Below are positions 1-60,602 of a DNA stretch of 60,602 nucleotides, piece after piece. Origin of the DNA: Clostridia bacterium (GTDB taxonomy: Bacteria; Bacillota; Clostridia; Christensenellales; CAG-138); assembly GCA_030533005.1 (NCBI GenBank), contig JAUNJX010000004.1, forward strand, positions 22,841 through 83,442, written 5' to 3'. The notes under the pieces were generated by a model. The model was not told the origin of the DNA, ran no database searches, and worked only from the letters and a program-made list of their open reading frames with translations. A program made the position numbers and the translations under genes. Each line of letters opens with the position of its first letter. Positions within the stretch are counted from its first letter, which is position 1.

Positions 1-2
1 AG

Positions 3-746
3 CCGTATGGCAGCATCAACAGCGACGCGGAGGCCGAGCGCATTGGCCGCAAGCACTTTGCCGAGGCGTGGCCGGGCAAGGAGTTTGACCCCAAATACGA
101 TATTGAGCCGTATCGCTACGCATGTGAGATGCGCCTTGACGATATTTACCTTGATGTCGTCAAGACAAGCATACCAATATTGGATATTGCGCCATATAAC
201 ATGCATGCGGGTGAGCATGGCACAAGCGATATGACGCAATTCAAAACCAACAGACAGCTCGCGGGTGAATTGAGCTTTGAAAAGCTGAACAATTACGCAG
301 AAATAGCCGGAATGTTTGTAGACAACTACACCATGTACGACCCCGAATATCCCGTTGAGAAGCGCAAGGCGGACTTTTCCAAATGGACAACGCCGGAGCT
401 TGCGGAGATCCTCGCCAACCGCACCCGCACATCCAGCGATAAGGCTTGGTTCAAGCAGGATACTTGTACGTTTTATTCTGGCCCCTACGTCTACAGGGCG
501 TCTGACGGCTGGCTGCGGGCAAGAGTGCAGATGGCGATCATCCTGCGGGATGCGTCCGACGCTTTCTTTGCGGAGCATCCCGACCAAAGGGAGGCTGTAG
601 GAAGATGGCATATCCATACATATGAGGTAGCCATGCAGCTTGACGATAACGAAAAGATCGCAGAATACGCGGTTTTTGAGTTAGGAACGGCATATGAAGC
701 TTCACCCGACGAAACAAAACGGTTGGATGATTTCTTCAACAGTTAA
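3..746 (+). CDS. exported/lipoprotein-family protein, 5' truncated by window edge
   Basis: The reading frame is open to the left edge, so the true start lies outside the window; at least 247 residues are present. I do not recognise a named domain. It is a paralogue of the lipoprotein at 932-1921: both have an xxPYNM motif followed by a TNRQLAGEL/TNKELVAEY stretch, and later a (V/I)Y(R/K)A(S/A)DGxLRAR segment followed by a DA(F/Y) stretch at similar spacing. This copy was therefore probably exported or lipid-anchored too, but its signal peptide cannot be seen. An internal ATG at 129 has no clear ribosome-binding site and cuts into the conserved part, so it is unlikely to be the start. The next gene is its paralogue, 185 nt downstream. 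Function unknown. Confidence 0.75.
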   Translation, partial: PYGSINSDAEAERIGRKHFAEAWPGKEFDPKYDIEPYRYACEMRLDDIYLDVVKTSIPILDIAPYNMHAGEHGTSDMTQFKTNRQLAGELSFEKLNNYAEIAGMFVDNYTMYDPEYPVEKRKADFSKWTTPELAEILANRTRTSSDKAWFKQDTCTFYSGPYVYRASDGWLRARVQMAIILRDASDAFFAEHPDQREAVGRWHIHTYEVAMQLDDNEKIAEYAVFELGTAYEASPDETKRLDDFFNS

Positions 747-766
747 GATACGACAACAAAGAAAAA

Positions 767-790
767 AGAGGATGCAGCATTGCATCTTCT
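767..790 (+). terminator. weak terminator-like hairpin
   Basis: A 10-bp stem (one G-T pair) with a GCAT loop follows the first gene by about 20 nt. It has no downstream T run, so termination would be weak. Confidence 0.35.
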
Positions 791-931
791 GATCGAGAGC
801 GTGAACAACGCGAAGTAAGGCAAATGACCCCCTATCCGAAACCCCAAATTATATACAATTATTTTTGTCACAAAACACACCGTTTTTCCGTTGTACATGT
901 ATAAGGAAAAAGAAGGGAGCTGAAACGCTAT

Positions 932-1921
932 ATGAAGAAGATTTTTTGTATCCTGCTTGTTCTGCTGATGCTCACGAGCATGGGCGGCTGTCAGGTATTC
1001 AACGAGGCGCTGATCGGCGCGGGCTTGGCAGAGCAGCCGAGCGACACCAGCGGCTTTGACGAGATGCAGGCCGCGCGCGCAGAACAGGAGAAAAAGGACG
1101 TCGAGGCTGCGGAAAAAGCCAAGGCCGAGGCTGCCGCACTTATCCCCATGGAGGAAGTCAAGGAGGAGGAGCCGGAGGAAAAGGGCGCGCATAAGAATAC
1201 GGACGCCGAGATTTCAAGGATCGCAACGCCCTACGGCGCAAAGTATTTCGACGGCGGCTATCAGACGGCGGTGCATAAGCCGTTCTTCCTGTATGCCAAG
1301 ACGCCCACCAAGGCCGATTTCACGGATGCGGGACCAATCGAGGACTTTTACGCGCTGATTCCCTACAACATGTTCATCGACGATATGGGCGACAGCCCGT
1401 CGCAGTTCCTTACCAACAAGGAGCTTGTTGCGGAATACGGCGCGCTGAAAACGGAAGAAATAGCAGAAAAGGCGTCTATTTTTGCGATGTACGCTTGCTC
1501 CAATTTTCCACGAGAAATGCAGGTCGAGACGCTGGAAAAGCAGTACCTTGAAAGTGGTTTGCCTGCGGAAAAGGCAAGACAATACGCGGAGGATCGTGTT
1601 GCTTACTATACGAATAACAAGCACTTTCTGGACGATTCTGCTGGATGGTATAAATCGCAGATATACAAGGCTGCGGATGGAAAACTGCGTGCGCGAATTG
1701 CCCTGTATCAAGTGGTGCGAGAAGCGGACGACGCCTATTTGCAGGATATCAATTTATCGCGTGATATGCTCAATGTATGGACGCAGATACCCGCCGAGGT
1801 CGTGATCTCCGTGGACGAACAGCAGAACATCACGGATATGGTGATGCTGTTCCTTGGCGACAGGCAGGTATGCCCAGACGAAGTGCAGAAATCGCTTGAA
1901 AAAAACTGCGAACCATATTAA
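932..1921 (+). CDS. lipoprotein of unrecognised family
   Basis: The product is 329 residues with a classic lipoprotein signal: KK at residues 2-3, a leucine-rich core, and a lipobox SMGGC with the Cys at about residue 20. Residues 40-85 are rich in Ala, Glu and Lys (charged linker, possibly coiled coil). The remaining C-terminal part is the domain shared with the partial gene to its left (PYNM, TNKELVAEY, KAADGKLRAR). Start at 932 is supported by AGAAGGGAG 12 nt upstream. A good intrinsic terminator follows. A third relative, cut off soon after its lipobox, lies at 2494. Probably surface-anchored; substrate and role unknown. Confidence 0.85.
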   Translation: MKKIFCILLVLLMLTSMGGCQVFNEALIGAGLAEQPSDTSGFDEMQAARAEQEKKDVEAAEKAKAEAAALIPMEEVKEEEPEEKGAHKNTDAEISRIATPYGAKYFDGGYQTAVHKPFFLYAKTPTKADFTDAGPIEDFYALIPYNMFIDDMGDSPSQFLTNKELVAEYGALKTEEIAEKASIFAMYACSNFPREMQVETLEKQYLESGLPAEKARQYAEDRVAYYTNNKHFLDDSAGWYKSQIYKAADGKLRARIALYQVVREADDAYLQDINLSRDMLNVWTQIPAEVVISVDEQQNITDMVMLFLGDRQVCPDEVQKSLEKNCEPY

Positions 1922-1947
1922 AGCATAACCGTACATAAGAACAACCT

Positions 1948-1973
1948 AAAAGAACGGGCAACCGTTCTTTTTT
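1948..1973 (+). terminator. intrinsic terminator
   Basis: A 10-bp stem (AAAAGAACGG paired with CCGTTCTTTT), GCAA loop and a T run, 27 nt after the lipoprotein stop. It sits just before the ribosome-binding site of the next gene, so it separates the two transcripts or attenuates read-through. Confidence 0.85.
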
Positions 1974-1991
1974 CTATGAAAGGAGAAGCGC

Positions 1992-2390
1992 ATGAAAACT
2001 TCAAGAAAATGGATCGTCACGCTTTTATTAGCTGCATTCTTGCTGTGCGGCATCTCAGACGCCTTTGCAAGAGGAAACCCCAGTTACGCTGGCACAGGCT
2101 GGTATCCGGGGAAAACGGCCACTGTCAGCAACGGGGTCACTTACAACATTGGCTACGGCGGCGGCAGCACCTATGCGCGTGAAACGACATGGGAGTTCCC
2201 CGAAAACAGCGCCAGCGGCACGAGAGCAAAGAAGTGGTATGTGCCCGTATGGTGGCCGGATGGCAGCGAGTACACCTTCCTCGTCGCGGCCAAGGGCGCG
2301 ATCACGCCGGGCGGCGAGATCACGGCGGCCAAGGCGTACACCATCAGCATCGACGATAATATGTATACGGACGATTACACCAAGAACTAA
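1992..2390 (+). CDS. small secreted protein, unknown function
   Basis: A 132-residue protein with an N-terminal signal peptide (KTSRK, a leucine/alanine core, and a probable cleavage after DAFA at about residue 26). The mature part is glycine- and aromatic-rich near the start (YNIGYGGGSTYA) and then carries tryptophan-rich stretches (TTWEFPE, KKWYVPVWWPDGSEY). It has no cysteine after the signal and no lipobox, so it is probably released or wall-associated. Start at 1992 is preceded by AAAGGAG. It lies between two members of the lipoprotein family, which suggests a linked surface function, but I do not recognise the family. Confidence 0.8.
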   Translation: MKTSRKWIVTLLLAAFLLCGISDAFARGNPSYAGTGWYPGKTATVSNGVTYNIGYGGGSTYARETTWEFPENSASGTRAKKWYVPVWWPDGSEYTFLVAAKGAITPGGEITAAKAYTISIDDNMYTDDYTKN

Positions 2391-2416
2391 GCGCATTGCG
2401 CTTTCTTACGACGATT

Positions 2417-2448
2417 GCGCCGCCGCGGGTATCGGCCTGCGGCGGCGC
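2417..2448 (+). repeat. perfect 10-bp inverted repeat
   Basis: GCGCCGCCGC pairs with GCGGCGGCGC across a 12-nt loop, between the small secreted gene and the truncated lipoprotein. No T run follows, so it is at best an unconventional terminator or an mRNA stability element. Confidence 0.6.
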
Positions 2449-2493
2449 TGTATTGGACGAAAGACTATCATTTGGAAGGGAGCAGGACACGAT

Positions 2494-2610
2494 ATGAAAA
2501 AGATGATTTGCGTGCTTTTTGCGCTTCTGCTGACGGCAAGCATGGGCGGCTGTCAGGTCATGGACGAGGCGCTTGTGGAAAGTTCTCGACATATATTGAT
2601 AAATTATTAA
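2494..2610 (+). pseudogene. truncated lipoprotein paralogue (signal peptide plus 18 residues)
   Basis: This 38-codon frame starts with a good ribosome-binding site (GGAAGGGAGC) and encodes a lipoprotein signal almost matching the one at 932: both run into SMGGCQV followed by (N/D)EAL. After DEALVE the homology stops and the frame ends in a short, unrelated, AT-rich tail. It is best read as the stump of a third family member whose body was lost. Translation could still yield a small lipopeptide. The rnf promoter begins about 20 nt after its stop, so the deletion endpoint lies directly against the Rnf operon. Confidence 0.7.
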
Positions 2611-2629
2611 CAAAATATCCTCTGTTCTC

Positions 2630-2658
2630 TTGACTTTACCGCCGGGGCTTCGTAAGAT
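2630..2658 (+). promoter_or_regulatory. sigma-A promoter of the rnf operon
   Basis: TTGACT at 2630-2635, a 17-nt spacer, and TAAGAT at 2653-2658. It lies about 60 nt ahead of the first rnf start, the only clear promoter before the seven-gene run. Confidence 0.65.
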
Positions 2659-2718
2659 AGACATAACACGGTATGATTCGACATCGCAAAGGCAAACAAT
2701 CAAGCAAGGAAAGTGCGG

Positions 2719-3252
2719 ATGACTATGCAAAGGGAAAAAGCTGCGTGGCTGGTATTGGCGCTGATTGCCATGGGCGCTGGGTTGCTGTTGGGCTTTACCA
2801 ACGCCGTGACGGCGGACGTGATCGCGCAGCGCGCACTGGATGCGGCGGAGCAGGCGCGGCGGGAGGTCTTTCCCGCGGCGCAAGCGTTTGTCGAGCTTCC
2901 GCCCTGCGACGCGGTGCAGGATAGCTTTTGCGCGATGCAAGGCGAACAGTGCATAGGCTATGTGTGCACGCTAAGCGTTCAGGGCTACGGCGGCCCCATC
3001 GAGGTGGTCGTGGGCTTAGACGCGGCGGGCGCGCTTACGGGCATTTCCGTCGGCGGCAGCCGATTCGCCGAAACCGCAGGGCTGGGCGCGAACACCAGGT
3101 CGCCCGCCTTTACGGGGCAGTTTGCGGGGCTTGTGCCGCCGCTGACCGTCAAAAAGGATGTGGACGCGGTGACGGGCGCCACGATCAGCTCTACGGCCGT
3201 AGTAAACGCCGTCAATGCGGCGGCAGCGTATGTAGCGGGTCTTGATCAATAG
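2719..3252 (+). CDS. rnfG: RnfG, FMN-binding subunit of the Rnf complex
   Basis: Membrane-anchored flavoprotein of the Rnf ferredoxin:NAD+ oxidoreductase. It has one N-terminal membrane helix (about residues 8-28) and an FMN-binding domain ending in the VTGATISS motif near residue 155, whose Thr is the known covalent FMN site in NqrC/RnfG. ATG 2719 is chosen because AAGGA lies 8 nt upstream; GTG 2713 and ATG 2725 are in frame alternatives. At about 177 residues it is slightly shorter than many RnfG proteins. Oddly, it is the first gene of the operon; in the usual clostridial order rnfG lies between rnfD and rnfE, and no second copy is present there. Confidence 0.88.
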   Translation: MTMQREKAAWLVLALIAMGAGLLLGFTNAVTADVIAQRALDAAEQARREVFPAAQAFVELPPCDAVQDSFCAMQGEQCIGYVCTLSVQGYGGPIEVVVGLDAAGALTGISVGGSRFAETAGLGANTRSPAFTGQFAGLVPPLTVKKDVDAVTGATISSTAVVNAVNAAAAYVAGLDQ

Positions 3253-3270
3253 AGAAAAGGGGCACGGCTT

Positions 3271-4608
3271 TTGGCAAAGAATACCTTCCGTGGGGGCGTG
3301 TTCCCCATGAAAAAGATAAAGAACGCGCACGAGGGCAAGGGGCCCACAAGGGAACAGCCCACGCGCGCTTACAGCCCCGCGCGGGTGGTCATACCCGTGC
3401 AGCTGCACCTTGGCGCGCCCAGCGAACCCTGCGTCAAGGCGGGCGAGCGGGTCAGGCTGGGGCAGGTCGTGGCGACGCCTATGGGTGGCCTTGGCTTGCC
3501 CGTGCACGCGAGCGTTTCGGGTACGGTCACGGCCATAGAGGATCGCATCCAGTTTGGCGGGCTGCCCGTGCGCTGCATCGTCATCGAGAACGACGGGCTG
3601 GACGAATGGGTCGAGCTTACCCCCTTGGGCGACGTGGAAACCGTCCCGGCGGAGAGCATCATCCCCGCCATACGGGACGCCGGCATATGCGGCATGGGCG
3701 GGGCGACCTTCCCCACGCACGCCAAGCTCACCATCCCCGAAGGGAAGCATTGCGACACGGTGATCGTCAACGGCGCGGAGTGCGAAACGCACCTGACGTC
3801 GGATTTCCGGCTGATGCTGGAGCAGCCCTTGCGCATCGTGGACGGCCTGCGCGCCGTCATGCGGGCGCTGGGCGTAGAACGTGGCGTGATCGCGGTGGAG
3901 GATAACAAGCCGGAGGCCGTCGCGGCGCTTATGGCGTGCGCGGAGGGGCGCGCGGGCGTTTCTGTGGTCGTGATGCCCACTAAATACCCGCAGGGCAGCG
4001 AAAAGCAGCTCATCAAGGCGGTCACGGATCGGGAGGTGCCGGCCTTCAAGCTGCCCATCGACGTGCATACGGTGGTCGTAAACGTCGCAACCGCCGCGGC
4101 CATTGCGGACGCGGTGACGCTGGGGAAGCCCCTAGTCGAGCGCATCACCACCGTGACGGGCTGCGTAAGAGAGCCCGGCAACCTGCTGCTTCGCATCGGC
4201 ACGCTGTTTCAAGACGCGATCAACGCCTGCGGCGGCTACAGCCAGCAGCCGGGCAAGATCATCGCGGGCGGCGCCATGACGGGCATCTGCGCGCCGGACG
4301 ATCAGGTATCCGTAGGCAAGGGAAGCGGCGGGATACTCGTCATGAACGTGCGGGAGGCAAAGACGGATCAGGAGCAGCCCTGCATCCGCTGCGCGCGCTG
4401 CGCGGAGGTCTGCCCCATCGGCCTTGACCCCTTTTTGATCAAATATTACTGCGACCACGAGGATTATGACGGCGCGGAAGAGCATCATGTCATGGAGTGC
4501 ATGATGTGCGGGTGCTGCGCCTACATCTGCCCCTCGCGGCGATGGCTCACCACCTCCTTCCGCACGGCGCGGCAGGTCATTTCGGCAAGGCGAAGGGAGG
4601 AAAAGTAA
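3271..4608 (+). CDS. rnfC: RnfC, NADH-binding iron-sulfur subunit of Rnf
   Basis: The 445-residue peripheral subunit that exchanges electrons with NAD(H). Visible parts in order are: the N-terminal FRGGV motif typical of RnfC; a barrel-sandwich stretch (LPVHASVSGTVTAIED); the nucleotide/FMN-binding GMGGATFPTHAK loop; an NGAECE motif; an SLBB-like region; and two 4Fe-4S motifs near the C-terminus (CIRCARCAEVCP and CMMCGCCAYICP). TTG 3271 is the start because the family motif begins there and GAAAAGGGG lies upstream. The stop overlaps the rnfD start (TAATG), so translation is coupled. Confidence 0.93.
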   Translation: MAKNTFRGGVFPMKKIKNAHEGKGPTREQPTRAYSPARVVIPVQLHLGAPSEPCVKAGERVRLGQVVATPMGGLGLPVHASVSGTVTAIEDRIQFGGLPVRCIVIENDGLDEWVELTPLGDVETVPAESIIPAIRDAGICGMGGATFPTHAKLTIPEGKHCDTVIVNGAECETHLTSDFRLMLEQPLRIVDGLRAVMRALGVERGVIAVEDNKPEAVAALMACAEGRAGVSVVVMPTKYPQGSEKQLIKAVTDREVPAFKLPIDVHTVVVNVATAAAIADAVTLGKPLVERITTVTGCVREPGNLLLRIGTLFQDAINACGGYSQQPGKIIAGGAMTGICAPDDQVSVGKGSGGILVMNVREAKTDQEQPCIRCARCAEVCPIGLDPFLIKYYCDHEDYDGAEEHHVMECMMCGCCAYICPSRRWLTTSFRTARQVISARRREEK

Positions 4609-5540
4609 TGGCACAGGAAAAGAAGCTGCGCTTATCCACCGCGCCGCACATCCACTGCAAGCAAAGCGCGCAGACCATCATGTTGGACGTGATTTTGGCG
4701 CTTCTGCCCTGCGCGATCATCGGCGTGATCTACTTTGGCAAAAACGCCGCGCGCATTTTGGTATTGACCACCCTCTCCGCCGTGTTTGCGGAATATTTCT
4801 CGCAAAAGGTCGCCCAAAAGCCCGTGCGCATCCGCGACCTTTCCGCCGTGGTGACGGGGCTGATCCTCGGCTTGAACCTGCCGCCCACGGCTCCTTGGTG
4901 GCTGTGCGTGGTGGGCAGCGTCATCGCCATCGTCGTGGTCAAGCAGCTCTTTGGGGGCATCGGCCACAACTTCATGAATCCCGCCATGGCGGCGCGCGCC
5001 ATACTGCTTACAAGCTGGCCCGTGCGCATGACGAGCTTCGTATATCCGCAGCTGTTTTCCCAAGGCGTGGACACGGTATCCTTTGCGACCCCGTTACAGG
5101 GTGGCAGCGCCACGCTTTTTGACCTTTTGATCGGCAACGTTCCGGGCTGCATCGGCGAGGTGTGCAAGCTTGCCATCCTCCTTGGCGCTGCCTACCTGCT
5201 CCTTCGCGGCGTGATACGGTGGTATATCCCCGTTTGCTTTGTGGCAAGCTACCTGCTTTTTGCGCGGCTTTTCGGGGCGGACGCGATTGCGGGCGTGCTT
5301 TCGGGCGGCCTGCTCTTTGGCGCGGTGTTTATGGCGACGGATTACACCACCACCCCCATGACCGCGCGGGGGCAGATGCTCTTTGGCGCAGGCTGCGGGT
5401 TTTTGGTGGCGCTCATCCGCTCGTTCGGCACCTATCCCGAGGGCGTGACCTACGCGATCCTTTTGATGAACGTCGCCACACCGCTCATCGACAAGTATGT
5501 AAAGGTGCGCATGTACGGGGAAAGGGGGCGCGCGGCATGA
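4608..5540 (+). CDS. rnfD: RnfD, membrane subunit of Rnf with covalent FMN site
   Basis: A polytopic 310-residue subunit of the Rnf complex (NqrB family), involved in membrane electron transfer and ion translocation. It shows the family's long hydrophobic segments, the GGIGHNFMNPAMAAR motif, a FATPL segment at the expected FMN-attachment region, and a C-terminal ATDYTTTPMT stretch. The Thr of the FMN site is kept, while the usual small residue before Ala is Phe here. ATG 4608 overlaps the rnfC stop by one base, and the downstream frame overlaps rnfE by four bases, as in a tightly coupled operon. Confidence 0.92.
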   Translation: MAQEKKLRLSTAPHIHCKQSAQTIMLDVILALLPCAIIGVIYFGKNAARILVLTTLSAVFAEYFSQKVAQKPVRIRDLSAVVTGLILGLNLPPTAPWWLCVVGSVIAIVVVKQLFGGIGHNFMNPAMAARAILLTSWPVRMTSFVYPQLFSQGVDTVSFATPLQGGSATLFDLLIGNVPGCIGEVCKLAILLGAAYLLLRGVIRWYIPVCFVASYLLFARLFGADAIAGVLSGGLLFGAVFMATDYTTTPMTARGQMLFGAGCGFLVALIRSFGTYPEGVTYAILLMNVATPLIDKYVKVRMYGERGRAA

Positions 5541-6172
5541 ACAAGAAAAGCCTTCGCAGCGTATTTCTAAACGGCGTATTGACGGAAAACCCCACCTTCC
5601 GGCTGGTGCTGGGGACGTGCCCCACGCTCGCGGTGACGACCAGCGCAAAAAACGGCGTGGGCATGGGGCTCGCCGCGACCTTCGTGCTCATCGGCTCCAA
5701 CGCCGTGATAGCGCTGCTTCGCAGCCTCATTCCCGCGAAAGTCCGCATACCCGCCTATATCGTTATCATCTGCACGTTTGTGACGGTTGTGCAGATGCTG
5801 ATGCAGGCATATGTGCCGGAGCTGTACGAAAGCCTTGGCATGTTCATCCCCTTGATCGTGGTGAACTGCATCATTCTCGCCCGGGCCGAAGCGTTTGCGA
5901 GTAAAAACGGCGTGCTCCTGTCCATGGCGGACGGCTTGGGCATGGGCTTGGGCTTTACCGCCGCCATCACGCTGATCGGCTGCATACGGGAGCTGATCGG
6001 CGCGGGCACGGTGTTCGGCCTCCCCGTCATGGGGCCAAGCTACGAGCCCATGATGATCATGATCCTGGCGCCCGGCGGCTTTATCGTGTTCGGGAGCCTG
6101 TTGGGGCTCGCCAATTTCATCACGTCCTACCGGGAAGAAAAGCGCATGCTTAGAGAGGAGGCGGAGCAATGA
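5537..6172 (+). CDS. rnfE: RnfE, membrane subunit of Rnf
   Basis: A 211-residue polytopic subunit of the RnfA/RnfE (NqrD/NqrE) family. Family signatures are visible: LGTCPTLAVTTSAKNG near residue 25 and VVNCIILARAEAFASKN near residue 110. These helices pair with RnfA around a conserved cysteine pair that takes part in transmembrane electron transfer. The start codon overlaps the rnfD stop (ATGA), and the stop overlaps the rnfA start in the same way. The normal position of rnfG, between rnfD and rnfE, is absent. Confidence 0.93.
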   Translation: MNKKSLRSVFLNGVLTENPTFRLVLGTCPTLAVTTSAKNGVGMGLAATFVLIGSNAVIALLRSLIPAKVRIPAYIVIICTFVTVVQMLMQAYVPELYESLGMFIPLIVVNCIILARAEAFASKNGVLLSMADGLGMGLGFTAAITLIGCIRELIGAGTVFGLPVMGPSYEPMMIMILAPGGFIVFGSLLGLANFITSYREEKRMLREEAEQ

Positions 6173-6756
6173 ACGAGCTATCCCGCATTTTGCTTTTTAT
6201 GCTTAGCTGCGTGTTGAGCCACAACTTCATCTTCGCCCGCTTCCTAGGCTGCTGCTCCTTCCTTGGCGTTTCCAGCAAGGTGGAAACGGCGGCGGGCATG
6301 GGGCTTGCGGTGACGTTTGTGATGGGTCTTGCGTCGCTGTTTACATGGGTCGTGTATCATGGGGTGCTCGTGCCGCTGGGCTTGGAGTATCTAAGCACGC
6401 TAAGCTTCGTGCTGTTGATCGCAAGCCTTGTGCAGCTTGTGGAGATGTACATCAAAAAGAGCAGCCCCTCGCTGTACAAATCCCTTGGCATTTATCTTCC
6501 GCTCATCACCACCAACTGCGCGGTGCTGGGCGTGGCCATACTCAACGTGAATAACGACTATAATCTCCTCTACGCGGTGCTCAATGGCGTATTCGGCGCG
6601 CTGGGCTTTTTGCTGGCCATCGTTTTGATGGCGGGCGTGCGGGAGCGGCTGGAGGTCGCGGATATACCGAAACCCCTTCGCGGCTTTCCGATCTCGCTGA
6701 TCATCGCGGGGCTGATGAGCGTGGCGTTTATGGGATTTTCGGGGCTGGGAGGCTGA
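6169..6756 (+). CDS. rnfA: RnfA, membrane subunit of Rnf
   Basis: A 195-residue polytopic membrane protein of the RnfA/NqrE family. Typical segments are FARFLGCCSFLGVS near residue 25 and LPLITTNCAVLGVAILN near residue 105; the Cys of each is expected to sit at the RnfA-RnfE interface. Six hydrophobic helices are evident. It starts in an ATGA overlap with rnfE and is followed after 4 nt by rnfB. Confidence 0.93.
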   Translation: MNELSRILLFMLSCVLSHNFIFARFLGCCSFLGVSSKVETAAGMGLAVTFVMGLASLFTWVVYHGVLVPLGLEYLSTLSFVLLIASLVQLVEMYIKKSSPSLYKSLGIYLPLITTNCAVLGVAILNVNNDYNLLYAVLNGVFGALGFLLAIVLMAGVRERLEVADIPKPLRGFPISLIIAGLMSVAFMGFSGLGG

Positions 6757-6760
6757 TAGG

Positions 6761-7558
6761 ATGAATTGGTTGCCCGTATTCCTCGCCTTTGGCGTGATCG
6801 GCGCGCTGGGGACGCTGTGCGGCGTGATGCTCACGGCGGCGGATAAGAAATTTGCGGTGCAAAGCGACGAACGCTGGCAGCAGGTGCGGCAGGCGCTGGG
6901 CGGCGCGAATTGCGGCGCGTGCGGCTATTCCGGCTGCAATGCGTACGCGGAGGCCATCGTGGCGGGCAAGGCGCGCATCTACGCCTGCCCTTCCGCCAAT
7001 ACCGAGGCGATCGCCGCGGCGATGGGGATGCAGCTTGAGTCCCCCATCCCCATGAAGGCCTATGTGCGCTGCCAGGGAAACCGGGGCAACACCAAGGAAC
7101 GCTACATCTACGATGGTTACCAAAGCTGCGTGACCGCCGCCACCATGGCGGGCGGCCCCAAGATGTGCTGCTATGCCTGCTTGGGTCTTGGCGATTGCGA
7201 AAAGGTGTGCCCCTTTGGCGCGATCTCCATCCAGAACGGCGTGGCCGTGGTGGACGAGTTTCGCTGCGTGGGCTGCGGCAACTGCGCGCGTTACTGCCCG
7301 CGCCACGCGATCGAATTAAAGCCCGCCGCCTCCAAGGTATACGTCAAGTGCAACAACGGCACGCTGGGCCGCACCACGCGCGCGCACTGCATCAAGTCCT
7401 GCATAGGCTGCGGCGCGTGCGCAAAAAAATGCCCCCAGCAGGCCATCGAGATCAAAAACGGCCATGCGGTGGTGGATTATAGCAGGTGCGACGATTGCTT
7501 GGCGTGCTTGAGCGTCTGCCCCAGCTGGTGCATCGTCACGGAGCAGGATTGGAGGTAG
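6761..7558 (+). CDS. rnfB: RnfB, ferredoxin-interacting polyferredoxin subunit of Rnf
   Basis: The 265-residue electron entry subunit. An N-terminal membrane helix is followed by the four-Cys cluster motif (NCGACGYSGC plus a Cys 16 residues on) and then four further ferredoxin-type motifs: CYACLGLGDCEKVCP, CVGCGNCARYCP, CIGCGACAKKCP and CDDCLACLSVCP. That makes five 4Fe-4S clusters in total. It receives electrons from reduced ferredoxin and passes them into the membrane part. It sits last among the canonical rnf genes, one base before the RseC-like gene. Confidence 0.93.
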   Translation: MNWLPVFLAFGVIGALGTLCGVMLTAADKKFAVQSDERWQQVRQALGGANCGACGYSGCNAYAEAIVAGKARIYACPSANTEAIAAAMGMQLESPIPMKAYVRCQGNRGNTKERYIYDGYQSCVTAATMAGGPKMCCYACLGLGDCEKVCPFGAISIQNGVAVVDEFRCVGCGNCARYCPRHAIELKPAASKVYVKCNNGTLGRTTRAHCIKSCIGCGACAKKCPQQAIEIKNGHAVVDYSRCDDCLACLSVCPSWCIVTEQDWR

Positions 7559-7559
7559 C

Positions 7560-7985
7560 ATGCAGCAAACGGGTCAGGTGATCGCCGTAGAGAACGGCAC
7601 GGCGACGGTGCGCATCCAGCGCTGTGAAGCGTGCGAGCACTGCGGCGCGTGCTTCCGCATCGGCGAAAAGGAAGCGGATATTTTGCTCCATAACCCCGTG
7701 GGCGCGCGCGTGGGCGACTATGTTGCGATCCATATGCGCCCGCAAAACGTGCTTTTGGCAAGCGCCATCGCCTACGGGATACCGCTGTGCGCGCTGCTGA
7801 TCGGCGTGCTGCTGGGCTCCCTTTGGGGGGACGTTTACACGGCGCTTGGCGGCGTCCTCTTTCCTGCCGCCGCGTTCTTCCTTCTTCGCGCGCTGGAGCC
7901 GCGCCTTGCGAAAAACCGCACGCTGCTGCCCGCGATCACCCGCATCCTCCCGCCGCCTGCCATAATAGACGCGGAGCGCGCGTAG
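7560..7985 (+). CDS. RseC/SoxR-reducing-system-like membrane protein
   Basis: A 141-residue protein with an N-terminal OB-like segment bearing a Cys cluster (CEACEHCGAC near residue 22), two membrane helices (about residues 75-120) and a short C-terminal tail. This matches the RseC/MucC family, which often accompanies Rnf genes and is thought to help assemble or interact with them. It starts one base after the rnfB stop, so it is the seventh gene of the operon. Its precise role in anaerobic Gram-positives is not established. Confidence 0.82.
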   Translation: MQQTGQVIAVENGTATVRIQRCEACEHCGACFRIGEKEADILLHNPVGARVGDYVAIHMRPQNVLLASAIAYGIPLCALLIGVLLGSLWGDVYTALGGVLFPAAAFFLLRALEPRLAKNRTLLPAITRILPPPAIIDAERA

Positions 7986-8047
7986 TGCTGTAGCAGAACG
8001 GCCTTTCCCAAAGCGGCTTGCCCAAATAGATCGAAAGGAACGCAACC

Positions 8048-8551
8048 ATGCAGATACGACACGCAACAGAAGCGGACATTCCCCGGATGATGGAAATCTA
8101 CGCATACGCCAGACGCTTTATGGCGGCGCATGGCAATCCAAGGCAATGGGGCGCTACGAGCTGGCCGCCCGAGGCCTTGATCCGTTCCGACGTCGCAGAC
8201 GGAAAAAGCTATCTATGCGTTCATGAAGATCATATTGTGGGCGTATTTTTCTATAATTTCGGCGAGGATATAGAGCCAACCTATCGGGAAATACGGGATG
8301 GCGCATGGCTGGACGACAGCCCTTACGGCGTCATTCACCGTATCGCCGGCGACGGCTCTGTACGGGGCATCGGCAGCGCTTGCATAGACTGGGCGTTTCA
8401 ACAATGCGGGCATTTGCGCATCGATACGCACAGCGATAATCAGATCATGCAAAAATTGCTGCGCAAAAAGGGATTTGCGCATTGCGGTACGATCTATGTT
8501 GTAGAGGATGACGATCCCAGATCGGCATTTGAGAAGGTGAGGCAAGAGTAG
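8048..8551 (+). CDS. GNAT-family N-acetyltransferase
   Basis: A 167-residue single-domain acetyltransferase. It begins with the usual IRHATEADIPRMMEIY opening and has a VRGIGSACIDWAF segment at the acetyl-CoA loop position, followed by LRIDTHSDNQIMQKLLRKKGF, the familiar terminal helix and strand. The canonical Q/RxxGxG/A loop is degenerate (VRGIGS). The start is preceded by GAAAGGAA. It follows the rnf operon by 62 nt without a visible terminator. The acceptor substrate is unknown. Confidence 0.85.
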   Translation: MQIRHATEADIPRMMEIYAYARRFMAAHGNPRQWGATSWPPEALIRSDVADGKSYLCVHEDHIVGVFFYNFGEDIEPTYREIRDGAWLDDSPYGVIHRIAGDGSVRGIGSACIDWAFQQCGHLRIDTHSDNQIMQKLLRKKGFAHCGTIYVVEDDDPRSAFEKVRQE

Positions 8552-8654
8552 GCGCAGAATGCGCGATGCTGTTGGAGCATGCGCTATCGCCGCTTTCCCG
8601 CGATTCTCGCCAAGACCGTATCGATCAAGCGCATACGGCAGCTTCGCCGCACCA

Positions 8655-9269
8655 TTATCCTTTTCCCTGATTCTCCCGTATCGTTTTTACGCCGCATCCC
8701 ATCAGATAAAGCGCCACGATCACGGAGCCGATGCGATCCAGCCACCCCGTGACCTTCGCAAGCGGAAAGAGCGCGACGCTTAACAGCACCATGGTCACGC
8801 AGATATCCACCAACGCCTTTGCCCGGTAGAGCCTGCCCTGCACCGCAAGGATGGCGTTGCCGCTCTGCCGGCTCAGCTTCGTGTACCGAAGCCAGAATAT
8901 CGTATTGGCGATGACGCCCAGCAGCGCAATGACGAGGCCGGGAATGACATTGCCTTTTTCCGCATTGCCTCCCAAAGCCGCGAGGAGCAGCATAACAGCG
9001 CCGCTTACGCACATCATCGCGCCGACGAACAGATTGGAACGATGCTCCAGCCGCGCCTTTCGCGCCTCGTCAACAGCGCCGTCCTTGTTCGTCGCCCTGT
9101 ATACGATAAAGGCCACGATGATCGCCAAAAGCTCGGCGCTTCTGCGGAAAAAGTCCGCAAGCTGCGTTGCGCTTTTGCCCGCGAGCAGGCCTAGCCCCAC
9201 GACCAGCGGCCCCGGCGCGCTCATGATGACCGACATGAGCAAGGTACGGCTGCCGGATTTCTTCTGCAT
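8655..9269 (-). CDS. cation-diffusion-facilitator-like membrane protein
   Basis: About 204 residues with five to six hydrophobic helices. The layout resembles the transmembrane domain of the CDF (cation efflux) family, with a LADFFRRSAE stretch where CDF proteins usually have an HxxxD metal site, and RLYRAKALVDICVT in place of the second metal helix. The canonical His residues are not seen, and there is no C-terminal cytoplasmic domain. It may be a divergent or non-transporting member. ATG 9269 is chosen over TTG 9272 because the GGGAGGT site is better spaced. The start overlaps the stop of the upstream gene (TGATG). Confidence 0.65.
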   Translation of the reverse strand: MQKKSGSRTLLMSVIMSAPGPLVVGLGLLAGKSATQLADFFRRSAELLAIIVAFIVYRATNKDGAVDEARKARLEHRSNLFVGAMMCVSGAVMLLLAALGGNAEKGNVIPGLVIALLGVIANTIFWLRYTKLSRQSGNAILAVQGRLYRAKALVDICVTMVLLSVALFPLAKVTGWLDRIGSVIVALYLMGCGVKTIRENQGKG

Positions 9270-9982
9270 CAAATGCCACCTCCCAGCAGGTACAGCAGCG
9301 GCAGCATCACGGCTGTCGCGGCAAAGGGACAGGTGATGGTATCCATGCCGTTGAGGGAATAGAGCTCAACCAGCGCCGTAACCGCCGCGGTCACCGCGGC
9401 AATCAGGACGAAGCTATACCAAGGCAGGCCGCCCCGAAGCAAAAGAATGGCTATGATACAAAGGAAGGAGACCGCAAACATGGCGAGGCTTCCCTCGACG
9501 CTCTTTCGTCCCTCGATATGCTTCCCCGTGAGCGCATGCCTGCCAAAGCGCTTGCCCACCAACGCCGCCGCGGCGTCGCCAAAGCCCCACGCATAAACGG
9601 CGGCAAGCACCAGCAGCTTATCACCGAACCAGCCCCAGCAGACGCATACGACCACCGCGAACATGCCGAAGACGATCAGCAGGCTGCTCTTGAGCTCGCC
9701 GCTTTTCCGCTCGGTCACAAACTGCGAGTATCCCTCTATCCGCTCCGCAAGGTGCAAAAAGGGATACACGGCCAAGGCAAATACAACCGCCGTCAGCGCG
9801 GCATGCCACCATGTCGAAAAGGCCAAGACCCATACCAGCAAGGAGCCCAACAGGATGAAATGCAGGCTCTTGCGGAACACCTCGTCCTCGATATATACAT
9901 ATTTGCGCAGCAGCAGCGCGCCGGAAGCGGCGACAAGAAAATAGAGGAGCACAGCGCCCATCCCGATCCATATTTCCCGCAT
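9269..9982 (-). CDS. phytol/polyprenol kinase-like (SEC59/DGK1/VTE5 family) membrane protein
   Basis: A 237-residue polytopic protein with the CTP-dependent lipid-kinase signatures of the SEC59/DGK1/VTE5 family: FRKSLHF near the N-terminus, WGFGDAAAALVGKRFG near the middle, and EGSLAMF. Such enzymes phosphorylate isoprenoid alcohols or diacylglycerol. ATG 9982 is preferred over earlier in-frame starts because GCGAGGATACAGG lies just upstream. It is co-transcribed with the CDF-like protein (one-base overlap) and divergent from the alcohol dehydrogenase. A tocopherol-cyclase-like gene lies 1.9 kb away. Confidence 0.72.
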   Translation of the reverse strand: MREIWIGMGAVLLYFLVAASGALLLRKYVYIEDEVFRKSLHFILLGSLLVWVLAFSTWWHAALTAVVFALAVYPFLHLAERIEGYSQFVTERKSGELKSSLLIVFGMFAVVVCVCWGWFGDKLLVLAAVYAWGFGDAAAALVGKRFGRHALTGKHIEGRKSVEGSLAMFAVSFLCIIAILLLRGGLPWYSFVLIAAVTAAVTALVELYSLNGMDTITCPFAATAVMLPLLYLLGGGI

Positions 9983-10162
9983 CCTGTATCCTCGCTTTTT
10001 TAGCATGCCATTCGCCGGCTTTTCTACCAACAGTATAAGCGGTATGCCTGCCGCGGTCAATTCCGGGCGTGCACGCAGGCGATCGCAAAAGCGGGACGGA
10101 TCGCGTCATGCAAAAAAGCACGGCGTGCGCATACATCAAACTGCTTTTGCGGCGCTTTTTGA

Positions 10163-10191
10163 TTGACGAACGGGCGGCTTGCCTGTACTAT
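10163..10191 (+). promoter_or_regulatory. promoter of the alcohol dehydrogenase unit
   Basis: TTGACG at 10163-10168, a 17-nt spacer and TACTAT at 10186-10191; TATAAT three bases further on is an alternative -10. The remaining intergenic DNA between the divergent genes (9983-10269) shows no other clear signal. Confidence 0.5.
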
Positions 10192-10269
10192 AATCAAATA
10201 AGGCACACGGCGAAAGCGCGGCCTTGCGCAGCGTTTCAGCCGCAAATTGCTTACAACAGGAGCGTTATG

Positions 10270-11427
10270 ATGCATTCTCTGCTTTGCCCATTTTCTTTTT
10301 CTTTGCCCACCGAAATCGAATACGGCTCCGGCTGTATCGACCTGCTGCCGGAAAAGCTGGCGTTTTACGGCGGTAAAAAGCCTTTGCTCGTTTCCGATCC
10401 CGGCGTTGCCAAGGCCGGGATACTGGGTAGGATAACCGCGCTTTTGCAGGGCGTTCCCTACGCCGTGTACGACAAGGTCGAAGCCAATCCCAAGGATCGC
10501 AACGCCGAAGAAGGCGCGCGTCTGGCGCGGGCGGAGGGCTGCGACTGCCTGATCGCCGTGGGCGGCGGCAGCCCCATTGACTGCGCCAAGTCCATCGGCG
10601 TGCTGCTGGCGCACGACGCGGCGCATATCAAGCCCTATGAAGGAAAAACCGCCGCGACCAAGCCGCTGCCGCTGTTTATCACCATTCCCACGACCGCCGG
10701 CACGGGCAGCGAGCTCACCTTCTCCTCCGTCATCACGGATACGGAAAACAAGTATAAAATGACGGTAAAAAGCCGCTATACGGCGGCGCGCCTCGCCATA
10801 TGCGATCCGGAGCTGACGCTTTCCGTTCCGCCCGCCGTTACCGCCGCCACCGGCGTAGACGCGCTGACCCACGCCATCGAAGCCTACACCGCCAATTGTG
10901 CAGAGCCCATCAGCGACGCCGTCGCGCTATACGCTACGGAGCTTATTTACGGCAATCTTTTGAACGCCTATCAAAACGGCGGTGATCTGGCGGCACGCAG
11001 CGGCATGCTCATGGGCAGCATGCTCGCGGGCATCGCCTTCTCCCACTCGGACGTGGCGAGCGTGCACTGCGTGGCGGAATCCTTGGGCGGGCTTTACGAT
11101 CTGCCCCATGGCGTATGCAACGCGATCTTTCTGCCCTACGTTATGGAATACAACATGGACTATTGCAGGGAACGCTATGCGCGTCTCGGCCGCGCCATGG
11201 GTCTGTCCTTCTCCTCCGCGGAGGAGGGCGCCACCGCCGCCGTGGATGCGGTAAAGCGCCTGTGTGCGGACGTGCAGCTCCCCTCGTTTAAGAGCTTGGG
11301 TATAGACACGGCGGATTTTGACGCGATCGCCCAAATGAGCGTTGCCAACATCTCCACGGCGTCCAACCCCCGTCCCATGGAAAAATCGGACTATCTGAAC
11401 GTGCTGCGCAGCGCATACCACGGGTAG
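10270..11427 (+). CDS. iron-containing alcohol dehydrogenase
   Basis: A 385-residue type III (Fe-ADH) enzyme that interconverts aldehydes/ketones and alcohols with NAD(P)H. Visible features are the nucleotide-binding GGGSPIDCAKSIG loop, the TTAGTGSE phosphate-binding stretch, and metal ligands in TGVDALTHAIEAY, VASVHCVAESLGG and LPHGVCNAIFLP (one Asp and three His). Two adjacent ATGs exist; 10270 is better spaced from AGGAG. It is followed by a TIGR04076 gene and a tocopherol-cyclase-like gene on the same strand, possibly one transcript. The substrate cannot be read from sequence. Confidence 0.9.
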   Translation: MHSLLCPFSFSLPTEIEYGSGCIDLLPEKLAFYGGKKPLLVSDPGVAKAGILGRITALLQGVPYAVYDKVEANPKDRNAEEGARLARAEGCDCLIAVGGGSPIDCAKSIGVLLAHDAAHIKPYEGKTAATKPLPLFITIPTTAGTGSELTFSSVITDTENKYKMTVKSRYTAARLAICDPELTLSVPPAVTAATGVDALTHAIEAYTANCAEPISDAVALYATELIYGNLLNAYQNGGDLAARSGMLMGSMLAGIAFSHSDVASVHCVAESLGGLYDLPHGVCNAIFLPYVMEYNMDYCRERYARLGRAMGLSFSSAEEGATAAVDAVKRLCADVQLPSFKSLGIDTADFDAIAQMSVANISTASNPRPMEKSDYLNVLRSAYHG

Positions 11428-11488
11428 GCGCGTAAGCGAAGCAAGCCCCGCTCAAAAAAACATCAAAAAACGATCGTGGAGGCTGCAT

Positions 11489-11833
11489 ATGAAAAAGGTC
11501 AGGATCACGGTTTTAAAAACCACCTTGGATCAGGCGCTTGCAAATGAATATGGCGCGGAAGGCCTCACCGCCTGCCCCATGCTGAAGGCGGGGCAGGTAT
11601 TCTATGCCGATTACGCCAAGCCCGAGGGTCTTTGCGACGAAGCGTGGAAGGCCATTTACCAGTATGTGTTCGCCCTTGCGCACGGCGCGGGCAGCGACGT
11701 ATTCTATTACGGCGACTGGATCAAGACGCCGGGCGTGGCGATTTGCAGCTGCAACGACGGGCTGCGTCCCGTGATATTCAAGCTGGAGGCGACGGACGAA
11801 ACGGCCGCCATCGATTACACGCCCGTAAGATAG
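11489..11833 (+). CDS. TIGR04076-family protein
   Basis: A 114-residue protein that begins KKVRITVLKTT and continues with a CPMLKAGQVF stretch, an aromatic EAWKAIYQYVFALAHG helix, and ICSCNDGLRPVIFKLE near the end. This is the pattern of the TIGR04076 family, whose function is not known to me. The two conserved Cys regions suggest metal or redox chemistry, but that is inference. GTGGAGG precedes the ATG. It lies between the Fe-ADH and the tocopherol-cyclase-like gene. Confidence 0.75.
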   Translation: MKKVRITVLKTTLDQALANEYGAEGLTACPMLKAGQVFYADYAKPEGLCDEAWKAIYQYVFALAHGAGSDVFYYGDWIKTPGVAICSCNDGLRPVIFKLEATDETAAIDYTPVR

Positions 11834-11859
11834 AGCCTGATTGCGGTAAGGAGAGGGAT

Positions 11860-12981
11860 ATGGTCAATCAAAGCGACTTAACCCGCGACGCCTTTATGCT
11901 AAAGGGCGGCCTTGCGGAATGCGGCTATGACTGGTGGTGGCATTCCTTTACGGGGCATAACGCGGACACCGGCGAAGAAAAGAGCTTCTTCATCGAGTTT
12001 TTCACCTGCAACCCCGCGCTTGGCGAAGATGCGCCCGTGTTCGGCCAGCTTCCTGAAAACCAGATGAACGACAAGAAACCATCCTATCTCATGGTGAAGG
12101 CGGGCGCATGGGGCAAGGACGCGGCGCAGCTTCACCGCTTCTTCGGCTGGAAGCACGTTGACGTCGCCGACGGCGCGCCCTTTCATGTGCGCGCCGCGGA
12201 CTGTTATCTTGACGAGCGCGCGACGCAAGGAAGCATACGCCTGTCCGCCGATACGGTCGCGGCGCACCCGGAATATATGTGCGACGCGGGCGAAATGTCA
12301 TGGAACCTGCAAATCGACAAAAAAGTCGCCTATAACGTTGGCTACGGCGCGAGCAAGCCCTTGCGCGCAACCGAGGCGTTTGAAATGTTCTGGCATGCGG
12401 AGGGCATGAAAACCCTCTATTCCGGCGAGATCGTGTGGAATGGCGCGCGCTATGCCGTCACCCCGGAAACCTCCTACGGCTATGCCGATAAGAACTGGGG
12501 CAAGGGCTTCACAAGCCCTTGGGTATGGCTCTCGTCCAACAATCTTGTGAGCAGGCGCACTGGAAAAAAGCTCGCGGACAGCGTATTCAACATAGGCGGC
12601 GGCAGGCCGAAGATCGGGCATCTGGCGCTTTCGCGCAAGCTGCTTGCGGCCTTCTGGTATGAGGGGGAAAGCTATGAGTTCAACTTCTCCAAGTTCTGGA
12701 CGCTGACCAGAACCGAGTTTGCCTGCCGCGAGACCGACGCGCAGGTGATCTGGCATGTGGAGCAGGAAACGCCCCTGCACCGTATGATAACGGACATCAC
12801 ATGCGAAAAGCGGGATATGCTGCTGGTCAATTATGAGGCTCCGGATGGAAGCAAGCGCCATAACCGCCTGTGGAACGGCGGCAACGGCGTGGGCACGGTC
12901 AAGCTGTATCGCGGGAGCACGCTCATAGACGAGGTGGACGCAAGGAATGTCGGCTGTGAATACGGCGAGTACGGAAAATAG
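11860..12981 (+). CDS. tocopherol cyclase-like protein
   Basis: A 373-residue soluble protein without signal peptide. The N-terminal part (DWWWHSFTGHN) and a central SYGYADKNWGKGFTSPWVW motif match the tocopherol-cyclase family (VTE1-like, lipocalin-type double barrel). The bacterial relatives are mostly uncharacterised and need not make tocopherol. ATG 11860 is chosen because GGAGAGGG precedes it, just after the TIGR04076 gene. A phytol-kinase-like gene is nearby on the other strand, which may be meaningful or chance. A related alternative is an AttH/carotenoid-hydratase-type protein. Confidence 0.68.
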   Translation: MVNQSDLTRDAFMLKGGLAECGYDWWWHSFTGHNADTGEEKSFFIEFFTCNPALGEDAPVFGQLPENQMNDKKPSYLMVKAGAWGKDAAQLHRFFGWKHVDVADGAPFHVRAADCYLDERATQGSIRLSADTVAAHPEYMCDAGEMSWNLQIDKKVAYNVGYGASKPLRATEAFEMFWHAEGMKTLYSGEIVWNGARYAVTPETSYGYADKNWGKGFTSPWVWLSSNNLVSRRTGKKLADSVFNIGGGRPKIGHLALSRKLLAAFWYEGESYEFNFSKFWTLTRTEFACRETDAQVIWHVEQETPLHRMITDITCEKRDMLLVNYEAPDGSKRHNRLWNGGNGVGTVKLYRGSTLIDEVDARNVGCEYGEYGK

Positions 12982-13039
12982 ACGGGCGCAGGATGGTTCC
13001 GGCGCTTTTGCTCTACAGCTTCATTGGACGCAGGGTGCG

Positions 13040-13537
13040 CTAGCGCAGATCCAATCTATACAACCTCTCTATGCTGGATTCTCCCAAAAACGTATCGATT
13101 TCGGACACGAATTGCCAGCCGTATTTCTCATATAACCCGATATGCTTTGTAAACAGAAATACCTCATTGCCGCTTAAGCTTTTTGCGGCATTGTTTTTTA
13201 CGCTTTGCAGCAGGCTGCCGCCATACCCCATTTTCCTGTACGGCTTATCGATATACACATTGGCCAGCCAAGGATAAATATCCGGCCGCACGAACAGATC
13301 CTCCTGCGTAAACTGATACATCCCTATGATCTTGCCATCCAGAAACAATCCGTAGGTTTGGGGAAGCCGCTCCTCCCCCATGCTGTGCGCCATATAGCAT
13401 TTTACCGCGTCAAAGCTGTAGCCTTCCTCCGCACCCCACCAATCGTACATCCATTGGGTGATTTGCCGTAACGTAGCCGCATCTGTTTTGCACATTCTGC
13501 TGATTGCCAAAGACACCTTTGCGCCCCCCATTCCCAT
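13040..13537 (-). CDS. GNAT-family N-acetyltransferase
   Basis: A 165-residue acetyltransferase with the order expected of the fold: an acidic acceptor half, LANVYIDKPYRKMGYGGSLL as the strand 4 and acetyl-CoA loop (RKMGYG), and EVFLFTKHIGLYEKYGW near the end. The start is uncertain: ATG 13537, ATG 13531 and GTG 13516 are all in frame, and the GTG start would place the family-like opening (SLAISRM) right at the N-terminus. It is convergent with the tocopherol-cyclase-like gene. The substrate is unknown. Confidence 0.83.
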   Translation of the reverse strand: MGMGGAKVSLAISRMCKTDAATLRQITQWMYDWWGAEEGYSFDAVKCYMAHSMGEERLPQTYGLFLDGKIIGMYQFTQEDLFVRPDIYPWLANVYIDKPYRKMGYGGSLLQSVKNNAAKSLSGNEVFLFTKHIGLYEKYGWQFVSEIDTFLGESSIERLYRLDLR

Positions 13538-13640
13538 TCCGCTTTGCCGCTTTTGATTGGTATGATACTACCGGGGACAACATAAGGCAAGGGCACGCCG
13601 ACGCATCGGGCGGGTCGTCCCGTTTGCCCCCTCCGCAGCG

Positions 13641-13670
13641 CCTGATCGGGATTTCTCCATCCCGATCAGG
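13641..13670. repeat. perfect 12-bp inverted repeat at the SDR breakpoint
   Basis: CCTGATCGGGAT and its exact complement ATCCCGATCAGG are separated by 6 nt. Neither side has a T run, so a terminator is unlikely. SDR homology begins at the very next codon (13671), which makes this a candidate scar of a deletion or insertion. Confidence 0.8.
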
Positions 13671-14048
13671 TTCGGCGTCGAGGGCTTCTGCGAGGCGGTC
13701 GCGCAGGAGGTGGCGCAGTTCAACATCGGCATGACCATCGTGGAGCCGGGCGGCGCGAGAACGGAATTCCGCTACGGCAGCGCGAAGGTGGCGAGCCTGA
13801 TGCCAGAATACGAATCCTGCCATAGCTTTCTCAATATGCTCAACCCTGCCAACGGCCTTGCCCCCGGCGACCCCAATCGGATGGCCGCCCGCATAATCGA
13901 AAGCGTGGACGTGAATCCCGCGCCGCTTCGCATGGTGCTGGGCTCTCAAGCGCTTGCCGCTACCATCACCCGCCTCAAGGAGCGGATTGCGGACTATGAA
14001 ACGCAGACCGCGCTTGCCGCCTCCACGGATTTTCCCGCGGGCGAGTAA
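13671..14048 (+). pseudogene. C-terminal remnant of a short-chain dehydrogenase/reductase
   Basis: The frame begins at FGVEGFCEAVAQEV, the helix that directly follows the catalytic YxxxK in SDR enzymes, and continues into TIVEPGGARTEF, the usual substrate-side loop. The Rossmann half with the cofactor site is missing and upstream in-frame sequence is unrelated to SDRs. A GTG at 13704 has GCAGGAG upstream and could start a product of about 114 residues, but without a cofactor site it cannot be a working SDR. A perfect hairpin abuts the break. Confidence 0.75.
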
Positions 14049-14162
14049 CGCGTTCCCCGGCCTTGGAGCCGGCGCTTCCACTTAGACGATGCAACTGTTT
14101 TACCTTGGCATGCCGCCGGGGTTACAGAATAAGAAGTTTGCAGAAAAAAGAAAGGACGTCCT

Positions 14163-14870
14163 ATGAAAAGTGTTTTATCTATGATCCTGACCTTCGCCAC
14201 GCTGTTTGCGCTCTCCGCCTGCAGCAGCCCGAGCGCGGCGCCCGCGCCGGCTCCTGCGGAAAACAGCGCGCCTGTGCAAAGCGCCGCACCCGCACAAAGC
14301 GCCGCGCCTGAGGAAAACGCCGTTCCCGAGGAAAGCCCCGTGTACGTCCAAAGCGTCGAGCTGCCCGCCCAAAGCACGGAAGCGGCAGACGCGGGCAAGG
14401 TTTTGGTGGCCTACTTTTCCAAGACCGGCAACACCGAAGCGGTCGCCAACATGATCGCAGCCGCCACCGGCGGCACGCTGTTCAAGGTGGAAACCGTAAC
14501 GCCTTATCCGGAGGACTATAACGAAACCGTGGATATCGCAAGGAACGAGCAGGATAACGACGCCCGTCCGGCGCTTTCCACCCATGTAGAGAACATGGCG
14601 GATTACGACGTCATCTATCTGGGCTATCCCAACTGGTGGGGCACCATGCCGCAGGCTATGTTCACCTTCTTGGAGGAATACGATTTTTCCGGCAAGACCA
14701 TCGCCCCCTTCTGCACCCACGGCGGCAGCGCCCTTGGACGCAGCGAAGGCGACATCGCAGCCCTCGTGCCCGACGCGACGCTGCTCCCCGGCTTTGCCGT
14801 CAGCGGCTCCCGCGCGGCGGGCGCGCAGGCGGATGTGGAGGCATGGCTTGGCGGATTGGATATCGCCTAG
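14163..14870 (+). CDS. flavodoxin-family lipoprotein
   Basis: A 235-residue exported flavodoxin. It has a lipoprotein signal with lipobox LSAC (Cys near 20), a low-complexity Ala/Pro/Glu/Ser linker to about residue 75, and then a flavodoxin domain: VLVAYFSKTGNTEAVA is the FMN phosphate loop, YPNWWGTMP and FCTHGGSALG are the isoalloxazine loops. It probably carries out electron transfer or quinone/azo-type reduction at the outer membrane face. GAAAGGA precedes ATG 14163. A strong hairpin terminator follows. Confidence 0.9.
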   Translation: MKSVLSMILTFATLFALSACSSPSAAPAPAPAENSAPVQSAAPAQSAAPEENAVPEESPVYVQSVELPAQSTEAADAGKVLVAYFSKTGNTEAVANMIAAATGGTLFKVETVTPYPEDYNETVDIARNEQDNDARPALSTHVENMADYDVIYLGYPNWWGTMPQAMFTFLEEYDFSGKTIAPFCTHGGSALGRSEGDIAALVPDATLLPGFAVSGSRAAGAQADVEAWLGGLDIA

Positions 14871-14900
14871 ACGCGCTGCGCATCGCTAACGCAGCAAATC

Positions 14901-14938
14901 AGCGGGGCTGCCTGCATGGACAGGCAGTCCCGCTTTGC
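14901..14938. terminator. bidirectional terminator hairpin
   Basis: A 14-bp stem (AGCGGGGCTGCCTG with CAGGCAGTCCCGCT, one G-T) with a CATGGA loop between the convergent flavodoxin and macrodomain genes. The T run is short. Confidence 0.65.
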
Positions 14939-14943
14939 CCTGC

Positions 14944-15696
14944 TTATCGCAATACTTCCCTGTATATTTCCAGATCCTTGTTCAGGAATACGTTGAATAT
15001 CACCCGCATGGAAGGATGCTCCCGCTGGAACGCCTCCACCGTATCCACAGCGATTTGGGCGGCGATGGCATTGGGAAAATGAAACACGCCCGTAGAGATG
15101 CAGCAAAACGCGATGGCGCTTAGCCCCGTTTCCGCCGCCAGCGTCAAGCACGAACGATAGCAGTTTGCAAGCTCCGCCTTATGCCGCTCCGTCAGCCCGC
15201 CTTGCACGATGGGTCCCACCGTATGAAGGATATAACGGCAGGGCAGGTTATAGGCGGCGGTCAGCTTCGCCTGCCCCGTGGGCTCCGGATAGCCCTGCTG
15301 CTGCATCCGCTGTGCGCATTCGTTGCGAAGCTGCACGCCCGCAAAGGTATGAATGACGTTGTCGATGCAGCCGTGATTGGGACAGTAGCAGCCCGTCATG
15401 CCGGAATTGGCTGCGTTGACGATGGCGTCCGCGCGCAGCGTCGTGATATCGCCCTGCCAAAGATAGAGGTTGTCCCGGACGGGCTGCAAATCCTCTATAT
15501 CCGTAATGCCCTTGGCCGCGATCTCGCCTTGCAGAAACGCGTCCTGCACCGCAAGAAAGGCTTCGCTTACCGCGCCGGGCTCGCGGACGTTCACCAGCGC
15601 CCGCAACAAGCGCCATTTTTCCGCATCGGACGCGGGTATGCAGCTATCCGGCGCAAGCGCGTGGATCAAAAATGCAAGCTGTTCGCTTCTTGTCAT
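14944..15696 (-). CDS. zinc-containing macrodomain protein-ADP-ribose hydrolase
   Basis: A 250-residue protein with an alpha-helical N-terminal extension and then a macrodomain: LWQGDITTLRADAIVNAANS is the ADP-ribose pocket, and GCYCPNHGCIDNVIH matches the zinc-binding Cys/His insertion of the Zn-macrodomain subclass. ISTGVFHFP forms the phosphate loop. Members of this subclass remove ADP-ribose, often from a lipoylated carrier modified by a linked sirtuin. No sirtuin, lipoate ligase or GcvH-like gene is near here. AAGGGGG precedes the start. Confidence 0.88.
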   Translation of the reverse strand: MTRSEQLAFLIHALAPDSCIPASDAEKWRLLRALVNVREPGAVSEAFLAVQDAFLQGEIAAKGITDIEDLQPVRDNLYLWQGDITTLRADAIVNAANSGMTGCYCPNHGCIDNVIHTFAGVQLRNECAQRMQQQGYPEPTGQAKLTAAYNLPCRYILHTVGPIVQGGLTERHKAELANCYRSCLTLAAETGLSAIAFCCISTGVFHFPNAIAAQIAVDTVEAFQREHPSMRVIFNVFLNKDLEIYREVLR

Positions 15697-15771
15697 ATGG
15701 TCGCCCCCTTACAAAGCCGTGCCGAAGCCGCGGGGATGGCTCGTAACGGCGCATCCCCGGCGCCTGCGGCA

Positions 15772-15787
15772 AAAAGCAGCGCTTTTA
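15772..15787 (-). terminator. possible terminator of the DMT exporter unit
   Basis: AAAAGC pairs with GCTTTT around a 3-nt loop, read on the minus strand as a short stem ending in T residues. The stem is only 6 bp. The rest of 15697-15840 holds no other signal I can support. Confidence 0.35.
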
Positions 15788-15840
15788 TTCATTCTAACCC
15801 TTTCGGGCAGGTTTGTATATCTATAAAGCGGGAACAGCGC

Positions 15841-16776
15841 TTATCCGGCGCGACCCCGCGCGGGCACGCCGCGCGCCTTGTATCGCCCATACACCACGAT
15901 GCTGCACAGGATCAGCGCAGCGCCGAGTACATGCGTCCATGCAAAGCCTTCGTGGAGAAACACCACGCCGAGGACGGAGGCCGTAAGCGGGTTGAACGCG
16001 CAAAACATGCCCGCCTTTTCCGCCGATGTGCGGCTTTGCGCAAGCGGCTGCAGGGTAAAGCCGAAGCCCGTGCAGACGATCGAAAGGTACAGGATGCAGC
16101 CCCATTCCGTCCGCGCAGCGGGGAGCTGCGGGCGTTCCAGCAGCATCGCCGCCGCCAAGCCCAGCAGGCCGATGACCCCCACCTGTATCACGCCCAAGGC
16201 CAGCGGATCATCGCTATGCGAAAACCGATCCGTGGCGATGATCGCCACCGCGTACAGCCCTGCCGCTAAGAGGCACAGCAGCTCGCCTGTGCGCAGCGCG
16301 AAGCCGCCGTCCCGTATCGTGAGCAGCCCCACGCCCGCGAGCGTGAGCGCGCCGCAAAGCAGAACGCGCGACCCGGGCGCCTTTTTGTGCAGCACCGCCT
16401 CAATAAAGGGCACAAACACGATAGCCGTGTTCTCAAGAAACGAGGCGGCGGCGCTGTCCGTTGTGCGCAGCCCCCCAAGCTCCGCTGCCATGACCGCAAA
16501 GAAGATCGTCCCCAATATAACGCCCCGCACCGCCGTATGCGGCGTTATACCCTTCAGCTTGCGGCCAAACAGGGCGAGCAGGAAGCGGATCGCAAGCAAG
16601 GTAAAGGCGCCCATGCTTTGCAAGCAGATCTTCGAGAACAAGTAGGACGAGCTGCGCGCCATGATGACCGCCGCCAGCAAAAGCTCATAATGTCTCGTTT
16701 CCAAAGCGCCGCATCCCTTCCTGCCCGCGGGAAACGGCGCTGCATTCGCCCCTTTTGCTATAGAAGATCCCTGCAT
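15841..16776 (-). CDS. EamA/DMT-family transporter
   Basis: A 311-residue drug/metabolite transporter with about ten membrane helices in two EamA repeats. The first begins with MARSSSYLFSKICLQSMG and ends with ENTAIVFVPFIEAVL; the second with AEKAGMFCAFNPLTASVLG followed by FLHEGF. It likely exports a small metabolite. ATG 16776 is chosen over far upstream in-frame codons because ACAGGAG is well placed and the family start fits. It lies one base after a small membrane gene and is divergent from a LysR regulator, which probably controls both. Confidence 0.87.
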   Translation of the reverse strand: MQGSSIAKGANAAPFPAGRKGCGALETRHYELLLAAVIMARSSSYLFSKICLQSMGAFTLLAIRFLLALFGRKLKGITPHTAVRGVILGTIFFAVMAAELGGLRTTDSAAASFLENTAIVFVPFIEAVLHKKAPGSRVLLCGALTLAGVGLLTIRDGGFALRTGELLCLLAAGLYAVAIIATDRFSHSDDPLALGVIQVGVIGLLGLAAAMLLERPQLPAARTEWGCILYLSIVCTGFGFTLQPLAQSRTSAEKAGMFCAFNPLTASVLGVVFLHEGFAWTHVLGAALILCSIVVYGRYKARGVPARGRAG

Positions 16777-16777
16777 G

Positions 16778-17020
16778 TCAGCTCCTGTGTATGCGCTTGA
16801 AATAGCACTGCATGGCTTCGCCTGTCGCCGCCTGATAGGCATGCTCCATGTACGCTGCGCAGCAAAGGGAGAAGCCCGCGATCGCAATGAGCATCGCCAC
16901 GCCAAGCGGCCATGAGAATGCGTCTGCGCCAAGCCCCAAAGCCAGCGCGGACAGTACGGCGATCATCCAAAATGCGATTGCCCCGCCAACAAGCATGCCG
17001 GACAAATTATACTGCTTCAT
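16778..17020 (-). CDS. small two-helix membrane protein
   Basis: An 80-residue protein with two hydrophobic helices (about residues 8-30 and 35-58) and a short basic C-terminal tail. I do not recognise the family. ATG 17020 is supported by an AGGAGGT site. It is the first gene of the two-gene unit facing the LysR regulator and may be an accessory subunit of the downstream exporter; that is inferred from position only. Confidence 0.72.
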   Translation of the reverse strand: MKQYNLSGMLVGGAIAFWMIAVLSALALGLGADAFSWPLGVAMLIAIAGFSLCCAAYMEHAYQAATGEAMQCYFKRIHRS

Positions 17021-17104
17021 TTTGATACCTCCTATATGTTTTCTTGGTCTTGACATGATCATACAGCGGCGTTATCCTTGAGTAAATCGCTGATAAATCA
17101 ACGT

Positions 17105-17125
17105 GTCGTTGACTTTTTGTCAACG
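17105..17125. promoter_or_regulatory. putative LysR operator palindrome
   Basis: TCGTTGAC and its exact complement GTCAACGA are separated by five T residues, in the region between the divergent exporter unit and LysR and 17 nt before the LysR start. The size and place fit an autoregulatory LysR-type site. Confidence 0.6.
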
Positions 17126-17142
17126 ATTGAAGGAGGGCAACG

Positions 17143-18003
17143 ATGGATACGGAGAAGCTGCGCGCCTTTCTATGCGTTTTGCAGCACGGAACCATATCGG
17201 GCGCGGCGGAAACGCTGGGGTATACCACCTCCGGGATCAGCCGCCTCATCGCTTCCCTGGAAGCGGACGCGGGCTTTCCGCTTCTCAAAAGAAACCACAG
17301 CGGGGTGGCGCCGACGGAGGAATGCACGTCGCTTTTGCCCGCCATGGAGGATCTTGTCAGAAACGCGGAACGCTACGATCAGCTCACCGCCAAAGTTCGC
17401 GGCGTCGAGATGGGCACGGTAACGATCGGCACGGCCTACGGCGCTTATTACCGGCCGCTGTCAAGCATCATCGCCGGCTTTACCAAAGAGCATCCGGGCA
17501 TCCGCGTGCAGATCGTGGAGGGCACCAGCAGCCAGCTGCGCGCCTTGCTGGACACGCACCACGCCGATATTTGCGTGATCAGCCACAGGCCGGGCGTCGC
17601 CCGCTGGATACCGCTTGTGCAGGACGAGCTTGTGGCGCTTGTCGCGCAGGATCACCCCGCCATAGCCGACGGCTGCTTTGCCGCCAGCCGCTTTTGCGAG
17701 GAGCCCTTTATCGAGCTCTACCCCGGGCGTGAAACGGACAACTCGCTGTTTTTTGAGGAGGCCGGCATAAAGCCAAACACCCGCTTTTCAACGTACGATG
17801 TGCATGCGGGCGTGGCGATGGTCGAAGCGGGTCTGGGCGTTACGCTTACAAACAGCCTTTGGGGAAAGAGCCTGACGGGGCGCGTTGTGGCGCTGCGCCT
17901 CGATCCGCCGGTAAGGATCGATATCGGTATCGCCACGCTCCCCCTTGCAACGCTCGCGCCCGCGGTAAAATGCTTTATCGCGTACGCCGAAAGCAGGCTG
18001 TGA
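17143..18003 (+). CDS. LysR-family transcriptional regulator
   Basis: A 286-residue regulator. The N-terminal winged helix-turn-helix (KLRAFLCVLQHGTISGAA, then SGISRLIASLEADAG) is followed by a linker helix and a periplasmic-binding-like effector domain beginning near residue 90 (GTVTIGTAYGAYY). It is divergent from the small membrane protein and DMT exporter, the usual LysR arrangement, and a palindrome lies in the shared region. AAGGAGGG precedes ATG 17143. The inducer is unknown. Confidence 0.9.
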   Translation: MDTEKLRAFLCVLQHGTISGAAETLGYTTSGISRLIASLEADAGFPLLKRNHSGVAPTEECTSLLPAMEDLVRNAERYDQLTAKVRGVEMGTVTIGTAYGAYYRPLSSIIAGFTKEHPGIRVQIVEGTSSQLRALLDTHHADICVISHRPGVARWIPLVQDELVALVAQDHPAIADGCFAASRFCEEPFIELYPGRETDNSLFFEEAGIKPNTRFSTYDVHAGVAMVEAGLGVTLTNSLWGKSLTGRVVALRLDPPVRIDIGIATLPLATLAPAVKCFIAYAESRL

Positions 18004-18152
18004 CGCGCCTTAAGGTGATATAAGCCTGAAAGACGAACTCGCTTATCCGCTCGCAATCCTTAGAATTTGGAAGCGTCATTCCGCTTAAATAAATGTTTTG
18101 CGCACGGGACAAAATCCGTGCCCGCAAACGATATTTTCCGCAAAAAGTATGC

Positions 18153-18158
18153 TATACT
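18153..18158 (+). promoter_or_regulatory. possible -10 element of ktrB, very close to the start codon
   Basis: TATACT lies 9 nt ahead of ATG 18167, without a convincing -35 or any ribosome-binding site between. If used, the mRNA would be nearly leaderless. Confidence 0.35.
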
Positions 18159-18166
18159 ATTTTAGT

Positions 18167-19516
18167 ATGAAGCAGTCAAAGCAGAAAAAAAGCAGCAGCC
18201 CCGTCCGCGTGCTCCCCATCGGCTTTGCCGTGATGATCGCGTTGGGCACGCTGCTTTTGATGTTGCCCGCCGCGTCCAAGGAGGGGGCGGGTCTGCCTTT
18301 TTTATCCGCTCTTTTTACCGCCACCAGCGCAAGCTGCGTGACCGGCCTTGTCGTGGTGGATACGGGCGCCTATTTTTCCACCTTCGGGCAGCTCGTCATC
18401 CTGCTTTTGATCCAGCTTGGCGGCCTTGGCTTTATGGCGGCGGCCTCCATCCTGTTCGTGCTCATCGGTAAGCGCATTTCGCTTAGCGAACGGCTTGCGC
18501 TGGCGGAGTCCTTCGGTGAAACCCAGTTGCAGGGCATTGTGCGGCTTGCCGTTTCCGCCGTGGCGGTAACGTTCGCCTGTGAGCTTCTGGGGGCGGCGCT
18601 GCTCTGCATCCGTTTCATCCCAGCCTACGGGGCGGGGCGCGGCGTCTATTACGCGATATTCCATGCGGTCTCCGCCTTTTGCAATGCAGGCTTTGACCTC
18701 TTGGGCGGCTACACCTCCTTTACGGGCTATGCCGGCGACCCGCTCGTGTGCGGCGTGCTCATGGCGCTGATCGTGACGGGATCGCTGGGCTTTGCCGTCA
18801 TTTTGAACGCGGGGCGCAAGCGGCGCTTTAAGCGGCTGCGTCTGCACAGCAAGATCGTGCTGTGCGCAACCGCTGTGCTGCTGTTGGGCGGGGCGCTTTT
18901 GATCCTTTTGTTTGAATACCGCAATCCCGCGACGCTTGGCGCTTTGCCTTTTTCCCAAAAGCTCCTTGCGTCGCTGTTTCAGTCCGTCACCTTTCGCACT
19001 GCCGGCTTCAACACCATCGACCAGACGGCGCTGCGGGACGCCACCAAGCTGCTGGGCTGCGTGCTGATGCTCGTCGGCGGCGCGCCCGCGGGTACGGCGG
19101 GCGGCTTGAAGCTCACGACCTTTATCACGCTGCTTTGCGCGGTGCGCGCGCAGCTGCATGGCCGGCGCGACGTGGAGCTGTTTTGCCGCCGCATATCCGA
19201 AACGACGGTACGCCGCGCGCTGTGTATACTGACCATCGGCCTTTTGCTCGCTACGGCGGGTGTTATGGGCGTATCGTTGCTGGAGGATGGCAGCGGCTTC
19301 AGCTTCCTCGATCAAGCGTATGAGGTGATATCCGCGCTGTGCACGGTGGGCGTGAGCGTGGGCGTAACGGGGGCTGCATGCAGCGGCACACGCGTACTTT
19401 TGATCCTTTTGATGTTCGCCGGGCGCGTGGGCATGCTGACCATCGCCCTGTCGCTTACGGCGCAGCGCGACGACGAGGGCGTTCGCCTGCCCGAGGAAGA
19501 AATACTCTTAGGCTGA
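18167..19516 (+). CDS. ktrB: TrkH/KtrB-family potassium channel subunit
   Basis: A 449-residue membrane subunit of a K+ uptake system. Four pore repeats can be followed by their filter glycines: SASCVTGL, SAFCNAGFD, VTFRTAGFN and ALCTVGVSVG. The GGAPAGTAGGLK loop typical of the intramembrane gate precedes the last pore. The start is the weak point: ATG 18167 gives the expected basic N-terminus but has no ribosome-binding site; TTG 18098 and ATG 18149 are in-frame alternatives. It is followed after 32 nt by its cytoplasmic partner. Confidence 0.9.
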   Translation: MKQSKQKKSSSPVRVLPIGFAVMIALGTLLLMLPAASKEGAGLPFLSALFTATSASCVTGLVVVDTGAYFSTFGQLVILLLIQLGGLGFMAAASILFVLIGKRISLSERLALAESFGETQLQGIVRLAVSAVAVTFACELLGAALLCIRFIPAYGAGRGVYYAIFHAVSAFCNAGFDLLGGYTSFTGYAGDPLVCGVLMALIVTGSLGFAVILNAGRKRRFKRLRLHSKIVLCATAVLLLGGALLILLFEYRNPATLGALPFSQKLLASLFQSVTFRTAGFNTIDQTALRDATKLLGCVLMLVGGAPAGTAGGLKLTTFITLLCAVRAQLHGRRDVELFCRRISETTVRRALCILTIGLLLATAGVMGVSLLEDGSGFSFLDQAYEVISALCTVGVSVGVTGAACSGTRVLLILLMFAGRVGMLTIALSLTAQRDDEGVRLPEEEILLG

Positions 19517-19548
19517 CGCTGTATTTCGATGGATAGGAGGAATGATAC

Positions 19549-20202
19549 ATGGGTAAGCAGAGCTTTTTGGTGATCGGCATGGGCCGCTTTGGCAGAAGCA
19601 CGGCGCGCACGCTCGCACAAATGGGCTGCGAGGTGCTTGTGATCGACAAGGCGGAGGATCGCATCGATATCGTCAAGGATGATGTGCTCCACGCCATCAT
19701 CGCGGATACGACGGAGGAGCGGACGCTTACGCAGCTTGACATGGCGAGCTTCAACGCCGTGGTCATCTGCATCGGCAAGGATCTTCGCGCGTCCATCCTT
19801 ACGACGGTTTTATGCAAGGAGCAGGGGGCAAAAAGGGTCATCTCCAAGGCGCAGGACGAGCTGCACGCCAAGCTGCTTTTGAAAACCGGCGCGGACGAGG
19901 TTGTGCAGCCGGAGCATGACGCGGGCATTCGCCTCGCGCGCTCGCTCCCCTCGGACGATGTGCTGGACTCCCTTGACCTCACGGAGGATTACAGCGTCAA
20001 CGAAATGCATGTGCCCAAGGATTGGGTGGACAAGACGCTATCTTCGCTCGCCCTGCGCACGCACTATGGCGTATCCGTGATCGCCATCATGCGAGACGGC
20101 GTCATGCGCGTCAACAACAACCCCGCCGAAAAGCTACAGGCGGCGGACACGCTGTTTGTCGTGGGCGACAACGCGCATCTGCAAAAGCTTATCGAGGATT
20201 GA
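19549..20202 (+). CDS. ktrA: KtrA/TrkA-family RCK regulator of potassium uptake
   Basis: A 217-residue cytoplasmic regulator. The N-terminal RCK-N Rossmann domain has FLVIGMGRFGRSTAR as its nucleotide loop and the acidic residue VLVIDK at the end of strand 2. A C-terminal RCK-C domain (about residues 140-217) ends with ADTLFVVGDNAHLQKL. A ring of this protein binds ATP/ADP and gates KtrB. AGGAGG precedes the ATG. Confidence 0.92.
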   Translation: MGKQSFLVIGMGRFGRSTARTLAQMGCEVLVIDKAEDRIDIVKDDVLHAIIADTTEERTLTQLDMASFNAVVICIGKDLRASILTTVLCKEQGAKRVISKAQDELHAKLLLKTGADEVVQPEHDAGIRLARSLPSDDVLDSLDLTEDYSVNEMHVPKDWVDKTLSSLALRTHYGVSVIAIMRDGVMRVNNNPAEKLQAADTLFVVGDNAHLQKLIED

Positions 20203-20295
20203 ACCCGCACGCAAAGTATGTTACATTGATATATAATACCTGTCACATCCTATACTCTGTCGCGTTGCATGAGACTATTTAGGGGGGAATCAAAT

Positions 20296-21801
20296 ATGAG
20301 AACACATGCTTTCTTTTCCATTCGCGCCAAGCGCGCCAAGCGCCTTGCCGCAGCCATGGCATTTCTTCTCGCGCTCACCTTTGGCGCGCAGGCGCTTGCC
20401 TGCACGACGATACTCGTAGGCAAGGACGCGAGCGCGACGGGCGATGCGTTCTTTGGCCGCACGGTGGACGTGCACGGTCTTGGGCAGGTCACGCTCGTTT
20501 CCGTGCCCGCGCGGATGCGCCCCGCGTCATGGACGTATGTGGACGACAACACGGGTCTTGCCATAGACCTGCCCGCAAGAAGCTGCCAGTACACGATGAC
20601 GCCCCAAAGCCTCGACGCGCTCGAAACGCCCGGCGTTTGGGCGGAGAGCTGCATCAACGCATACGGCGTAAGCATGAGCGCCACCGAAAGCATCTATGCA
20701 AACGATAAGGCGCTCGCGGCAGACCCGTATGTGGAAAACGGCATTGCCGAGAGCAACATCCCCACCATCGTGATTCCGTATGTGAAAACGGCGCGGGAGG
20801 GCGTGGAACGCCTGGGGACGCTGGTGGAGAAGTACGGCTGTGCCGAAAGCAACGGCGTGGCCTTCGGCGACGGCAAGGAAATCTGGTATATGGAGCTCTA
20901 CACCGGCCACCAGTGGGCGGCGCAGCGCGTGCCGGACGATTGCTACGCGGTGATCGGCAACGACGCGCTGCTGGGCGCGATCGACCTTGCTGACAAAGCA
21001 AACTTCCTCGCCTCCAAGGATATATGGACGCTTGCCGAGAAAAACGGCTTTCTCGTGCGCGAGGCGGACGCGCCGCATTTGGCGCGCACCTATGGCGCGG
21101 CGCACCGCAACTACAGCCAGCTTCGCGTGTGGGCGGGGCAAAAGATGTTTTCTCCCTCCCTCTCAAAAAAATACGATGTGAACGCGACCTTCGCGGCCTT
21201 TGTAAAGCCGGACGAGCGCATCGCGCTCAACGAGGTGATGGAGCTGATGCGCTACCGTTACGAGGATACGCCGTATGACGCGAACAAGCGGGACGACACG
21301 CGTCCCATCGGCATCCCCCGCACCTCGCAGGCGCACATATTCCAGCTGCGCGCACAGAAGCCCGCCATTCTATGGCTTTCCATGTCCAGCCCCGAATTCA
21401 GCGTATTCCTGCCGCTTTACGGGGATCTCTCCGGCGTGCCCGAAAGCTACGCAAAGCTAAGCCCAGCCTATGACCACGACAGCGCATACTGGCGCTTCCG
21501 GACGCTCTCCTCCCTCGCCGCGCTTGACCGCGACGCTTACGGCGCGCCCGTGCGCGCGCATTGGAAGGCAATGGAAATGCAGCTGATGGCAAACCTCCCC
21601 GCGATGGACGACGCCTACGCAAAATCCGGCTATGCACCGGAAACGGCAGCGGCACTGTTTGCGGATATCGCGGAACAGGCCTTGGCGGACGCCGACATGC
21701 TCACGGGCGAGCTGCTCTATCAGATCGCCGATAACGCCGTTATAGACACCGGCGCAAGCGCCATGGCGGACGGCGATCTGGACGATACGGTAATCAGGTA
21801 A
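20296..21801 (+). CDS. secreted C69-family dipeptidase
   Basis: A 501-residue Ntn-hydrolase-type dipeptidase. It has a basic N-terminus, a hydrophobic signal segment to about residue 35, and then ACTTILVGKDASATG: Cys36 follows a typical AxA signal-cleavage site and would become the N-terminal nucleophile after processing. Further family landmarks are FFGRTVD and NAYGVSMSATES. It probably cleaves dipeptides outside the membrane. ATG 20296 is chosen for AGGGGGG 8 nt upstream. A cysteine-hydrolase gene follows closely. Confidence 0.88.
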   Translation: MRTHAFFSIRAKRAKRLAAAMAFLLALTFGAQALACTTILVGKDASATGDAFFGRTVDVHGLGQVTLVSVPARMRPASWTYVDDNTGLAIDLPARSCQYTMTPQSLDALETPGVWAESCINAYGVSMSATESIYANDKALAADPYVENGIAESNIPTIVIPYVKTAREGVERLGTLVEKYGCAESNGVAFGDGKEIWYMELYTGHQWAAQRVPDDCYAVIGNDALLGAIDLADKANFLASKDIWTLAEKNGFLVREADAPHLARTYGAAHRNYSQLRVWAGQKMFSPSLSKKYDVNATFAAFVKPDERIALNEVMELMRYRYEDTPYDANKRDDTRPIGIPRTSQAHIFQLRAQKPAILWLSMSSPEFSVFLPLYGDLSGVPESYAKLSPAYDHDSAYWRFRTLSSLAALDRDAYGAPVRAHWKAMEMQLMANLPAMDDAYAKSGYAPETAAALFADIAEQALADADMLTGELLYQIADNAVIDTGASAMADGDLDDTVIR

Positions 21802-21812
21802 GGGGAACGCGC

Positions 21813-22265
21813 ATGAAAGCGCTGCTTGTGATCGACGTCCAGAGGGAATACATGGAAAAATATCCTCCTGACCTGTTGCCGAAAGTCAATGCGCGCATAG
21901 CGCAGGCGCTGGAGCACAACGAGCTCATCATTTACATAAAGAACGTCCGGCGCCTGCGAAGCGGCACAACCGCTTATGCATTTGCAGAACAGCTCATGGT
22001 GTGTTCGCCGCACATCTTTCTCAAGGAGCGGGCCAGCATTTTTTCAAACGCCGCGCTGCTTGCACTTCTTCGCCAGAGTGATGTTTCTGAGGTGGAGATC
22101 ATCGGCGTTGATGGAAACTGTTGTGTAGCAAGCAGCGCCATAGACGCAAAAAAGCTGGGCTATGCCGTGACCCTGCCGTGCCAATGTATCGGCATACAAA
22201 ACCGCGAAAGGTTTGAAAAGAAAAAAACGACGCTGTCCAAACAGGGCATTGCGGTTTGGGAATAA
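21813..22265 (+). CDS. isochorismatase-family cysteine hydrolase
   Basis: A 150-residue single-domain hydrolase. The catalytic triad of the family is visible: Asp8 in LLVIDVQ, Lys71 in FLKERAS, and Cys104 in VDGNCCV before a short helix. It is on the short side of the family. Such enzymes act on amides or N-carbamoyl compounds; the substrate is unknown. It begins 11 nt after the dipeptidase stop with GGGGAACG upstream, so the two are likely co-transcribed. Confidence 0.83.
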   Translation: MKALLVIDVQREYMEKYPPDLLPKVNARIAQALEHNELIIYIKNVRRLRSGTTAYAFAEQLMVCSPHIFLKERASIFSNAALLALLRQSDVSEVEIIGVDGNCCVASSAIDAKKLGYAVTLPCQCIGIQNRERFEKKKTTLSKQGIAVWE

Positions 22266-22296
22266 TAGCTGCCCAAATCCAAGCAAAAAAAACCTC

Positions 22297-22324
22297 TTGA
22301 CAAAAACGAGTTAGAAGGTATAAA
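22297..22324 (+). promoter_or_regulatory. promoter of the feo operon
   Basis: TTGACA at 22297-22302, a 16-nt spacer and TATAAA at 22319-22324. A GTTAGA half-site lies in the spacer and a full operator just after the expected start site. Confidence 0.75.
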
Positions 22325-22334
22325 CTACGCATTA

Positions 22335-22350
22335 GTTAGATGATTCTAAC
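22335..22350. promoter_or_regulatory. putative metal-repressor operator, copy 1
   Basis: GTTAGA-TGAT-TCTAAC is a perfect inverted repeat placed at the predicted transcription start of the feo operon. The TTAG...CTAA form resembles DtxR-type boxes more than a classical Fur box; the regulator is not in the window. The same 18 nt, with one flanking base each side, recurs before feoB. Confidence 0.7.
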
Positions 22351-22365
22351 CGCATTTTCGAGCTT

Positions 22366-22386
22366 CGGTTAAAGATTCTTTAACCG
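22366..22386 (+). repeat. 9-bp inverted repeat in the feo leader
   Basis: CGGTTAAAG and CTTTAACCG are perfect complements around ATT, in the leader before the first feoA. It could be an mRNA hairpin or a second, looser repressor site, since it shares GTTA...TAAC with the operator. Confidence 0.6.
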
Positions 22387-22407
22387 GCTGGAAGGGGAGG
22401 AGGTAGG

Positions 22408-22620
22408 ATGATGCCGCTCACACTTGCAAGCGCCGGCGAGGAAAACATGATCCGCAGGGTCGGAGGCAGTCCCGCGATCAAAAAGCACTTGGAGGACATG
22501 GGCTTTGTGGCGGGGGGAAATGTGACCATCGTATCCGCCATCGGCGGGAACCTGATCGTGAACGTGAAGGAATCGCGCGTGGCGATCAGCCGCGAGATGG
22601 CGCAGAAAATCATGATTTAA
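22408..22620 (+). CDS. feoA: FeoA-domain protein, first copy
   Basis: A 70-residue SH3-like FeoA protein, an accessory of ferrous iron uptake. It shows the typical GGSPAIKKHLEDMGFVAG segment and VNVKESRVAISREMAQKIM at the end. GGGAGGAGG precedes the ATG. It is the first of two FeoA genes ahead of feoB; the paired small proteins probably act together on FeoB. Confidence 0.9.
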   Translation: MMPLTLASAGEENMIRRVGGSPAIKKHLEDMGFVAGGNVTIVSAIGGNLIVNVKESRVAISREMAQKIMI

Positions 22621-22636
22621 GCGGGGAGGACACAGC

Positions 22637-22858
22637 ATGAACACATTGAAGCAGGCAAGGATCGGCGAGACGGTCAAGGTGGTGAAGCTCCACGGCGAGG
22701 GCGCGGTCAAGCGCCGCATCATGGACATGGGCATCACCAAGGGCGTGGCGGTCTACGTTCGCAAGGTGGCGCCCTTGGGCGACCCGGTGGAGGTCACGGT
22801 GCGCGGCTACGAGCTGTCGCTGCGCAAGGCGGACGCGGAAATGATAGAGGTCGAATAA
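22637..22858 (+). CDS. feoA: FeoA-domain protein, second copy
   Basis: A 73-residue FeoA protein with VKRRIMDMGITKGVAVYV and VTVRGYELSLRKADAEMI, closer to the common FeoA pattern than the first copy. It begins 16 nt after it with GGGGAGG upstream. A hairpin with a T run and a second operator copy follow, before feoB. Confidence 0.92.
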   Translation: MNTLKQARIGETVKVVKLHGEGAVKRRIMDMGITKGVAVYVRKVAPLGDPVEVTVRGYELSLRKADAEMIEVE

Positions 22859-22862
22859 GCAT

Positions 22863-22882
22863 GGGGGCGACCCCGTTTTTTT
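22863..22882 (+). terminator. attenuator-like hairpin between feoA and feoB
   Basis: GGGG pairs with CCCC around a short loop, followed by G and seven T residues. The stem is short, so termination is probably partial. Confidence 0.5.
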
Positions 22883-22892
22883 AGGACAAGCA

Positions 22893-22908
22893 GTTAGATG
22901 ATTCTAAC
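22893..22908. promoter_or_regulatory. putative metal-repressor operator, copy 2
   Basis: An exact second copy of the GTTAGA-TGAT-TCTAAC palindrome, 17 nt before the feoB start. No good promoter precedes it, so it may act as a roadblock to transcription from the feo promoter. Confidence 0.65.
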
Positions 22909-22924
22909 CATGGAGGATATCGGT

Positions 22925-25129
22925 ATGGAAAAGACAATCAGGATCGCGCTTGCGGGCAACCCGAACTGCGGCAAAACAACGCTGTTCAACGCCCTTACGG
23001 GCGCAAACCAGTATGTGGGCAATTGGCCGGGGGTGACGGTGGAAAAGAAGGAGGGCAAGCTCAAAGGGCACAGTGATGTGCGCATCATGGATCTGCCCGG
23101 TATCTATTCGCTGTCCCCGTATACGCTGGAGGAGGTGGTCGCAAGAAATTACCTCATCGGCGAGCGGCCGGACGCGGTTTTAAACATCGTGGACGCGACG
23201 AATCTGGAGCGAAACCTCTATCTTACGACCCAGCTGACCGAGCTTGGCATACCCGTGGTGATCGCGCTCAACATGATGGACGTGGTGCGAAAAAACGGCG
23301 ATACGATTAACACGGCGGAGCTTTCGCGGGAGCTGGGCTGCAAGGTCATCGAAATTTCCGCCCTGAAGGGCGAGCGCGTGATGGAGGCCGCCGAGACTGC
23401 GATAGAGGCCGCAAAGAACGGCAGAACCGTACCCATGCACACCTTTTCGGGCGTGGTGGAGCACGCGCTTGCGCACATCGAGGAGGCCGCCGTGCACGAC
23501 CTGCCCGCCGAACAGCAGCGCTGGTATGCCGTCAAGATCTTCGAGCGGGACGATAAGGTGCTCTCGGAGCTGCACATCGAGCCAAAGCTGCTTGCCCATA
23601 TCGAGGCGGACATCCAAGCGGCGGAGGCAGAGCTGGACGACGACGCCGAGAGCATCATCACCAACGAGCGCTACGTCTACATCGGCACGCTGATGAAGGG
23701 CTGCTGCAAGAAAAAGAGTGTGGGCAAAATGACCGCATCGGACAGGATCGACCGGATCGTGACCAACCGATGGCTGGCGCTGCCCATCTTCGCCGCCGTC
23801 ATGTGGGGCGTTTACACCCTCTCCATCGGCACCATAGGGGACTGGACGGTGGGCTTTATGAACGACACGCTCTTTGGCGCGTGGATCGTGCCGGGCGTTG
23901 CGGCGCTGCTGGAAAGCTGGGGCGTTGCCGCATGGCTTGTCAGCCTCGTTGCCGACGGCGTCATAGGCGGTGTGGGCGCGGTGCTGGGCTTTGTGCCGCA
24001 GATGCTCATCCTCTTTATCCTTCTTGCCATTCTGGAGGATGTGGGGTATATGTCCCGCGTGGCGTTCATCATGGATAGGATATTCCGCAAATTCGGCCTG
24101 TCGGGCAAGTCCTTTATCCCCATGCTCGTCTCCTCCGGCTGCGGCGTGCCGGGTATTATGGCAAGCCGCACCATCGAGCAGGACAGGGATCGCAAGATGA
24201 CCATCATGACCACCTGCTTTATCCCCTGCGGTGCAAAAATGCCCATCGTGGGTCTCATCGCGGGCGCGCTGTTCGGCAACAGCGCATGGCTTGCTACCGC
24301 CGCCTACTTCATCGGCGTTGCGGCGGTGATCGTTTCAGGTATCATACTCAAAAAGACCAAGCCCTTTGCGGGCGAGCCTGCCCCCTTTGTCATGGAGCTG
24401 CCCAGCTACCACGCGCCGGTGGCGACCAATATCTTTAGAGCCACATGGGAGCGCGGCTGGAGCTTCATCAAGCGCGCCGGCACCGTGATCGTGGCGGCCA
24501 GCATCATGATATGGGTGCTGAACAGCCTGACCTTAGAGGGCGGCCTCCACTATATCGGCGAGGGCGGCGAAATGTCCATCCTCAACGTTATCGGCGAAGG
24601 TATCGCGGTGCTATTTGTGCCGCTGGGCTTTGGCAAATGGCAGGCGGCGGTGGCGACGGTGCTCGGCCTTGTCGCCAAGGAGGAGGTCGTGGGCGTGTTC
24701 GGTTCCCTCTCCTCCATGTTCGCTGCGGCGAACCCGGAGGCTGCGGCGGATCTTTTAGGCGCGATGGAGGGCGAGGTATCAAGCCTCAACCTCATCGGGC
24801 AGGAATTCTTCGGCGGCAGCCGCCTTGCGGCATTCTCCTTTATGGTTTTTAATCTGCTGTGCGCGCCCTGCTTTGCGGCGATGGGCGCCATCAAGCGGGA
24901 GATGAACAACGCCAAATGGACGTGGTTTGCGATAGGTTACATGTGCGTATTCGCCTACGCCGTATCGCTCATCGTATACCAGCTTGGCATGCTGCTAGCG
25001 GGCAACGGTTTTGGCGCAGGCACCGCGGCGGCGTTCATCGTACTGGCGATACTGCTCCATCTGCTTTTCCGCAAGAACAAATACAGCGAAAACACGCTTT
25101 CAAAAAGCTCTGTTTCCGCCAAAGAATAA
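22925..25129 (+). CDS. feoB: FeoB ferrous iron transporter
   Basis: A 734-residue Fe(II) transporter. The cytoplasmic N-terminal G domain shows GNPNCGKTTLFNALTG (P-loop), DLPGIYSL (G3) and NMMD (G4). It is followed by a helical spacer, then a membrane domain with two Gate repeats and Cys-containing FIPMLVSSGCGVPGI and FIPCGAKMPIVG motifs. ATG 22925 is preferred over earlier in-frame codons because GGAGG is 8 nt upstream. The Cys-rich partner gene follows at once. Confidence 0.96.
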   Translation: MEKTIRIALAGNPNCGKTTLFNALTGANQYVGNWPGVTVEKKEGKLKGHSDVRIMDLPGIYSLSPYTLEEVVARNYLIGERPDAVLNIVDATNLERNLYLTTQLTELGIPVVIALNMMDVVRKNGDTINTAELSRELGCKVIEISALKGERVMEAAETAIEAAKNGRTVPMHTFSGVVEHALAHIEEAAVHDLPAEQQRWYAVKIFERDDKVLSELHIEPKLLAHIEADIQAAEAELDDDAESIITNERYVYIGTLMKGCCKKKSVGKMTASDRIDRIVTNRWLALPIFAAVMWGVYTLSIGTIGDWTVGFMNDTLFGAWIVPGVAALLESWGVAAWLVSLVADGVIGGVGAVLGFVPQMLILFILLAILEDVGYMSRVAFIMDRIFRKFGLSGKSFIPMLVSSGCGVPGIMASRTIEQDRDRKMTIMTTCFIPCGAKMPIVGLIAGALFGNSAWLATAAYFIGVAAVIVSGIILKKTKPFAGEPAPFVMELPSYHAPVATNIFRATWERGWSFIKRAGTVIVAASIMIWVLNSLTLEGGLHYIGEGGEMSILNVIGEGIAVLFVPLGFGKWQAAVATVLGLVAKEEVVGVFGSLSSMFAAANPEAAADLLGAMEGEVSSLNLIGQEFFGGSRLAAFSFMVFNLLCAPCFAAMGAIKREMNNAKWTWFAIGYMCVFAYAVSLIVYQLGMLLAGNGFGAGTAAAFIVLAILLHLLFRKNKYSENTLSKSSVSAKE

Positions 25130-25141
25130 GGAGGTTTCACT

Positions 25142-25297
25142 ATGAACTGGCCTACCGTCATCGTTGCCGCAGCCGTTGCAGCGGCGTTCATCGCCATCAT
25201 CATGAATGCGCTCAAAAACAAGAAAAAGGGCAAATCCTCCTGCGCCTGCGGCTGCGCAAGCTGCGCAATGCGCGGCATGTGCCATCCGAAGGATTGA
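25142..25297 (+). CDS. FeoB-associated Cys-rich membrane protein
   Basis: A 51-residue protein with one membrane helix (residues 4-22), a lysine-rich turn, and a Cys-rich tail (CACGCASCAMRGMC). This is the small FeoB-associated Cys-rich family (the FeoC-like position in Clostridia). It starts after AAGGAGGT, 12 nt past feoB, and is the last gene before a strong terminator. Metal handing-over to FeoB is a plausible role but unproven. Confidence 0.88.
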   Translation: MNWPTVIVAAAVAAAFIAIIMNALKNKKKGKSSCACGCASCAMRGMCHPKD

Positions 25298-25304
25298 TCG
25301 AAAA

Positions 25305-25343
25305 AAAAGGAAGTGCGGGTCTACGGTATCCGCACTTCCTTTT
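25305..25343. terminator. bidirectional terminator of the feo operon
   Basis: A 14-bp stem (AAAAGGAAGTGCGG with CCGCACTTCCTTTT), 11-nt loop and A/T tracts on both sides, between the convergent feo and DUF3021 units. Confidence 0.92.
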
Positions 25344-25368
25344 ATTAAACCGGCTTACGGGCCGCACA

Positions 25369-25800
25369 TCAGGCGCGGCTTTGCAGCCTTTCGTTCACGC
25401 GCGCGGCGTCCTTTTTTGCGCGGGCGTAGAAAACGGCAGTGACGGCGGCGAATACCGCGACGATGGTAAGCTCCATGCCAAGAAGCATGCGCCAGTCCTC
25501 CGCGTGGAACCACCCGAAGGCGAACCCGCAGGCCATCACGACGGCGTTGACGTAAAGAAAGCACAGCACGGCACGAAACAGCTGCGCGTGCTTGGAAAGC
25601 TCACGTTCCTTCCTGTTGCCAAAGAACACGCAAAAGGAGCACAGGAAGGCGCAAAGCGCAAGCTGCCAGATCAGCGCCGCGCCGCTGGAGGTGTCCGTTT
25701 CCCAAAAGAGGCCGATATAAGCCGCGGCGGCGAGCGAAACGCCGGTCATGATGATCGGGAACACGGACAGGATCTGTTTGAGCAGACGCATGGGTTTCAT
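25369..25800 (-). CDS. DUF3021-family membrane protein
   Basis: A 143-residue membrane protein with four hydrophobic helices (about residues 12-30, 43-60, 78-95, 105-125). Proteins of the DUF3021 type are usually found directly after a LytTR regulator, as here (9-nt gap), and are thought to modulate it from the membrane. AAGGAG precedes the start at 25800. The signal sensed is unknown. Confidence 0.82.
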   Translation of the reverse strand: MKPMRLLKQILSVFPIIMTGVSLAAAAYIGLFWETDTSSGAALIWQLALCAFLCSFCVFFGNRKERELSKHAQLFRAVLCFLYVNAVVMACGFAFGWFHAEDWRMLLGMELTIVAVFAAVTAVFYARAKKDAARVNERLQSRA

Positions 25801-25809
25801 ACTTCTCCT

Positions 25810-26253
25810 TTATATGCCGAGCTTTTCCTTAAGGACGGCTACATACTGGCGGGATATGATGACCTTCTCCCCGTTTTTCAACAGCGCCTCAAAACGGCCG
25901 CTGAACGCCGGCGTAACGCTTTTGATTTTGGTGAGGTTGACGATGCTGGATTTGCCGGCGCGGAAGAAATCCGCCTCCGGCAGCACGCCCTCCAGCTCGT
26001 AAAGGCGCAGGCGGGTCTCGTAGACCTCGCTCTTTCCGTAGGCAAACACGCGTTCGTCCACGCTTTCAAAGTAATAGATATCGTCAGGATCGGCAAGGAA
26101 GATGCCGTTGTCCTTGTACAGCTTCAGCCTGCGCCGCGCGCCGCCTTGCTGTAAGCCCTTGAGGCATTGCATGAGCTCGTCGTTGAGCGCATGGCAGCGG
26201 ACGATGATCTCCTCCTCCTCCTCGGGCCGTATATCCATGATCGTGATCTTCAA
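25810..26253 (-). CDS. LytTR-type DNA-binding regulator
   Basis: A 147-residue protein without a receiver domain. A short acidic N-terminal segment is followed by a LytTR domain (about residues 50-145): LADPDDIYYFESVDERVFAY, FFRAGKSSIVNLTKIKSV and ALLKNGEKVIISRQYV are its strands and recognition part. The start TTG 26253 fits the usual KITI opening and has GGGGAAG upstream; an ATG further out would only add unrelated residues. It pairs with the DUF3021 gene downstream. Confidence 0.88.
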   Translation of the reverse strand: MKITIMDIRPEEEEEIIVRCHALNDELMQCLKGLQQGGARRRLKLYKDNGIFLADPDDIYYFESVDERVFAYGKSEVYETRLRLYELEGVLPEADFFRAGKSSIVNLTKIKSVTPAFSGRFEALLKNGEKVIISRQYVAVLKEKLGI

Positions 26254-26322
26254 GCGTTCTTCCCCATTCGCTTTTTTGTAAGTATAGCATAACGAACGGG
26301 GAAGTGAAAGAGACACGCTATC

Positions 26323-27096
26323 TTACGCGCCGCCCACGATCACGCCGATGTTGCCGTGCAGCGCCAGGCGAAGCAGACCCAGCAAAAACAGGTGCGCGGG
26401 ATAGTAGAAGTAGAAAAACCATTTCATACCCTTCCATTGGCCGCGCTCGCCGTTATACCGGCTCAACGGGAGGATGGCAAGGGCAACGCATAGCTGCAGC
26501 AGGCCGAAACGAACGTCGACAAAGAGACAGTATACGGCGGCGTAAAAGGCGACATAGACCATCATCTCAATCATTTGGCGCTTGAAGTTGCCGCGGTAGT
26601 GCGAGAACGCGACGATGACCAGCATCGCAATACAGCTCCAATCGGAAGGGAAGGTGATCGCACCGATCAAGGCGTAAAGCACGGCCTTCATCCAAGGCTT
26701 GAGCCCGGGATTTTCGCTGCGTTCAAGCTGTAACACCACAAGCGCCCACGCATACGGCCATATGACGCTGGTTTGATTGAATATGCCCGTCTTGAAGGGC
26801 ATAAAGGGTATGCCAAAGCAGAAATTGTACGCAAAATGCGAAATGACCGCCAGCGCGAACAGGCGCAGCGTGTATTTTTTGACGTCGTGGGTATAGTGAT
26901 AGCCCTCGGCCACCAGATAGCACATGATGGGTGCGGTCAAGCGGCCTATGGCGTGCAGCAGCAGTATGCCCGCACCCCCGCCGTAGCCCGGGTGCACGAC
27001 GCTGGTAAAATGGTCGATGGTCATAGCAAGGATGGCAATGAGCTTGAGCGCGTTGCCGTTGAGACCGCGCGTTTTTTGCGCAGCAAGCGTTTCCAT
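26323..27096 (-). CDS. TraX-family membrane protein
   Basis: A 257-residue polytopic protein with about eight helices. The NGNALKLIAILAMTIDHF opening and IGRLTAPIMCYLVAEGYHYT are hallmarks of the TraX family, named for a pilin acetylase of F-type plasmids. In Clostridia such genes occur on chromosomes without conjugation genes, as here, and may acylate a surface molecule. ATG 27096 is chosen for GAGGG upstream. Confidence 0.85.
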   Translation of the reverse strand: METLAAQKTRGLNGNALKLIAILAMTIDHFTSVVHPGYGGGAGILLLHAIGRLTAPIMCYLVAEGYHYTHDVKKYTLRLFALAVISHFAYNFCFGIPFMPFKTGIFNQTSVIWPYAWALVVLQLERSENPGLKPWMKAVLYALIGAITFPSDWSCIAMLVIVAFSHYRGNFKRQMIEMMVYVAFYAAVYCLFVDVRFGLLQLCVALAILPLSRYNGERGQWKGMKWFFYFYYPAHLFLLGLLRLALHGNIGVIVGGA

Positions 27097-27242
27097 AAAT
27101 CGATTCCCTCGTTTCTTTCTTTTCGGACGGAGCATACCGCTTTTCACGCGCGGGGGCAAGGTCGCCGCGGGCAGGCTGCGCTTTTGAGGCGGTAAGCTGC
27201 AAAAAAGGCGCGGTGAAAATATGTGCTTTCTTTGCAAGACGG

Positions 27243-27271
27243 TTGCGAAATTCGATTTGGCGGCTTATTCT
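27243..27271 (+). promoter_or_regulatory. promoter of the flavodoxin-like gene
   Basis: TTGCGA at 27243-27248, 17-nt spacer, TATTCT at 27266-27271, about 35 nt before the start. Confidence 0.5.
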
Positions 27272-27306
27272 ATTAGGATAAAGAACAAAAGGAGCATGGA
27301 GAAAAA

Positions 27307-27816
27307 ATGAAAGCGATCGTTTATACATCCAATTCGGGCTTTACCAAGGCATATGCCCAAATGCTGGGCGAAAAGGCGGGTCTGCCCGTATACACGCTGC
27401 CCCAGGCCAAGGAGAAGCTGCAAAACGGCGACGACATCCTGTATATGGGATGGATGTTCGCCGGCAGCGTCAAGGATTATCAGAAGGCCGCGAAGCTTTA
27501 CAGCGTGAAGGCGCTTTTGCCCGTAGGCATGGCGCCGGACGGGCAGAATTCCATGGACGAGCTGCGGCAAAGGGAAAAGCTCGCCCCCGATACGCCCATC
27601 TTCTATCTGCAAGGCGGCTATGCGCCCGAAAAGCTGCACGGCATATATAAGCTCATGATGTCCATGATGGCAAGGGTCACGACCAAGCAGATGAAGGCAA
27701 AGGAAAACAAGACGCCGGAGGACGAGGCGGCCATCAAGATGTTCCATGACGGCTGCGATTTTGTGAGCGCGGACAATCTAAACCCCGTCTTAAGCTGGCT
27801 AAGCAGCGCGCAGTAA
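27307..27816 (+). CDS. flavodoxin-domain protein
   Basis: A 169-residue cytoplasmic flavodoxin-like protein. The YTSNSGFTKAYAQML opening is the FMN phosphate loop and DDILYMGWMFAGSVKDY the following flavin loop. The C-terminal half is helical and methionine-rich (LMMSMMARVTTKQM), unlike ordinary flavodoxins, so the partner may be specific. GGAG lies 5 nt before the ATG. It has its own promoter and stands alone. Confidence 0.78.
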   Translation: MKAIVYTSNSGFTKAYAQMLGEKAGLPVYTLPQAKEKLQNGDDILYMGWMFAGSVKDYQKAAKLYSVKALLPVGMAPDGQNSMDELRQREKLAPDTPIFYLQGGYAPEKLHGIYKLMMSMMARVTTKQMKAKENKTPEDEAAIKMFHDGCDFVSADNLNPVLSWLSSAQ

Positions 27817-27835
27817 AGGGAAAAGCGAAAACGCA

Positions 27836-27864
27836 TTGACTTTTTTCGATGTAATGCGTATAAT
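27836..27864 (+). promoter_or_regulatory. promoter of the arsR operon
   Basis: TTGACT at 27836-27841, 17-nt spacer, TATAAT at 27859-27864; a near-consensus sigma-A promoter. Confidence 0.85.
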
Positions 27865-27884
27865 CAAATCTATAGAATTTGATT
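27862..27884. promoter_or_regulatory. ArsR-type operator overlapping the -10
   Basis: AATCAAAT and its complement ATTTGATT are separated by 7 nt. The left arm covers the end of the -10 box. Form and place fit an ArsR/SmtB repressor site controlling the downstream gene itself. Confidence 0.75.
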
Positions 27885-27896
27885 TGAGAGGTGGCT

Positions 27897-28211
27897 ATGA
27901 CGGCGAAGCGCGAAGAATACGCAAGGGTCTTTAAGGCGTTCTGCGACGAAAAGCGGGTGCAGATCTTGGAGCTGCTGCGCGGCGGCGAAAAGTGCGCCTG
28001 CGTATTGATCGAACAGATGGATATGCCGCAGTCCACGCTTTCCTACCACATGAAAATATTGTGCGAATCCGGCGTGGTGGAAAGCTGGCAGGTGGGCAAA
28101 TGGACGCACTATCAGATCAGCGAAGCGGGTATCGGCAAGGCGCAGCGCCTACTTCTCGCCCTCACGGAGGACGCGCCCGCGGCCAAGGATTCCTGCGGCT
28201 GCGGCGCATAG
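27897..28211 (+). CDS. ArsR-family transcriptional regulator
   Basis: A 104-residue winged-helix repressor. CDEKRVQILELLRGGEKCACVL holds the helix-3 CxC pair in the place where ArsR proteins bind arsenite or other thiophilic ligands, followed by MPQSTLSYHMKILCESGVV (recognition helix) and a Cys-containing tail (SCGCGA). ATG 27897 has GAGAGG just upstream. It heads an operon with a CobW GTPase and a thioredoxin-like protein and has an operator on its own -10. Confidence 0.9.
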   Translation: MTAKREEYARVFKAFCDEKRVQILELLRGGEKCACVLIEQMDMPQSTLSYHMKILCESGVVESWQVGKWTHYQISEAGIGKAQRLLLALTEDAPAAKDSCGCGA

Positions 28212-28221
28212 GTAAGATGCC

Positions 28222-28413
28222 ATGAAACAAAAATCGCTTTATGTGCTGACCGGGTTTTTGGGCGCGGGCAAGACCTCGCTGCTGCTGCATCTGCTGGAGC
28301 AGATGCAGGACAAAAAGATAGGCGTGATCCAAAATGAGTTTGGAAAGCTGGGGATCGATGGCGAGATCATCCGGCGCAACGGCGTGGAGATGACGGAGAT
28401 CGGCCGCGGCTCC
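28222..28413 (+). promoter_or_regulatory. no separate signal: start region of the CobW gene
   Basis: Only 10 nt separate the arsR stop and the CobW start and no promoter is seen, so the gene depends on the arsR promoter. Confidence 0.3.
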
Positions 28414-29151
28414 ATCTTCTGTTCCTGTCTCAAGTTGTCCTTTGTACAGGCGCTATCGGAAATGGGCAGGATGGAGCTGGACTATGTGTTTGTTGAAAGC
28501 TCGGGGCTGGCCGATCCTTCCAATATAGAGGAGATCCTCGAAGCTGTCCGCGTGCTCGCGGGCGACGTTTATGCGCTCAAGGGCGTGATCTGCCTAGTTG
28601 ACGGCGTCAACTTTATGGCGCAGCTGTCCGACGAGCAGACCGTTGACCGGCAGCTGGCGCATTGCCACATGGCCGTGATCAACAAGGCGGACTTAATCAG
28701 CGCGGAACAGCTTGCCACGGTCGTTTCCGCCGTACGCCGTGTCAATCCCCTTTGCAGGCTCGTCACCTGCACAAACGGCAAGGTCGATCTCGATTTTCTT
28801 AATGCCGACCTGACCGAGCTGCAATGGGTCGCCTGCGAGGCTTCGCTCAACACCGTTGACAACAAGCCCAAGACCATCTCGCTGGAATGCGAGGCCGCCC
28901 TCTCCCAAGACGCGCTGCTGGCCTTTTTGCGCCGCGTGCAGCCGGATTGCTACCGCATCAAGGGCTTCTTCCAGCTTACGGACGGATGGCGGCAGGTGGA
29001 TACGGTGGAAAAGCTGATCGATATGAAGCCTTGCGAAGCGCGCGCCGTTTCCCAGCTTGTGTTTTTATCCAAGATCGGCCCGCAGGTGATACGCAGCATT
29101 GACAACGCGTGGAAGGAAACGGTCGGGCTGCCCATGAAACTGAAGAATTGA
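28222..29151 (+). CDS. CobW/ZNG-family GTPase
   Basis: A 309-residue G3E GTPase. Walker A is TGFLGAGKTSLL at residues 10-21, the switch region includes GSIFCSCLK, the Walker B-like strand is YVFVESSGLADP, and NKAD is the base-specific motif. The usual GCxCC metal motif is altered to FCSCL, retaining two Cys. A CobW C-terminal domain follows from about residue 215. Family members deliver or insert metals such as zinc or cobalt. It lies between ArsR and a thioredoxin-like protein, suggesting metal- or thiol-stress control. Confidence 0.88.
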   Translation: MKQKSLYVLTGFLGAGKTSLLLHLLEQMQDKKIGVIQNEFGKLGIDGEIIRRNGVEMTEIGRGSIFCSCLKLSFVQALSEMGRMELDYVFVESSGLADPSNIEEILEAVRVLAGDVYALKGVICLVDGVNFMAQLSDEQTVDRQLAHCHMAVINKADLISAEQLATVVSAVRRVNPLCRLVTCTNGKVDLDFLNADLTELQWVACEASLNTVDNKPKTISLECEAALSQDALLAFLRRVQPDCYRIKGFFQLTDGWRQVDTVEKLIDMKPCEARAVSQLVFLSKIGPQVIRSIDNAWKETVGLPMKLKN

Positions 29152-29159
29152 GGTGTGCT

Positions 29160-29402
29160 ATGCAGATCAAGGTGATCGGAACGGGATGCGATAAATGCAC
29201 CCGCCTTTACCAGAACGTGCAGCAGGCCGTCGCCACGCTGGGGCTTACGGCCGACGTATCGAAGGTGGAGGATCTTGTTGAGATCGTCAAGATGGGCGTG
29301 ATGAGCGTGCCCGCCTTGGCGGTGGACGGCAAGGTGGTATCGCTGGGCAAGGTGCTTAAGGCGGAGGAGGTCGTCAAGCTGCTGCAAAAGGCGCAGGGAT
29401 AA
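29160..29402 (+). CDS. small thioredoxin-like redox protein
   Basis: An 80-residue thioredoxin-fold protein of the small redox-active disulfide type. GTGCDKC near residue 8 is the CxxC site, MSVPALAVDGKVV carries the cis-Pro, and the GKVLKAEEVVKLL helix ends the fold. Such proteins often follow an ArsR regulator and a permease; here a CobW GTPase takes the permease's place. GAGG precedes ATG 29160. A terminator follows. Confidence 0.88.
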   Translation: MQIKVIGTGCDKCTRLYQNVQQAVATLGLTADVSKVEDLVEIVKMGVMSVPALAVDGKVVSLGKVLKAEEVVKLLQKAQG

Positions 29403-29411
29403 AGCAATATT

Positions 29412-29440
29412 GCGCGGGAAATACCCTGCGCTTCTTTTTT
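29412..29440 (+). terminator. intrinsic terminator of the arsR operon
   Basis: GCGCGGG pairs with CCCTGCGC (one bulged T), followed by TTCTTTTTT. Confidence 0.8.
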
Positions 29441-29443
29441 CTA

Positions 29444-29472
29444 TTGACAGCTAGCGTTTGCTAGCCTATAAT
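29444..29472 (+). promoter_or_regulatory. consensus promoter of the radical SAM-TetR operon
   Basis: TTGACA at 29444-29449, exactly 17 nt, TATAAT at 29467-29472. Both hexamers match the sigma-A consensus fully, so strong expression is expected when not repressed. Confidence 0.92.
29450..29465. promoter_or_regulatory. putative TetR operator 1, inside the promoter spacer
   Basis: GCTAGC-GTTT-GCTAGC, 16 bp, fills almost the whole spacer between -35 and -10. Confidence 0.75.
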
Positions 29473-29482
29473 GTCGAAAAAA

Positions 29483-29498
29483 GCTAGTGAGCACTAGC
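29483..29498. promoter_or_regulatory. putative TetR operator 2, just after the start site
   Basis: GCTAGTG-AG-CACTAGC is a perfect 16-bp palindrome. Its centre is 33 bp, about three helical turns, from that of operator 1, so two dimers would bind on the same face. Confidence 0.78.
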
Positions 29499-29518
29499 CG
29501 TTCAAAGAAGGATCGTAT

Positions 29519-30622
29519 ATGGAAAGCGCACAATTGGAGGCATACTTGCATCACGGCACGGAAAACATCCTCAAGGGTATTGTATCCGCGTCCTTACAAA
29601 ATCCCCAGGCCGCCCTGTTTATGGCAAAATACGCCCTGCACAGCAAAACCGCGCGCGGCAGGCGGGAGCGCGCGGCGGCAGCGGGGGAGCACATCCCGCC
29701 CTTTTTGATCGCCAGCATCACGGACAAATGCAACCTGCATTGCAAGGGCTGCTACGCAAGGGCGAACCATAGCTGCACGGACGGGTGCGGCCAAGGCGCG
29801 GCGCTTTTGCGCGCGGACGAATGGGATTCCGTCTTTACGCAGGCGGAGGCGCTGGGCGTCCAGTTTATCCTGCTCGCGGGCGGGGAGCCTTTTGTGAGGA
29901 AGGACGTGCTGCTGCAAGCGGGGCGTCACCCCGGCGTGCTTTTCCCCATATTCACCAATGGCACCATGATCGACGACGCTTATGAGAGGGTCTTGGAGCA
30001 AAACAGGAATCTCCTGCCCGTGATCAGCATAGAGGGCAATCAAAGCACCACGGACGCGCGGCGCGGCGCGGGCGTTTATCAGGTGATAGAAAAAACGATG
30101 GCACGCCTTCAAAAAAGCGGCGTCCTCTTTGGCGCGTCCGTCACGGTGACCAGGCAGAATATGCAGGAGGTGTTGTCGGACGCGTTCGTGCATACGCTCA
30201 AGGACGCGGGCGCAAAGGCCATCGTGTATGTAGAGTATGTGCCGGTGGACGCAAGCACCGTGGCGCTCGCGCCGGATGAAGGCACGCGGGAGGCAATGAT
30301 GCGCCGCCTGGATGCGCTGCGCTGCGACATGGCGGATATGGTATTGATCGCGTTTCCGGGCGACGAAAGGGCTTCCGGCGGGTGCCTTGCCGCAGGCAGA
30401 GGCTTTTTCCACATCAACGCCCACGGCGGCGCCGAACCCTGCCCCTTCTCCCCGTATTCGGATACCAATGTGCGCGACGTAACCTTGCGGGAGGCGCTCC
30501 ATTCCCCTCTGTTTCGCGCCCTGCAGTCAAGCGGCAGCCTCATGGAGGAGCATACGGGCGGATGCGTGCTGTTCGCACAGCAAAAGCAGGTGGAGCGCAT
30601 CCTACAGGAGCAGGCCGTATGA
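29519..30622 (+). CDS. radical SAM protein with SPASM-like C-terminus
   Basis: A 367-residue radical SAM enzyme. The cluster motif CNLHCKGC holds Cys71, Cys75 and Cys78. LLAGGEPF follows as the SAM-contacting GGE motif. Near the C-terminus, SGGCLAAGRGFFHINAHG followed by AEPCPFSPYS resembles the CxAGxxxxxIxxxGxxxPC core of SPASM/twitch domains, with a last Cys in GGCVLF, so one auxiliary cluster is likely. The substrate is unknown; no peptide precursor is evident beside it. It overlaps the TetR gene (ATGA), and the promoter carries two operators. Confidence 0.88.
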   Translation: MESAQLEAYLHHGTENILKGIVSASLQNPQAALFMAKYALHSKTARGRRERAAAAGEHIPPFLIASITDKCNLHCKGCYARANHSCTDGCGQGAALLRADEWDSVFTQAEALGVQFILLAGGEPFVRKDVLLQAGRHPGVLFPIFTNGTMIDDAYERVLEQNRNLLPVISIEGNQSTTDARRGAGVYQVIEKTMARLQKSGVLFGASVTVTRQNMQEVLSDAFVHTLKDAGAKAIVYVEYVPVDASTVALAPDEGTREAMMRRLDALRCDMADMVLIAFPGDERASGGCLAAGRGFFHINAHGGAEPCPFSPYSDTNVRDVTLREALHSPLFRALQSSGSLMEEHTGGCVLFAQQKQVERILQEQAV

Positions 30623-31257
30623 CCACCAAGGAACGGATCGTCAGCGAGGCGCTGACACTTTTTTCGCGCAAGGGCTATAAGGGTACGAGTGTCAAGGACA
30701 TCGCGGCGGCGGTGGGCGTCAAGGACAGCTCGCTGTATAAGCATTTTAAGAGCAAGCAGGACATACTCGACGCCATCATGGCGACGATCAAGGATCATAT
30801 CCAAAGGATAACGGAGAGCTTCGGGCTGCCAACGGGCACGGATTATGACGGCGCAGCGGCGTTTTACGCGACGCTGACGCAGGACGATCTGGTCGCGCTC
30901 AGCAACAAGATATTTCTGTTTTATCTCAAGGACGATCTGCTTTCCAAGTTCTGGCGAATGGGCAGCATGGAGCAGTTCCATAACCCGCAGGTATACGCGC
31001 TGTTCCGCCGGTTCTTTTTGGAGGACAGCATCCAGTACCAGGCGGCGCTGTTCTCTGAAATGATCCGCCATCATATCTTTATCGCGGCCGATCCCGAGGT
31101 GATGGCCGTAAGCTTTTATACGCCCATCTTCTTTTTGCTAAGCAAGTATGCGGGCCTGGAAAGCGATGAAGCGGAGGCGCTCGCGGCCTTGGATAAGCAG
31201 GTGAGAGAATTCTACCGGGTATATAAGGCTCCGCCCGCCGCATCCATGCCAATTTGA
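30619..31257 (+). CDS. TetR-family regulator
   Basis: A 212-residue repressor. The N-terminal helix-turn-helix (TLFSRKGYKGTSVKDIAAAV, then SSLYKHFKSKQ) is followed by a ligand domain with aromatic-rich helices. ATG 30619 overlaps the stop of the radical SAM gene and has CAGGAG upstream, so the two are translated together. Two 16-bp palindromes at their shared promoter are its probable targets. The duplicated secreted module begins directly after its stop. Confidence 0.9.
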   Translation: MTTKERIVSEALTLFSRKGYKGTSVKDIAAAVGVKDSSLYKHFKSKQDILDAIMATIKDHIQRITESFGLPTGTDYDGAAAFYATLTQDDLVALSNKIFLFYLKDDLLSKFWRMGSMEQFHNPQVYALFRRFFLEDSIQYQAALFSEMIRHHIFIAADPEVMAVSFYTPIFFLLSKYAGLESDEAEALAALDKQVREFYRVYKAPPAASMPI

Positions 31258-31284
31258 GGCTATTTTCCTTGATTTTCTTTGCTT

Positions 31285-31312
31285 TTGCTGGACAGCACGC
31301 CGAATATATGAT
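31285..31312 (+). promoter_or_regulatory. promoter of small secreted gene, copy 1
   Basis: TTGCTG, 16-nt spacer, TATGAT. Conserved in sequence and position in copy 2. Confidence 0.5.
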
Positions 31313-31348
31313 TTAATGAGGGTATCAAGTATAAGGAGGTATGCATCC

Positions 31349-31972
31349 ATGTTGCGTAAACGTGTTTTTGTTTTATTGCTGGCGGCCTTGCTGCTGCTCC
31401 CCTCCGCCCTCGCCATGGCAGAGGAGGAGCCTGTGTTCGATCATACATTGAATTTGAACAAAAGGAAGCCGCAGATCAACCTCGAATTACTCGCCCCGGA
31501 AGGCTATGTCAATATCAACGGCGTCGTCGTGAGGCAGGATTCGGTGTCGAAGCCGCGTCTGAATCCGGGATCGGTTGAGGATTCGCAGGTCAGTGAATTC
31601 ACACTAACTGCCACCATGATGCGGCAGATCGCCGTGGCCGGTCTCCTGAACGAGAAATTCGGGGATCTCTTTGATCTCAGCAAGGTTACCATAACCGAGG
31701 ACAGCTTCACCTACGGGGATGGCGACGAGATGATAGATTTCAGCCAATCCCGCTATTACGTCATAAACGGCGAGCGTTTCCTTATCCCCGCCGTCCACAT
31801 GTCCGATCTGGTGGGCCACGAGTTTAAGATAGATGGCTTAAACAGAGCACCGATCATCGAGTTGAAGGTTGAAAAGGCTATCCAGAAGCAAAATAGCGAA
31901 TACATCAATGATGCGTACATGGAGGCTTCGCAGGACGGCATAAACGCGGATGCTGAAGAAGTTCTGAATTAG
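31349..31972 (+). CDS. small secreted protein of duplicated module, copy 1
   Basis: A 207-residue protein with a signal peptide (LRKR, leucine/alanine core, cleavage likely after ALAMA near residue 23). The mature part is acidic, without Cys. It contains INGVVV, a (D/S)SFTYGDGDEMIDFS(Q)S stretch and YYVINGERFLIPA, and these three spots are what it shares with the copy at 34027. Otherwise the mature sequences differ widely. I do not recognise the family. AGGAGGT lies 8 nt before ATG 31349. It is convergent with the large secreted gene. Confidence 0.85.
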   Translation: MLRKRVFVLLLAALLLLPSALAMAEEEPVFDHTLNLNKRKPQINLELLAPEGYVNINGVVVRQDSVSKPRLNPGSVEDSQVSEFTLTATMMRQIAVAGLLNEKFGDLFDLSKVTITEDSFTYGDGDEMIDFSQSRYYVINGERFLIPAVHMSDLVGHEFKIDGLNRAPIIELKVEKAIQKQNSEYINDAYMEASQDGINADAEEVLN

Positions 31973-31980
31973 AACGGGCA

Positions 31981-32025
31981 ATGGCCGCAGACCTCGCGGG
32001 ATGGGCGCGATGCGGCCATGCTTTT
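31981..32025 (+). terminator. terminator-like hairpin after small secreted gene, copy 1
   Basis: ATGGCCGCA pairs with TGCGGCCAT across a 21-nt loop, followed by GCTTTT. Confidence 0.55.
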
Positions 32026-32062
32026 GCCGGCTGCGGCAGGCTTCATTTTAGAGATGTATGCG

Positions 32063-32094
32063 AACGGGACGGCCGAAAGATCGGCCGTCCCGTT
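32063..32094. terminator. shared hairpin between convergent genes, copy 1
   Basis: A 14-bp perfect stem (AACGGGACGGCCGA and complement) with an AAGA loop. It is the same in copy 2, though neither side has a long T run. Confidence 0.7.
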
Positions 32095-32122
32095 GTTATG
32101 CTGTTTGCAGTGGAGGGTGCGC

Positions 32123-33703
32123 TTATTGCCCCCAAATGGCGGTGGAACCGTCTATGGTAATGAAGCCGAAGTTATCAAGAAGGATATCCTCCGTCATGTA
32201 GATCTTGCCCGCCGCCATCTCGTCGTAGGTGAATTCCAGCATGGGCATCACATGATCCAAGGTATTGAGGTAGGAGGCGTCGTTGGTGTCGCAATCCACC
32301 ATGTTGGGAGAAAGCATCTTAAAGAGAGGGCCGTCCTCCGCGTCACCGGGCTGAAAGTAGTAAATATGGCCATAGGTGTACTCCCATGACGGCACAAAGC
32401 CAGATCCGTAATCCGCCCAATAGGGATACATGGTGGCAAGGCGATCACCCTGCTTATCGAAAGCGCGCACCTCGATCTTGGCGTCCTCCACAGACGCATC
32501 CGACCAGTAGATATCGTAGGCGCCGGTAGTAAACGACCCGATCGTATCATAGGGCGCTACGCGGGCGTCCGCGGGCTTATCGGGGTAATCATTGGGACGC
32601 TTGACCCTGCCGCCAGCAGGCTTATACTCCCCGTCGACCATGACGTAGAGCCAGTCAAAATCCGATTCCACCACCAGCCGGTTATTCACAGAGGGGGCAA
32701 AGGCGTCGATCCAGCTTTTGAAGTATTCGGGCTTTGTATTGTTGCCCGCAGCATCCTTGCCGATAAACTGCTCATATCCGCCGCCCCAGCTCAGATCCCA
32801 TATGTCAAACCACGGCGCCACCTTTGCGCCCGCGGGAATTTCCTGCAGTGCAAAGGCGAGCTGGCAGCCCGGATCGGTGCAGCTCTTTTCCATGCCGGTG
32901 GGCGCCCAGCCGTAAAGCGTCGCGTCCAGCGGCGCAAAGGCGCCGTTTTGCTCCAAGCCGCCCTCCAAGCCGCAGACGCCGGTGACATAAGCGCCCGTGA
33001 CCTTGCCCTTGCTGTCGGTGCTGAAAAACACCTTATAGGCCGCGCAGTCGCCGGAGAACAGGAAGCCGTTGAGGTTGGTGGCTTTGCAGTTGGGGCAGGG
33101 CTTGACGCCTCGATAGCTCTTTTTTTCCACCCTGTAGCAGCCATTGATATAGATGTCGGAAAGCTCGCCCCGCGCGCTAAACGCCGCCTTGATCTGCGCA
33201 ATACCGTCTTTCTGTGCGTCCGCCTTGAGGATATGCTTGCTGCCGCAGCCGCAGCTGTTGTTGAGAGCCTCCACCCATGTCGCGTCAAAGGTCTTGCCGT
33301 TATACCAAAGGGTCTGCGTCCTGTCCGTCAGCTTGACCTTGCACCTTTCTTTGGTTTTACCCTCCAGATTGGTATAGGTGATCGTCACCCATATCGTGGC
33401 GCCCGGATACAGGTTGTCGAAACTGCTGTTGGCATAATAGGCGATGGCTTCCTTATAGGAGGGCATCGTCAGCTTGATGGCATAGTAAACGGTATCCTTG
33501 GCCTTGATGCTGCCAGCGCCGTCAAACGCCGTATAATAGGTGACGCCCAGCGCATCCGTGTGCGGCCGCAGCGGGATCACCTCGATCTGGAAGGGCAACT
33601 CGGCGGTGGTTTCCACAGGCGCCCACCAGCTCTGGGCAGAGGCGGACGCCGCGACGCCCAAGATCATGAGCAGCGTCAAAATGAGAGCGACGGTCTTTTT
33701 CAT
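32123..33703 (-). CDS. large secreted Cys-containing protein of duplicated module, copy 1
   Basis: A 526-residue protein with a signal peptide (KKTVALILTLL, cleavage likely after ASA near residue 23). Residues 65-130 look like a beta-rich, Ig-like segment (TVYYAIKLT, ATIWVTITYTN). Then comes a Cys-rich centre: CGCG at 151-154, Cys189, CPNC at 203-206, Cys220 and more, resembling a zinc or disulfide knot. The C-terminal third is aromatic and acidic, ending in TIDGSTAIWG. No known family recognised. ATG 33703 is chosen over 33736 because the signal peptide begins there. Confidence 0.87.
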   Translation of the reverse strand: MKKTVALILTLLMILGVAASASAQSWWAPVETTAELPFQIEVIPLRPHTDALGVTYYTAFDGAGSIKAKDTVYYAIKLTMPSYKEAIAYYANSSFDNLYPGATIWVTITYTNLEGKTKERCKVKLTDRTQTLWYNGKTFDATWVEALNNSCGCGSKHILKADAQKDGIAQIKAAFSARGELSDIYINGCYRVEKKSYRGVKPCPNCKATNLNGFLFSGDCAAYKVFFSTDSKGKVTGAYVTGVCGLEGGLEQNGAFAPLDATLYGWAPTGMEKSCTDPGCQLAFALQEIPAGAKVAPWFDIWDLSWGGGYEQFIGKDAAGNNTKPEYFKSWIDAFAPSVNNRLVVESDFDWLYVMVDGEYKPAGGRVKRPNDYPDKPADARVAPYDTIGSFTTGAYDIYWSDASVEDAKIEVRAFDKQGDRLATMYPYWADYGSGFVPSWEYTYGHIYYFQPGDAEDGPLFKMLSPNMVDCDTNDASYLNTLDHVMPMLEFTYDEMAAGKIYMTEDILLDNFGFITIDGSTAIWGQ

Positions 33704-33783
33704 AAGCTGTACCTTAATCCCTTTCCAACAAGACATGCTGTGCGGCGAGCCTCTGCTGCCCGATATTTTATATGATTCAATTG

Positions 33784-33812
33784 ATTATACCGCAGCTTAT
33801 CACCGACGGCAA
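33784..33812 (-). promoter_or_regulatory. promoter of large secreted gene, copy 1
   Basis: On the minus strand: TTGCCG, 17-nt spacer, TATAAT. The same promoter is found in copy 2. Confidence 0.8.
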
Positions 33813-33860
33813 TAGAAAAAAGCCGAATATTTGGCATAAATGCGCGCTTATACCACATAA

Positions 33861-33920
33861 GCGGCCATGCTTTTGCCGGCTGCGGCAGGCTTCATTTTAG
33901 AAATGTATGCAAACGGGACG
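33861..33920. repeat. 60-nt direct repeat of 32012-32071
   Basis: Identical except for two A/G differences. The original contains the end of the terminator of the first small gene and the left half of the shared hairpin; this copy is cut off inside the hairpin and so is a fragment. Confidence 0.85.
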
Positions 33921-33962
33921 TTTCCGTCAGAGGGAGGCAATTTTCCTTGATTTTCTTTACTT

Positions 33963-33990
33963 TTGCTGGACAGCAGGCCGAATATATGAT
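33963..33990 (+). promoter_or_regulatory. promoter of small secreted gene, copy 2
   Basis: TTGCTG, 16-nt spacer, TATGAT, matching copy 1. Confidence 0.5.
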
Positions 33991-34026
33991 TTAATAAAGG
34001 TATCAATCCTGAGGAGGCATGCATCC

Positions 34027-34635
34027 ATGTTGCGTAAACGTGTTTTTGTTTTATTGCTGGCGGCCGCGCTGCTGCTCCCCTCCACCCTTGTCATGGCAAG
34101 TGTAGATGACGGCTTGACGCTCGATATCTCGATCAACTTAAACGAGAGGGATAAACTGATCCCCCTCGACATCAAGCCCAAGGGGAACGAGATATTGATC
34201 AACGGCGTCCTCGTGGAACTGATATTACCGAACAATGAAATAACCTCACCCGCTATAAATACCGATATGCTGCGGAAGGTATACTCGATCGAGCAATTAA
34301 TGTCGGATGAACTGCATATGCACACATTTTCACTTAACAAGGTCCGCATAGGTAGCGATTCCTCTACTTACACGGTGGATGACGATGTCATAGACTTTAG
34401 CAAATCCGGCTATTATACCATAAACGGCCAGCGGATGCTGATTCCCTCTGCTGAGAACGATCAGGAGAACCTGATGAATCGCCAGTTTGAGCTGACAGAC
34501 CTTGACAAATCACCCCTCATCACTTTGAACGTTGAGGTTGACGAGAAACAAAACGATGCATATTCCGACGTATTTGATTTTGAATCATGGCGTAAGCAAG
34601 GCGGTTTTGATCAGATCCAGGAAGAGCCCAGTTAA
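34027..34635 (+). CDS. small secreted protein of duplicated module, copy 2
   Basis: A 202-residue protein. Its first 20 or so residues are almost the same as those of the copy at 31349 (LRKRVFVLLLAA, then LLLPS), but the mature part differs, keeping mainly INGVLV, a DDDVIDFSKS stretch and YYTINGQRMLIPS. Like its relative it is acidic and lacks Cys. GAGGAGG precedes ATG 34027. Convergent with the second large gene. Family unknown. Confidence 0.85.
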   Translation: MLRKRVFVLLLAAALLLPSTLVMASVDDGLTLDISINLNERDKLIPLDIKPKGNEILINGVLVELILPNNEITSPAINTDMLRKVYSIEQLMSDELHMHTFSLNKVRIGSDSSTYTVDDDVIDFSKSGYYTINGQRMLIPSAENDQENLMNRQFELTDLDKSPLITLNVEVDEKQNDAYSDVFDFESWRKQGGFDQIQEEPS

Positions 34636-34727
34636 TAGGGGATGTCCCCAGGCTCCGTGAGATGGGAGCGGCCGGGTCCTTCTTTTGCCCACATGGGGCA
34701 GATTAAGCTACAGAGACGATATGCGAA

Positions 34728-34755
34728 CGGGACGGCCGAAAGATCGGCCGTCCCG
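34728..34755. terminator. shared hairpin between convergent genes, copy 2
   Basis: CGGGACGGCCGA with its complement around AAGA, as in copy 1. The remaining part of 34636-34785 is unlike copy 1. Confidence 0.7.
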
Positions 34756-34785
34756 CTGTTATATCGTTTGCAATGGAAGGTGCGC

Positions 34786-36372
34786 TTAACTCCCCCAAAT
34801 GGCGGTGGAACCGTCTATGGTAATGAAGCCGAAGTTATCGAGAAGGATATCCTCCGTCATGTAGATCCTGCCCGCCGCTATATCCTCGTAACCAAAGCCC
34901 AGCATGGGCATCACATGATCCAAGGTATTGAGGTAGGAGGCGTCGTTGGTGTCGCAATCCACGCTGGTGGCGGAGAGCATCTTAAAGAGAGGGCCGTCCC
35001 CCGCGTCCCCGGCTTGAAAGTAGTAGATGTGGCCATAGGTGTACTGATCCGACGGTACCCACGTGCCAAACCCATCGTCCTCCCAATAGGGATACATGGT
35101 GGCGAAGCGCTCACCCTGCTTATCAAAAGCGCGCACCTCGATCTTGGCGTCCTCCACGGACGCATCCGACCAGTAGATATCGTAGGTGCCGGTAGTAAAC
35201 GGCTTACTCGCATCAAAGGGCGCTATGCGGGCGTCGTCGGGCATATCGGGGTAATCATAGGGGAGCTTGACCCTGCCGTTCGCAGGCTTATACTCCCCAT
35301 CGATCATGACATAGAGCCTGTCAAAATCCGCTTCCTCCACCGGCCTGCCATTCACAGAGGGGGCAAAGGCGGCGATCCAGCTTTTGAAGTATTCGGGCTG
35401 GGTATTCTTGTCCGCAGCATCCTTGCCGATGAACTGCTCGTATCCGCCGCCCCATTTCAGATTCCAATTGTAAAACCAGCTATCCACCTTTGCGCCCGCA
35501 GGAATTTCCTGCAGCTTGAAGGCAAGCTGGCAGCCCGCATCGTTGCAGCTTTTTTCTATGCCGGAGGGCGCCCAGCCGTAAAGCGTAGCGTCCAGCGGCG
35601 TAAAGGCGCCGTTTTGTTCCAAGCTCCCATCCAGCCCGCAAACGCCGGTGACATAAGCGCCCGTGACCTTACCCTTGCTGTCGGTGCTGAAAAACACCTT
35701 ATAGGCCGCGCAGTCGCCGGAGAAGAGGAAGCCGTTGAGATTGGTGGCTTTGCAGTTGGGGCAGGGCTTGACGCCCCGATAGCTCTTCTTTTCCACCCTG
35801 TAGCAGCCTTCGATATAGATATCGGAAAGCTCACCCCATGCGCCGAAGGCCGCCTTGATCTGTACGGGGCCGTTTTGCGCCGCGTCCGCTTTTAGGATAT
35901 GCTTGCTGCCGCAGCCGCAACTGTTGTTGAGAGCCTCCACCCATGTCGCGTCAAAGCCCTTGCCGTTATACCAAAGCGTCTGCGCCTTGTCCGCCAGCTT
36001 GACCTTGTACCTTTCCACATCCGTTTTGCCCGCCACGTTGGTGTAACTTACACTCACCCGCACCGGGGCGCCCGGATACAGGTTGCTAAAGCTGCTGTTG
36101 GCATAATAGGCGGTGGCTTCCTTATAGGAGGGCAGCGTCAGCTTGATGGCATAGTAAACGGTAACCTTGGCCTTGATGCTGCCGCCGCCGTCAAACGCCG
36201 TATAATAGGTGACGCCCAGCGCATCCGTGTGCGGCCGCAGCGGGATCACCTCGATCTGGAAGGGCAACTCGGCGGTGGTTTCCACAGGCGCCCACCAGCT
36301 CTGGGCAGAGGCGGACGCCGCGACGCCCAAGATCATGAGCAGCGTCAAAATGAGAGCGACGGTCTTTTTCAT
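34786..36372 (-). CDS. large secreted Cys-containing protein of duplicated module, copy 2
   Basis: A 528-residue protein that follows the first copy over its whole length, with the same signal peptide, the same central CGCG, CPNC and single Cys positions, and the same ending. Differences cluster in the Ig-like segment (residues 95-130) and around 160-185. One Cys of copy 1 (KERCKVKL) is Tyr here (VERYKVKL). Start ATG 36372 as in the other copy. It is likely secreted; no function can be assigned. Confidence 0.87.
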   Translation of the reverse strand: MKKTVALILTLLMILGVAASASAQSWWAPVETTAELPFQIEVIPLRPHTDALGVTYYTAFDGGGSIKAKVTVYYAIKLTLPSYKEATAYYANSSFSNLYPGAPVRVSVSYTNVAGKTDVERYKVKLADKAQTLWYNGKGFDATWVEALNNSCGCGSKHILKADAAQNGPVQIKAAFGAWGELSDIYIEGCYRVEKKSYRGVKPCPNCKATNLNGFLFSGDCAAYKVFFSTDSKGKVTGAYVTGVCGLDGSLEQNGAFTPLDATLYGWAPSGIEKSCNDAGCQLAFKLQEIPAGAKVDSWFYNWNLKWGGGYEQFIGKDAADKNTQPEYFKSWIAAFAPSVNGRPVEEADFDRLYVMIDGEYKPANGRVKLPYDYPDMPDDARIAPFDASKPFTTGTYDIYWSDASVEDAKIEVRAFDKQGERFATMYPYWEDDGFGTWVPSDQYTYGHIYYFQAGDAGDGPLFKMLSATSVDCDTNDASYLNTLDHVMPMLGFGYEDIAAGRIYMTEDILLDNFGFITIDGSTAIWGS

Positions 36373-36452
36373 AAGCTGTACCTTAATCCCTTTCCAACAA
36401 GACATGCTGTGCGGCGAGCCCGTGTTGCCCGATATTTTATATGATCCAATTG

Positions 36453-36481
36453 ATTATACCGCAGCTTTTTGCCGCCGGCAA
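36453..36481 (-). promoter_or_regulatory. promoter of large secreted gene, copy 2
   Basis: On the minus strand: TTGCCG, 17-nt spacer, TATAAT. Confidence 0.8.
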
Positions 36482-36516
36482 CAGAAAAAAGCCGAACATT
36501 TGGCATAAATGCGCGC

Positions 36517-37800
36517 TTATACCACCAGCGCGCGCGCGGCGTCGTACTGCGCGTAAAGCCTGTTGGCGGCGATATCCTCCAAAATATCCACCAGCCTGCG
36601 GACGTCAGAGAAGGAAGTGTACAGCGGCGCAGGCGCAAGGCGCACGACGTTGGGCTCGCGGAAATCGGGTATGACGCCGCGATCCTTCAGCGCGCGGCAT
36701 ATGCGCCACGCCTCGTCATGTTCAAGCGCGACATGGCCGCCGCGCGCCGCGTCCTCGCGCGGGTTGCCGACCTGAAAGCCGTATTTTGTCAGGCGTTCGT
36801 CGATAAGGTACATCAGATACGCCGTAAGCTGCAAGGATTTTTCCCGTATGGCGGGCATGCCCGCCTCCTCCGTGATGCGAAGCGCCCCCTCCAGCGCGGC
36901 CATGGAGAGGATGGGCGGGGTGCCCGTGAGCCACCCGTCCGCGTCCGGCGACGGCTCGTGCGTGTCACGAAGCTGAAACTGCGTTTCCTTTTTGTTGCCC
37001 TGCCAGCCCGCAAGACCGGGCGCTATCGCAAAATGCCTGCGATTGATGTATAGACCCGCCACCGTGCCGGGGCCGCCGTTTAGATACTTATAGTTGCACC
37101 ACACGGCAAAATCCGGCGCGCACGCGTCCAGCGCATGCGGCACGACGCCGATGGAGTGGCAAAGATCCCAGCCGATGAGGACGCCGCGAGCATGCGCCGC
37201 GGCGGTCAGGCGCGCCATGTCAAGAAGCTGCGCGCTGCGATACAGCGCGGACGGCAGCAGCGCAAGCGCCACATCCTCCGTCATGGCGGCGATGAGCGCG
37301 TCCTCGTCGATCCTGCGCCCGTCGGGGCTTTTTACCACCTTGAGCGCCGTATCCGGCTCCAAACCGTGCAGGCGGAGCTGGCTTGCCACGGCATAGCTGT
37401 CGGTAGGGAAATTCAGATCGTCCACCAGTATTTTATAGCGGGCGGGCGTAGGCTTATAAAACGTCGCCAAGCATTGATGGATGTTGACCGTCGTGCTGTT
37501 GGTGAGCGTCACCTCGCAGGGTTCCGCGCCGATAAGGGACGCGACCTTTGCGCCCAGATAGGACGGATAGAGGAAATACTTGCTCTCCTCCGCGCTCCAA
37601 ATATTGATGGCGTCGTTCTTCCACACCTCCAGCGCGTGCAGCACGCACGCCTCCGCGTCCTTGGAGCACAGCCCCAAGGAATTGCCGTCCATATAGATCA
37701 CGCCGGGCTTGCAATAAAAGCGCGCGCGCAGCCCCTTTAGCGGATCCTTCGCATCCAGCGCCGCTGCAAAGGCGGCGCTGTCCTCAAACCTGTTTGTCAC
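36517..37800 (-). CDS. kynU: kynureninase
   Basis: A 427-residue PLP enzyme that cleaves kynurenine to anthranilate and alanine. Visible are YMDGNSLGL near residue 36, TNSTTVNIHQ near 100, WDLCHSIGV near 211 (PLP-binding Asp212), and CNYKYLNGGPG with the Schiff-base Lys238. The C-terminal VRLAPAPLYTSFSDV motif is also typical. Length is normal for the family. No other kynurenine-pathway gene lies next to it. Its last codons and stop match the right end of module copy 1. Confidence 0.95.
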   Translation of the reverse strand: MTNRFEDSAAFAAALDAKDPLKGLRARFYCKPGVIYMDGNSLGLCSKDAEACVLHALEVWKNDAINIWSAEESKYFLYPSYLGAKVASLIGAEPCEVTLTNSTTVNIHQCLATFYKPTPARYKILVDDLNFPTDSYAVASQLRLHGLEPDTALKVVKSPDGRRIDEDALIAAMTEDVALALLPSALYRSAQLLDMARLTAAAHARGVLIGWDLCHSIGVVPHALDACAPDFAVWCNYKYLNGGPGTVAGLYINRRHFAIAPGLAGWQGNKKETQFQLRDTHEPSPDADGWLTGTPPILSMAALEGALRITEEAGMPAIREKSLQLTAYLMYLIDERLTKYGFQVGNPREDAARGGHVALEHDEAWRICRALKDRGVIPDFREPNVVRLAPAPLYTSFSDVRRLVDILEDIAANRLYAQYDAARALVV

Positions 37801-37887
37801 TTGCGTTCCTCCTAATCATCATGCTTCTATCCTATCACAGATCGCGCGTTTGGAAAAATGGAAAGGTATGGAAAAGGGCGTTTGGCG

Positions 37888-38658
37888 CTACGCGCGCGCC
37901 TCCGCCGCCATGCGTTTCACGGCGTCGATCAGCCATATCGCGTCCATGCCGCACGCGACGCAATCAAAGCCGTCGGCAAAAAAGCGTTTGGCTCTCGCCG
38001 GATCGCCGGCGTAGATCATGGCGATCTTTTTATGGCTGTGGCATACGCTCAATACATGCGCGATCGCGCTCACAAGCTCAGGATCATCCATCTGCGCGGG
38101 CTTTCCCAGTGCCACGGACAGATCGTACGGCCCGATGAAGATGCCGTCCACGCCCGGCATGGCCGCGATCTCGTCTATATGCCGCAGGCACTCCTCCGTC
38201 TCGCATTGCGGTATAAGAAGCGTTTCCTCGTTGGCGGTGCGAAACAGCGTGTCGGTATCCTGCGCGAACGGCGCGTAGCCCCATGCGCTTGCGCGCACGG
38301 GCGCAAAGCCCCTGCGTCCAAGCGGATCGTACTTGGCGTATTCCACCAGCGCTTCCACCTCCTGTACCGTACGCACGTCCGGCACGATCAGCCCCTTTGC
38401 GCCTATATCCAGCATTTTGAGGATGGACGGGCGCGTCGTATCCTTGACGCGGACAAAGGGCGTGATATCATGATTGCCCGCCGCAAGCACCGCGTCGCGC
38501 GCGCTCTCCACATCGTACGGCCCATGCTCGGTATCGATGATGAAAAAATCCAGACCGCCTATGGCAAGACCCTCCGCCGCGGCGGTTCCGCCCAGCTCGT
38601 AGAACGTGCCCAGCGCCTGCTGACCGTTTGCAAGCATTTCCTTGACCTTGTTTCGCAT
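37888..38658 (-). CDS. HpcH/HpaI-family aldolase
   Basis: A 256-residue TIM-barrel class II aldolase of the HpcH/HpaI (2-keto-3-deoxy acid) type. DFFIIDTEHGPYD near residue 40 and GLIVPDVRTVQEVE are signatures, with QCETEECLRHID and GVDGIFIGPYDLSVALG carrying the metal ligands. It splits or forms 2-oxo-3-deoxy acids with pyruvate as one product. Start ATG 38658 has AAGGAGGAG upstream and a good promoter. Proximity to the pectin locus may mean sugar-acid catabolism, but it is a separate transcript. Confidence 0.88.
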   Translation of the reverse strand: MRNKVKEMLANGQQALGTFYELGGTAAAEGLAIGGLDFFIIDTEHGPYDVESARDAVLAAGNHDITPFVRVKDTTRPSILKMLDIGAKGLIVPDVRTVQEVEALVEYAKYDPLGRRGFAPVRASAWGYAPFAQDTDTLFRTANEETLLIPQCETEECLRHIDEIAAMPGVDGIFIGPYDLSVALGKPAQMDDPELVSAIAHVLSVCHSHKKIAMIYAGDPARAKRFFADGFDCVACGMDAIWLIDAVKRMAAEARA

Positions 38659-38694
38659 GATGCTGCTCCTCCTTTTTCGGTAGGGGTTAAAATA

Positions 38695-38723
38695 AGTATA
38701 GGGTGCGCGGAACGCCGCGTCAA
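38695..38723 (-). promoter_or_regulatory. promoter of the aldolase gene
   Basis: On the minus strand: TTGACG, 17-nt spacer, TATACT, about 37 nt before the start. Confidence 0.75.
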
Positions 38724-38860
38724 CGCCTGTTTCCGGCAAGACGCACGGCATTGACCGTTTTTCGCGGCGTTTTTTGTGTAGATATAAGCCCGCGGGCACG
38801 CGCCGCAGGCTTTCTTTAGATCGTCTCGGTTTATGCGGCCACCCTGCACGGCTTCTTAGA

Positions 38861-39646
38861 TCACCGTCGCGCGCTTTGGCACTGCATCCATGCCGCGCAC
38901 AGATCGAACCACGCCGCCACATGGGGATCCGCAAGGCGGCGCTTTTCTGGCTGCTGTACCTCTATCGTCGCAAGCGACAGCCCGTGCGCGCCCGTGGGGA
39001 AAATGTGCAGCTCGCTTTTTACCCCGGCGCGAAGCAAAGCCTCATAGAACAAAAGCGAATTCTGCACGGGCACGGATTCGTCGTCGGCGGTATGCCATAA
39101 AAACGCGGGCGGCGTCTGCGCCGTAACGTGGTTTTCAAGGGAAAAATAGGCGTTGAGCGCCGCGTCCCCGCCCGTCAGGCGCGCTATGCTGCCCCGGTGC
39201 GCGTAAATGCCCGCGCTGATGACAGGATAGCTTAAGATCAAGCCGTCCGGCCTTTGCGCTTCGCGCTCCTCCCGCATGGTAAAAAGCGCCTCGTCCTGCC
39301 CATGCACCCCCAGCGACGCGGCCAAATGCGCCCCGGCGGAAAAGCCGCAGACAAACAGGGGCTTTCCCCGCCACGCCGCAATATCGCGCGCCGCGCGGAC
39401 AGCCCACGCAAGCTCCCGCAGCGGCAGCGTCCCAAGGGGCACATCCGCCACCGAATAGTACAATATCACGCCCTGATAGCCCTTTTTTGCAAAGGCCGCC
39501 GCCACGGGCAGGCTCTCCCGCGCCGAAAGCCATTCGTATCCGCCGCCGGGGCAAATGATCACAACACCCTTGCAGGCCTCCATCGGCTGATAGGTCACAA
39601 AAGCTGCGCTAAAGGGACAATCGATCCGTTTTTCTTCACCCTGCAT
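38861..39646 (-). CDS. alpha/beta-hydrolase esterase of the pectin locus
   Basis: A 261-residue esterase without signal peptide. VVIICPGGGYEWLS gives the oxyanion HGGG-type loop, FVCGFSAGAHLAA the nucleophile elbow (GxSxG), TADDESVP the acid and GAHGLS the catalytic His. This resembles intracellular acetylxylan or pectin acetylesterases. The start overlaps the end of the GH105 gene by 11 nt, so it is the last gene of that transcript and probably deacetylates imported oligogalacturonides. Confidence 0.82.
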   Translation of the reverse strand: MQGEEKRIDCPFSAAFVTYQPMEACKGVVIICPGGGYEWLSARESLPVAAAFAKKGYQGVILYYSVADVPLGTLPLRELAWAVRAARDIAAWRGKPLFVCGFSAGAHLAASLGVHGQDEALFTMREEREAQRPDGLILSYPVISAGIYAHRGSIARLTGGDAALNAYFSLENHVTAQTPPAFLWHTADDESVPVQNSLLFYEALLRAGVKSELHIFPTGAHGLSLATIEVQQPEKRRLADPHVAAWFDLCAAWMQCQSARR

Positions 39647-40781
39647 GCGTTTCTGCCTCCCCTATCGCCGCAGCTTCGGCATAGGCCATCAAGAAGGGCG
39701 CCACGCCCTTCGCTTCGTCGCACACGACAGGCTCGGATATGTAATAATCAAAGCTGCCGTCGCGCCGTTCGTTGTCCTCCGGCCCCAAGCCCGCCACAAG
39801 GCAGATGCCCGTAAGGGACAGGCGGCCGTCGTGCTCCTCCAGCTTGTTTTCCTCTATCGCACGAAGCAAAGACAGCCCCGCGTCGCGGAAACGCTCCCCC
39901 AGCGCGCCGCCGTTATAGCCGCGCAGGCACGCGTAGGCCGCAAGCGCCGTGCCGCTGGTCTCGGGGTAATTGCCCGCGCGCGACCCCTGATCCACCACCT
40001 GAAAGAACATGCCGCTGTCCGCGTCCCGATAGGCAAGCAGCCCGCTTAGCGCCTCCACGAGGCAATCGCGCAGCCACGCTTTCCCCGCGTGCGTTTCCGG
40101 CCATTCCGCCGCCGCGTCCGCAAGGGCGGCGACCCACCAGCCCATGGCGCGCAGCCACACGCAGGCGGACAAGCCCCTTTCGTCCGCCCAGAACGCTTTG
40201 CCGCTCGCGTCATAGCCGTGGCGATACAGGCGCGTCGCCGGGTCGTACATGCGCTTTCGCACCGTCTGAAATTGCAGAAGGATATCGTCGTATTCGCAGC
40301 TTTCCAGCAAATTCGCCCGTCTTAGGCGAAACACCTGCGCCATGTATAAGCCGTCCAGCCACACCTGATTGGGATAGATCAGCTTGTGCCAAAAGCTGCC
40401 CTCCAACGTGCGGGGCTGGCGCAAAAGCTGCCCCTGCAAACGCTCTATGGCGCGCAGATACCTTTCTTCCCCCGTCATGGCGTACAGATCGATCAGCGCG
40501 TTGCCCTCGCAGATGTTATCAAGGTTATAGCTCGCCTCGTCATAGCCGCGCAGACTGCCGTCCGCCAATACATAGTAAGCAAGGAAATCCTTGCAAAACG
40601 CCGCGTAGCGCGCGTCGTTTCGCACGCCGCCCAATCGCAGCAGCGCGCGGAGCATGCAGCCGTCGATATAGTTCCAGTGCGCCGCCGCGCCGCTTCGCAT
40701 GCGCTCCACATTCCAAACGGGCGCTTGGGGCGTGGATTCCGCAAGCAGCCTTGACACATACCGTTCCACCGCATCCCGCAT
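39636..40781 (-). CDS. GH105 unsaturated glucuronyl/rhamnogalacturonyl hydrolase
   Basis: A 381-residue (alpha/alpha)6-barrel hydrolase. The N-terminal HWNYIDGCMLRALL and the FWHKLIYPNQVWLDGLYM region, with the catalytic Asp in QVWLDG, match the GH105/YteR-YesR family; WLRAMGWWVAAL is also typical. It removes the unsaturated uronyl end left by pectate or rhamnogalacturonan lyases. There is no signal peptide, so it acts in the cytoplasm. ATG 40781 lies 2 nt after the GH28 stop with GGAGGAA upstream. A lyase that makes its substrate is not in the window. Confidence 0.9.
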   Translation of the reverse strand: MRDAVERYVSRLLAESTPQAPVWNVERMRSGAAAHWNYIDGCMLRALLRLGGVRNDARYAAFCKDFLAYYVLADGSLRGYDEASYNLDNICEGNALIDLYAMTGEERYLRAIERLQGQLLRQPRTLEGSFWHKLIYPNQVWLDGLYMAQVFRLRRANLLESCEYDDILLQFQTVRKRMYDPATRLYRHGYDASGKAFWADERGLSACVWLRAMGWWVAALADAAAEWPETHAGKAWLRDCLVEALSGLLAYRDADSGMFFQVVDQGSRAGNYPETSGTALAAYACLRGYNGGALGERFRDAGLSLLRAIEENKLEEHDGRLSLTGICLVAGLGPEDNERRDGSFDYYISEPVVCDEAKGVAPFLMAYAEAAAIGEAETHAG

Positions 40782-40783
40782 GG

Positions 40784-42328
40784 CTATTCCTCCGTAAAGC
40801 TGTCCGTATTGCCAAGGTGCACGCGTTCGCCCTCCTCGCCTTGGATACACACGTTTTTCAGGCGCACGTCCCGCACGTTTTCAAAGAAAAGCCCCTGCTT
40901 TTTGCATGGTTCGATATCGCACATCATGGCGGGGCAGTCGCTCTGCGCGTCCGGCGCGAAGCGAAAGCTCGCGTTTTCGATGTAAACGCTGCCGATGGGC
41001 TGTTCGGGCAGGCCGTAGAAATAGCCCGCCGCCGCGTGGCAGTCCTCGCAAAGGATATCGGTAAAGCGGAAGCTGCCAAGATACGGCGTGCCCTCGTCAA
41101 TCGGCTGCGCCTCTTTGCTCTGCACATAGTCGCTCTTGCCGTCCGCATCGCAGCAATAAAACATGTTGATGACCAGCGGCGTGCGCACGCCCCGCATGCG
41201 GATGTTGGAAAAGCTTACCCCGTCGATCACGGCATGCTTGCCCCGCCCGCGCCGGGTCTTGATGCGAAGCCCCCTGTCCGTATCCACGAACAGGCTTTGG
41301 CTGACACTTAGCGTATCGATCCCGCCGCTCATCTCGCTGCCCAGCACCACGGCGCCGTGCGCAAATTCCATCAGGCAGTTGCGTATGGTGTGGCGGCTGG
41401 CACGCGGGAAAACCAGCTCCCCCGCCCCCGCCTTGCCCGATTTGATGGCGATGGCGTCGTCGCCTACGGAAAAGCGCGCGCCGATGATGCTTACGCCGTC
41501 GCAGCTTTCGGGATCGCACCCGTCTGTGTTGGGCGAATCCTTGGGCGCGCGCACGCGGATATCGTAAAAGCCGACGTTTTGGCAGCGATACGGATGCAGG
41601 TTCCACGAAGGGGAATTCTGCACCGTCACGCCCTGCATCACGACGTCCCGGCAGGCGTTTAAGAACAGCATGCGGGGACGGCCGACGGTGCGTTTTTTAG
41701 GGTCCATCCACCACGTCGCGTTTTGCGCGTTGCCGTCCAACAGCCCTTCGCCGACGATGTAGATATCCTCGGCATGCTGGGCGCTAAGCAACGCCTGATG
41801 GGACGGCACGGCGCGCCCCTCCCACGCGGCGCACACGACGGGCGCGCCCTTTGCGTCCCGCCCCGCCGTGGCAGGCCATACGGGATAGTCCGCCTCGTTG
41901 GTGCTGCCCAACAGCGCCGCGCCCTTTTGAAGCTCCAGCGTGATATGGCTTTTTAATAAGATGGGCCGTATGGAATACACGCCCGGCGCGATCGTGACGC
42001 GCCCGTCCTTGGGGCAGGCGTCGATCGCCATTTGGATAGCGGCGGTATCGTCCGCTACGCCATTCCCCACAGCGCCAAAGTCCCGCACGGGAAGGCACGC
42101 GCTTTGCGCCCGCGTGTGAAAGGGCAGCGCAAAATCCCCCGATAGGGTGGAGAGCGTATAGTCCGTATCCGGCGCAAGATCAAAGAGGGAGAACACGTTT
42201 TCGCGCCGCTCCCCCAGCGCTTTGCCGTTTAGCAGCAGCGTATAGCTTTCCTTTGCATAATAGGCGGCGTCGTTCTCGCATTCAAAGCAAGCGGAACAGC
42301 AGCTGATCATCAGCGCGTGGAATCGCAC
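40784..42328 (-). CDS. GH28 polygalacturonase (exo-type, intracellular)
   Basis: A 514-residue parallel beta-helix enzyme. After an N-terminal beta-sandwich part (residues 1-75), the GH28 signatures appear in order: NTDGCDPESCDGV, GDDAIAIKSG, HGAVVLGSEMSGG and RGLRIKT. No signal peptide, so it likely cuts imported oligogalacturonides from the end. The start is GTG 42328 with AGGAGG upstream, overlapping the previous membrane-protein gene. It is followed by GH105 and the esterase in one operon. Confidence 0.92.
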   Translation of the reverse strand: MRFHALMISCCSACFECENDAAYYAKESYTLLLNGKALGERRENVFSLFDLAPDTDYTLSTLSGDFALPFHTRAQSACLPVRDFGAVGNGVADDTAAIQMAIDACPKDGRVTIAPGVYSIRPILLKSHITLELQKGAALLGSTNEADYPVWPATAGRDAKGAPVVCAAWEGRAVPSHQALLSAQHAEDIYIVGEGLLDGNAQNATWWMDPKKRTVGRPRMLFLNACRDVVMQGVTVQNSPSWNLHPYRCQNVGFYDIRVRAPKDSPNTDGCDPESCDGVSIIGARFSVGDDAIAIKSGKAGAGELVFPRASRHTIRNCLMEFAHGAVVLGSEMSGGIDTLSVSQSLFVDTDRGLRIKTRRGRGKHAVIDGVSFSNIRMRGVRTPLVINMFYCCDADGKSDYVQSKEAQPIDEGTPYLGSFRFTDILCEDCHAAAGYFYGLPEQPIGSVYIENASFRFAPDAQSDCPAMMCDIEPCKKQGLFFENVRDVRLKNVCIQGEEGERVHLGNTDSFTEE

Positions 42329-42816
42329 GGCTTTTCCTCCTTTTTACGGAACACGAAATGGACAAGATGCGTAAGCGCCATGTCAAAGAGCATCATGAAA
42401 ACGCCGTAGAGCACGGGCTCTGCGCCAAAGGGTACGGTCGTTTCCGGCAGATGGCGCAGGGCAATGATCGCAAGATTGACAAAGTGATAAAAATAGGCCA
42501 CCAGAAAGGAGAGGAGCACGCCATAGGCGATGTTGCAAAAAAAGCCCAGCACGCTTATACTCCGCACCATCATGTAGGGGTGATATTCAAGGCGCGTGGT
42601 CTCCATGCCCCGGAATATCCGCCCTATCGCCAGATCGTTCACAGCGCCGATCACCAGCCCCAGCGCCACGGTGACGTCCAATTGATCGGAGCTTGTAAGA
42701 AACAAGCCCCAGCCCACGAAGTAATAGATCGCTCCGTAAAACCAGAACTTGATGAGCATGGCCTTGAGCCACGGTTTCCATTTTTTACGCGTATACGCGT
42801 TCCTTGGTTCATTCAT
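42310..42816 (-). CDS. small membrane protein of the pectin transporter operon
   Basis: A 168-residue protein with four or five hydrophobic helices and a charged C-terminus (RKKEEK). I do not recognise the family. It overlaps the gene before (8 nt) and GH28 after (19 nt), so it is translated as part of the operon. One of five such proteins interleaved with transport genes; an accessory role in import is possible. Confidence 0.75.
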   Translation of the reverse strand: MNEPRNAYTRKKWKPWLKAMLIKFWFYGAIYYFVGWGLFLTSSDQLDVTVALGLVIGAVNDLAIGRIFRGMETTRLEYHPYMMVRSISVLGFFCNIAYGVLLSFLVAYFYHFVNLAIIALRHLPETTVPFGAEPVLYGVFMMLFDMALTHLVHFVFRKKEEKPCDSTR

Positions 42817-43369
42817 CGAATTCTACGTCGTCCTCATCCGGAAATTCTTCATCGATGGTGGTGTCGTCATGGATATCGGATTCTTCCACATCCATGGTGG
42901 ACGTATCGATCTTTAATAATGCCTTATGATATACCGGCTGGAGCAAAATAGCAAGCAGAGAGACCGCAAGGCAGCCCATGTGCGCCATGGTGTTGTTCAT
43001 GCTCCCCGCGATATCCGGCGTAATGGGTACGGGATCGGGTCTGTAGACCGTTTCATGGAACATATCCTGCAAATACAGCGCGTCGAGCAGAAGCTGCAGC
43101 ACCACGAGCAATATGGTGATGATGAACATCGCCATGTGCCGTTTGCCGCCCGCGTAGGCGTTGATGTGGGAGATGATCGAGAGCATGGACGCGAGCGTGA
43201 TGATGAACACATACAGCGCCACGATGTTGGACGCGACATACATGGAGGCGTTGGAATGCGCCGTAAGATGGAAGGTATACACGATGCAGCTTATGCACAG
43301 CAGCGCAAGCGGTATGCGCTGCGGCATACGCTTGAGATTCACAAGCTCCTTGCGGAAAAATTCCTTCAT
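42809..43369 (-). CDS. membrane protein with acidic tail
   Basis: A 186-residue protein with four helices (about residues 20-38, 45-65, 78-98, 128-148) and a cytoplasm-type acidic tail of 25 residues rich in Asp and Glu. Unrecognised family. GGAGGATAG precedes the start. It follows the first ATPase gene by 12 nt. The pairing with the next small membrane protein suggests a two-part membrane unit. Confidence 0.75.
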   Translation of the reverse strand: MKEFFRKELVNLKRMPQRIPLALLCISCIVYTFHLTAHSNASMYVASNIVALYVFIITLASMLSIISHINAYAGGKRHMAMFIITILLVVLQLLLDALYLQDMFHETVYRPDPVPITPDIAGSMNNTMAHMGCLAVSLLAILLQPVYHKALLKIDTSTMDVEESDIHDDTTIDEEFPDEDDVEFDE

Positions 43370-43381
43370 CGCTATCCTCCC

Positions 43382-44449
43382 TTATCCGATCGCGTTAGTG
43401 GTATCGGGATCGAAAAAATGCACCTTTTCGCTGCGAATGCCCACGTTGATCACGTCCCCGGGGCGATATTCGCACCAGTCCATGAATTTGCACACCACGC
43501 GTTTTTTGCCTATGTTGCCGTGCACCAGCGTATGCTGCCCCAGATTTTCGTTGAGCCGCACAATAAGCTGCATGCTGCCGCCCAGCGTCATATCCTCCGG
43601 CCGCACGCCCATCACCACGAGCTTGCCGCTATAGGGTGCAAGCAGCGCGCGCTGCGCGTCGGTAGGGGCATAGCGAACCTCGCCGTTTCTAAGCGTGCCG
43701 TCCTTTAGCACCCGCATGGGGATGCGGTTCATGGGCGGAAGGCCGATGAAGCTTGCCACAAAAAGATTGGCGGGGTGATCGTAAAGTTCTATGGGTCTGC
43801 CGATCTGCTGGACATGCCCGGCGTCCATCACGACGATGCGATCCGCAAGCGTAAGCGCCTCGATCTGGTCGTGCGTGACGTAGATGATGGTGGTCTTGAG
43901 CCTTTGGTGCAGGAGCTTGAGTTCCCTTCGCATGGAGCCGCGAAGCTTGGCGTCCAGATTGGAAAGCGGCTCGTCAAAAAGGAACACTTTGGGGTTTCGC
44001 ACGATGGCGCGCCCCACGGCCACGCGCTGGCGCTGGCCGCCGGAAAGCTGCTTGGGCTTTTTGTTGAGCTGATCCGTTAACCCCAGTATCTCCGCCGCGG
44101 CCATGACCTTTTCATGCGTTTCGTCGGGATCCTCGCCGCGCAGCATCAGGCTAAAGCCCATGTTCTCATAGACGGTCATGTGCGCATATAAGGCGTAGTT
44201 CTGGAACACCATGGCGATATCCCTGTCCTTTGCCGCCATGTTCGTCACGTCCCGTCCGCCTATGACGAGCTTGCCGCTCGTGATCTCCTCCAGCCCCGCG
44301 ATCATCCTGAGCGTCGTGGATTTGCCGCAGCCGGAGGGGCCGACCAGCACGATAAACTCGCCGTCGTTGATATCCAGCCCGAAATCGAACACGGCCTGCA
44401 CGCCGTTATCATACACCTTATTGAGGTTTTGTAAGCTTAATTCCGCCAT
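43382..44449 (-). CDS. MsmK/UgpC-type ABC transporter ATPase, first
   Basis: A 355-residue sugar-type ATPase. Walker A is GPSGCGKST, the signature LSGGQRQRVA, Walker B VFLFDEPLSNLD and the switch His in YVTHDQIEA. A C-terminal MalK-like regulatory domain follows from about residue 235. Such ATPases energise permease pairs like those at 47784 and 48679. It lies inside the same operon, flanked on both sides by pairs of small membrane proteins. A second ATPase is at 51276. Confidence 0.93.
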   Translation of the reverse strand: MAELSLQNLNKVYDNGVQAVFDFGLDINDGEFIVLVGPSGCGKSTTLRMIAGLEEITSGKLVIGGRDVTNMAAKDRDIAMVFQNYALYAHMTVYENMGFSLMLRGEDPDETHEKVMAAAEILGLTDQLNKKPKQLSGGQRQRVAVGRAIVRNPKVFLFDEPLSNLDAKLRGSMRRELKLLHQRLKTTIIYVTHDQIEALTLADRIVVMDAGHVQQIGRPIELYDHPANLFVASFIGLPPMNRIPMRVLKDGTLRNGEVRYAPTDAQRALLAPYSGKLVVMGVRPEDMTLGGSMQLIVRLNENLGQHTLVHGNIGKKRVVCKFMDWCEYRPGDVINVGIRSEKVHFFDPDTTNAIG

Positions 44450-44450
44450 T

Positions 44451-44888
44451 TCATTCGCCTCCCGCGGCCTTCACTTCACGGCGCAGCAAGCGCCCGTTGA
44501 TGGTGGCGTTGACCCCCGCCCCGATTAAGCACAGCGCCGCAAGCAGCAGCGCCGCCACAGCGCCCATATACAGCCCGCCCGTGAGCATCCCCAGCTTATG
44601 ATAGTGAAGGGGCAATATGAACACGCGCAGCGCCTCGAAAACGCCCAGCGCCGCAGCGATACGGTTCCACTTGGGGGCGTACGCCTTGAGCTTCTCGCTC
44701 GTGAGGAACACGAGCATCATAAAGACGATATTGATGATCACGTCCAGCCCCATGACCACATCCGGCGTGATATTGCCGCTGCGGAACACGGAAATGAAGT
44801 AGTATACGTTAAACAGGATGGAGAGGATACACAAAAGCGAGGAGCGGGTATCCTTCTGATATTTCATGCGTGCGGGATTGCGTTTCAT
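44451..44888 (-). CDS. small membrane protein, ATPase-linked
   Basis: A 145-residue protein with four hydrophobic helices. ATG 44888 is chosen because it overlaps the upstream stop (ATGA-like) and has GGAGG; codons further upstream would lie within the previous gene. It ends one base before the ATPase start. Family unknown. Confidence 0.75.
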   Translation of the reverse strand: MKRNPARMKYQKDTRSSLLCILSILFNVYYFISVFRSGNITPDVVMGLDVIINIVFMMLVFLTSEKLKAYAPKWNRIAAALGVFEALRVFILPLHYHKLGMLTGGLYMGAVAALLLAALCLIGAGVNATINGRLLRREVKAAGGE

Positions 44889-45460
44889 AGGCTCGCGCCT
44901 CCTTCGGACGTCGCTTTTTCCTTTCGCATCCAAACGGTTTTCCAAATGAGATTTATCAATAAGCAGGCGACGAGCACAAACAGCGCGATGCTAAGCGCAC
45001 AGGACGCATCCAGCATGAAGGTGGATTCGCTGTAGCGCATATTGAGCATGTCTGTGACCTCCTGCAAGCGTGCAAAGTCGATCTGTAAAAATTTCTGCTT
45101 GATATAAAGCGCGTTTGCAAGCAGCGTTGCGGCAAGATAGCCCGCAAAGCCGCAATACGCGGCGGTGGTGATATAGTTGGAAGGGTAATAAAGCCGCCTG
45201 CGGTGCGTAAGAAAGACGAACATGCTCGCGCAAAGGATCACGAGGATGGCCGCGTCCCGCAAAAGCGCCTGATTGAAGGGCTGTATCTGATAATAAAGCT
45301 CCGCGCCCTTGACGTAGAGCAGGGTGCTGCCCGCGTCGGCATGATAATTCAAATTATAGATATCGGTGGCAAAGCCAAGCGCCACGATAAAGGTCAGGCA
45401 GGTCAGCACGAGCGCCGCCGCCATCACGATACGTTGAAACAGGAGTTGTTTATGCTGCAT
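44885..45460 (-). CDS. membrane protein, ATPase-linked
   Basis: A 191-residue protein with four helices (near residues 12-32, 66-85, 97-117, 152-172) and a long hydrophilic loop between the first two (DIYNLNYHADAGSTLLYVK). Unrecognised family. It has AAAGGGG upstream and follows the solute-binding lipoprotein by 91 nt. Overall fold resembles its neighbour at 42809. Confidence 0.75.
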   Translation of the reverse strand: MQHKQLLFQRIVMAAALVLTCLTFIVALGFATDIYNLNYHADAGSTLLYVKGAELYYQIQPFNQALLRDAAILVILCASMFVFLTHRRRLYYPSNYITTAAYCGFAGYLAATLLANALYIKQKFLQIDFARLQEVTDMLNMRYSESTFMLDASCALSIALFVLVACLLINLIWKTVWMRKEKATSEGGASL

Positions 45461-45551
45461 ACGCTACCCCTTTTCTTGGGAAACAAGGTGTTTCAAAGGT
45501 TTGGAAGGGAACGGGGAGGCGACGGGCGCCTCCCCGCAACGGTTCTATGGG

Positions 45552-47723
45552 TTATTGTGCGAGCATCCTTGCATAGGCGCTCTCATAGCAAGCGTCGAAG
45601 ATCTTGCCGTTGAGGTCGTCGATGAGGTAACCGGGCAGCGCGTCCTTGGTCAAAAGGGTGTTGCCGTTTGCATCCGTTCCGCCAAAGCCATAGATGACAT
45701 AGTCGGTAAAGAGGATACGGTCGGTATCGTTGTTGCCGTTACGGAAGGCGACGACCAGATCGTCGCAGCTATCCGTGATGAGCTGCTCCTCCTCGGCGGA
45801 GAGGGCGAATGCCGTGGGAACCAGCATCATGGCGGGGGACATGCCATCCTTGAGCGTGGGAACCAGATGCTTCATCGTGCCCAGCTCGCAGGCGCGCAGG
45901 ATGTAATCAAGCCCGACCTTGCCCTTATCGGGAACGGTCTGGTATTCCATGCCCTGCTCCTTGACATAGCCGATGGGGAAGGTAGCGCCCAGCCATTTGC
46001 GGTAATAGTTGGTGTAGTTGCCGTTGGCAAGCTCCTTAAGCTCGGTAAGAGCGGCGTCCGAAAGCTTGGGCACCATCTTGCCGTTGTACTGGATCTCGCC
46101 GTCGATCCACGCTTCGGGGCCGTAGCTCATGAGGCGGTTGCCCTCGGGAGAATACTGGTAGTCGAACAGGGCCAGTGCGCGATGCAGCTTGGCTTCGTCG
46201 TTGGCGACGTTAGACAGGATCGCCCAGCCATCCGTCTTGACGGAACGCCAGGAGGCGGTGAACTGGTAGTAGTTGCCGTCGTCATCCCAGTCAGCGACAG
46301 GGGGCAGCACCGGCGTGAGGTTGAAGCCGTCGATCTTAACGGAATCGTTGTACACGGTCGTGGTCTGGTTGTAGTCATAGGTCATGAAGCCCAGATTGTC
46401 GTTGCAAAGACGGGCGCGATGGTCGCCGCCGTTTAAGCCGGCAGTGGACTCGTCCTTGTCGAAGTCCTTCAGGATCAGACCTTCCTTATAGAGCATGTTC
46501 AGGCGTTCCACGCCGTCCATCATGTCGGGATCGAAGCGGCCGTCCTTGAGGTTGCCCTCGGCGTCCACATAGAAGTAGTTGGAGCGGGATTCCAGTCCGT
46601 GCACGCCCCAGATCTCCATGAAGGAGAAAAGCTGCTGTACGCGGCCGGCCTGATACTTTCTGGGATAGAAGGGAACTGCGTCATACTCGCTCTGGCCGGT
46701 AAGCAGCTTGGTGTTGGCCAGCACGCAGCGCATGAGGGCGACCAGTTCGTCGGCGTTATAGGCGGCGTCCTGTCCGCAGAACAGGTCGGAGCGCTTGGCG
46801 TATACGCCCGCATAGGTGGCGTCGATGTAATCCTTGAGCGCCTGCACGAGGTTCGCGCCGTCCTTGGTCTCCAGCTCGTTCTGGATGGTGACGATGTTCT
46901 TGTCGTACTTGACCTTGATCTCCTGCGTGCCGCTGCCGTCCGCCGTCACTGCCTGCACGGTGGTGTCGAGCGTCTCGGGCATATAGGGGGTGTAGAAGGT
47001 CTCGATCTTGCGATCGGTATCATAGGTCACGGCGTCGTCGTCGAGCAGCTTTTGTACCCAGTCGGCACGCAGCATGATCATGCGCTCAAGATCGTCATAA
47101 CCATCGAAGTAGGGGGTGTAATAGATGTGGCCGTCGCCCGCGGTAACGGTGGTCTTGACGATGGCGTTATCCTCGAGGAACTTCTTGAAGTTGGGCATGA
47201 GATCAAGATACTCGTCGATCTTGAGGAAGGTGCCGTTCTGCACGCCCGCGCGGTTGATCTCCACCACGCCGCCGACCATGACGTCAACGCCCTGGAAGCC
47301 CTGTGCTTCCCAGGTGGTGAACGCGGCCTGCACGTTCTTGGCGTCGGTGGGGGTCACATCGTTGATGGTGAGGTTCAAGCGGTTCTGGAGCTCCGCCCAA
47401 ACGGGCTTCCAGTCGCCTTCGCGGTAGGTCTTGCCATCGGCAGCCGCATACTCGGCCTGCGGGGTGCCGGAGCCTTCACCGGCGGTATACTTCATGCCGA
47501 TGCCGCTCTGATAGAACACGGACATGTCAAGCCCTACGTTGTCGGTGGTGTCGTAGATGTCGATCTGGGGCTCTTCGGGCGCGGCGGGTTCCGCCGCCGC
47601 AGGCGCCTCGGTGGGGGCTGCGGCTTCGGGATTCTCGACGATCGTCTCGTCAACCTTGACGCATCCGACGACGCTGGAGAGCACCATCACGACGGCCAGC
47701 AGCAAATACAATGCCTTTTTCAT
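45552..47723 (-). CDS. solute-binding lipoprotein of the Lpl-type ABC importer
   Basis: A 723-residue extracellular solute-binding protein. Lipoprotein signal with SVVGC (Cys near 21), an Ala/Glu/Pro-rich tether to about residue 52, then a large binding domain of the LipO/LplA type, which is longer than common sugar-binding proteins. It is expected to bind oligogalacturonides given its neighbours. ATG 47723 has AAGGAGG upstream. A small hairpin lies between it and the permease gene. Confidence 0.88.
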   Translation of the reverse strand: MKKALYLLLAVVMVLSSVVGCVKVDETIVENPEAAAPTEAPAAAEPAAPEEPQIDIYDTTDNVGLDMSVFYQSGIGMKYTAGEGSGTPQAEYAAADGKTYREGDWKPVWAELQNRLNLTINDVTPTDAKNVQAAFTTWEAQGFQGVDVMVGGVVEINRAGVQNGTFLKIDEYLDLMPNFKKFLEDNAIVKTTVTAGDGHIYYTPYFDGYDDLERMIMLRADWVQKLLDDDAVTYDTDRKIETFYTPYMPETLDTTVQAVTADGSGTQEIKVKYDKNIVTIQNELETKDGANLVQALKDYIDATYAGVYAKRSDLFCGQDAAYNADELVALMRCVLANTKLLTGQSEYDAVPFYPRKYQAGRVQQLFSFMEIWGVHGLESRSNYFYVDAEGNLKDGRFDPDMMDGVERLNMLYKEGLILKDFDKDESTAGLNGGDHRARLCNDNLGFMTYDYNQTTTVYNDSVKIDGFNLTPVLPPVADWDDDGNYYQFTASWRSVKTDGWAILSNVANDEAKLHRALALFDYQYSPEGNRLMSYGPEAWIDGEIQYNGKMVPKLSDAALTELKELANGNYTNYYRKWLGATFPIGYVKEQGMEYQTVPDKGKVGLDYILRACELGTMKHLVPTLKDGMSPAMMLVPTAFALSAEEEQLITDSCDDLVVAFRNGNNDTDRILFTDYVIYGFGGTDANGNTLLTKDALPGYLIDDLNGKIFDACYESAYARMLAQ

Positions 47724-47763
47724 GTTTTTCCTCCTTGATTTTTGTTGGTTCTTTTTTATCATC

Positions 47764-47780
47764 AACTCGACGTTCGAGTT
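47764..47780 (-). repeat. hairpin before the solute-binding lipoprotein gene
   Basis: AACTCGA pairs perfectly with TCGAGTT around 3 nt. Followed on the minus strand by an A-rich stretch, not T, so it is probably an mRNA-processing or stability element rather than a terminator. Confidence 0.5.
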
Positions 47781-47783
47781 AGG

Positions 47784-48665
47784 TCACTCCTTGACGCCGC
47801 CGACATTGACGCCGGTGGCAAAATACTTCTGGATGTACGGGTAAATGATCATGATGGGGATGATGGCGCACACGATCATCGCATAGATCAGGCTGTTGGG
47901 CGCGTAGGCGGTGGTCGCCTCGTACTCCAGCGCCAATATCTCCTCCAGCTGATCGCGGATGAACACCTGCAGCGGCCACTCGTTGCGGTTGCGGATCATC
48001 ATGCGCGCCCAGAAATAGCCGTTCCATCGGCTGATGCCGAAGAACAGGCCGACCGTCGCCACGGTGGATTTGCACATGGGCACATATACCTTGCTCAAAA
48101 GCTGCAGCTCCTTCGCACCGTCCACGATGGCCGCCTCCTCGATCTCGGAGGGGACATTCTCAAAGGCGTTTCGCAGCAGCACCACGTTGAAGGCCGCCAT
48201 GCCCATGGCGATGACCACCAGCCACTTGTCATCCATGACGCCCATGGCGCCGAAGATGCTCTGGGTGGCCTTGTAATTGAGGAACTGCGGAACAAGGCCC
48301 GCCGAAAACCACATGGTGAACACGAGGTAGAAGTTGAAGCCCCGGCGGAACACCAGACGTTTCTTGGAAAGGGCGTACGCGCCCAGTATCGCAACGCCCA
48401 ACGCCCAGATGGTGCCGTAGAAGGTGACGAACATGGTGTTGGCGTAGCTGATCCAAAAGCGTTTGGTGAAGATGATATCGCGGAAAGCGTCAAACTGAAG
48501 CTGCACCGGCAGCAGCACCACCTTGCCGGAATAGTACGCCACGCGCCCGGACAGCGCCGCGGAGATCGCGTACACGAACGGGTAGAGGCAGAACAGCGCA
48601 AACACGGTCAAAAACGTATACGCGAACACCTTAAAGACGATTTCCGTTGAATCCAGTCGTTTCAT
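47784..48665 (-). CDS. ABC transporter permease, LplC/YtcP-type
   Basis: A 293-residue permease with six helices. The EAA loop is ENVPSEIEEAAIVDGAKE near residue 165, and the C-terminus (NVGGVKE) is typical of the LplC/YtcP group in carbohydrate import. GGAGGGAGG precedes the ATG. It forms the importer with the permease upstream and the lipoprotein downstream. Confidence 0.93.
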   Translation of the reverse strand: MKRLDSTEIVFKVFAYTFLTVFALFCLYPFVYAISAALSGRVAYYSGKVVLLPVQLQFDAFRDIIFTKRFWISYANTMFVTFYGTIWALGVAILGAYALSKKRLVFRRGFNFYLVFTMWFSAGLVPQFLNYKATQSIFGAMGVMDDKWLVVIAMGMAAFNVVLLRNAFENVPSEIEEAAIVDGAKELQLLSKVYVPMCKSTVATVGLFFGISRWNGYFWARMMIRNRNEWPLQVFIRDQLEEILALEYEATTAYAPNSLIYAMIVCAIIPIMIIYPYIQKYFATGVNVGGVKE

Positions 48666-48678
48666 GCGCCCTCCCTCC

Positions 48679-49704
48679 TTAATACAATGATGTATCCGAC
48701 GCTTTGCGGCTGATGAGGTTCGCGCCCATCACCAGCAGCATGGAGACCACGGCGTTGATAAGATCCGCCGCCGACGCGAGCGATTGATTGGTCGTGGCGC
48801 CCGCGCGGATGCCCGCCCGCTGGAAAACATAGGTGGATACCACGTCCGCCGTGCTGTAGGTGTAAGGATTGTACAGCAGCAGCACCTTTTCATAGCCGAT
48901 GGTGAGCAGCTCGCCTATGCGAAGGATCAGCATGATGGTGATGGTGGAAAGTATGCCCGGCAACACGACATGCTTGATCTGCTGCATCTTGGTGGCGCCG
49001 TCGATGCGCGCCGCCTCATAGCTCGTGGGCGATATGCCTATGATGGCCGCAAAGAACACGATGGAGCTGTAGCCCGCCGTTTCCCAAACGCCTGACACCA
49101 GATAGATCGCCCGAAAGTACTTGGGGATATAGAGCATGCCCTTCATGGCGTCCGCCGCGGGTATGGCGCCTATCTTCACAAGCGCCTGCGCCAAAATGCC
49201 GGGCTGCGAAAACGTGCTGCCGCCCGCGAGCAGCATCGTGACGAGCGACGTGATCACAACGGTGGATACAAAGCGGGGCAAATAGGTGAAAACCTGCACC
49301 AGCCCCCGGTAAAAATTCGATTTGATCTCCGAGAAGAACAGGGCTAACAAAATCGGCACGGGAAAGCCGAAAAGCAGGCCGTAAAAGCTCAAAACGAAGG
49401 TGTTGCGGAAGGCGCGCCAGAAATCCGGGGAATCCGCGCCGAACATGAGGTTATAGAAGTGCGAGAAGCCGACGAAGTTGCGCTCCATCACCTTCACCGT
49501 CGTATCGGAGGTCTTGAAGGCCGTCACCAGCTCGTACAACGGGAAATAGCGCCAAAACAGGAACACGAGTATCATGGGCAGCAGCATGGCGTACAGCCGC
49601 CAGTCCTTCATGATGCGCCTGCCTATGTCGCGCCAGTAATATCTTTCCTGTTCGTCTTGGAGCCTGAGCTGCTCCGCCGTAAGGCTTTCCGCTTTTACGC
49701 GCAT
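48679..49704 (-). CDS. ABC transporter permease, LplB/YteP-type
   Basis: A 341-residue permease. A long cytoplasmic N-terminal segment is followed by six helices; the EAA loop is SYEAARIDGATKMQQ near residue 235. WRAFRNTFVLSFYGLLFGFP is the usual opening of the permease domain. The start overlaps the previous gene by 10 nt and has GGGAGGAG upstream. It pairs with the permease at 47784. Confidence 0.93.
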   Translation of the reverse strand: MRVKAESLTAEQLRLQDEQERYYWRDIGRRIMKDWRLYAMLLPMILVFLFWRYFPLYELVTAFKTSDTTVKVMERNFVGFSHFYNLMFGADSPDFWRAFRNTFVLSFYGLLFGFPVPILLALFFSEIKSNFYRGLVQVFTYLPRFVSTVVITSLVTMLLAGGSTFSQPGILAQALVKIGAIPAADAMKGMLYIPKYFRAIYLVSGVWETAGYSSIVFFAAIIGISPTSYEAARIDGATKMQQIKHVVLPGILSTITIMLILRIGELLTIGYEKVLLLYNPYTYSTADVVSTYVFQRAGIRAGATTNQSLASAADLINAVVSMLLVMGANLISRKASDTSLY

Positions 49705-50279
49705 GGTTTCTGCTCCTCCCGGGCGGCCAATTCCGCCAAATACTCCCGCTGATCCTGAAACACGCAGCCGTTTTTATCGCGCCGCCGCGCGATGAGAATC
49801 ACGATCACTGCCATCACGCAGCTTAATGCGTCCACGCTCATATACCGTACCCAAAGGCCGAAGAAGGGGCTGTGCGTAAACGCCGCGGCCACCGCCGCCC
49901 GCCCCGTTTCCATCAGCGCATAGCCGCTTAGCGTGTAGAGCACGCACAGCGCGCCGCTTTGCTGCACCCTCTTTTTGCCCAACAGCCGGAACCACACAAG
50001 GTTGCCCCCCACAAGGGCGCTTCCCAAGGTGTAGGCGAGCACCGCCGCCGTGCCCCCGCCGTTTAGAAGGCTGTAGACCAGGCCGCCCAGCATCGCGTGG
50101 AGGATACCCCACGCGCCCCAGCGCATCATGACGATGAGTGCTATGGGCAGCACCGCCGAAAAGGAGAAGGCCTCCGTCGGATACAGGCGGATGGCAAGCT
50201 GCGCCGCCGCCTCAAGCAGGCAGACGATGAGCGCGAACAGGGATAGATCAATCGCCCGGTAACGCCGCACTGCCCACAC
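49695..50279 (-). CDS. membrane protein heading the transporter operon
   Basis: A 194-residue protein with five or six hydrophobic helices, somewhat like an S-component-type membrane protein (FSFSAVLPIALIVMMRWGAWGILHAMLGG) but not clearly of a known family. GTG 50279 is close to its GAGGAG site; GTG 50270 is an alternative. It is first in the operon that includes the importer, divergent from pectinesterase. Confidence 0.7.
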   Translation of the reverse strand: MWAVRRYRAIDLSLFALIVCLLEAAAQLAIRLYPTEAFSFSAVLPIALIVMMRWGAWGILHAMLGGLVYSLLNGGGTAAVLAYTLGSALVGGNLVWFRLLGKKRVQQSGALCVLYTLSGYALMETGRAAVAAAFTHSPFFGLWVRYMSVDALSCVMAVIVILIARRRDKNGCVFQDQREYLAELAAREEQKPCA

Positions 50280-50295
50280 CTCTCCTCATTCTCCC

Positions 50296-50325
50296 TTGAC
50301 ACGAAGCGTCAGGGGGTCGTACACT
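50296..50325 (+). promoter_or_regulatory. promoter of pectinesterase
   Basis: TTGACA, 18-nt spacer, TACACT, about 30 nt before the start. Divergent from the importer operon. Confidence 0.65.
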
Positions 50326-50356
50326 TTTTGCATCTACATTGCGGAGGTCGTTGTCC

Positions 50357-51289
50357 ATGCACATCCTCACCCTGACCCCCGGCGCGTCCATCGGCGCGGC
50401 GCTCAACGCGCTGCCGCCCGAGGGCGACGCTACGCTCCGGCTTCCCGCGGGCGTCTTTCGGGAAAAGGTCGAGCTTACCCGGCCGCACACGCGGCTTTTG
50501 GGCGTTTCGCCGGAGAAAACGCGCATCGTGTTTGGCGACTGCGCCAATGCCATCCACGCGGATGGCCAGCCCTACAATACCTTTCGCACCGCCACGCTTC
50601 GCGTGCTTGCGGACAACGTCTGCTTAGAAAACCTCTGCGTGGAAAACGACGCCGCCGATCCTGCGCGAAACGGGCAATGCGTTGCCCTTTATGTCTACGG
50701 CGACCGCTTTGCCGCCCGTAACTGCCACTTTCTTTCCACGCAGGACACGCTGTTTTGCGGCCCCCTGCCTGACGATCTGATCCTGCGCTACGATGGTTTT
50801 TTGCCCGACGCCGCACGTTACAGGGAGGGTTCCCTCTCGCAGCACTACGAGGATTGCGTGATCGCGGGCAGCGTGGATTTCATTTTCGGCTGCGCCGACG
50901 CGCTGTTCTCCCGCTGCACGCTGCGAAGCGTCTTTGACGGGCGGGACGGCGGCTTTGTCGCAGCGCCCGCGCATTCCCTCAAGCAAACGAGGGGGTTTGT
51001 CTTTGCCGATTGCGACTTTACGGGGGAGGGCGTGTCGCAAGGCTCCGTTTTTCTCGCGCGCCCCTGGCGCGATTTTGGCAAGGCTTCTTTTCTCTCCTGC
51101 TGTCTGGGTGCGCACATCGCGCCGGCGCTCTTTGATCCTTGGAACGATACCCGCCGGGATCGCACGGCGCGCTTTGGCTATTTTGATCTTGGCGGATCGC
51201 GCATCGCCCCCGTTTGTTGGGGACGCGCCCTTACCCAAGAGGAGGCGGGCGTTACGCTCTCCCGCGCGGCATATATCAACCCTTCGTGA
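50357..51289 (+). CDS. pectinesterase (CE8), cytoplasmic form
   Basis: A 310-residue parallel beta-helix enzyme that removes methyl esters from galacturonan. Conserved parts are GQCVALYV, STQDTLF (first Asp), AGSVDFIFGCADALF (second Asp) and FLARPWRDFGKA (catalytic Arg). No signal peptide, so it acts on imported oligomers. ATG 50357 has GGAGGT upstream. It is the only + strand gene in the locus, and its end overlaps the end of the ATPase gene at 51276 by 14 nt. Confidence 0.9.
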   Translation: MHILTLTPGASIGAALNALPPEGDATLRLPAGVFREKVELTRPHTRLLGVSPEKTRIVFGDCANAIHADGQPYNTFRTATLRVLADNVCLENLCVENDAADPARNGQCVALYVYGDRFAARNCHFLSTQDTLFCGPLPDDLILRYDGFLPDAARYREGSLSQHYEDCVIAGSVDFIFGCADALFSRCTLRSVFDGRDGGFVAAPAHSLKQTRGFVFADCDFTGEGVSQGSVFLARPWRDFGKASFLSCCLGAHIAPALFDPWNDTRRDRTARFGYFDLGGSRIAPVCWGRALTQEEAGVTLSRAAYINPS

Positions 51290-52376
51290 TCACCGCGCCG
51301 TCCTCCATGTTAAAGAGGAAGAAGGCGTCCTTAGGCACCATGAAGCGATATCGCTGCCCCACCGACGGCGCCTCGTAGGGGGAAAGCTTCAATATCACAT
51401 CCTGCCCGTCCACGTTCATATATACGTTCACGTTGTCGCCCAGCATTTCCGTGAGCGTCACGTCGCCCTCCATCACGGCGGCGTTCGCCGTTTGCGCGTC
51501 GGCGTAGGGCATGGCGTTTTCGGGTCTGAAGCCTAGCTCCATTTCCTCGCCCTCCCTTTGCGCCATGGCGAGCGGATACACATCCGACAGCGTCACGCGC
51601 TGCTGCCCGCCCTGCAGGCACACCGCGCCCTGCACCGCCCGGCAGGTGAGGAAATTCATGGGCGGATCGCCGATAAAGCCCGCCACAAAGCGGTTCGCAG
51701 GCGTAAAGTACAGCTCCTTGGGCGTGCCGATCTGCTGCGCCACGCCATCCTTCATCACCACGATCCGATCCGCCATGGTCATGGCTTCGGTCTGGTCATG
51801 CGTGACGTAAACGGTGGTCGCGCCGATACGGCGGTGAATTTGCGTGATCTCGGCGCGCATGGTCACGCGCTGCTTGGCGTCCAGATTGGAAAGCGGTTCG
51901 TCCATCAAAAACACCTCGACGTGGCGGATGATGGCTCTGCCCACCGCCACGCGCTGGCGCTGCCCGCCTGAAAGCTCGCGCGGCTTGCGATCAAGATACT
52001 CCGTAAGGCCAAGTATCTTCGCGGTTTTCTCCACACGGCTCTCGATGATATCCTTGCCCATGCCCTTAAGCGTCAGGCCAAAGGCCATATTGTCGTATAC
52101 GCTCATATGCGGATACAGCGCATAGGATTGGAACACCATCGCCACGCCGCGCGCGCGGGGGGATTTTTCGTTGGCAAGCTCGCCGCCGATGTACAGCTCG
52201 CCCGAGGTGATGTCCTCAAGACCCGCAAGCATGCGCAGCGTCGTGCTTTTCCCGCAGCCGGAGGGGCCAACGAACACGATGAATTCGCCCTTCTCGATCT
52301 GCATGGAAAAGTCGTGCACGGCATGAAAGCCGTTTGGGTACACCTTATTGATGCCGACAAGCTGTATGTGCGCCAT
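51276..52376 (-). CDS. MsmK/UgpC-type ABC transporter ATPase, second
   Basis: A 366-residue ATPase with Walker A GPSGCGKST, signature LSGGQRQRVA, Walker B VFLMDEPLSNLD, the switch His in YVTHDQTEA and a MalK-like C-terminal domain. It resembles the ATPase at 43382 but is more like the usual multi-purpose MsmK. It lies in the kduI transcript, away from permeases, and could serve several importers. Confidence 0.93.
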   Translation of the reverse strand: MAHIQLVGINKVYPNGFHAVHDFSMQIEKGEFIVFVGPSGCGKSTTLRMLAGLEDITSGELYIGGELANEKSPRARGVAMVFQSYALYPHMSVYDNMAFGLTLKGMGKDIIESRVEKTAKILGLTEYLDRKPRELSGGQRQRVAVGRAIIRHVEVFLMDEPLSNLDAKQRVTMRAEITQIHRRIGATTVYVTHDQTEAMTMADRIVVMKDGVAQQIGTPKELYFTPANRFVAGFIGDPPMNFLTCRAVQGAVCLQGGQQRVTLSDVYPLAMAQREGEEMELGFRPENAMPYADAQTANAAVMEGDVTLTEMLGDNVNVYMNVDGQDVILKLSPYEAPSVGQRYRFMVPKDAFFLFNMEDGAVITKG

Positions 52377-52397
52377 TTTCCGCTCCTTCGATCCCGC

Positions 52398-53234
52398 TTA
52401 CTTAAGCTCCGCGATCCCGATATTGTCCATGTCCGTAAAGGTCTTGTTCTCGCCGCACATGCCCCAAATGAAGGTATAATTGCGCGTGCCCACGCCCGCG
52501 TGGATGGACCAGCTGGGGGATATGACCGCCTGCTCGTTGTGCATCACGATATGGCGCGTTTCCTCCTTGGTGCCCATCATGTGGAACACCGCGTCGTCCG
52601 GCTGCATGTCAAAATAGAGATACACCTCCATGCGCCGCTCGTGCGTGTGACAGGGCATGGTGTTCCACACGCTGCCGGGCTCAAGCACCGTCATGCCCAT
52701 CGCAAGCTGACAGCTTTCGCATACGGCGGGGTGCACATATTGATGGATGGTGCGCTTATTGACGTTGAGCGCATCGCCCAGCGGCACGTTGGTCGCGTCG
52801 TTGATGCCGATGATCTTGGTGGGATAGGTGTGATGCGCGGGGCAGGAATTGATGTAGAATTTCGCGGGGTTTTTGGGGTCGTTCGAGCGAAACGCCACCT
52901 GCTCAACCCCCATGCCCGCGTACAGCCCTTCGTGATGGCGGATGGGATACGCTACGCCGTCCAGCACCACCTCGCCGTCGCCGCCGATGTTGATGACGCC
53001 CATTTCCCGCCTTTGCAGGAAATAATCCGCCGCAAGCTCCTTGGCGCCCGTCAGCGCAAGCTCGCCGTTGCAGGGCATCGCGCCGCCCGCGATGATGCGA
53101 TCCTGATGGGAGTAGGTAAGCAATACCTCGTCCGGCGCAAACACCCGCGGGATCAGATAATGCTCACGAAGCAATGCGGTATCATAGCCTTTGGAATCCA
53201 TGGGATGATTTGCGTAGCGTACGTCCAGTTTCAT
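52398..53234 (-). CDS. kduI: 5-dehydro-4-deoxy-D-glucuronate isomerase
   Basis: A 278-residue cupin-type isomerase that turns 5-keto-4-deoxyuronate, the product of unsaturated uronyl hydrolysis, into 3-deoxy-glycero-hexodiulosonate. Family markers: RYANHPMDSKGYDT at the N-terminus, MPCHTHERRMEVYLYFD with metal His and Glu, and PSWSIHAGVGTRNYTFIWGM. Length equals that of well-known KduI proteins. ATG 53234 overlaps the epimerase stop. The next step is catalysed by KduD at 54259. Confidence 0.96.
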   Translation of the reverse strand: MKLDVRYANHPMDSKGYDTALLREHYLIPRVFAPDEVLLTYSHQDRIIAGGAMPCNGELALTGAKELAADYFLQRREMGVINIGGDGEVVLDGVAYPIRHHEGLYAGMGVEQVAFRSNDPKNPAKFYINSCPAHHTYPTKIIGINDATNVPLGDALNVNKRTIHQYVHPAVCESCQLAMGMTVLEPGSVWNTMPCHTHERRMEVYLYFDMQPDDAVFHMMGTKEETRHIVMHNEQAVISPSWSIHAGVGTRNYTFIWGMCGENKTFTDMDNIGIAELK

Positions 53235-54076
53235 AGTGTTGCTTCTCTCCATTTCTTGCGTATATAGGCAGCGCCATACGGGATGTCCCCGCCGGTCGTT
53301 CCTTCCATGATGAGCGTGGCGCTTTCGTTATGCTTGCGGATGGCGCCAAAGATACGGTTATAATCCAATTCTCCCCTGCCAAGCGGTACCTGCCGGAATG
53401 TTCCGTTTTCAAAGACGCAGTCCTTAAGGTGAAAGCAGCATATCCTGCTGCCGAAGGTTTCAAGCCCCTCGCAGAGGATATCGTAGTAATCGCGGCAGTT
53501 CCTTTGGTCAAGATAGTTATAAAGATCAAATATGATGCGCAGATTCTCACAGCCGATGCGCTCATACGCCCTTTGCAGCGTCGCAACGTTCCAGCAAACG
53601 TGACCCGCCGCCCCCTCGATGCCCACGAACGCGCCGTACTGCGCGGCCGTTTTGCAAAGCGAAGCGAAGCGCTCGACCACCAGCGACAGGGACGCTTCCG
53701 TGCGGTTTTGCGGGTGATACACCCAAGGCTCGTCGCTGCAGGAGCCCGTTTCCGACCCGACGATGCCGCAGCCCAGCGCCGCGCCGCAGCGAAGATAATC
53801 CGCGAAGATCGCCATGCCGTCCTGCACCTTTGCGGGATCGCTGTGCACGGGGTTAAAATATGCGCCCAGGAGCACCACGGATACCTTGGCTTTCGCAAGC
53901 GCGCCGCCGATGCGCGCGGCCAGCGCCTCGTTCATGCCGCCCGGCGCATGGGGAACATCCGCGAAGCTTTTATAGCAGACAAGCTGCACGCCATCCGCGC
54001 CGCTGTTCCCAAGTGCGCGGATCAGAGCCTCCTCGCCCTTGACAGATAGGTCATGTGCCCTTATGGAGAGCCGCAT
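53231..54076 (-). CDS. sugar-phosphate isomerase/epimerase-like TIM-barrel protein
   Basis: A 281-residue AP-endonuclease-type TIM barrel. Metal-ligand segments typical of the family are visible: GSETGSC, FVGIEGAAGHVC, IIFDLYNYLD and CCFHLKDC, with VPLGRGELDY and LIMEGTTGG near the end. It probably isomerises or epimerises a sugar acid in pectin catabolism. GAGGA precedes ATG 54076. A promoter and one copy of the shared 14-nt motif lie upstream. Confidence 0.85.
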   Translation of the reverse strand: MRLSIRAHDLSVKGEEALIRALGNSGADGVQLVCYKSFADVPHAPGGMNEALAARIGGALAKAKVSVVLLGAYFNPVHSDPAKVQDGMAIFADYLRCGAALGCGIVGSETGSCSDEPWVYHPQNRTEASLSLVVERFASLCKTAAQYGAFVGIEGAAGHVCWNVATLQRAYERIGCENLRIIFDLYNYLDQRNCRDYYDILCEGLETFGSRICCFHLKDCVFENGTFRQVPLGRGELDYNRIFGAIRKHNESATLIMEGTTGGDIPYGAAYIRKKWREATL

Positions 54077-54214
54077 GCGTCCTCATCCTCGTTTCTGTTG
54101 TCGTGTTGCTTCCTTCCGGCTCTCCGGCCGCGCGGCGATGTGGTATGGGAAAGGCTTTTGCGCGCCGGCGGGCAGGCGCCCTTGTTTACCCACATCTTAT
54201 TGCGTTGCGCATGC

Positions 54215-54243
54215 ATTGTACATGCATAATTCGATACGATTTA
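54215..54243 (-). promoter_or_regulatory. promoter of the epimerase-kduI-ATPase unit
   Basis: On the minus strand: weak TAAATC, 17-nt spacer, TACAAT. The poor -35 and an adjacent motif suggest dependence on an activator. Confidence 0.5.
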
Positions 54244-54246
54244 TGT

Positions 54247-54260
54247 ACGATTCGGATATC
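54247..54260 (-). promoter_or_regulatory. putative AraC-binding motif, copy a
   Basis: GATATCCGAATCGT on the minus strand, followed by one base and CATAAAT. It is directly upstream of a weak promoter and overlaps the kduD stop. Confidence 0.6.
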
Positions 54261-55017
54261 AGCGCGCCAGCCACCCGCCGTCCACGGCCAGCGTGAAGCC
54301 GTTGACATAGTCCGAAGCGGCGGAGGCGAGGAACACGGCGGCGCCCATGAGATCCTCCTGCGTGCCCCATCTTCCCGCCGGAATGCGGGCAAGTATGTCC
54401 GCGCTGCGCGCGGCGTCGCCGCGAAGCGCCTCCGTGTTGTTGGTCACCATGTAGCCCGGCGCGATGGCGTTGACATTGATACCGTACTTTGCCCATTCGT
54501 TGGCAAGCGCCATGGTCAGACCCTTTACGCCGCTTTTGCTGGCGGTGTAGCTGGGCACGCGGATGCCGCCCTGATAGGAAAGCATGCTGGCGATGTTGAT
54601 GATCTTTCCGCCGCTTTTCTGCGCCACAAACGCGCGCGCCGCCGCCTGCGAAAGAAAGAACACGGTTTTAAGGTTGACGTTGAGCACGTCGTCCCAGTTC
54701 TCCTCGCAAAAATCGATGGCGTCCTCCCTGCGGATAAGCCCGGCGTTGTTGACGAGGATATCGATGCGGCCGAAGCGCTCCTTCGCGGCCGCGACAATGC
54801 GCTCCACCGGCTCGATGGAGCCTAGATCCTCCACGATGTAGGAAAAGCTCTCCGCGCCGATGCGCGCCTGCGTTTCCTCGCTGGGTCTGCGGCCCACGCC
54901 CAGCACCTTGGCGCCCGCCTCAGCGAGCGCAATGCTCACGCCCTGCCCAAGACCCGTGTTGCTGCCGGTGACGATGGCGGTCTTGCCCGCCAGAGAAAAG
55001 GAATCCAAAATATTCAT
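54259..55017 (-). CDS. kduD: 2-dehydro-3-deoxy-D-gluconate 5-dehydrogenase
   Basis: A 252-residue SDR enzyme that reduces the KduI product to 2-keto-3-deoxygluconate with NAD(P)H. TGSNTGLGQG is the nucleotide loop, LVNNAGL follows near residue 90, YTASKSG holds the catalytic Tyr and Lys, and APGYMVTNNTEALR is typical of KduD. GGAGCG precedes the ATG. It is a separate unit, with one motif copy in its promoter region. Confidence 0.95.
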   Translation of the reverse strand: MNILDSFSLAGKTAIVTGSNTGLGQGVSIALAEAGAKVLGVGRRPSEETQARIGAESFSYIVEDLGSIEPVERIVAAAKERFGRIDILVNNAGLIRREDAIDFCEENWDDVLNVNLKTVFFLSQAAARAFVAQKSGGKIINIASMLSYQGGIRVPSYTASKSGVKGLTMALANEWAKYGINVNAIAPGYMVTNNTEALRGDAARSADILARIPAGRWGTQEDLMGAAVFLASAASDYVNGFTLAVDGGWLAR

Positions 55018-55053
55018 GTGTATGCGCTCCTTTTTGCATAGTATTACAGCATA

Positions 55054-55067
55054 ACGATTCGGATATA
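55054..55067 (-). promoter_or_regulatory. putative AraC-binding motif, copy b
   Basis: ACGATTCGGATATA on the plus strand; on the minus strand it reads ATATCCGAATCGT ahead of kduD. It has the same orientation as copy a. Confidence 0.6.
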
Positions 55068-55080
55068 GAACCCGACAAAA

Positions 55081-55830
55081 TTACTCCTCCGCCAGCTGCG
55101 CCTTATTGAACGCCGTGGGGGAGAGGCCAAAGGTTTTTTTGAACACGCGCGTGAAGTAGAGCGGCTCTGCAAAGCCGCACAGCTCCGCGACCTCGGCGAT
55201 GAGGTATTCGCCCCGTATGACAGAAAGCATGGTTTTCGCCTTTTTCATGCGCATGGCCGTGAGATACTCGTGCGGCGTTGCGCCGATCTCCTTTTTGAAG
55301 GTCTTGCGCACATAGTCGTAGTTGAGCGGGATCGCGTGCAGGGTATCCTCCAGGGAATAGTCCGCGTCGGAAAAATTGCGCAGGATATCGTTGCGGATAT
55401 GCTCCACCACCTCCGAATAGCTCGTCTGGCTCAAAAACGTGATGATATAGCTTGCGATGACCTCGCCCAAGGCGGAGAGGATCAGCTCCTTGCGCTGGAT
55501 ATCCGAATCGAAGTAATAAAACGCCTCCGAAAAGAAGGTGAGCAGGTGCTTTTCCTTATCGTCGCTCACCTTTACGGCCGTCCGGTACGGAAACGTCGCG
55601 TCGCGCAGGCGCATGTGGAGATTGGTAAAGCCCAGCACGCTTTGGTTGGAATGCTGTATGCCCGCAGGGATCACGACGGTCTCCCCCTCGGTATATTGCA
55701 GCCTGCTGCCGTTTTCAAACACCACCTCGCCCGTGCCGCTGGTGCAGTAAATGGTCTCCCATTCGGTATGCGCATGCGGCTGCACGGCATGCGTCGTGGG
55801 GTGCTTGCCAACAAATACGGGTTCGTTCAT
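55081..55830 (-). CDS. AraC-family regulator of pectin genes
   Basis: A 249-residue regulator. An N-terminal cupin domain (VQPHAHTEWETIYCTSGTGEV, then VVIPAGIQHSNQ) would bind a sugar-acid inducer. Two C-terminal helix-turn-helix parts follow: YSLEDTLHAIPLNYDYVRKTF and YLIAEVAELCGFAEPLYFTRVFKK. The start overlaps the GH4 stop (ATGA). It probably controls the surrounding genes through the repeated 14-nt motif. Confidence 0.92.
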   Translation of the reverse strand: MNEPVFVGKHPTTHAVQPHAHTEWETIYCTSGTGEVVFENGSRLQYTEGETVVIPAGIQHSNQSVLGFTNLHMRLRDATFPYRTAVKVSDDKEKHLLTFFSEAFYYFDSDIQRKELILSALGEVIASYIITFLSQTSYSEVVEHIRNDILRNFSDADYSLEDTLHAIPLNYDYVRKTFKKEIGATPHEYLTAMRMKKAKTMLSVIRGEYLIAEVAELCGFAEPLYFTRVFKKTFGLSPTAFNKAQLAEE

Positions 55831-57233
55831 GCTTCCTCCTGCCAGTTACCCTTCCAGTCCGTCAAATACGCCGCCGTATCGCGGCACATCTTCGCAAACA
55901 GGCGTTCGCCGTCTGCAAGCGCAAGCCCCGCGCAGAGCGGCTGATTCATAAACACCTGAAACGCCAGCGCCTCATCCCGGCGCAGGCAGGCGTCCAAGAG
56001 GGCGTTGTTGTTATGCGCGCTGCGCTGCACCAGCGCGTCCACGCCCGCGGGCAGCGGCTTTGCCGCAACGGGGCAAAGGCTGTCCGACGCGAACAGGCAG
56101 TTGGTCTCCACCACCGTGCCAAGCGGCAGCGTGGGCGTCTGCCCCACGTTGGGCAGATTCACATTGGTCAGCAGCTTTTCGCCGCCCAGAAGCGCCATGA
56201 GCATGCGCATCAGCTCCTCGTCGGAGCGCGTGAGCGCGATGGGCTTTTTCCCCCAAGCCAAAGCCTCGCCTTCCTCGATCAGCGCCCGCTGCTGTTTGAC
56301 GCGGAAGTCCACCGGCGTGCGGTAAAAGCCCCAGCTTGCGAAGGGTTCCGGGTCGGACAAATACCAGCCGCGATCCAAAAACTCCACCAGATGCCGATCC
56401 CCCGCAGCGCCCAGCGCGCCAAAGCGGCGAAACAGGTCCATCTTGACGCGGTTGCCGCACTGGAAGTAATCCCCCTTCCGGTGCAGCATGGGGTCGGCGG
56501 GGTCGCTTGCGCAGTAGCCCGAAGCAAAGTATTTTTCCATGAAGGCGGGAAGCATCGAAAGCACGTCCTGTTCTTGATAGCGCGCGCTCGTGATCCATGT
56601 GAAATGATTGAGCCCGCATACCTCCGTCTGCAACGCCTGCCGCGCGATCAGGGGCTCCCCCGTCGTTTCGTGATGCACGGCGCAAAGAAAATCCTGCGCG
56701 TGGAACACCTCATGGCAGCAGCCAAACGCCTTGATCTTGGGGTATACAGCGTATAACGCCCCCGTGCAGACGCTCATGGGATTGGTGAGGTTCAATACCC
56801 ACGCCCGCGGGCAGCAGCGTTCGATGGCGCGCGCAAAGCCCTCGTACAAGGGCACGGTGCGCATGGCGCGCAAAACGCCGCCCGGCCCCGCCGTATCGCC
56901 CACGGTCTGATAGATGCCGTACGCCTCCGGCGCGTGCACGTCGCTTTGCATCTCGCTAAACGTCCCCGGCAGTATGGAGATCACCACCACGTCCGCGCCG
57001 CGCAGCGTTTCCTCCAGCGTAGCGCCCACGCTGTAGGAAAATCCGCTCACACAGGCGGGATCCTCCGCGATGCGCGTACCGATGCGGCAATTGCGTTCCG
57101 CCGCCGCGACATCCGTATCGTACAGCATGACCTGACCGGATAGTCCGTCCGTCAAGGCCAGATCGTTCATAAATATGCGCGCCCATTGTTTGGAGCCGCC
57201 GCCGATGTAGGCAAGCTTGATATTCCGTTTCAT
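55827..57233 (-). CDS. GH4-family alpha-galacturonidase
   Basis: A 468-residue NAD- and metal-dependent glycosidase. The N-terminal LAYIGGGSKQWAR is the nucleotide loop with the Ser/Trp variant found in LplD-type alpha-galacturonidases. NLTNPMSVC, GCCHEVFHAQ (metal Cys and His) and GLNHFTWI follow. It releases galacturonate from oligogalacturonides. It heads a two-gene unit with AraC. The start at 57233 is ATG. Confidence 0.9.
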   Translation of the reverse strand: MKRNIKLAYIGGGSKQWARIFMNDLALTDGLSGQVMLYDTDVAAAERNCRIGTRIAEDPACVSGFSYSVGATLEETLRGADVVVISILPGTFSEMQSDVHAPEAYGIYQTVGDTAGPGGVLRAMRTVPLYEGFARAIERCCPRAWVLNLTNPMSVCTGALYAVYPKIKAFGCCHEVFHAQDFLCAVHHETTGEPLIARQALQTEVCGLNHFTWITSARYQEQDVLSMLPAFMEKYFASGYCASDPADPMLHRKGDYFQCGNRVKMDLFRRFGALGAAGDRHLVEFLDRGWYLSDPEPFASWGFYRTPVDFRVKQQRALIEEGEALAWGKKPIALTRSDEELMRMLMALLGGEKLLTNVNLPNVGQTPTLPLGTVVETNCLFASDSLCPVAAKPLPAGVDALVQRSAHNNNALLDACLRRDEALAFQVFMNQPLCAGLALADGERLFAKMCRDTAAYLTDWKGNWQEEA

Positions 57234-57306
57234 AAATGATCGTTTCCTCTATACGTTCGCTTGTTTGCCAATTCCGTGCAGACCGCACGTTCAACATGAT
57301 GCTTCA

Positions 57307-57335
57307 TATATAGCACAATCGACCGATAAGCGCAA
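57307..57335 (-). promoter_or_regulatory. promoter of the GH4-araC unit
   Basis: On the minus strand: TTGCGC, 17-nt spacer, TATATA. A motif copy lies 5 nt upstream of the -35, the classical place for an AraC activator. Confidence 0.65.
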
Positions 57336-57339
57336 CCGT

Positions 57340-57353
57340 GATATCCGAATCGT
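57340..57353 (+). promoter_or_regulatory. putative AraC-binding motif, copy c
   Basis: GATATCCGAATCGT on the plus strand, again followed by one base and CATAAAT. Its orientation is opposite to copies a and b relative to transcription. Confidence 0.6.
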
Positions 57354-57486
57354 CCATAAATTTATCCTGATTGTTCAGGTTGGAAGCACGGCGATGGGTA
57401 TAGCAAAAGCCCGCGGGCGCGCCGTCATTCGACAGGCGACGCGCACCGCAGGCTCATGTTGGGTTCGATCGGTTGACGGGGTCGGC

Positions 57487-60400
57487 TTACGCGGCTTCTT
57501 TAAGCTCTGTAATCTCCTCCACCGTGCCGTCGGGATAGACGAGCACGTCAAAGAGGTCTTTGTCCTCAAGCAGCGCGCTTTCGGTGCCGGAGCAGGAGCG
57601 CACGCCGTTTTGCTGCATGCTCTCCCAAACCTCCGCCGTGGCGATGACGTCCGCCGCCGTGGTGGCCTTGGCGTCCTTCATCCATTGCAGGCGGGTTTCC
57701 TCCGATACGCCCGTAAGCTTATCCGTCATGGCGCGGATCGCGCCGCTAAGCAGGCCTGCCGGGCGGGACAGGGAGGTGTAGCCGCCGATCAGGTAGCTAT
57801 CCACCATCTCCTGGGTGACCGTTCCTTCGCGCAGATATGCGGGGAGGGCTGCAAAGATGTCGTATGTGCCCGCGAGGTTGGGGTCGCGGTAGGTGTAGAG
57901 GATGGAAGCGGTATGCCCCAGCGACGCGTACGCGCCGTACGCGCCCAAGGCGTTTCTTAGCTGCGGCAGCATGTAGTCGTCGTCGATAAGGGAAGTGATG
58001 ATATTGTCCTTTCCCGTGTAGCCGTCATAGGCGGAGAGCAGGACGTTCATATGCACGGTGGAATTGTTGACGACGCCCTCGTTCCGCTTGGGGATGCGCA
58101 GCGAAGCATAATCGGCCTTTTCGCGCGTCGCGTTGCCCATGCCCGCAAGGATGTCCGTGATCTGCGCCCGGTAGGCGGCGATGGCGTCCGCACTGCCCGC
58201 GCAAAGCACGGTCGCGCCCGCCCTGTTAAGAAGCAGGGCTCTAGCTGCCTCCAGCCTTTGGGTGAGCGCTTCGGGATCGTTGGCCGCAAGCGCGATCATC
58301 TCCTGCTCATACGCGTAGAAGGCATAGTCGGTAACATAGGTCGTGTAGGCCGCGTAATCGTTGAACATGGCGGCCAAACGGTTCAGCTGCACATTCAGCA
58401 CATTGTCGTCCAAGCCCGTTACAAAGTCCGAGCTCCAGCGGGTCAGCAGGTTTTGGATGGTCTGTGTATCGGATAGATTCGTTTGGGTCAAAAGCTCGTT
58501 GAGCAGCGCCGTCGAAGCCTGCGCGTTCTCGCCCAGACCCAGCCAGGAAAGACTGGCCGCATAGTACCCGTCGGCGTCCTTATAGCCCGCCGACGCGTCC
58601 AGCTTCGCGGAAAAGCTGCTTAAGTACCGGGTCATCAGCGTGGAAAGCTCCTCCTTGCTATGGCTTTCCGTATCCAGCTCGCCCAGCAAGTACAGATAAA
58701 GCTGCACATCCTGCAATTGCTCGACGGGAATGGTGCTGCCGTCGAGCAGGACGGTGCCGGAGAACACGTCGCTTACGTCCGCAACGACGCTCATATAGCG
58801 CACGCCGTCCGCCGTCTCGTCGGTCACGTCATAGTGGCGCAGCTCCTCGGGCAGATCGGCTACCTCCATGTTGGCAAGCCGGGAAACGACCTCGTCCGAA
58901 GCGCCCGCGTTGCCCCATGCGATAAACTCGTTGGAGCTTTGCACAAGCGCGTCGATCTCGCTTTGGGACATGGCGGCCTTCTTTTCTTCCAGCTCCTTAG
59001 ACAGCGCCGCCTCGTTCTTCTCCGCAAGACCCGCGACCGGCTTTGTCACGCTCACGGCGCGGTGTAGATTTTCCGTGATGTATTGCGCGATCAGGCTTTG
59101 GGCGCTCTCCACGTTCATTTCGTCGAGCACCTTCTCATAGGTGGGATAGAAATACACGGTGTCAAAATACACCCATGCAAGCGCGATGTTCAAGCTCGCG
59201 TCCACGCCAAGGTCCGTATCCTCCGTCGTGGTCAAAAGCGACAGCTTGTTGATGGCCAGCACGGACTCCAGCGCATCCTTGCTCACGCCCTCCGCGGCGA
59301 GCGTCTTGAGCCCTTCCTCCACGGCGGAAACGAACGCGTCCCGATCCTCCGGGTCAACGCCCTTGGCGGTTATGGCAAGGTAAGGCGCGGAGGGGCTGTC
59401 AAAGTCCACTTTGCCGCTGATCTGCGCCTCGGGAAGCTTTTCGCGTATGGAGCGCATAACGGGCGAGGATTCCTGCGTCAGCACGTTTACAAGCACCAGC
59501 ATGGAGATGGTGTCGTAAAGATCCGCGTCGTTGAGCGCAAAGCTGTAATAGATCTCGGAGGCGTTTTCGGTGGGCGCGTTCTGCTCCACGGCGACCTCGT
59601 ATTCGGCGTACTGGGTCTCGGTGAGGGGTTCGACCTTGCCGAAATCCACTTCGATCTCCTTTTTATCAAAGGCGGAGAGATATTCGCCGTCGATAAATTC
59701 CAATACATGCGCGATATCCATATCGCCATAGAGGGTGATCAGCGCGTTGGAGGGATGATAATACGCGTCGTGGAATTCGACGAGCTCCTCGTAGGAAAGC
59801 GTGCGGATATGCTCCGGAATACCGCCGCTATCGTGGGCGGTGGTGCTGCCCGCGTAAAGCGTCGCCATATTGTTGTCCATCGCAAGCATGGGAAGCGTCA
59901 GAGCGCCCTGCATCTCGCTGTACACCGTGCCCGCGATGTTCATATCCGCGTCCGCGCTCGTCAGTTCATACCGCCACGCCTCACGCTGCGCAAGCTTGGG
60001 CTCGGTGTAGAGAAGCGGCTCGAACACGCCCGAAAGGTAATAATCCATCATGGTCATGAGCTGCGCCTCGGACAGCGACGCCACGGGGTAGGTCGTCATG
60101 CCGTGAAAGGTCAGCGCGTTGACGAAGGTGTTGTAGGTCTGGTAGATGAAGGGGAAGAACAGGTTGGCGTCCTGGTATTTCTGGGAGCCGCATATGGTGA
60201 TATGCTCAAAAACATGCGGCTTGCCCTTGTCGTCCAGCGCCGGCGTGCGGAATGCGATATCGAAGGAACGGTTGGTATCCTCATTTGCAAGGTACAGCAG
60301 CTTCGCGCCGGACTTTTCGTGCTCGAAGAACACGCCCGTCGCGCTCAAAGCCTTCATCGGCACGATATCCAATACGGTAAAGCCGGAAAGCACGTCGCCC

Positions 60401-60573
60401 ACCTTGGGCAATTCGCTTCCGTTTTGCGCGGGCGGCGCCGCTTCGGGCGCCGCAGCCTCCGGCGCGGGCTGCGCCTGCGTCGCCTCCGGCTCGCTTACGG
60501 GCGCGGCCGTGCAGCCGGCAAGCAGCGCGAGCGTTAGTATCAGGCAAAGTATGCTGCGTAAATTCTTTTTCAA
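57487..60573 (-). CDS. M16C-family zinc metallopeptidase lipoprotein
   Basis: A 1028-residue insulinase-type peptidase on the outer membrane face. Lipoprotein signal with LLAGC (Cys21), an Ala/Pro/Glu tether to about residue 50, then four M16 modules. The HxxEH site is H120, E123 and H124 (HVFEH), with the distal ligand E220 in VYSEMQGA. It resembles presequence-type peptidases that degrade short peptides. The start is TTG 60573 with AGGAGG upstream. Unrelated to the pectin genes. Confidence 0.93.
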   Translation of the reverse strand: MKKNLRSILCLILTLALLAGCTAAPVSEPEATQAQPAPEAAAPEAAPPAQNGSELPKVGDVLSGFTVLDIVPMKALSATGVFFEHEKSGAKLLYLANEDTNRSFDIAFRTPALDDKGKPHVFEHITICGSQKYQDANLFFPFIYQTYNTFVNALTFHGMTTYPVASLSEAQLMTMMDYYLSGVFEPLLYTEPKLAQREAWRYELTSADADMNIAGTVYSEMQGALTLPMLAMDNNMATLYAGSTTAHDSGGIPEHIRTLSYEELVEFHDAYYHPSNALITLYGDMDIAHVLEFIDGEYLSAFDKKEIEVDFGKVEPLTETQYAEYEVAVEQNAPTENASEIYYSFALNDADLYDTISMLVLVNVLTQESSPVMRSIREKLPEAQISGKVDFDSPSAPYLAITAKGVDPEDRDAFVSAVEEGLKTLAAEGVSKDALESVLAINKLSLLTTTEDTDLGVDASLNIALAWVYFDTVYFYPTYEKVLDEMNVESAQSLIAQYITENLHRAVSVTKPVAGLAEKNEAALSKELEEKKAAMSQSEIDALVQSSNEFIAWGNAGASDEVVSRLANMEVADLPEELRHYDVTDETADGVRYMSVVADVSDVFSGTVLLDGSTIPVEQLQDVQLYLYLLGELDTESHSKEELSTLMTRYLSSFSAKLDASAGYKDADGYYAASLSWLGLGENAQASTALLNELLTQTNLSDTQTIQNLLTRWSSDFVTGLDDNVLNVQLNRLAAMFNDYAAYTTYVTDYAFYAYEQEMIALAANDPEALTQRLEAARALLLNRAGATVLCAGSADAIAAYRAQITDILAGMGNATREKADYASLRIPKRNEGVVNNSTVHMNVLLSAYDGYTGKDNIITSLIDDDYMLPQLRNALGAYGAYASLGHTASILYTYRDPNLAGTYDIFAALPAYLREGTVTQEMVDSYLIGGYTSLSRPAGLLSGAIRAMTDKLTGVSEETRLQWMKDAKATTAADVIATAEVWESMQQNGVRSCSGTESALLEDKDLFDVLVYPDGTVEEITELKEAA

Positions 60574-60602
60574 TTTGTTTTCCTCCTAAGTATCCGTTAG
60601 TA

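Follow-up and report, generated by a model that had tools for sequence, protein, structure and literature searches.

The lipoprotein genes in front of the rnf genes, a cluster for energy metabolism, of this Clostridia bacterium appear to form a species-restricted tandem family that evolves by unequal crossing-over anchored in a repeated leader and by gene conversion, a reading with an estimated probability of about 0.62. Its members are homologous and lie in direct orientation; the first and third full members carry an identical leader, the first two form a mosaic of near-identical and strongly diverged stretches, and the last has been reduced to a stump. The locus would thereby be a small, clear case of a species-restricted lipoprotein family that grows, stays partly uniform and is lost. 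The window, that is, the whole stretch of 60,602 nucleotides that was analysed, comprises positions 22841-83442 of contig C84 in a fragmented assembly (95 contigs, 84.85% complete; genome size 2.26 Mb). A scaffold gap of 100 N ends directly before the first base of the window, and positions prefixed L006 belong to a stretch that also includes the DNA to the left of this gap.

The locus begins with a flavodiiron-like gene, a Sir2-like gene on the minus strand, a Bro-N antirepressor and RelB-like and ParE/RelE-like genes, followed by a leader and copy 1 (L006:13665-14606), which is a complete lipoprotein gene of 313 aa outside the window, and then the gap. To the right of the gap lie copy 2 (3-746, 247 aa), a leader with copy 3 (932-1921, a full lipoprotein of 329 aa), a small secreted protein (1992-2390), the stump as fourth member (2494-2610) and the rnf genes from rnfG onward. 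All the copies, the stump and the small protein are on the plus strand. The initial annotation, made from the window, had placed these four open reading frames (the first open to the left) exactly as found here and had recognised three related members in line, which is correct: copies 2 and 3 are homologous and the stump is specifically related to them. It had also described the leftmost copy as truncated, proposed tandem growth and recommended a look at the DNA to the left for more copies. The truncation is real but is caused by the 100-N assembly gap, and the DNA to the left does contain one further full lipoprotein gene, copy 1, in keeping with tandem growth and contrary to the first of its refuting conditions, that relatives upstream would be missing. 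Copy 2 retains the mature part of a lipoprotein that is 81% identical to copy 1 in amino acid sequence. The left edge of the gap is situated 55 bp inside another identical leader and its right edge inside the near-identical body start of copy 2; therefore the missing piece is probably the rest of that leader together with the N-terminus of copy 2, and any count of leaders includes this one, which would lie inside the gap.

The relatedness of the members extends well beyond their signal peptides. With copy 3 as query, copy 1 is matched at an E value of 1.8e-32, and copies 2 and 3 match one another without the signal peptide at 3.3e-14 (28% identity over 183 aa). In the mature part, copy 1 has 81% identity with copy 2, each of the two has 28% identity with copy 3, and 60 columns are invariant across all three. 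Each full member carries a signal peptide with a lipobox, from which a linker leads to about 250 residues of mature part. The N-terminus is positively charged and is followed by a hydrophobic stretch and a lipobox ending in Cys (lipobox region TSMGGC in copy 3); the lipobox stretches MKKIFCILLVLLMLTSMGGC of copies 1 and 3 and MKKMICVLFALLLTASMGGC of the stump both fit the lipobox pattern, and the Pfam LPAM_1 match of copy 3 is below cut-off (12.7 vs 20 bits). The signal peptide and lipobox, the only features that speak for a surface position, let one expect a lipid anchor that holds these proteins to the outer face of the membrane. The initial annotation had named as a possible objection that the shared motifs might be a general lipoprotein feature. 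This is true of the signal peptide, in which the matches in other genomes start, but not of the three mature parts, which are themselves homologous.

The stump encodes 38 aa, namely a signal peptide and lipobox of 20 residues followed by 18 residues, and it has lost its mature part, of which no trace was found in the DNA behind it; the loss of members that had been proposed alongside growth is thus apparent. The leader of copy 1 matches the stump with 76% identity over 93 nt (E 3.1e-11), while elsewhere in the 2.26-Mb genome it finds nothing better than an E value of 0.35. Residues past the lipobox are also common to the stump (CQVMDEAL) and copy 3 (CQVFNEAL). Over 27 codons the stump differs from copy 3 with a pS of 0.53 and a pN of 0.20, and from copy 1 with values of 0.56 and 0.24, so that its divergence seems to have occurred under some constraint.

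The leader in front of copy 3 (826-996, plus strand) is 100% identical over its 171 bp to that of copy 1 (L006:13559-13729). This block is composed of 106 bp upstream of the ATG, including the ribosome binding site, and 65 bp of coding sequence that spans the signal peptide and lipobox codons and ends just past the lipobox Cys. Similarity between copies 1 and 3 drops immediately beside it, to 15 of 60 identical positions upstream and 27 of 60 downstream, and the bodies of these copies have diverged to a pS of 0.75 and a pN of 0.53. Nine matches to the leader exist in the genome, of which four are at the array, all on the plus strand, while the other five are at chance level (E of at least 0.35). 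Within this genome the leader is confined to the array locus, and no inverted copy was found among its matches.

The leader contains a 14-bp near-palindrome, TTGTACATGTATAA (891-904, plus strand), which is a possible operator. Its perfect form is present in the assembled genome at the two leaders only, and within one mismatch it occurs at five places, namely the two leaders and three others that do not look promoter-like by eye. A consensus scan located no sigma-70-like promoter in the leader. Between the stump and rnfG it gave one candidate, TTGACT-17-TAAGAT (2630-2658, L006:17470-17498, plus strand), in a scan that gave 3 such sites in 4.3 kb against 4.0 expected by chance. Downstream of copy 3 there is a terminator-like inverted repeat (1948-1971) whose right arm runs into six T on the plus strand, as read by eye, the tool having listed the minus-strand reading only. 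An Rfam scan of L006:8900-17800 gave no match.

Overall, copies 1 and 2 are 84% identical in nucleotide sequence, with successive stretches agreeing at 117 of 120 positions (the start of the shared body), 386 of 480, 127 of 146 and 132 of 134, the last being the tail together with the first 55 bp of the next leader (747-880 behind copy 2, plus strand). The most divergent block has 36 of 60 positions identical, and the synonymous difference in consecutive blocks of 40 codons is 0.17, 0.54, 0.86, 0.23, 0.28 and 0.36. The two genes are accordingly near-identical at their ends and near synonymous saturation in their middle, with a dN/dS of 0.19 over the whole shared body. None of 10,000 permutations produced an identical run as long as the longest one observed, 125 nt (largest 86), and none of 10,000 shuffles gave third-position differences as unevenly clustered as those observed; the permutations assume random placement, and codon constraint could also cluster differences, but such constraint would hardly give zero differences in the leader with saturation beside it. 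This mosaic, together with the dN/dS of 0.19, points to recombination between repeats rather than to diversifying selection. The suggestion in the initial annotation of a rapidly changing surface system therefore fares differently in its two possible senses: structural change of the lipoprotein family is evident, by recombination as it appears, whereas selection for new protein variants as a driving force is not supported, given the low dN/dS between copies 1 and 2 and the excess of pS (0.53-0.56) over pN (0.20-0.24) at the stump start. A 16-nt word in the tail behind copies 1 and 2 recurs near the 3' end of the upstream antirepressor frame, which hints, if faintly, that the duplicated unit may keep a leftover of an antirepressor-type gene.

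The following course of events could account for this pattern. The leader, repeated in front of the members, would serve as a direct repeat, and unequal crossing-over between leaders would either gain units, as in copies 1 and 2, or delete them, as in the stump. Starting from an array of two genes, a single unequal crossover between their leaders would produce the order leader, body 1, tail, leader, (gap), body 2, tail, leader and body 3. Gene conversion proceeding from the leader and the tail into the ends of the genes would keep these ends alike while the middles drift apart, although three copies do not allow the direction and time of the conversions to be read. Each copy would presumably be expressed from its own leader, although the failure of the consensus scan to locate a sigma-70-like promoter there counts against this. 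Homologous recombination as the cause, and a leader in front of copy 2, are what the repeat structure suggests.

Alternatively, copies 1 and 2 may be two strain alleles of a single gene that the scaffolder lined up across the 100-N gap, in which case the true array would consist of one variable gene, copy 3 and the stump. The gap is flanked on both sides by repeated sequence in an assembly of 95 contigs, the tails and the leaders that follow them hardly differ (132/134), and the sequence left of the gap would look alike either way, all of which favour this explanation. It is nonetheless unlikely, as 84% nucleotide identity with a near-saturated middle is low for alleles of one species. Copies 2 and 3, moreover, are located on one gap-free stretch, which leaves at least two members as tandem paralogues in any case. 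That selection for regulation and for a working signal peptide has preserved the identical leader, instead of recombination, would agree with the restriction of the perfect near-palindrome to the two leaders. However, the absence of differences over 171 bp includes the synonymous sites of the signal peptide, directly beside saturated bodies, and the stump start, itself part of a signal peptide gene, shows differences at roughly every second synonymous site (pS 0.53-0.56); this explanation must be judged highly improbable.

Another reading concerns the function of the leader. Leader-anchored surface variation systems are best described in mycoplasmas and spirochaetes. In Mycoplasmopsis bovis the promoter regions of the vsp genes are alike between genes, and vsp-type loci change by site-specific inversion, for which they have inverted copies and a recombinase; in vlsE/msp2-type cassette systems the silent cassettes are promoterless. 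The leader of the present array might likewise be a dedicated handle for exchanging mature parts between copies, in the manner of bacterial antigenic variation, and the constant leader, divergent bodies and mosaic ends do resemble variable lipoprotein loci as two reports describe them (PMC10504702, PMC4534519). Against this stand the dN/dS of 0.19, the presence of complete leaders in the same orientation at copies 1 and 3, the lack of tandem repeats, the low number of copies (about three), the restriction of the data to one genome, and the absence of a recombinase above cut-off in a scan of 13 proteins from the 13.5 kb upstream (without the frame ending at L006:9300). A TetR-like protein among these scored below the cut-off of a resolvase HTH model (19.9 vs 23.8 bits); contig C19 of the same genome carries an integrase. 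It is thus doubtful that a 171-bp block of promoter region and signal peptide acts as a handle for reshuffling exposed parts this far from mycoplasmas and spirochaetes. If the leader does work as a recombination handle in living populations, the design of a leader with a variable body would have arisen in another lineage too.

The vsp genes of Mycoplasmopsis bovis share a conserved N-terminal lipoprotein part, and each has a promoter and signal-peptide region (PMC10504702). The present array likewise comprises several lipoprotein genes whose N-terminal part is conserved, and 171 bp of leader and signal peptide are the same before the divergent copies 1 and 3. It differs in its number of copies (about three against 13) and in its lack of repetitive tandem domains (0 arrays in L006:13400-17600), of an inverted leader among the leader matches, of a recombinase among the scanned upstream proteins and of any sign of selection for protein change. 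The array is not filed as a vsp-type system because the repeats are missing and inversion was not seen, even though the leader feature is present. The design of vlsE/msp2-type systems, one expression site plus silent cassettes, does not seem to apply either, since copies 1 and 3 both have a complete leader. The map-1 type outer membrane protein genes of Ehrlichia are tandem and mostly complete with functional promoters, and past recombination among them has been inferred from synonymous sites, with conserved ends around variable regions in variable surface loci (PMC4534519). The Ehrlichia locus has 17-22 members, which are outer membrane proteins, and it is likened to the present array by organisation and not by sequence relation. 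Judged by titles among the matches listed, the literature search returned no such system in Clostridia or relatives.

The preferred reading, a recombining tandem family, also holds that this family is restricted to the species. The array is best read as a species-restricted orphan lipoprotein family, seen so far in this genome only within the scans made. Its original description as an unrecognised family is upheld, as nothing in Pfam, NCBIfam or the PDB sequences matched the mature part above a cut-off. Pfam gave no match for the mature parts and NCBIfam none above cut-off for copies 2 and 3; a match of residues 42-113 of copy 3 to the phage HK97 gp10 family (E 0.0016; 19 bits, with the cut-off at 30.8) was taken as chance. 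Neither PHROGs (copies 1 and 3; best E 0.041) nor PDB sequences (mature part; best E 0.56) returned anything significant. When 61 genomes were searched with copy 3, one of the 60 others was matched (G007, E 0.005), by residues 1-76 only. The matches in contig C4 and in G007 cover the N-terminus only, and their frames, examined by eye, are other kinds of lipoprotein. A whole-protein profile matched 51 of 102 other genomes of the family at E <=0.01 (103 genomes searched), and the matches listed outside the array all start at model position 1 or 2, the longest ending at position 146 of 313; they were taken as signal-peptide matches because of where they start and end. A profile of the mature part matched 36 of the 395 others among 396 genomes of the order at E <=0.1 (best 1.6e-4), all of them short among the matches listed, and the two best are ABC-transporter-like and AraC-like by eye. 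At E 0.001 the same profile matched none of the 390 others among 391 genomes of the class, a sample that overlaps that of the order. The whole-protein profile found nothing in genome_contigs, where copy 1 gave one match confined to residues 1-22 of the signal peptide, and no relative of the family was found in viral_contigs, in plasmids (copy 3 as query) or in phages (copy 1 as query). Such scans can miss distant relatives, but the same type of search does detect 28% identity inside the genome. The family is thus a new orphan, and its mode of evolution is ordinary.

The structure models of copies 1 and 3 have mean pLDDT values of 50 and 54, and both are derived from the same three sequences. 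In the C-terminal half, helices are modelled followed by a sheet, and among the rows listed the best structural matches of both models are NTF2/cystatin-like folds (ketosteroid isomerase, SnoaL, LinA and VirB8). VirB8 was matched with a Z score of 8.2 (rmsd 3.1, 113 aligned), hardly above the 7-8 that is the tool's typical best for models without a clear match, and an NTF2-like conjugation protein with a Z score of 7.5 (rmsd 3.9, 111 aligned). The best Foldseek E value was 0.13, and identities in the rows listed by the structural comparisons were 3-17%. The likeness to the NTF2/cystatin-like fold is therefore one of best structural matches, set against low-confidence models and no match to a sequence family. 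The C-terminal domain is possibly NTF2-like, at low model confidence, and that it might bind something is a guess.

The small secreted protein (132 aa, with a signal-peptide-like N-terminus) is present as the initial annotation had placed it, but its description as being of unknown family requires correction, for its C-terminal part recurs almost unchanged in another protein of the same genome. Its residues 56-132 (77 aa) match the C-terminus of this larger protein, on contig C19, at 92% identity (210 of 235 nt in DNA); the larger protein has 405 aa from the first listed start (L120:6306-7520) in an open frame of 487 codons. The neighbours of its gene encode a phage-type integrase, a T4SS coupling protein and a Mob_Pre relaxase, which gives it the look of belonging to an integrated conjugative element. 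The module has weaker relatives at the ends of long proteins in a genome of the same family (G014) and in one of another family of the order (G204); the latter protein contains CARDB domains and also matches a thioester domain, with a score at the cut-off. The small secreted protein thus probably represents, as a stand-alone copy, a module that otherwise forms the C-terminus of large secreted proteins. With it as query, 7 of the 296 other genomes searched in the order were matched at E 0.01, and nothing was found in viral_contigs or plasmids.

Upstream of the array, the Sir2-like protein is below its Pfam cut-off. The Bro-N antirepressor (L006:11963-12817) is split: of the 274 positions of phrog_15286 its first frame accounts for 6-197, and beyond a stop further sequence continues in the same frame. 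None of the upstream genes was found in 13 rnfC regions of relatives (tblastn, E 1e-4), some of which hold little upstream DNA and which were matched by rnf proteins only; the only other genome of the genus in the search (72% complete) gave no match to rnfC, so the insertion before rnf cannot be dated. No tie of the lipoprotein array to rnf was found beyond position. The rnf genes themselves are arranged in the order G, C, D, E, A, B, with rnfG first (2713-7558). RnfG is identified as FMN_bind by Pfam and falls just under the NCBIfam cut-off (96.4 vs 102 bits), and the other rnf names were assigned by eye and from matches to relatives. Of the 13 rnfC regions of relatives, L056 alone matches rnfG immediately in front of rnfC, and there the match falls into two neighbouring stretches. 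A protein of the RseC/MucC family is encoded directly 3' of rnfB (7560-7985).

Follow-up and report, generated by a model that had tools for sequence, protein, structure and literature searches.

Tandemly duplicated anchorless members of a sortase-type surface-protein family and their orphan neighbour in a Clostridia genome

The closest described systems are the sortase-anchored surface proteins, represented by the curated models TIGR01167 (LPXTG_anchor) and NF033846 (Rumino_NPXTG). A signal peptide and an exported body are features which these proteins have in common with the family analysed here, and a sorting signal ([ILVP]P[AKNQ]TG, a hydrophobic helix and a basic tail) closes 18 of the 18 complete aligned members other than the window pair, a sortase gene being present as well. 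The two large proteins of the window (the whole stretch of 60,602 nucleotides that was analysed) differ from the described proteins in the lack of the entire C-terminal sorting signal, and the body of the family matches no curated family.

Another point of comparison is an array of three genes on contig C51 of the host genome. Their products belong to the same full-length family (38–39% identical to large A in full-length matches), and they are also tandemly duplicated, but unlike the window pair they lie in the same direction, encode anchored proteins and have no small gene; the synonymous divergence among them is ~0.8–1.2 vs. 0.23 for the window copies. The small proteins of the window bear a weak by-eye likeness to Cu_amine_oxidN1 (PF07833) in their YxINGxRxLIP stretch. 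This candidate was rejected, since the profile–profile score was 16.6 (probability 1%) and the best of 60 column-shuffled controls reached 16.4.

In the account that we consider probable, the window holds anchorless tandem paralogs of a sortase-type surface-protein family together with an orphan neighbour which has no necessary functional link to them.

The surface-protein family of the large genes

Large A and large B, whose lengths of 526 and 528 aa are counted from a conserved MKK start, are 84% identical over ~525 aa. The mature proteins contain 11 and 10 Cys, and the N-terminus is signal-peptide-like by inspection (MKK, a hydrophobic core and ASA/Q, aligned in all members), which agrees with the Cys-containing secreted protein of about 527 residues described in an earlier note on this DNA. 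AlphaFold models built from two-row alignments of the window proteins had a mean pLDDT of 36 and 32, which is too low for use.

The host genome encodes five further full-length paralogs of the large protein (three on C51, one each on C69 and C72), making seven in all, and each of the five ends in [VI]PATG followed by a hydrophobic stretch and a basic tail. The member on C72 (L013:6751-9156) is 802 aa long; its modules are repeated internally, and VPATG is preceded by an additional C-terminal domain. Other genera of this GTDB family have shorter relatives (~250–490 aa), in which the shared N- and C-terminal modules enclose a variable middle; 13 shorter relatives from other genera carry [ILVP]P[KNQ]TG tails. 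Two members in another genome, G009 (L049 and L069), keep IPKTG but terminate at DASVLAWLF and lack the complete hydrophobic helix and basic tail. Among the complete aligned members, the sorting signal is missing only in the two window copies. The NCBIfam models LPXTG_anchor and NPXTG match 8 and 7 of 20 members (E up to 0.1), and a sortase (PF04203, E 2.8e-19) is encoded on contig C42 of the genome.

With a core-only HMM, from which leaders and tails were removed, the better shorter relatives were still matched (E 1e-10 to 1e-5 at Z=200,000), so the likeness does not come from leaders or tails alone; the full-length members of the own genome gave E < 1e-160, these being the same members that built the model. 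An order-wide search with the core, covering 396 genomes, gave matches in nine genomes of five genera, all of the same family, and none in the other families of the order. In this sampling, the large family is restricted to the GTDB family of the host. A looser model, with leader and tail included, matched 23 of the 103 family genomes (10 genera), some of the weakest matches being confined to the leader.

No meaningful family was found for the large protein, its paralogs and relatives in Pfam, NCBIfam and PDB sequences except for the anchor models, and the small proteins have no relative in the same three collections, which bears out the earlier statement that neither protein belongs to a known family. 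The large protein had no match in phages, scans of general collections of genome contigs and viral contigs gave no matches, and a literature search on these proteins returned nothing relevant. The large proteins belong to a previously undescribed surface-protein family, which is probably wall-attached. The host assembly is 85% complete and broken into 95 contigs, with family members close to contig edges, so these counts may leave out further paralogs or small genes.

Both window large proteins stop right after a conserved W-G, and PxTG, the hydrophobic helix and the basic tail are absent from each of them. No tail remnant or frameshifted anchor was found in any frame downstream of the two stops. 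Because the window copies alone have no sorting signal, our prediction is that they represent released forms of a family that is otherwise wall-anchored, and because the tail is present in all other aligned members, it would have been lost in the window pair and not gained by the others. The wall attachment of the relatives is suggested by the motif and by the sortase gene of putative specificity.

The loss of the sorting signal might also have made the window copies nonfunctional, so that they persist as decaying remnants. Such a fate would fit the presence of the tail in every other aligned member, and a remnant of another member does exist on contig C51. This is a ~75-aa frame that separates the second of the anchored paralogs from the third (L011:3959-4736); its family-type leader runs almost directly into a degenerate tail (TITTPGAGD, a hydrophobic stretch and NRKNDNKK), and it apparently arose by internal deletion. 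However, we regard decay of the window copies as very improbable, since both frames are intact over 526–528 codons, with dN/dS of ~0.4 and in-frame indels, and both large promoters are kept.

According to the preferred account of anchorless paralogs, ordinary members of the family would be exported by the signal peptide and probably fixed to the wall through the [ILVP]PxTG end by the sortase of the genome. In the common ancestor of the window pair, the sorting tail would have been lost, and the product of the two copies is predicted to be released or only loosely held, representing a soluble form of the surface protein.

The duplicated block and its borders

A tandem repeat of ~2.6 kb is present in two copies (Table 1), each composed of a convergent small/large gene pair, a hairpin of 12 bp and the promoters. 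The tandem duplication claimed in the earlier note is confirmed: most of the block is covered by families of direct repeats (up to 300 nt, with a spacing of 2657–2678 and 87–92% identity), and the 84% identity of the large proteins is far beyond chance. Both of the convergent gene pairs it described are present by coordinates and strands. Identity between the units starts at ~31256/33934 and ends at ~33860/36524, which makes the span given there (31260–36525) nearly exact.

Table 1. Features of the duplicated block (positions in the window).
Feature	Position	Strand	Description
Unit A	31256..33860	.	from the small A promoter to the kynureninase-tail remnant
Small A	31349..31972	+	207-aa orphan acidic protein; signal-peptide-like leader; AGGAGG upstream
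Hairpin, unit A	32063..32096	.	between the convergent genes; likely bidirectional terminator
Large A	32123..33703	-	526 aa, Cys-containing, predicted exported; anchorless member of the sortase-type surface-protein family
Putative sigma-A promoter, large A	33784..33812	-	TTGCCG-17-TATAAT
Kynureninase 3' end remnant	33848..33856	-	GTGGTATAA read on the minus strand; position approximate, few bases
Junction scar, 60 nt	33861..33920	.	97% identical to unit A intergenic 32012-32071
Unit B	33934..36524	.	overlaps the kynureninase gene (last codons) at its right end
Small B	34027..34635	+	orphan acidic protein, 202 aa; nearly the same leader as small A
Hairpin, unit B	34728..34755	.	between the convergent genes
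Large B	34786..36372	-	528 aa, 84% identical to large A; without sorting signal
Putative sigma-A promoter, large B	36453..36481	-	TTGCCG-17-TATAAT

Five promoter-like sites were found over the region vs. 4.1 expected, a number not above chance; TTGCCG-17-TATAAT recurs at the same place upstream of the large gene in both units. Each small gene is preceded by an AGGAGG ribosome site and a conserved stretch, and the promoters of the two are ~92% identical, in line with the conserved promoters reported earlier. The hairpin reported as shared is also present in both units: the GC-rich sequence CGGGACGGCCGA-AAGA-TCGGCCGTCCCG is located between the convergent stops, folds strongly on both strands (z -6.9 to -8.8) and, outside the two units, is absent from the rest of the genome. 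Most likely, it represents a bidirectional terminator, though its T-run is weak.

The kynureninase gene contributes its final 9 nt to the duplicated block. On the minus strand, GTGGTATAA forms both the end of the unit A copy and the last codons of the kynureninase bordering unit B. The presence of this tail in unit A indicates that the copied block crossed a gene border and that unit B stands in the original context. The 60-nt scar between the units is, judging from its sequence, a trace of a more complex event. It lies upstream of the small B promoter and hints at a lost further copy.

Directly upstream of the block (27891–31257), genes for an ArsR regulator, a CobW GTPase, a small thioredoxin, a radical SAM protein and a TetR regulator run in one direction. 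To its right (36517–42328), the minus strand carries genes for kynureninase, an HpcH/HpaI aldolase, GH88 and GH28, the last two suggesting pectin breakdown. The genus has one other genome (a 72%-complete assembly), and a synteny check did not find kynureninase there. In the preferred account, the ~2.6-kb segment between the TetR and kynureninase genes was duplicated after the loss of the tail, and the convergent orphan gene for the second exported protein was copied with it, which needs no functional link to the large gene.

Mosaic divergence of the small genes

The small acidic secreted protein of the earlier note is retained in part: the mature proteins are acidic (calculated pI of 4.5 and 4.2) and have a signal-like leader, while the size is corrected to ~200 aa and the two copies prove to be 40% identical overall and 33% identical in the mature part. 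The small ORF is probably a real gene, as indicated by its ribosome site, by indels in multiples of three and by the excess of synonymous over nonsynonymous change per site. A two-row profile of the small proteins gave no significant match in the rest of the own genome, which has two copies only, or in 103 genomes of the family and 391 of the class (values near 0.004 in much longer ORFs were taken as chance). No match to the small protein was found in plasmids. It was also rejected as a relative of the large family, since only its leader aligns.

At the nucleotide level, the small genes form a mosaic, with ~92% identity in promoter and leader and ~50% in the mature part; the fall is abrupt and lies near the leader cleavage site. 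The uncorrected synonymous difference is 0.05 in the small leader, 0.64 in the mature small part, where synonymous sites are near saturation, and 0.20 in the large genes. The same codon is used at 31 of 55 conserved residues in the small genes vs. 370 of 423 in the large ones (Fisher p 1.7e-7). Since selection at the protein level alone would not raise synonymous change, the mature small parts would be older, exchanged or faster-mutating.

Perhaps the mature region was swapped by recombination with a diverged gene, like a cassette behind a constant leader, and did not diverge in place. The abrupt drop of identity and the near saturation of synonymous sites point in this direction, as does the GC content of small B (47% vs. 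58% for the window). However, no donor gene was found in the own genome or in relatives, and the same picture would result if the divergence were older and gene conversion had later affected everything else. Conversion is further suggested by 180 nt around the start codon at the 5' end of the large genes, which are 100% identical between the copies. We give exchange somewhat less than an even chance. It concerns the history of the small genes and is compatible with the account of anchorless paralogs, according to which recombination or recent common descent would account for the likeness of the large genes and of the small promoter and leader, and the mature small proteins would have diverged or been exchanged.

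The relation of small and large proteins and its meaning

Both proteins are apparently exported, as the earlier note had it, with N-termini that have a signal-peptide look by inspection (LPSALAMA/EEE, VAASASA/QSW). From the joint copying of the pair, it was further suggested that they are functional partners. They could form a soluble complex or represent an active protein with its inhibitor, the mature small part being diversified between the copies. This would correspond to the distribution of the small gene, which is found beside both anchorless large copies and beside none of the five anchored copies (0/5) in the own genome, and to the maintenance of both small ORFs, where indels fall in multiples of three and synonymous change exceeds nonsynonymous change per site.

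However, since both pairs descend from one duplication, the association of small and large genes is a single data point. The block carries the kynureninase gene end and disregards gene borders, so the joint copying cannot count as evidence for a partnership. Each gene of a convergent pair has its own promoter. The large copies are 84% identical in amino acids, while ~67% of residues differ between the mature small proteins, and a corresponding change in a partner surface could not be shown. Genomes of other genera with shorter anchor-bearing large relatives have no significant small homolog. This comes close to the case that the earlier note named as counting against it, a large protein that is common and a small one that never stands beside it, and a functional module of two proteins is not supported by these sequences. 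We consider partnership unlikely. In a more specific version, the anchorless large protein and the small acidic one would make up a released system of two components, the small one providing the specificity and being diversified behind a constant promoter and leader, the large one serving as a conserved scaffold; this seems to us improbable.

Taken singly, the duplication, the orphan genes and the loss of the anchor are each ordinary. An adhesive or shielding role of the family at the cell surface may be suggested from the sequences. The locus documents an unnamed, lineage-restricted surface-protein family of one bacterial family, whose duplicated copies appear to have shed the wall anchor, and an orphan gene for a predicted exported protein in which the divergence of the mature part has far outpaced that of the leader and of the neighbouring genes. 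As an example of either exchange or rapid change in an exported protein, the mosaic of the small genes can be put to the test.
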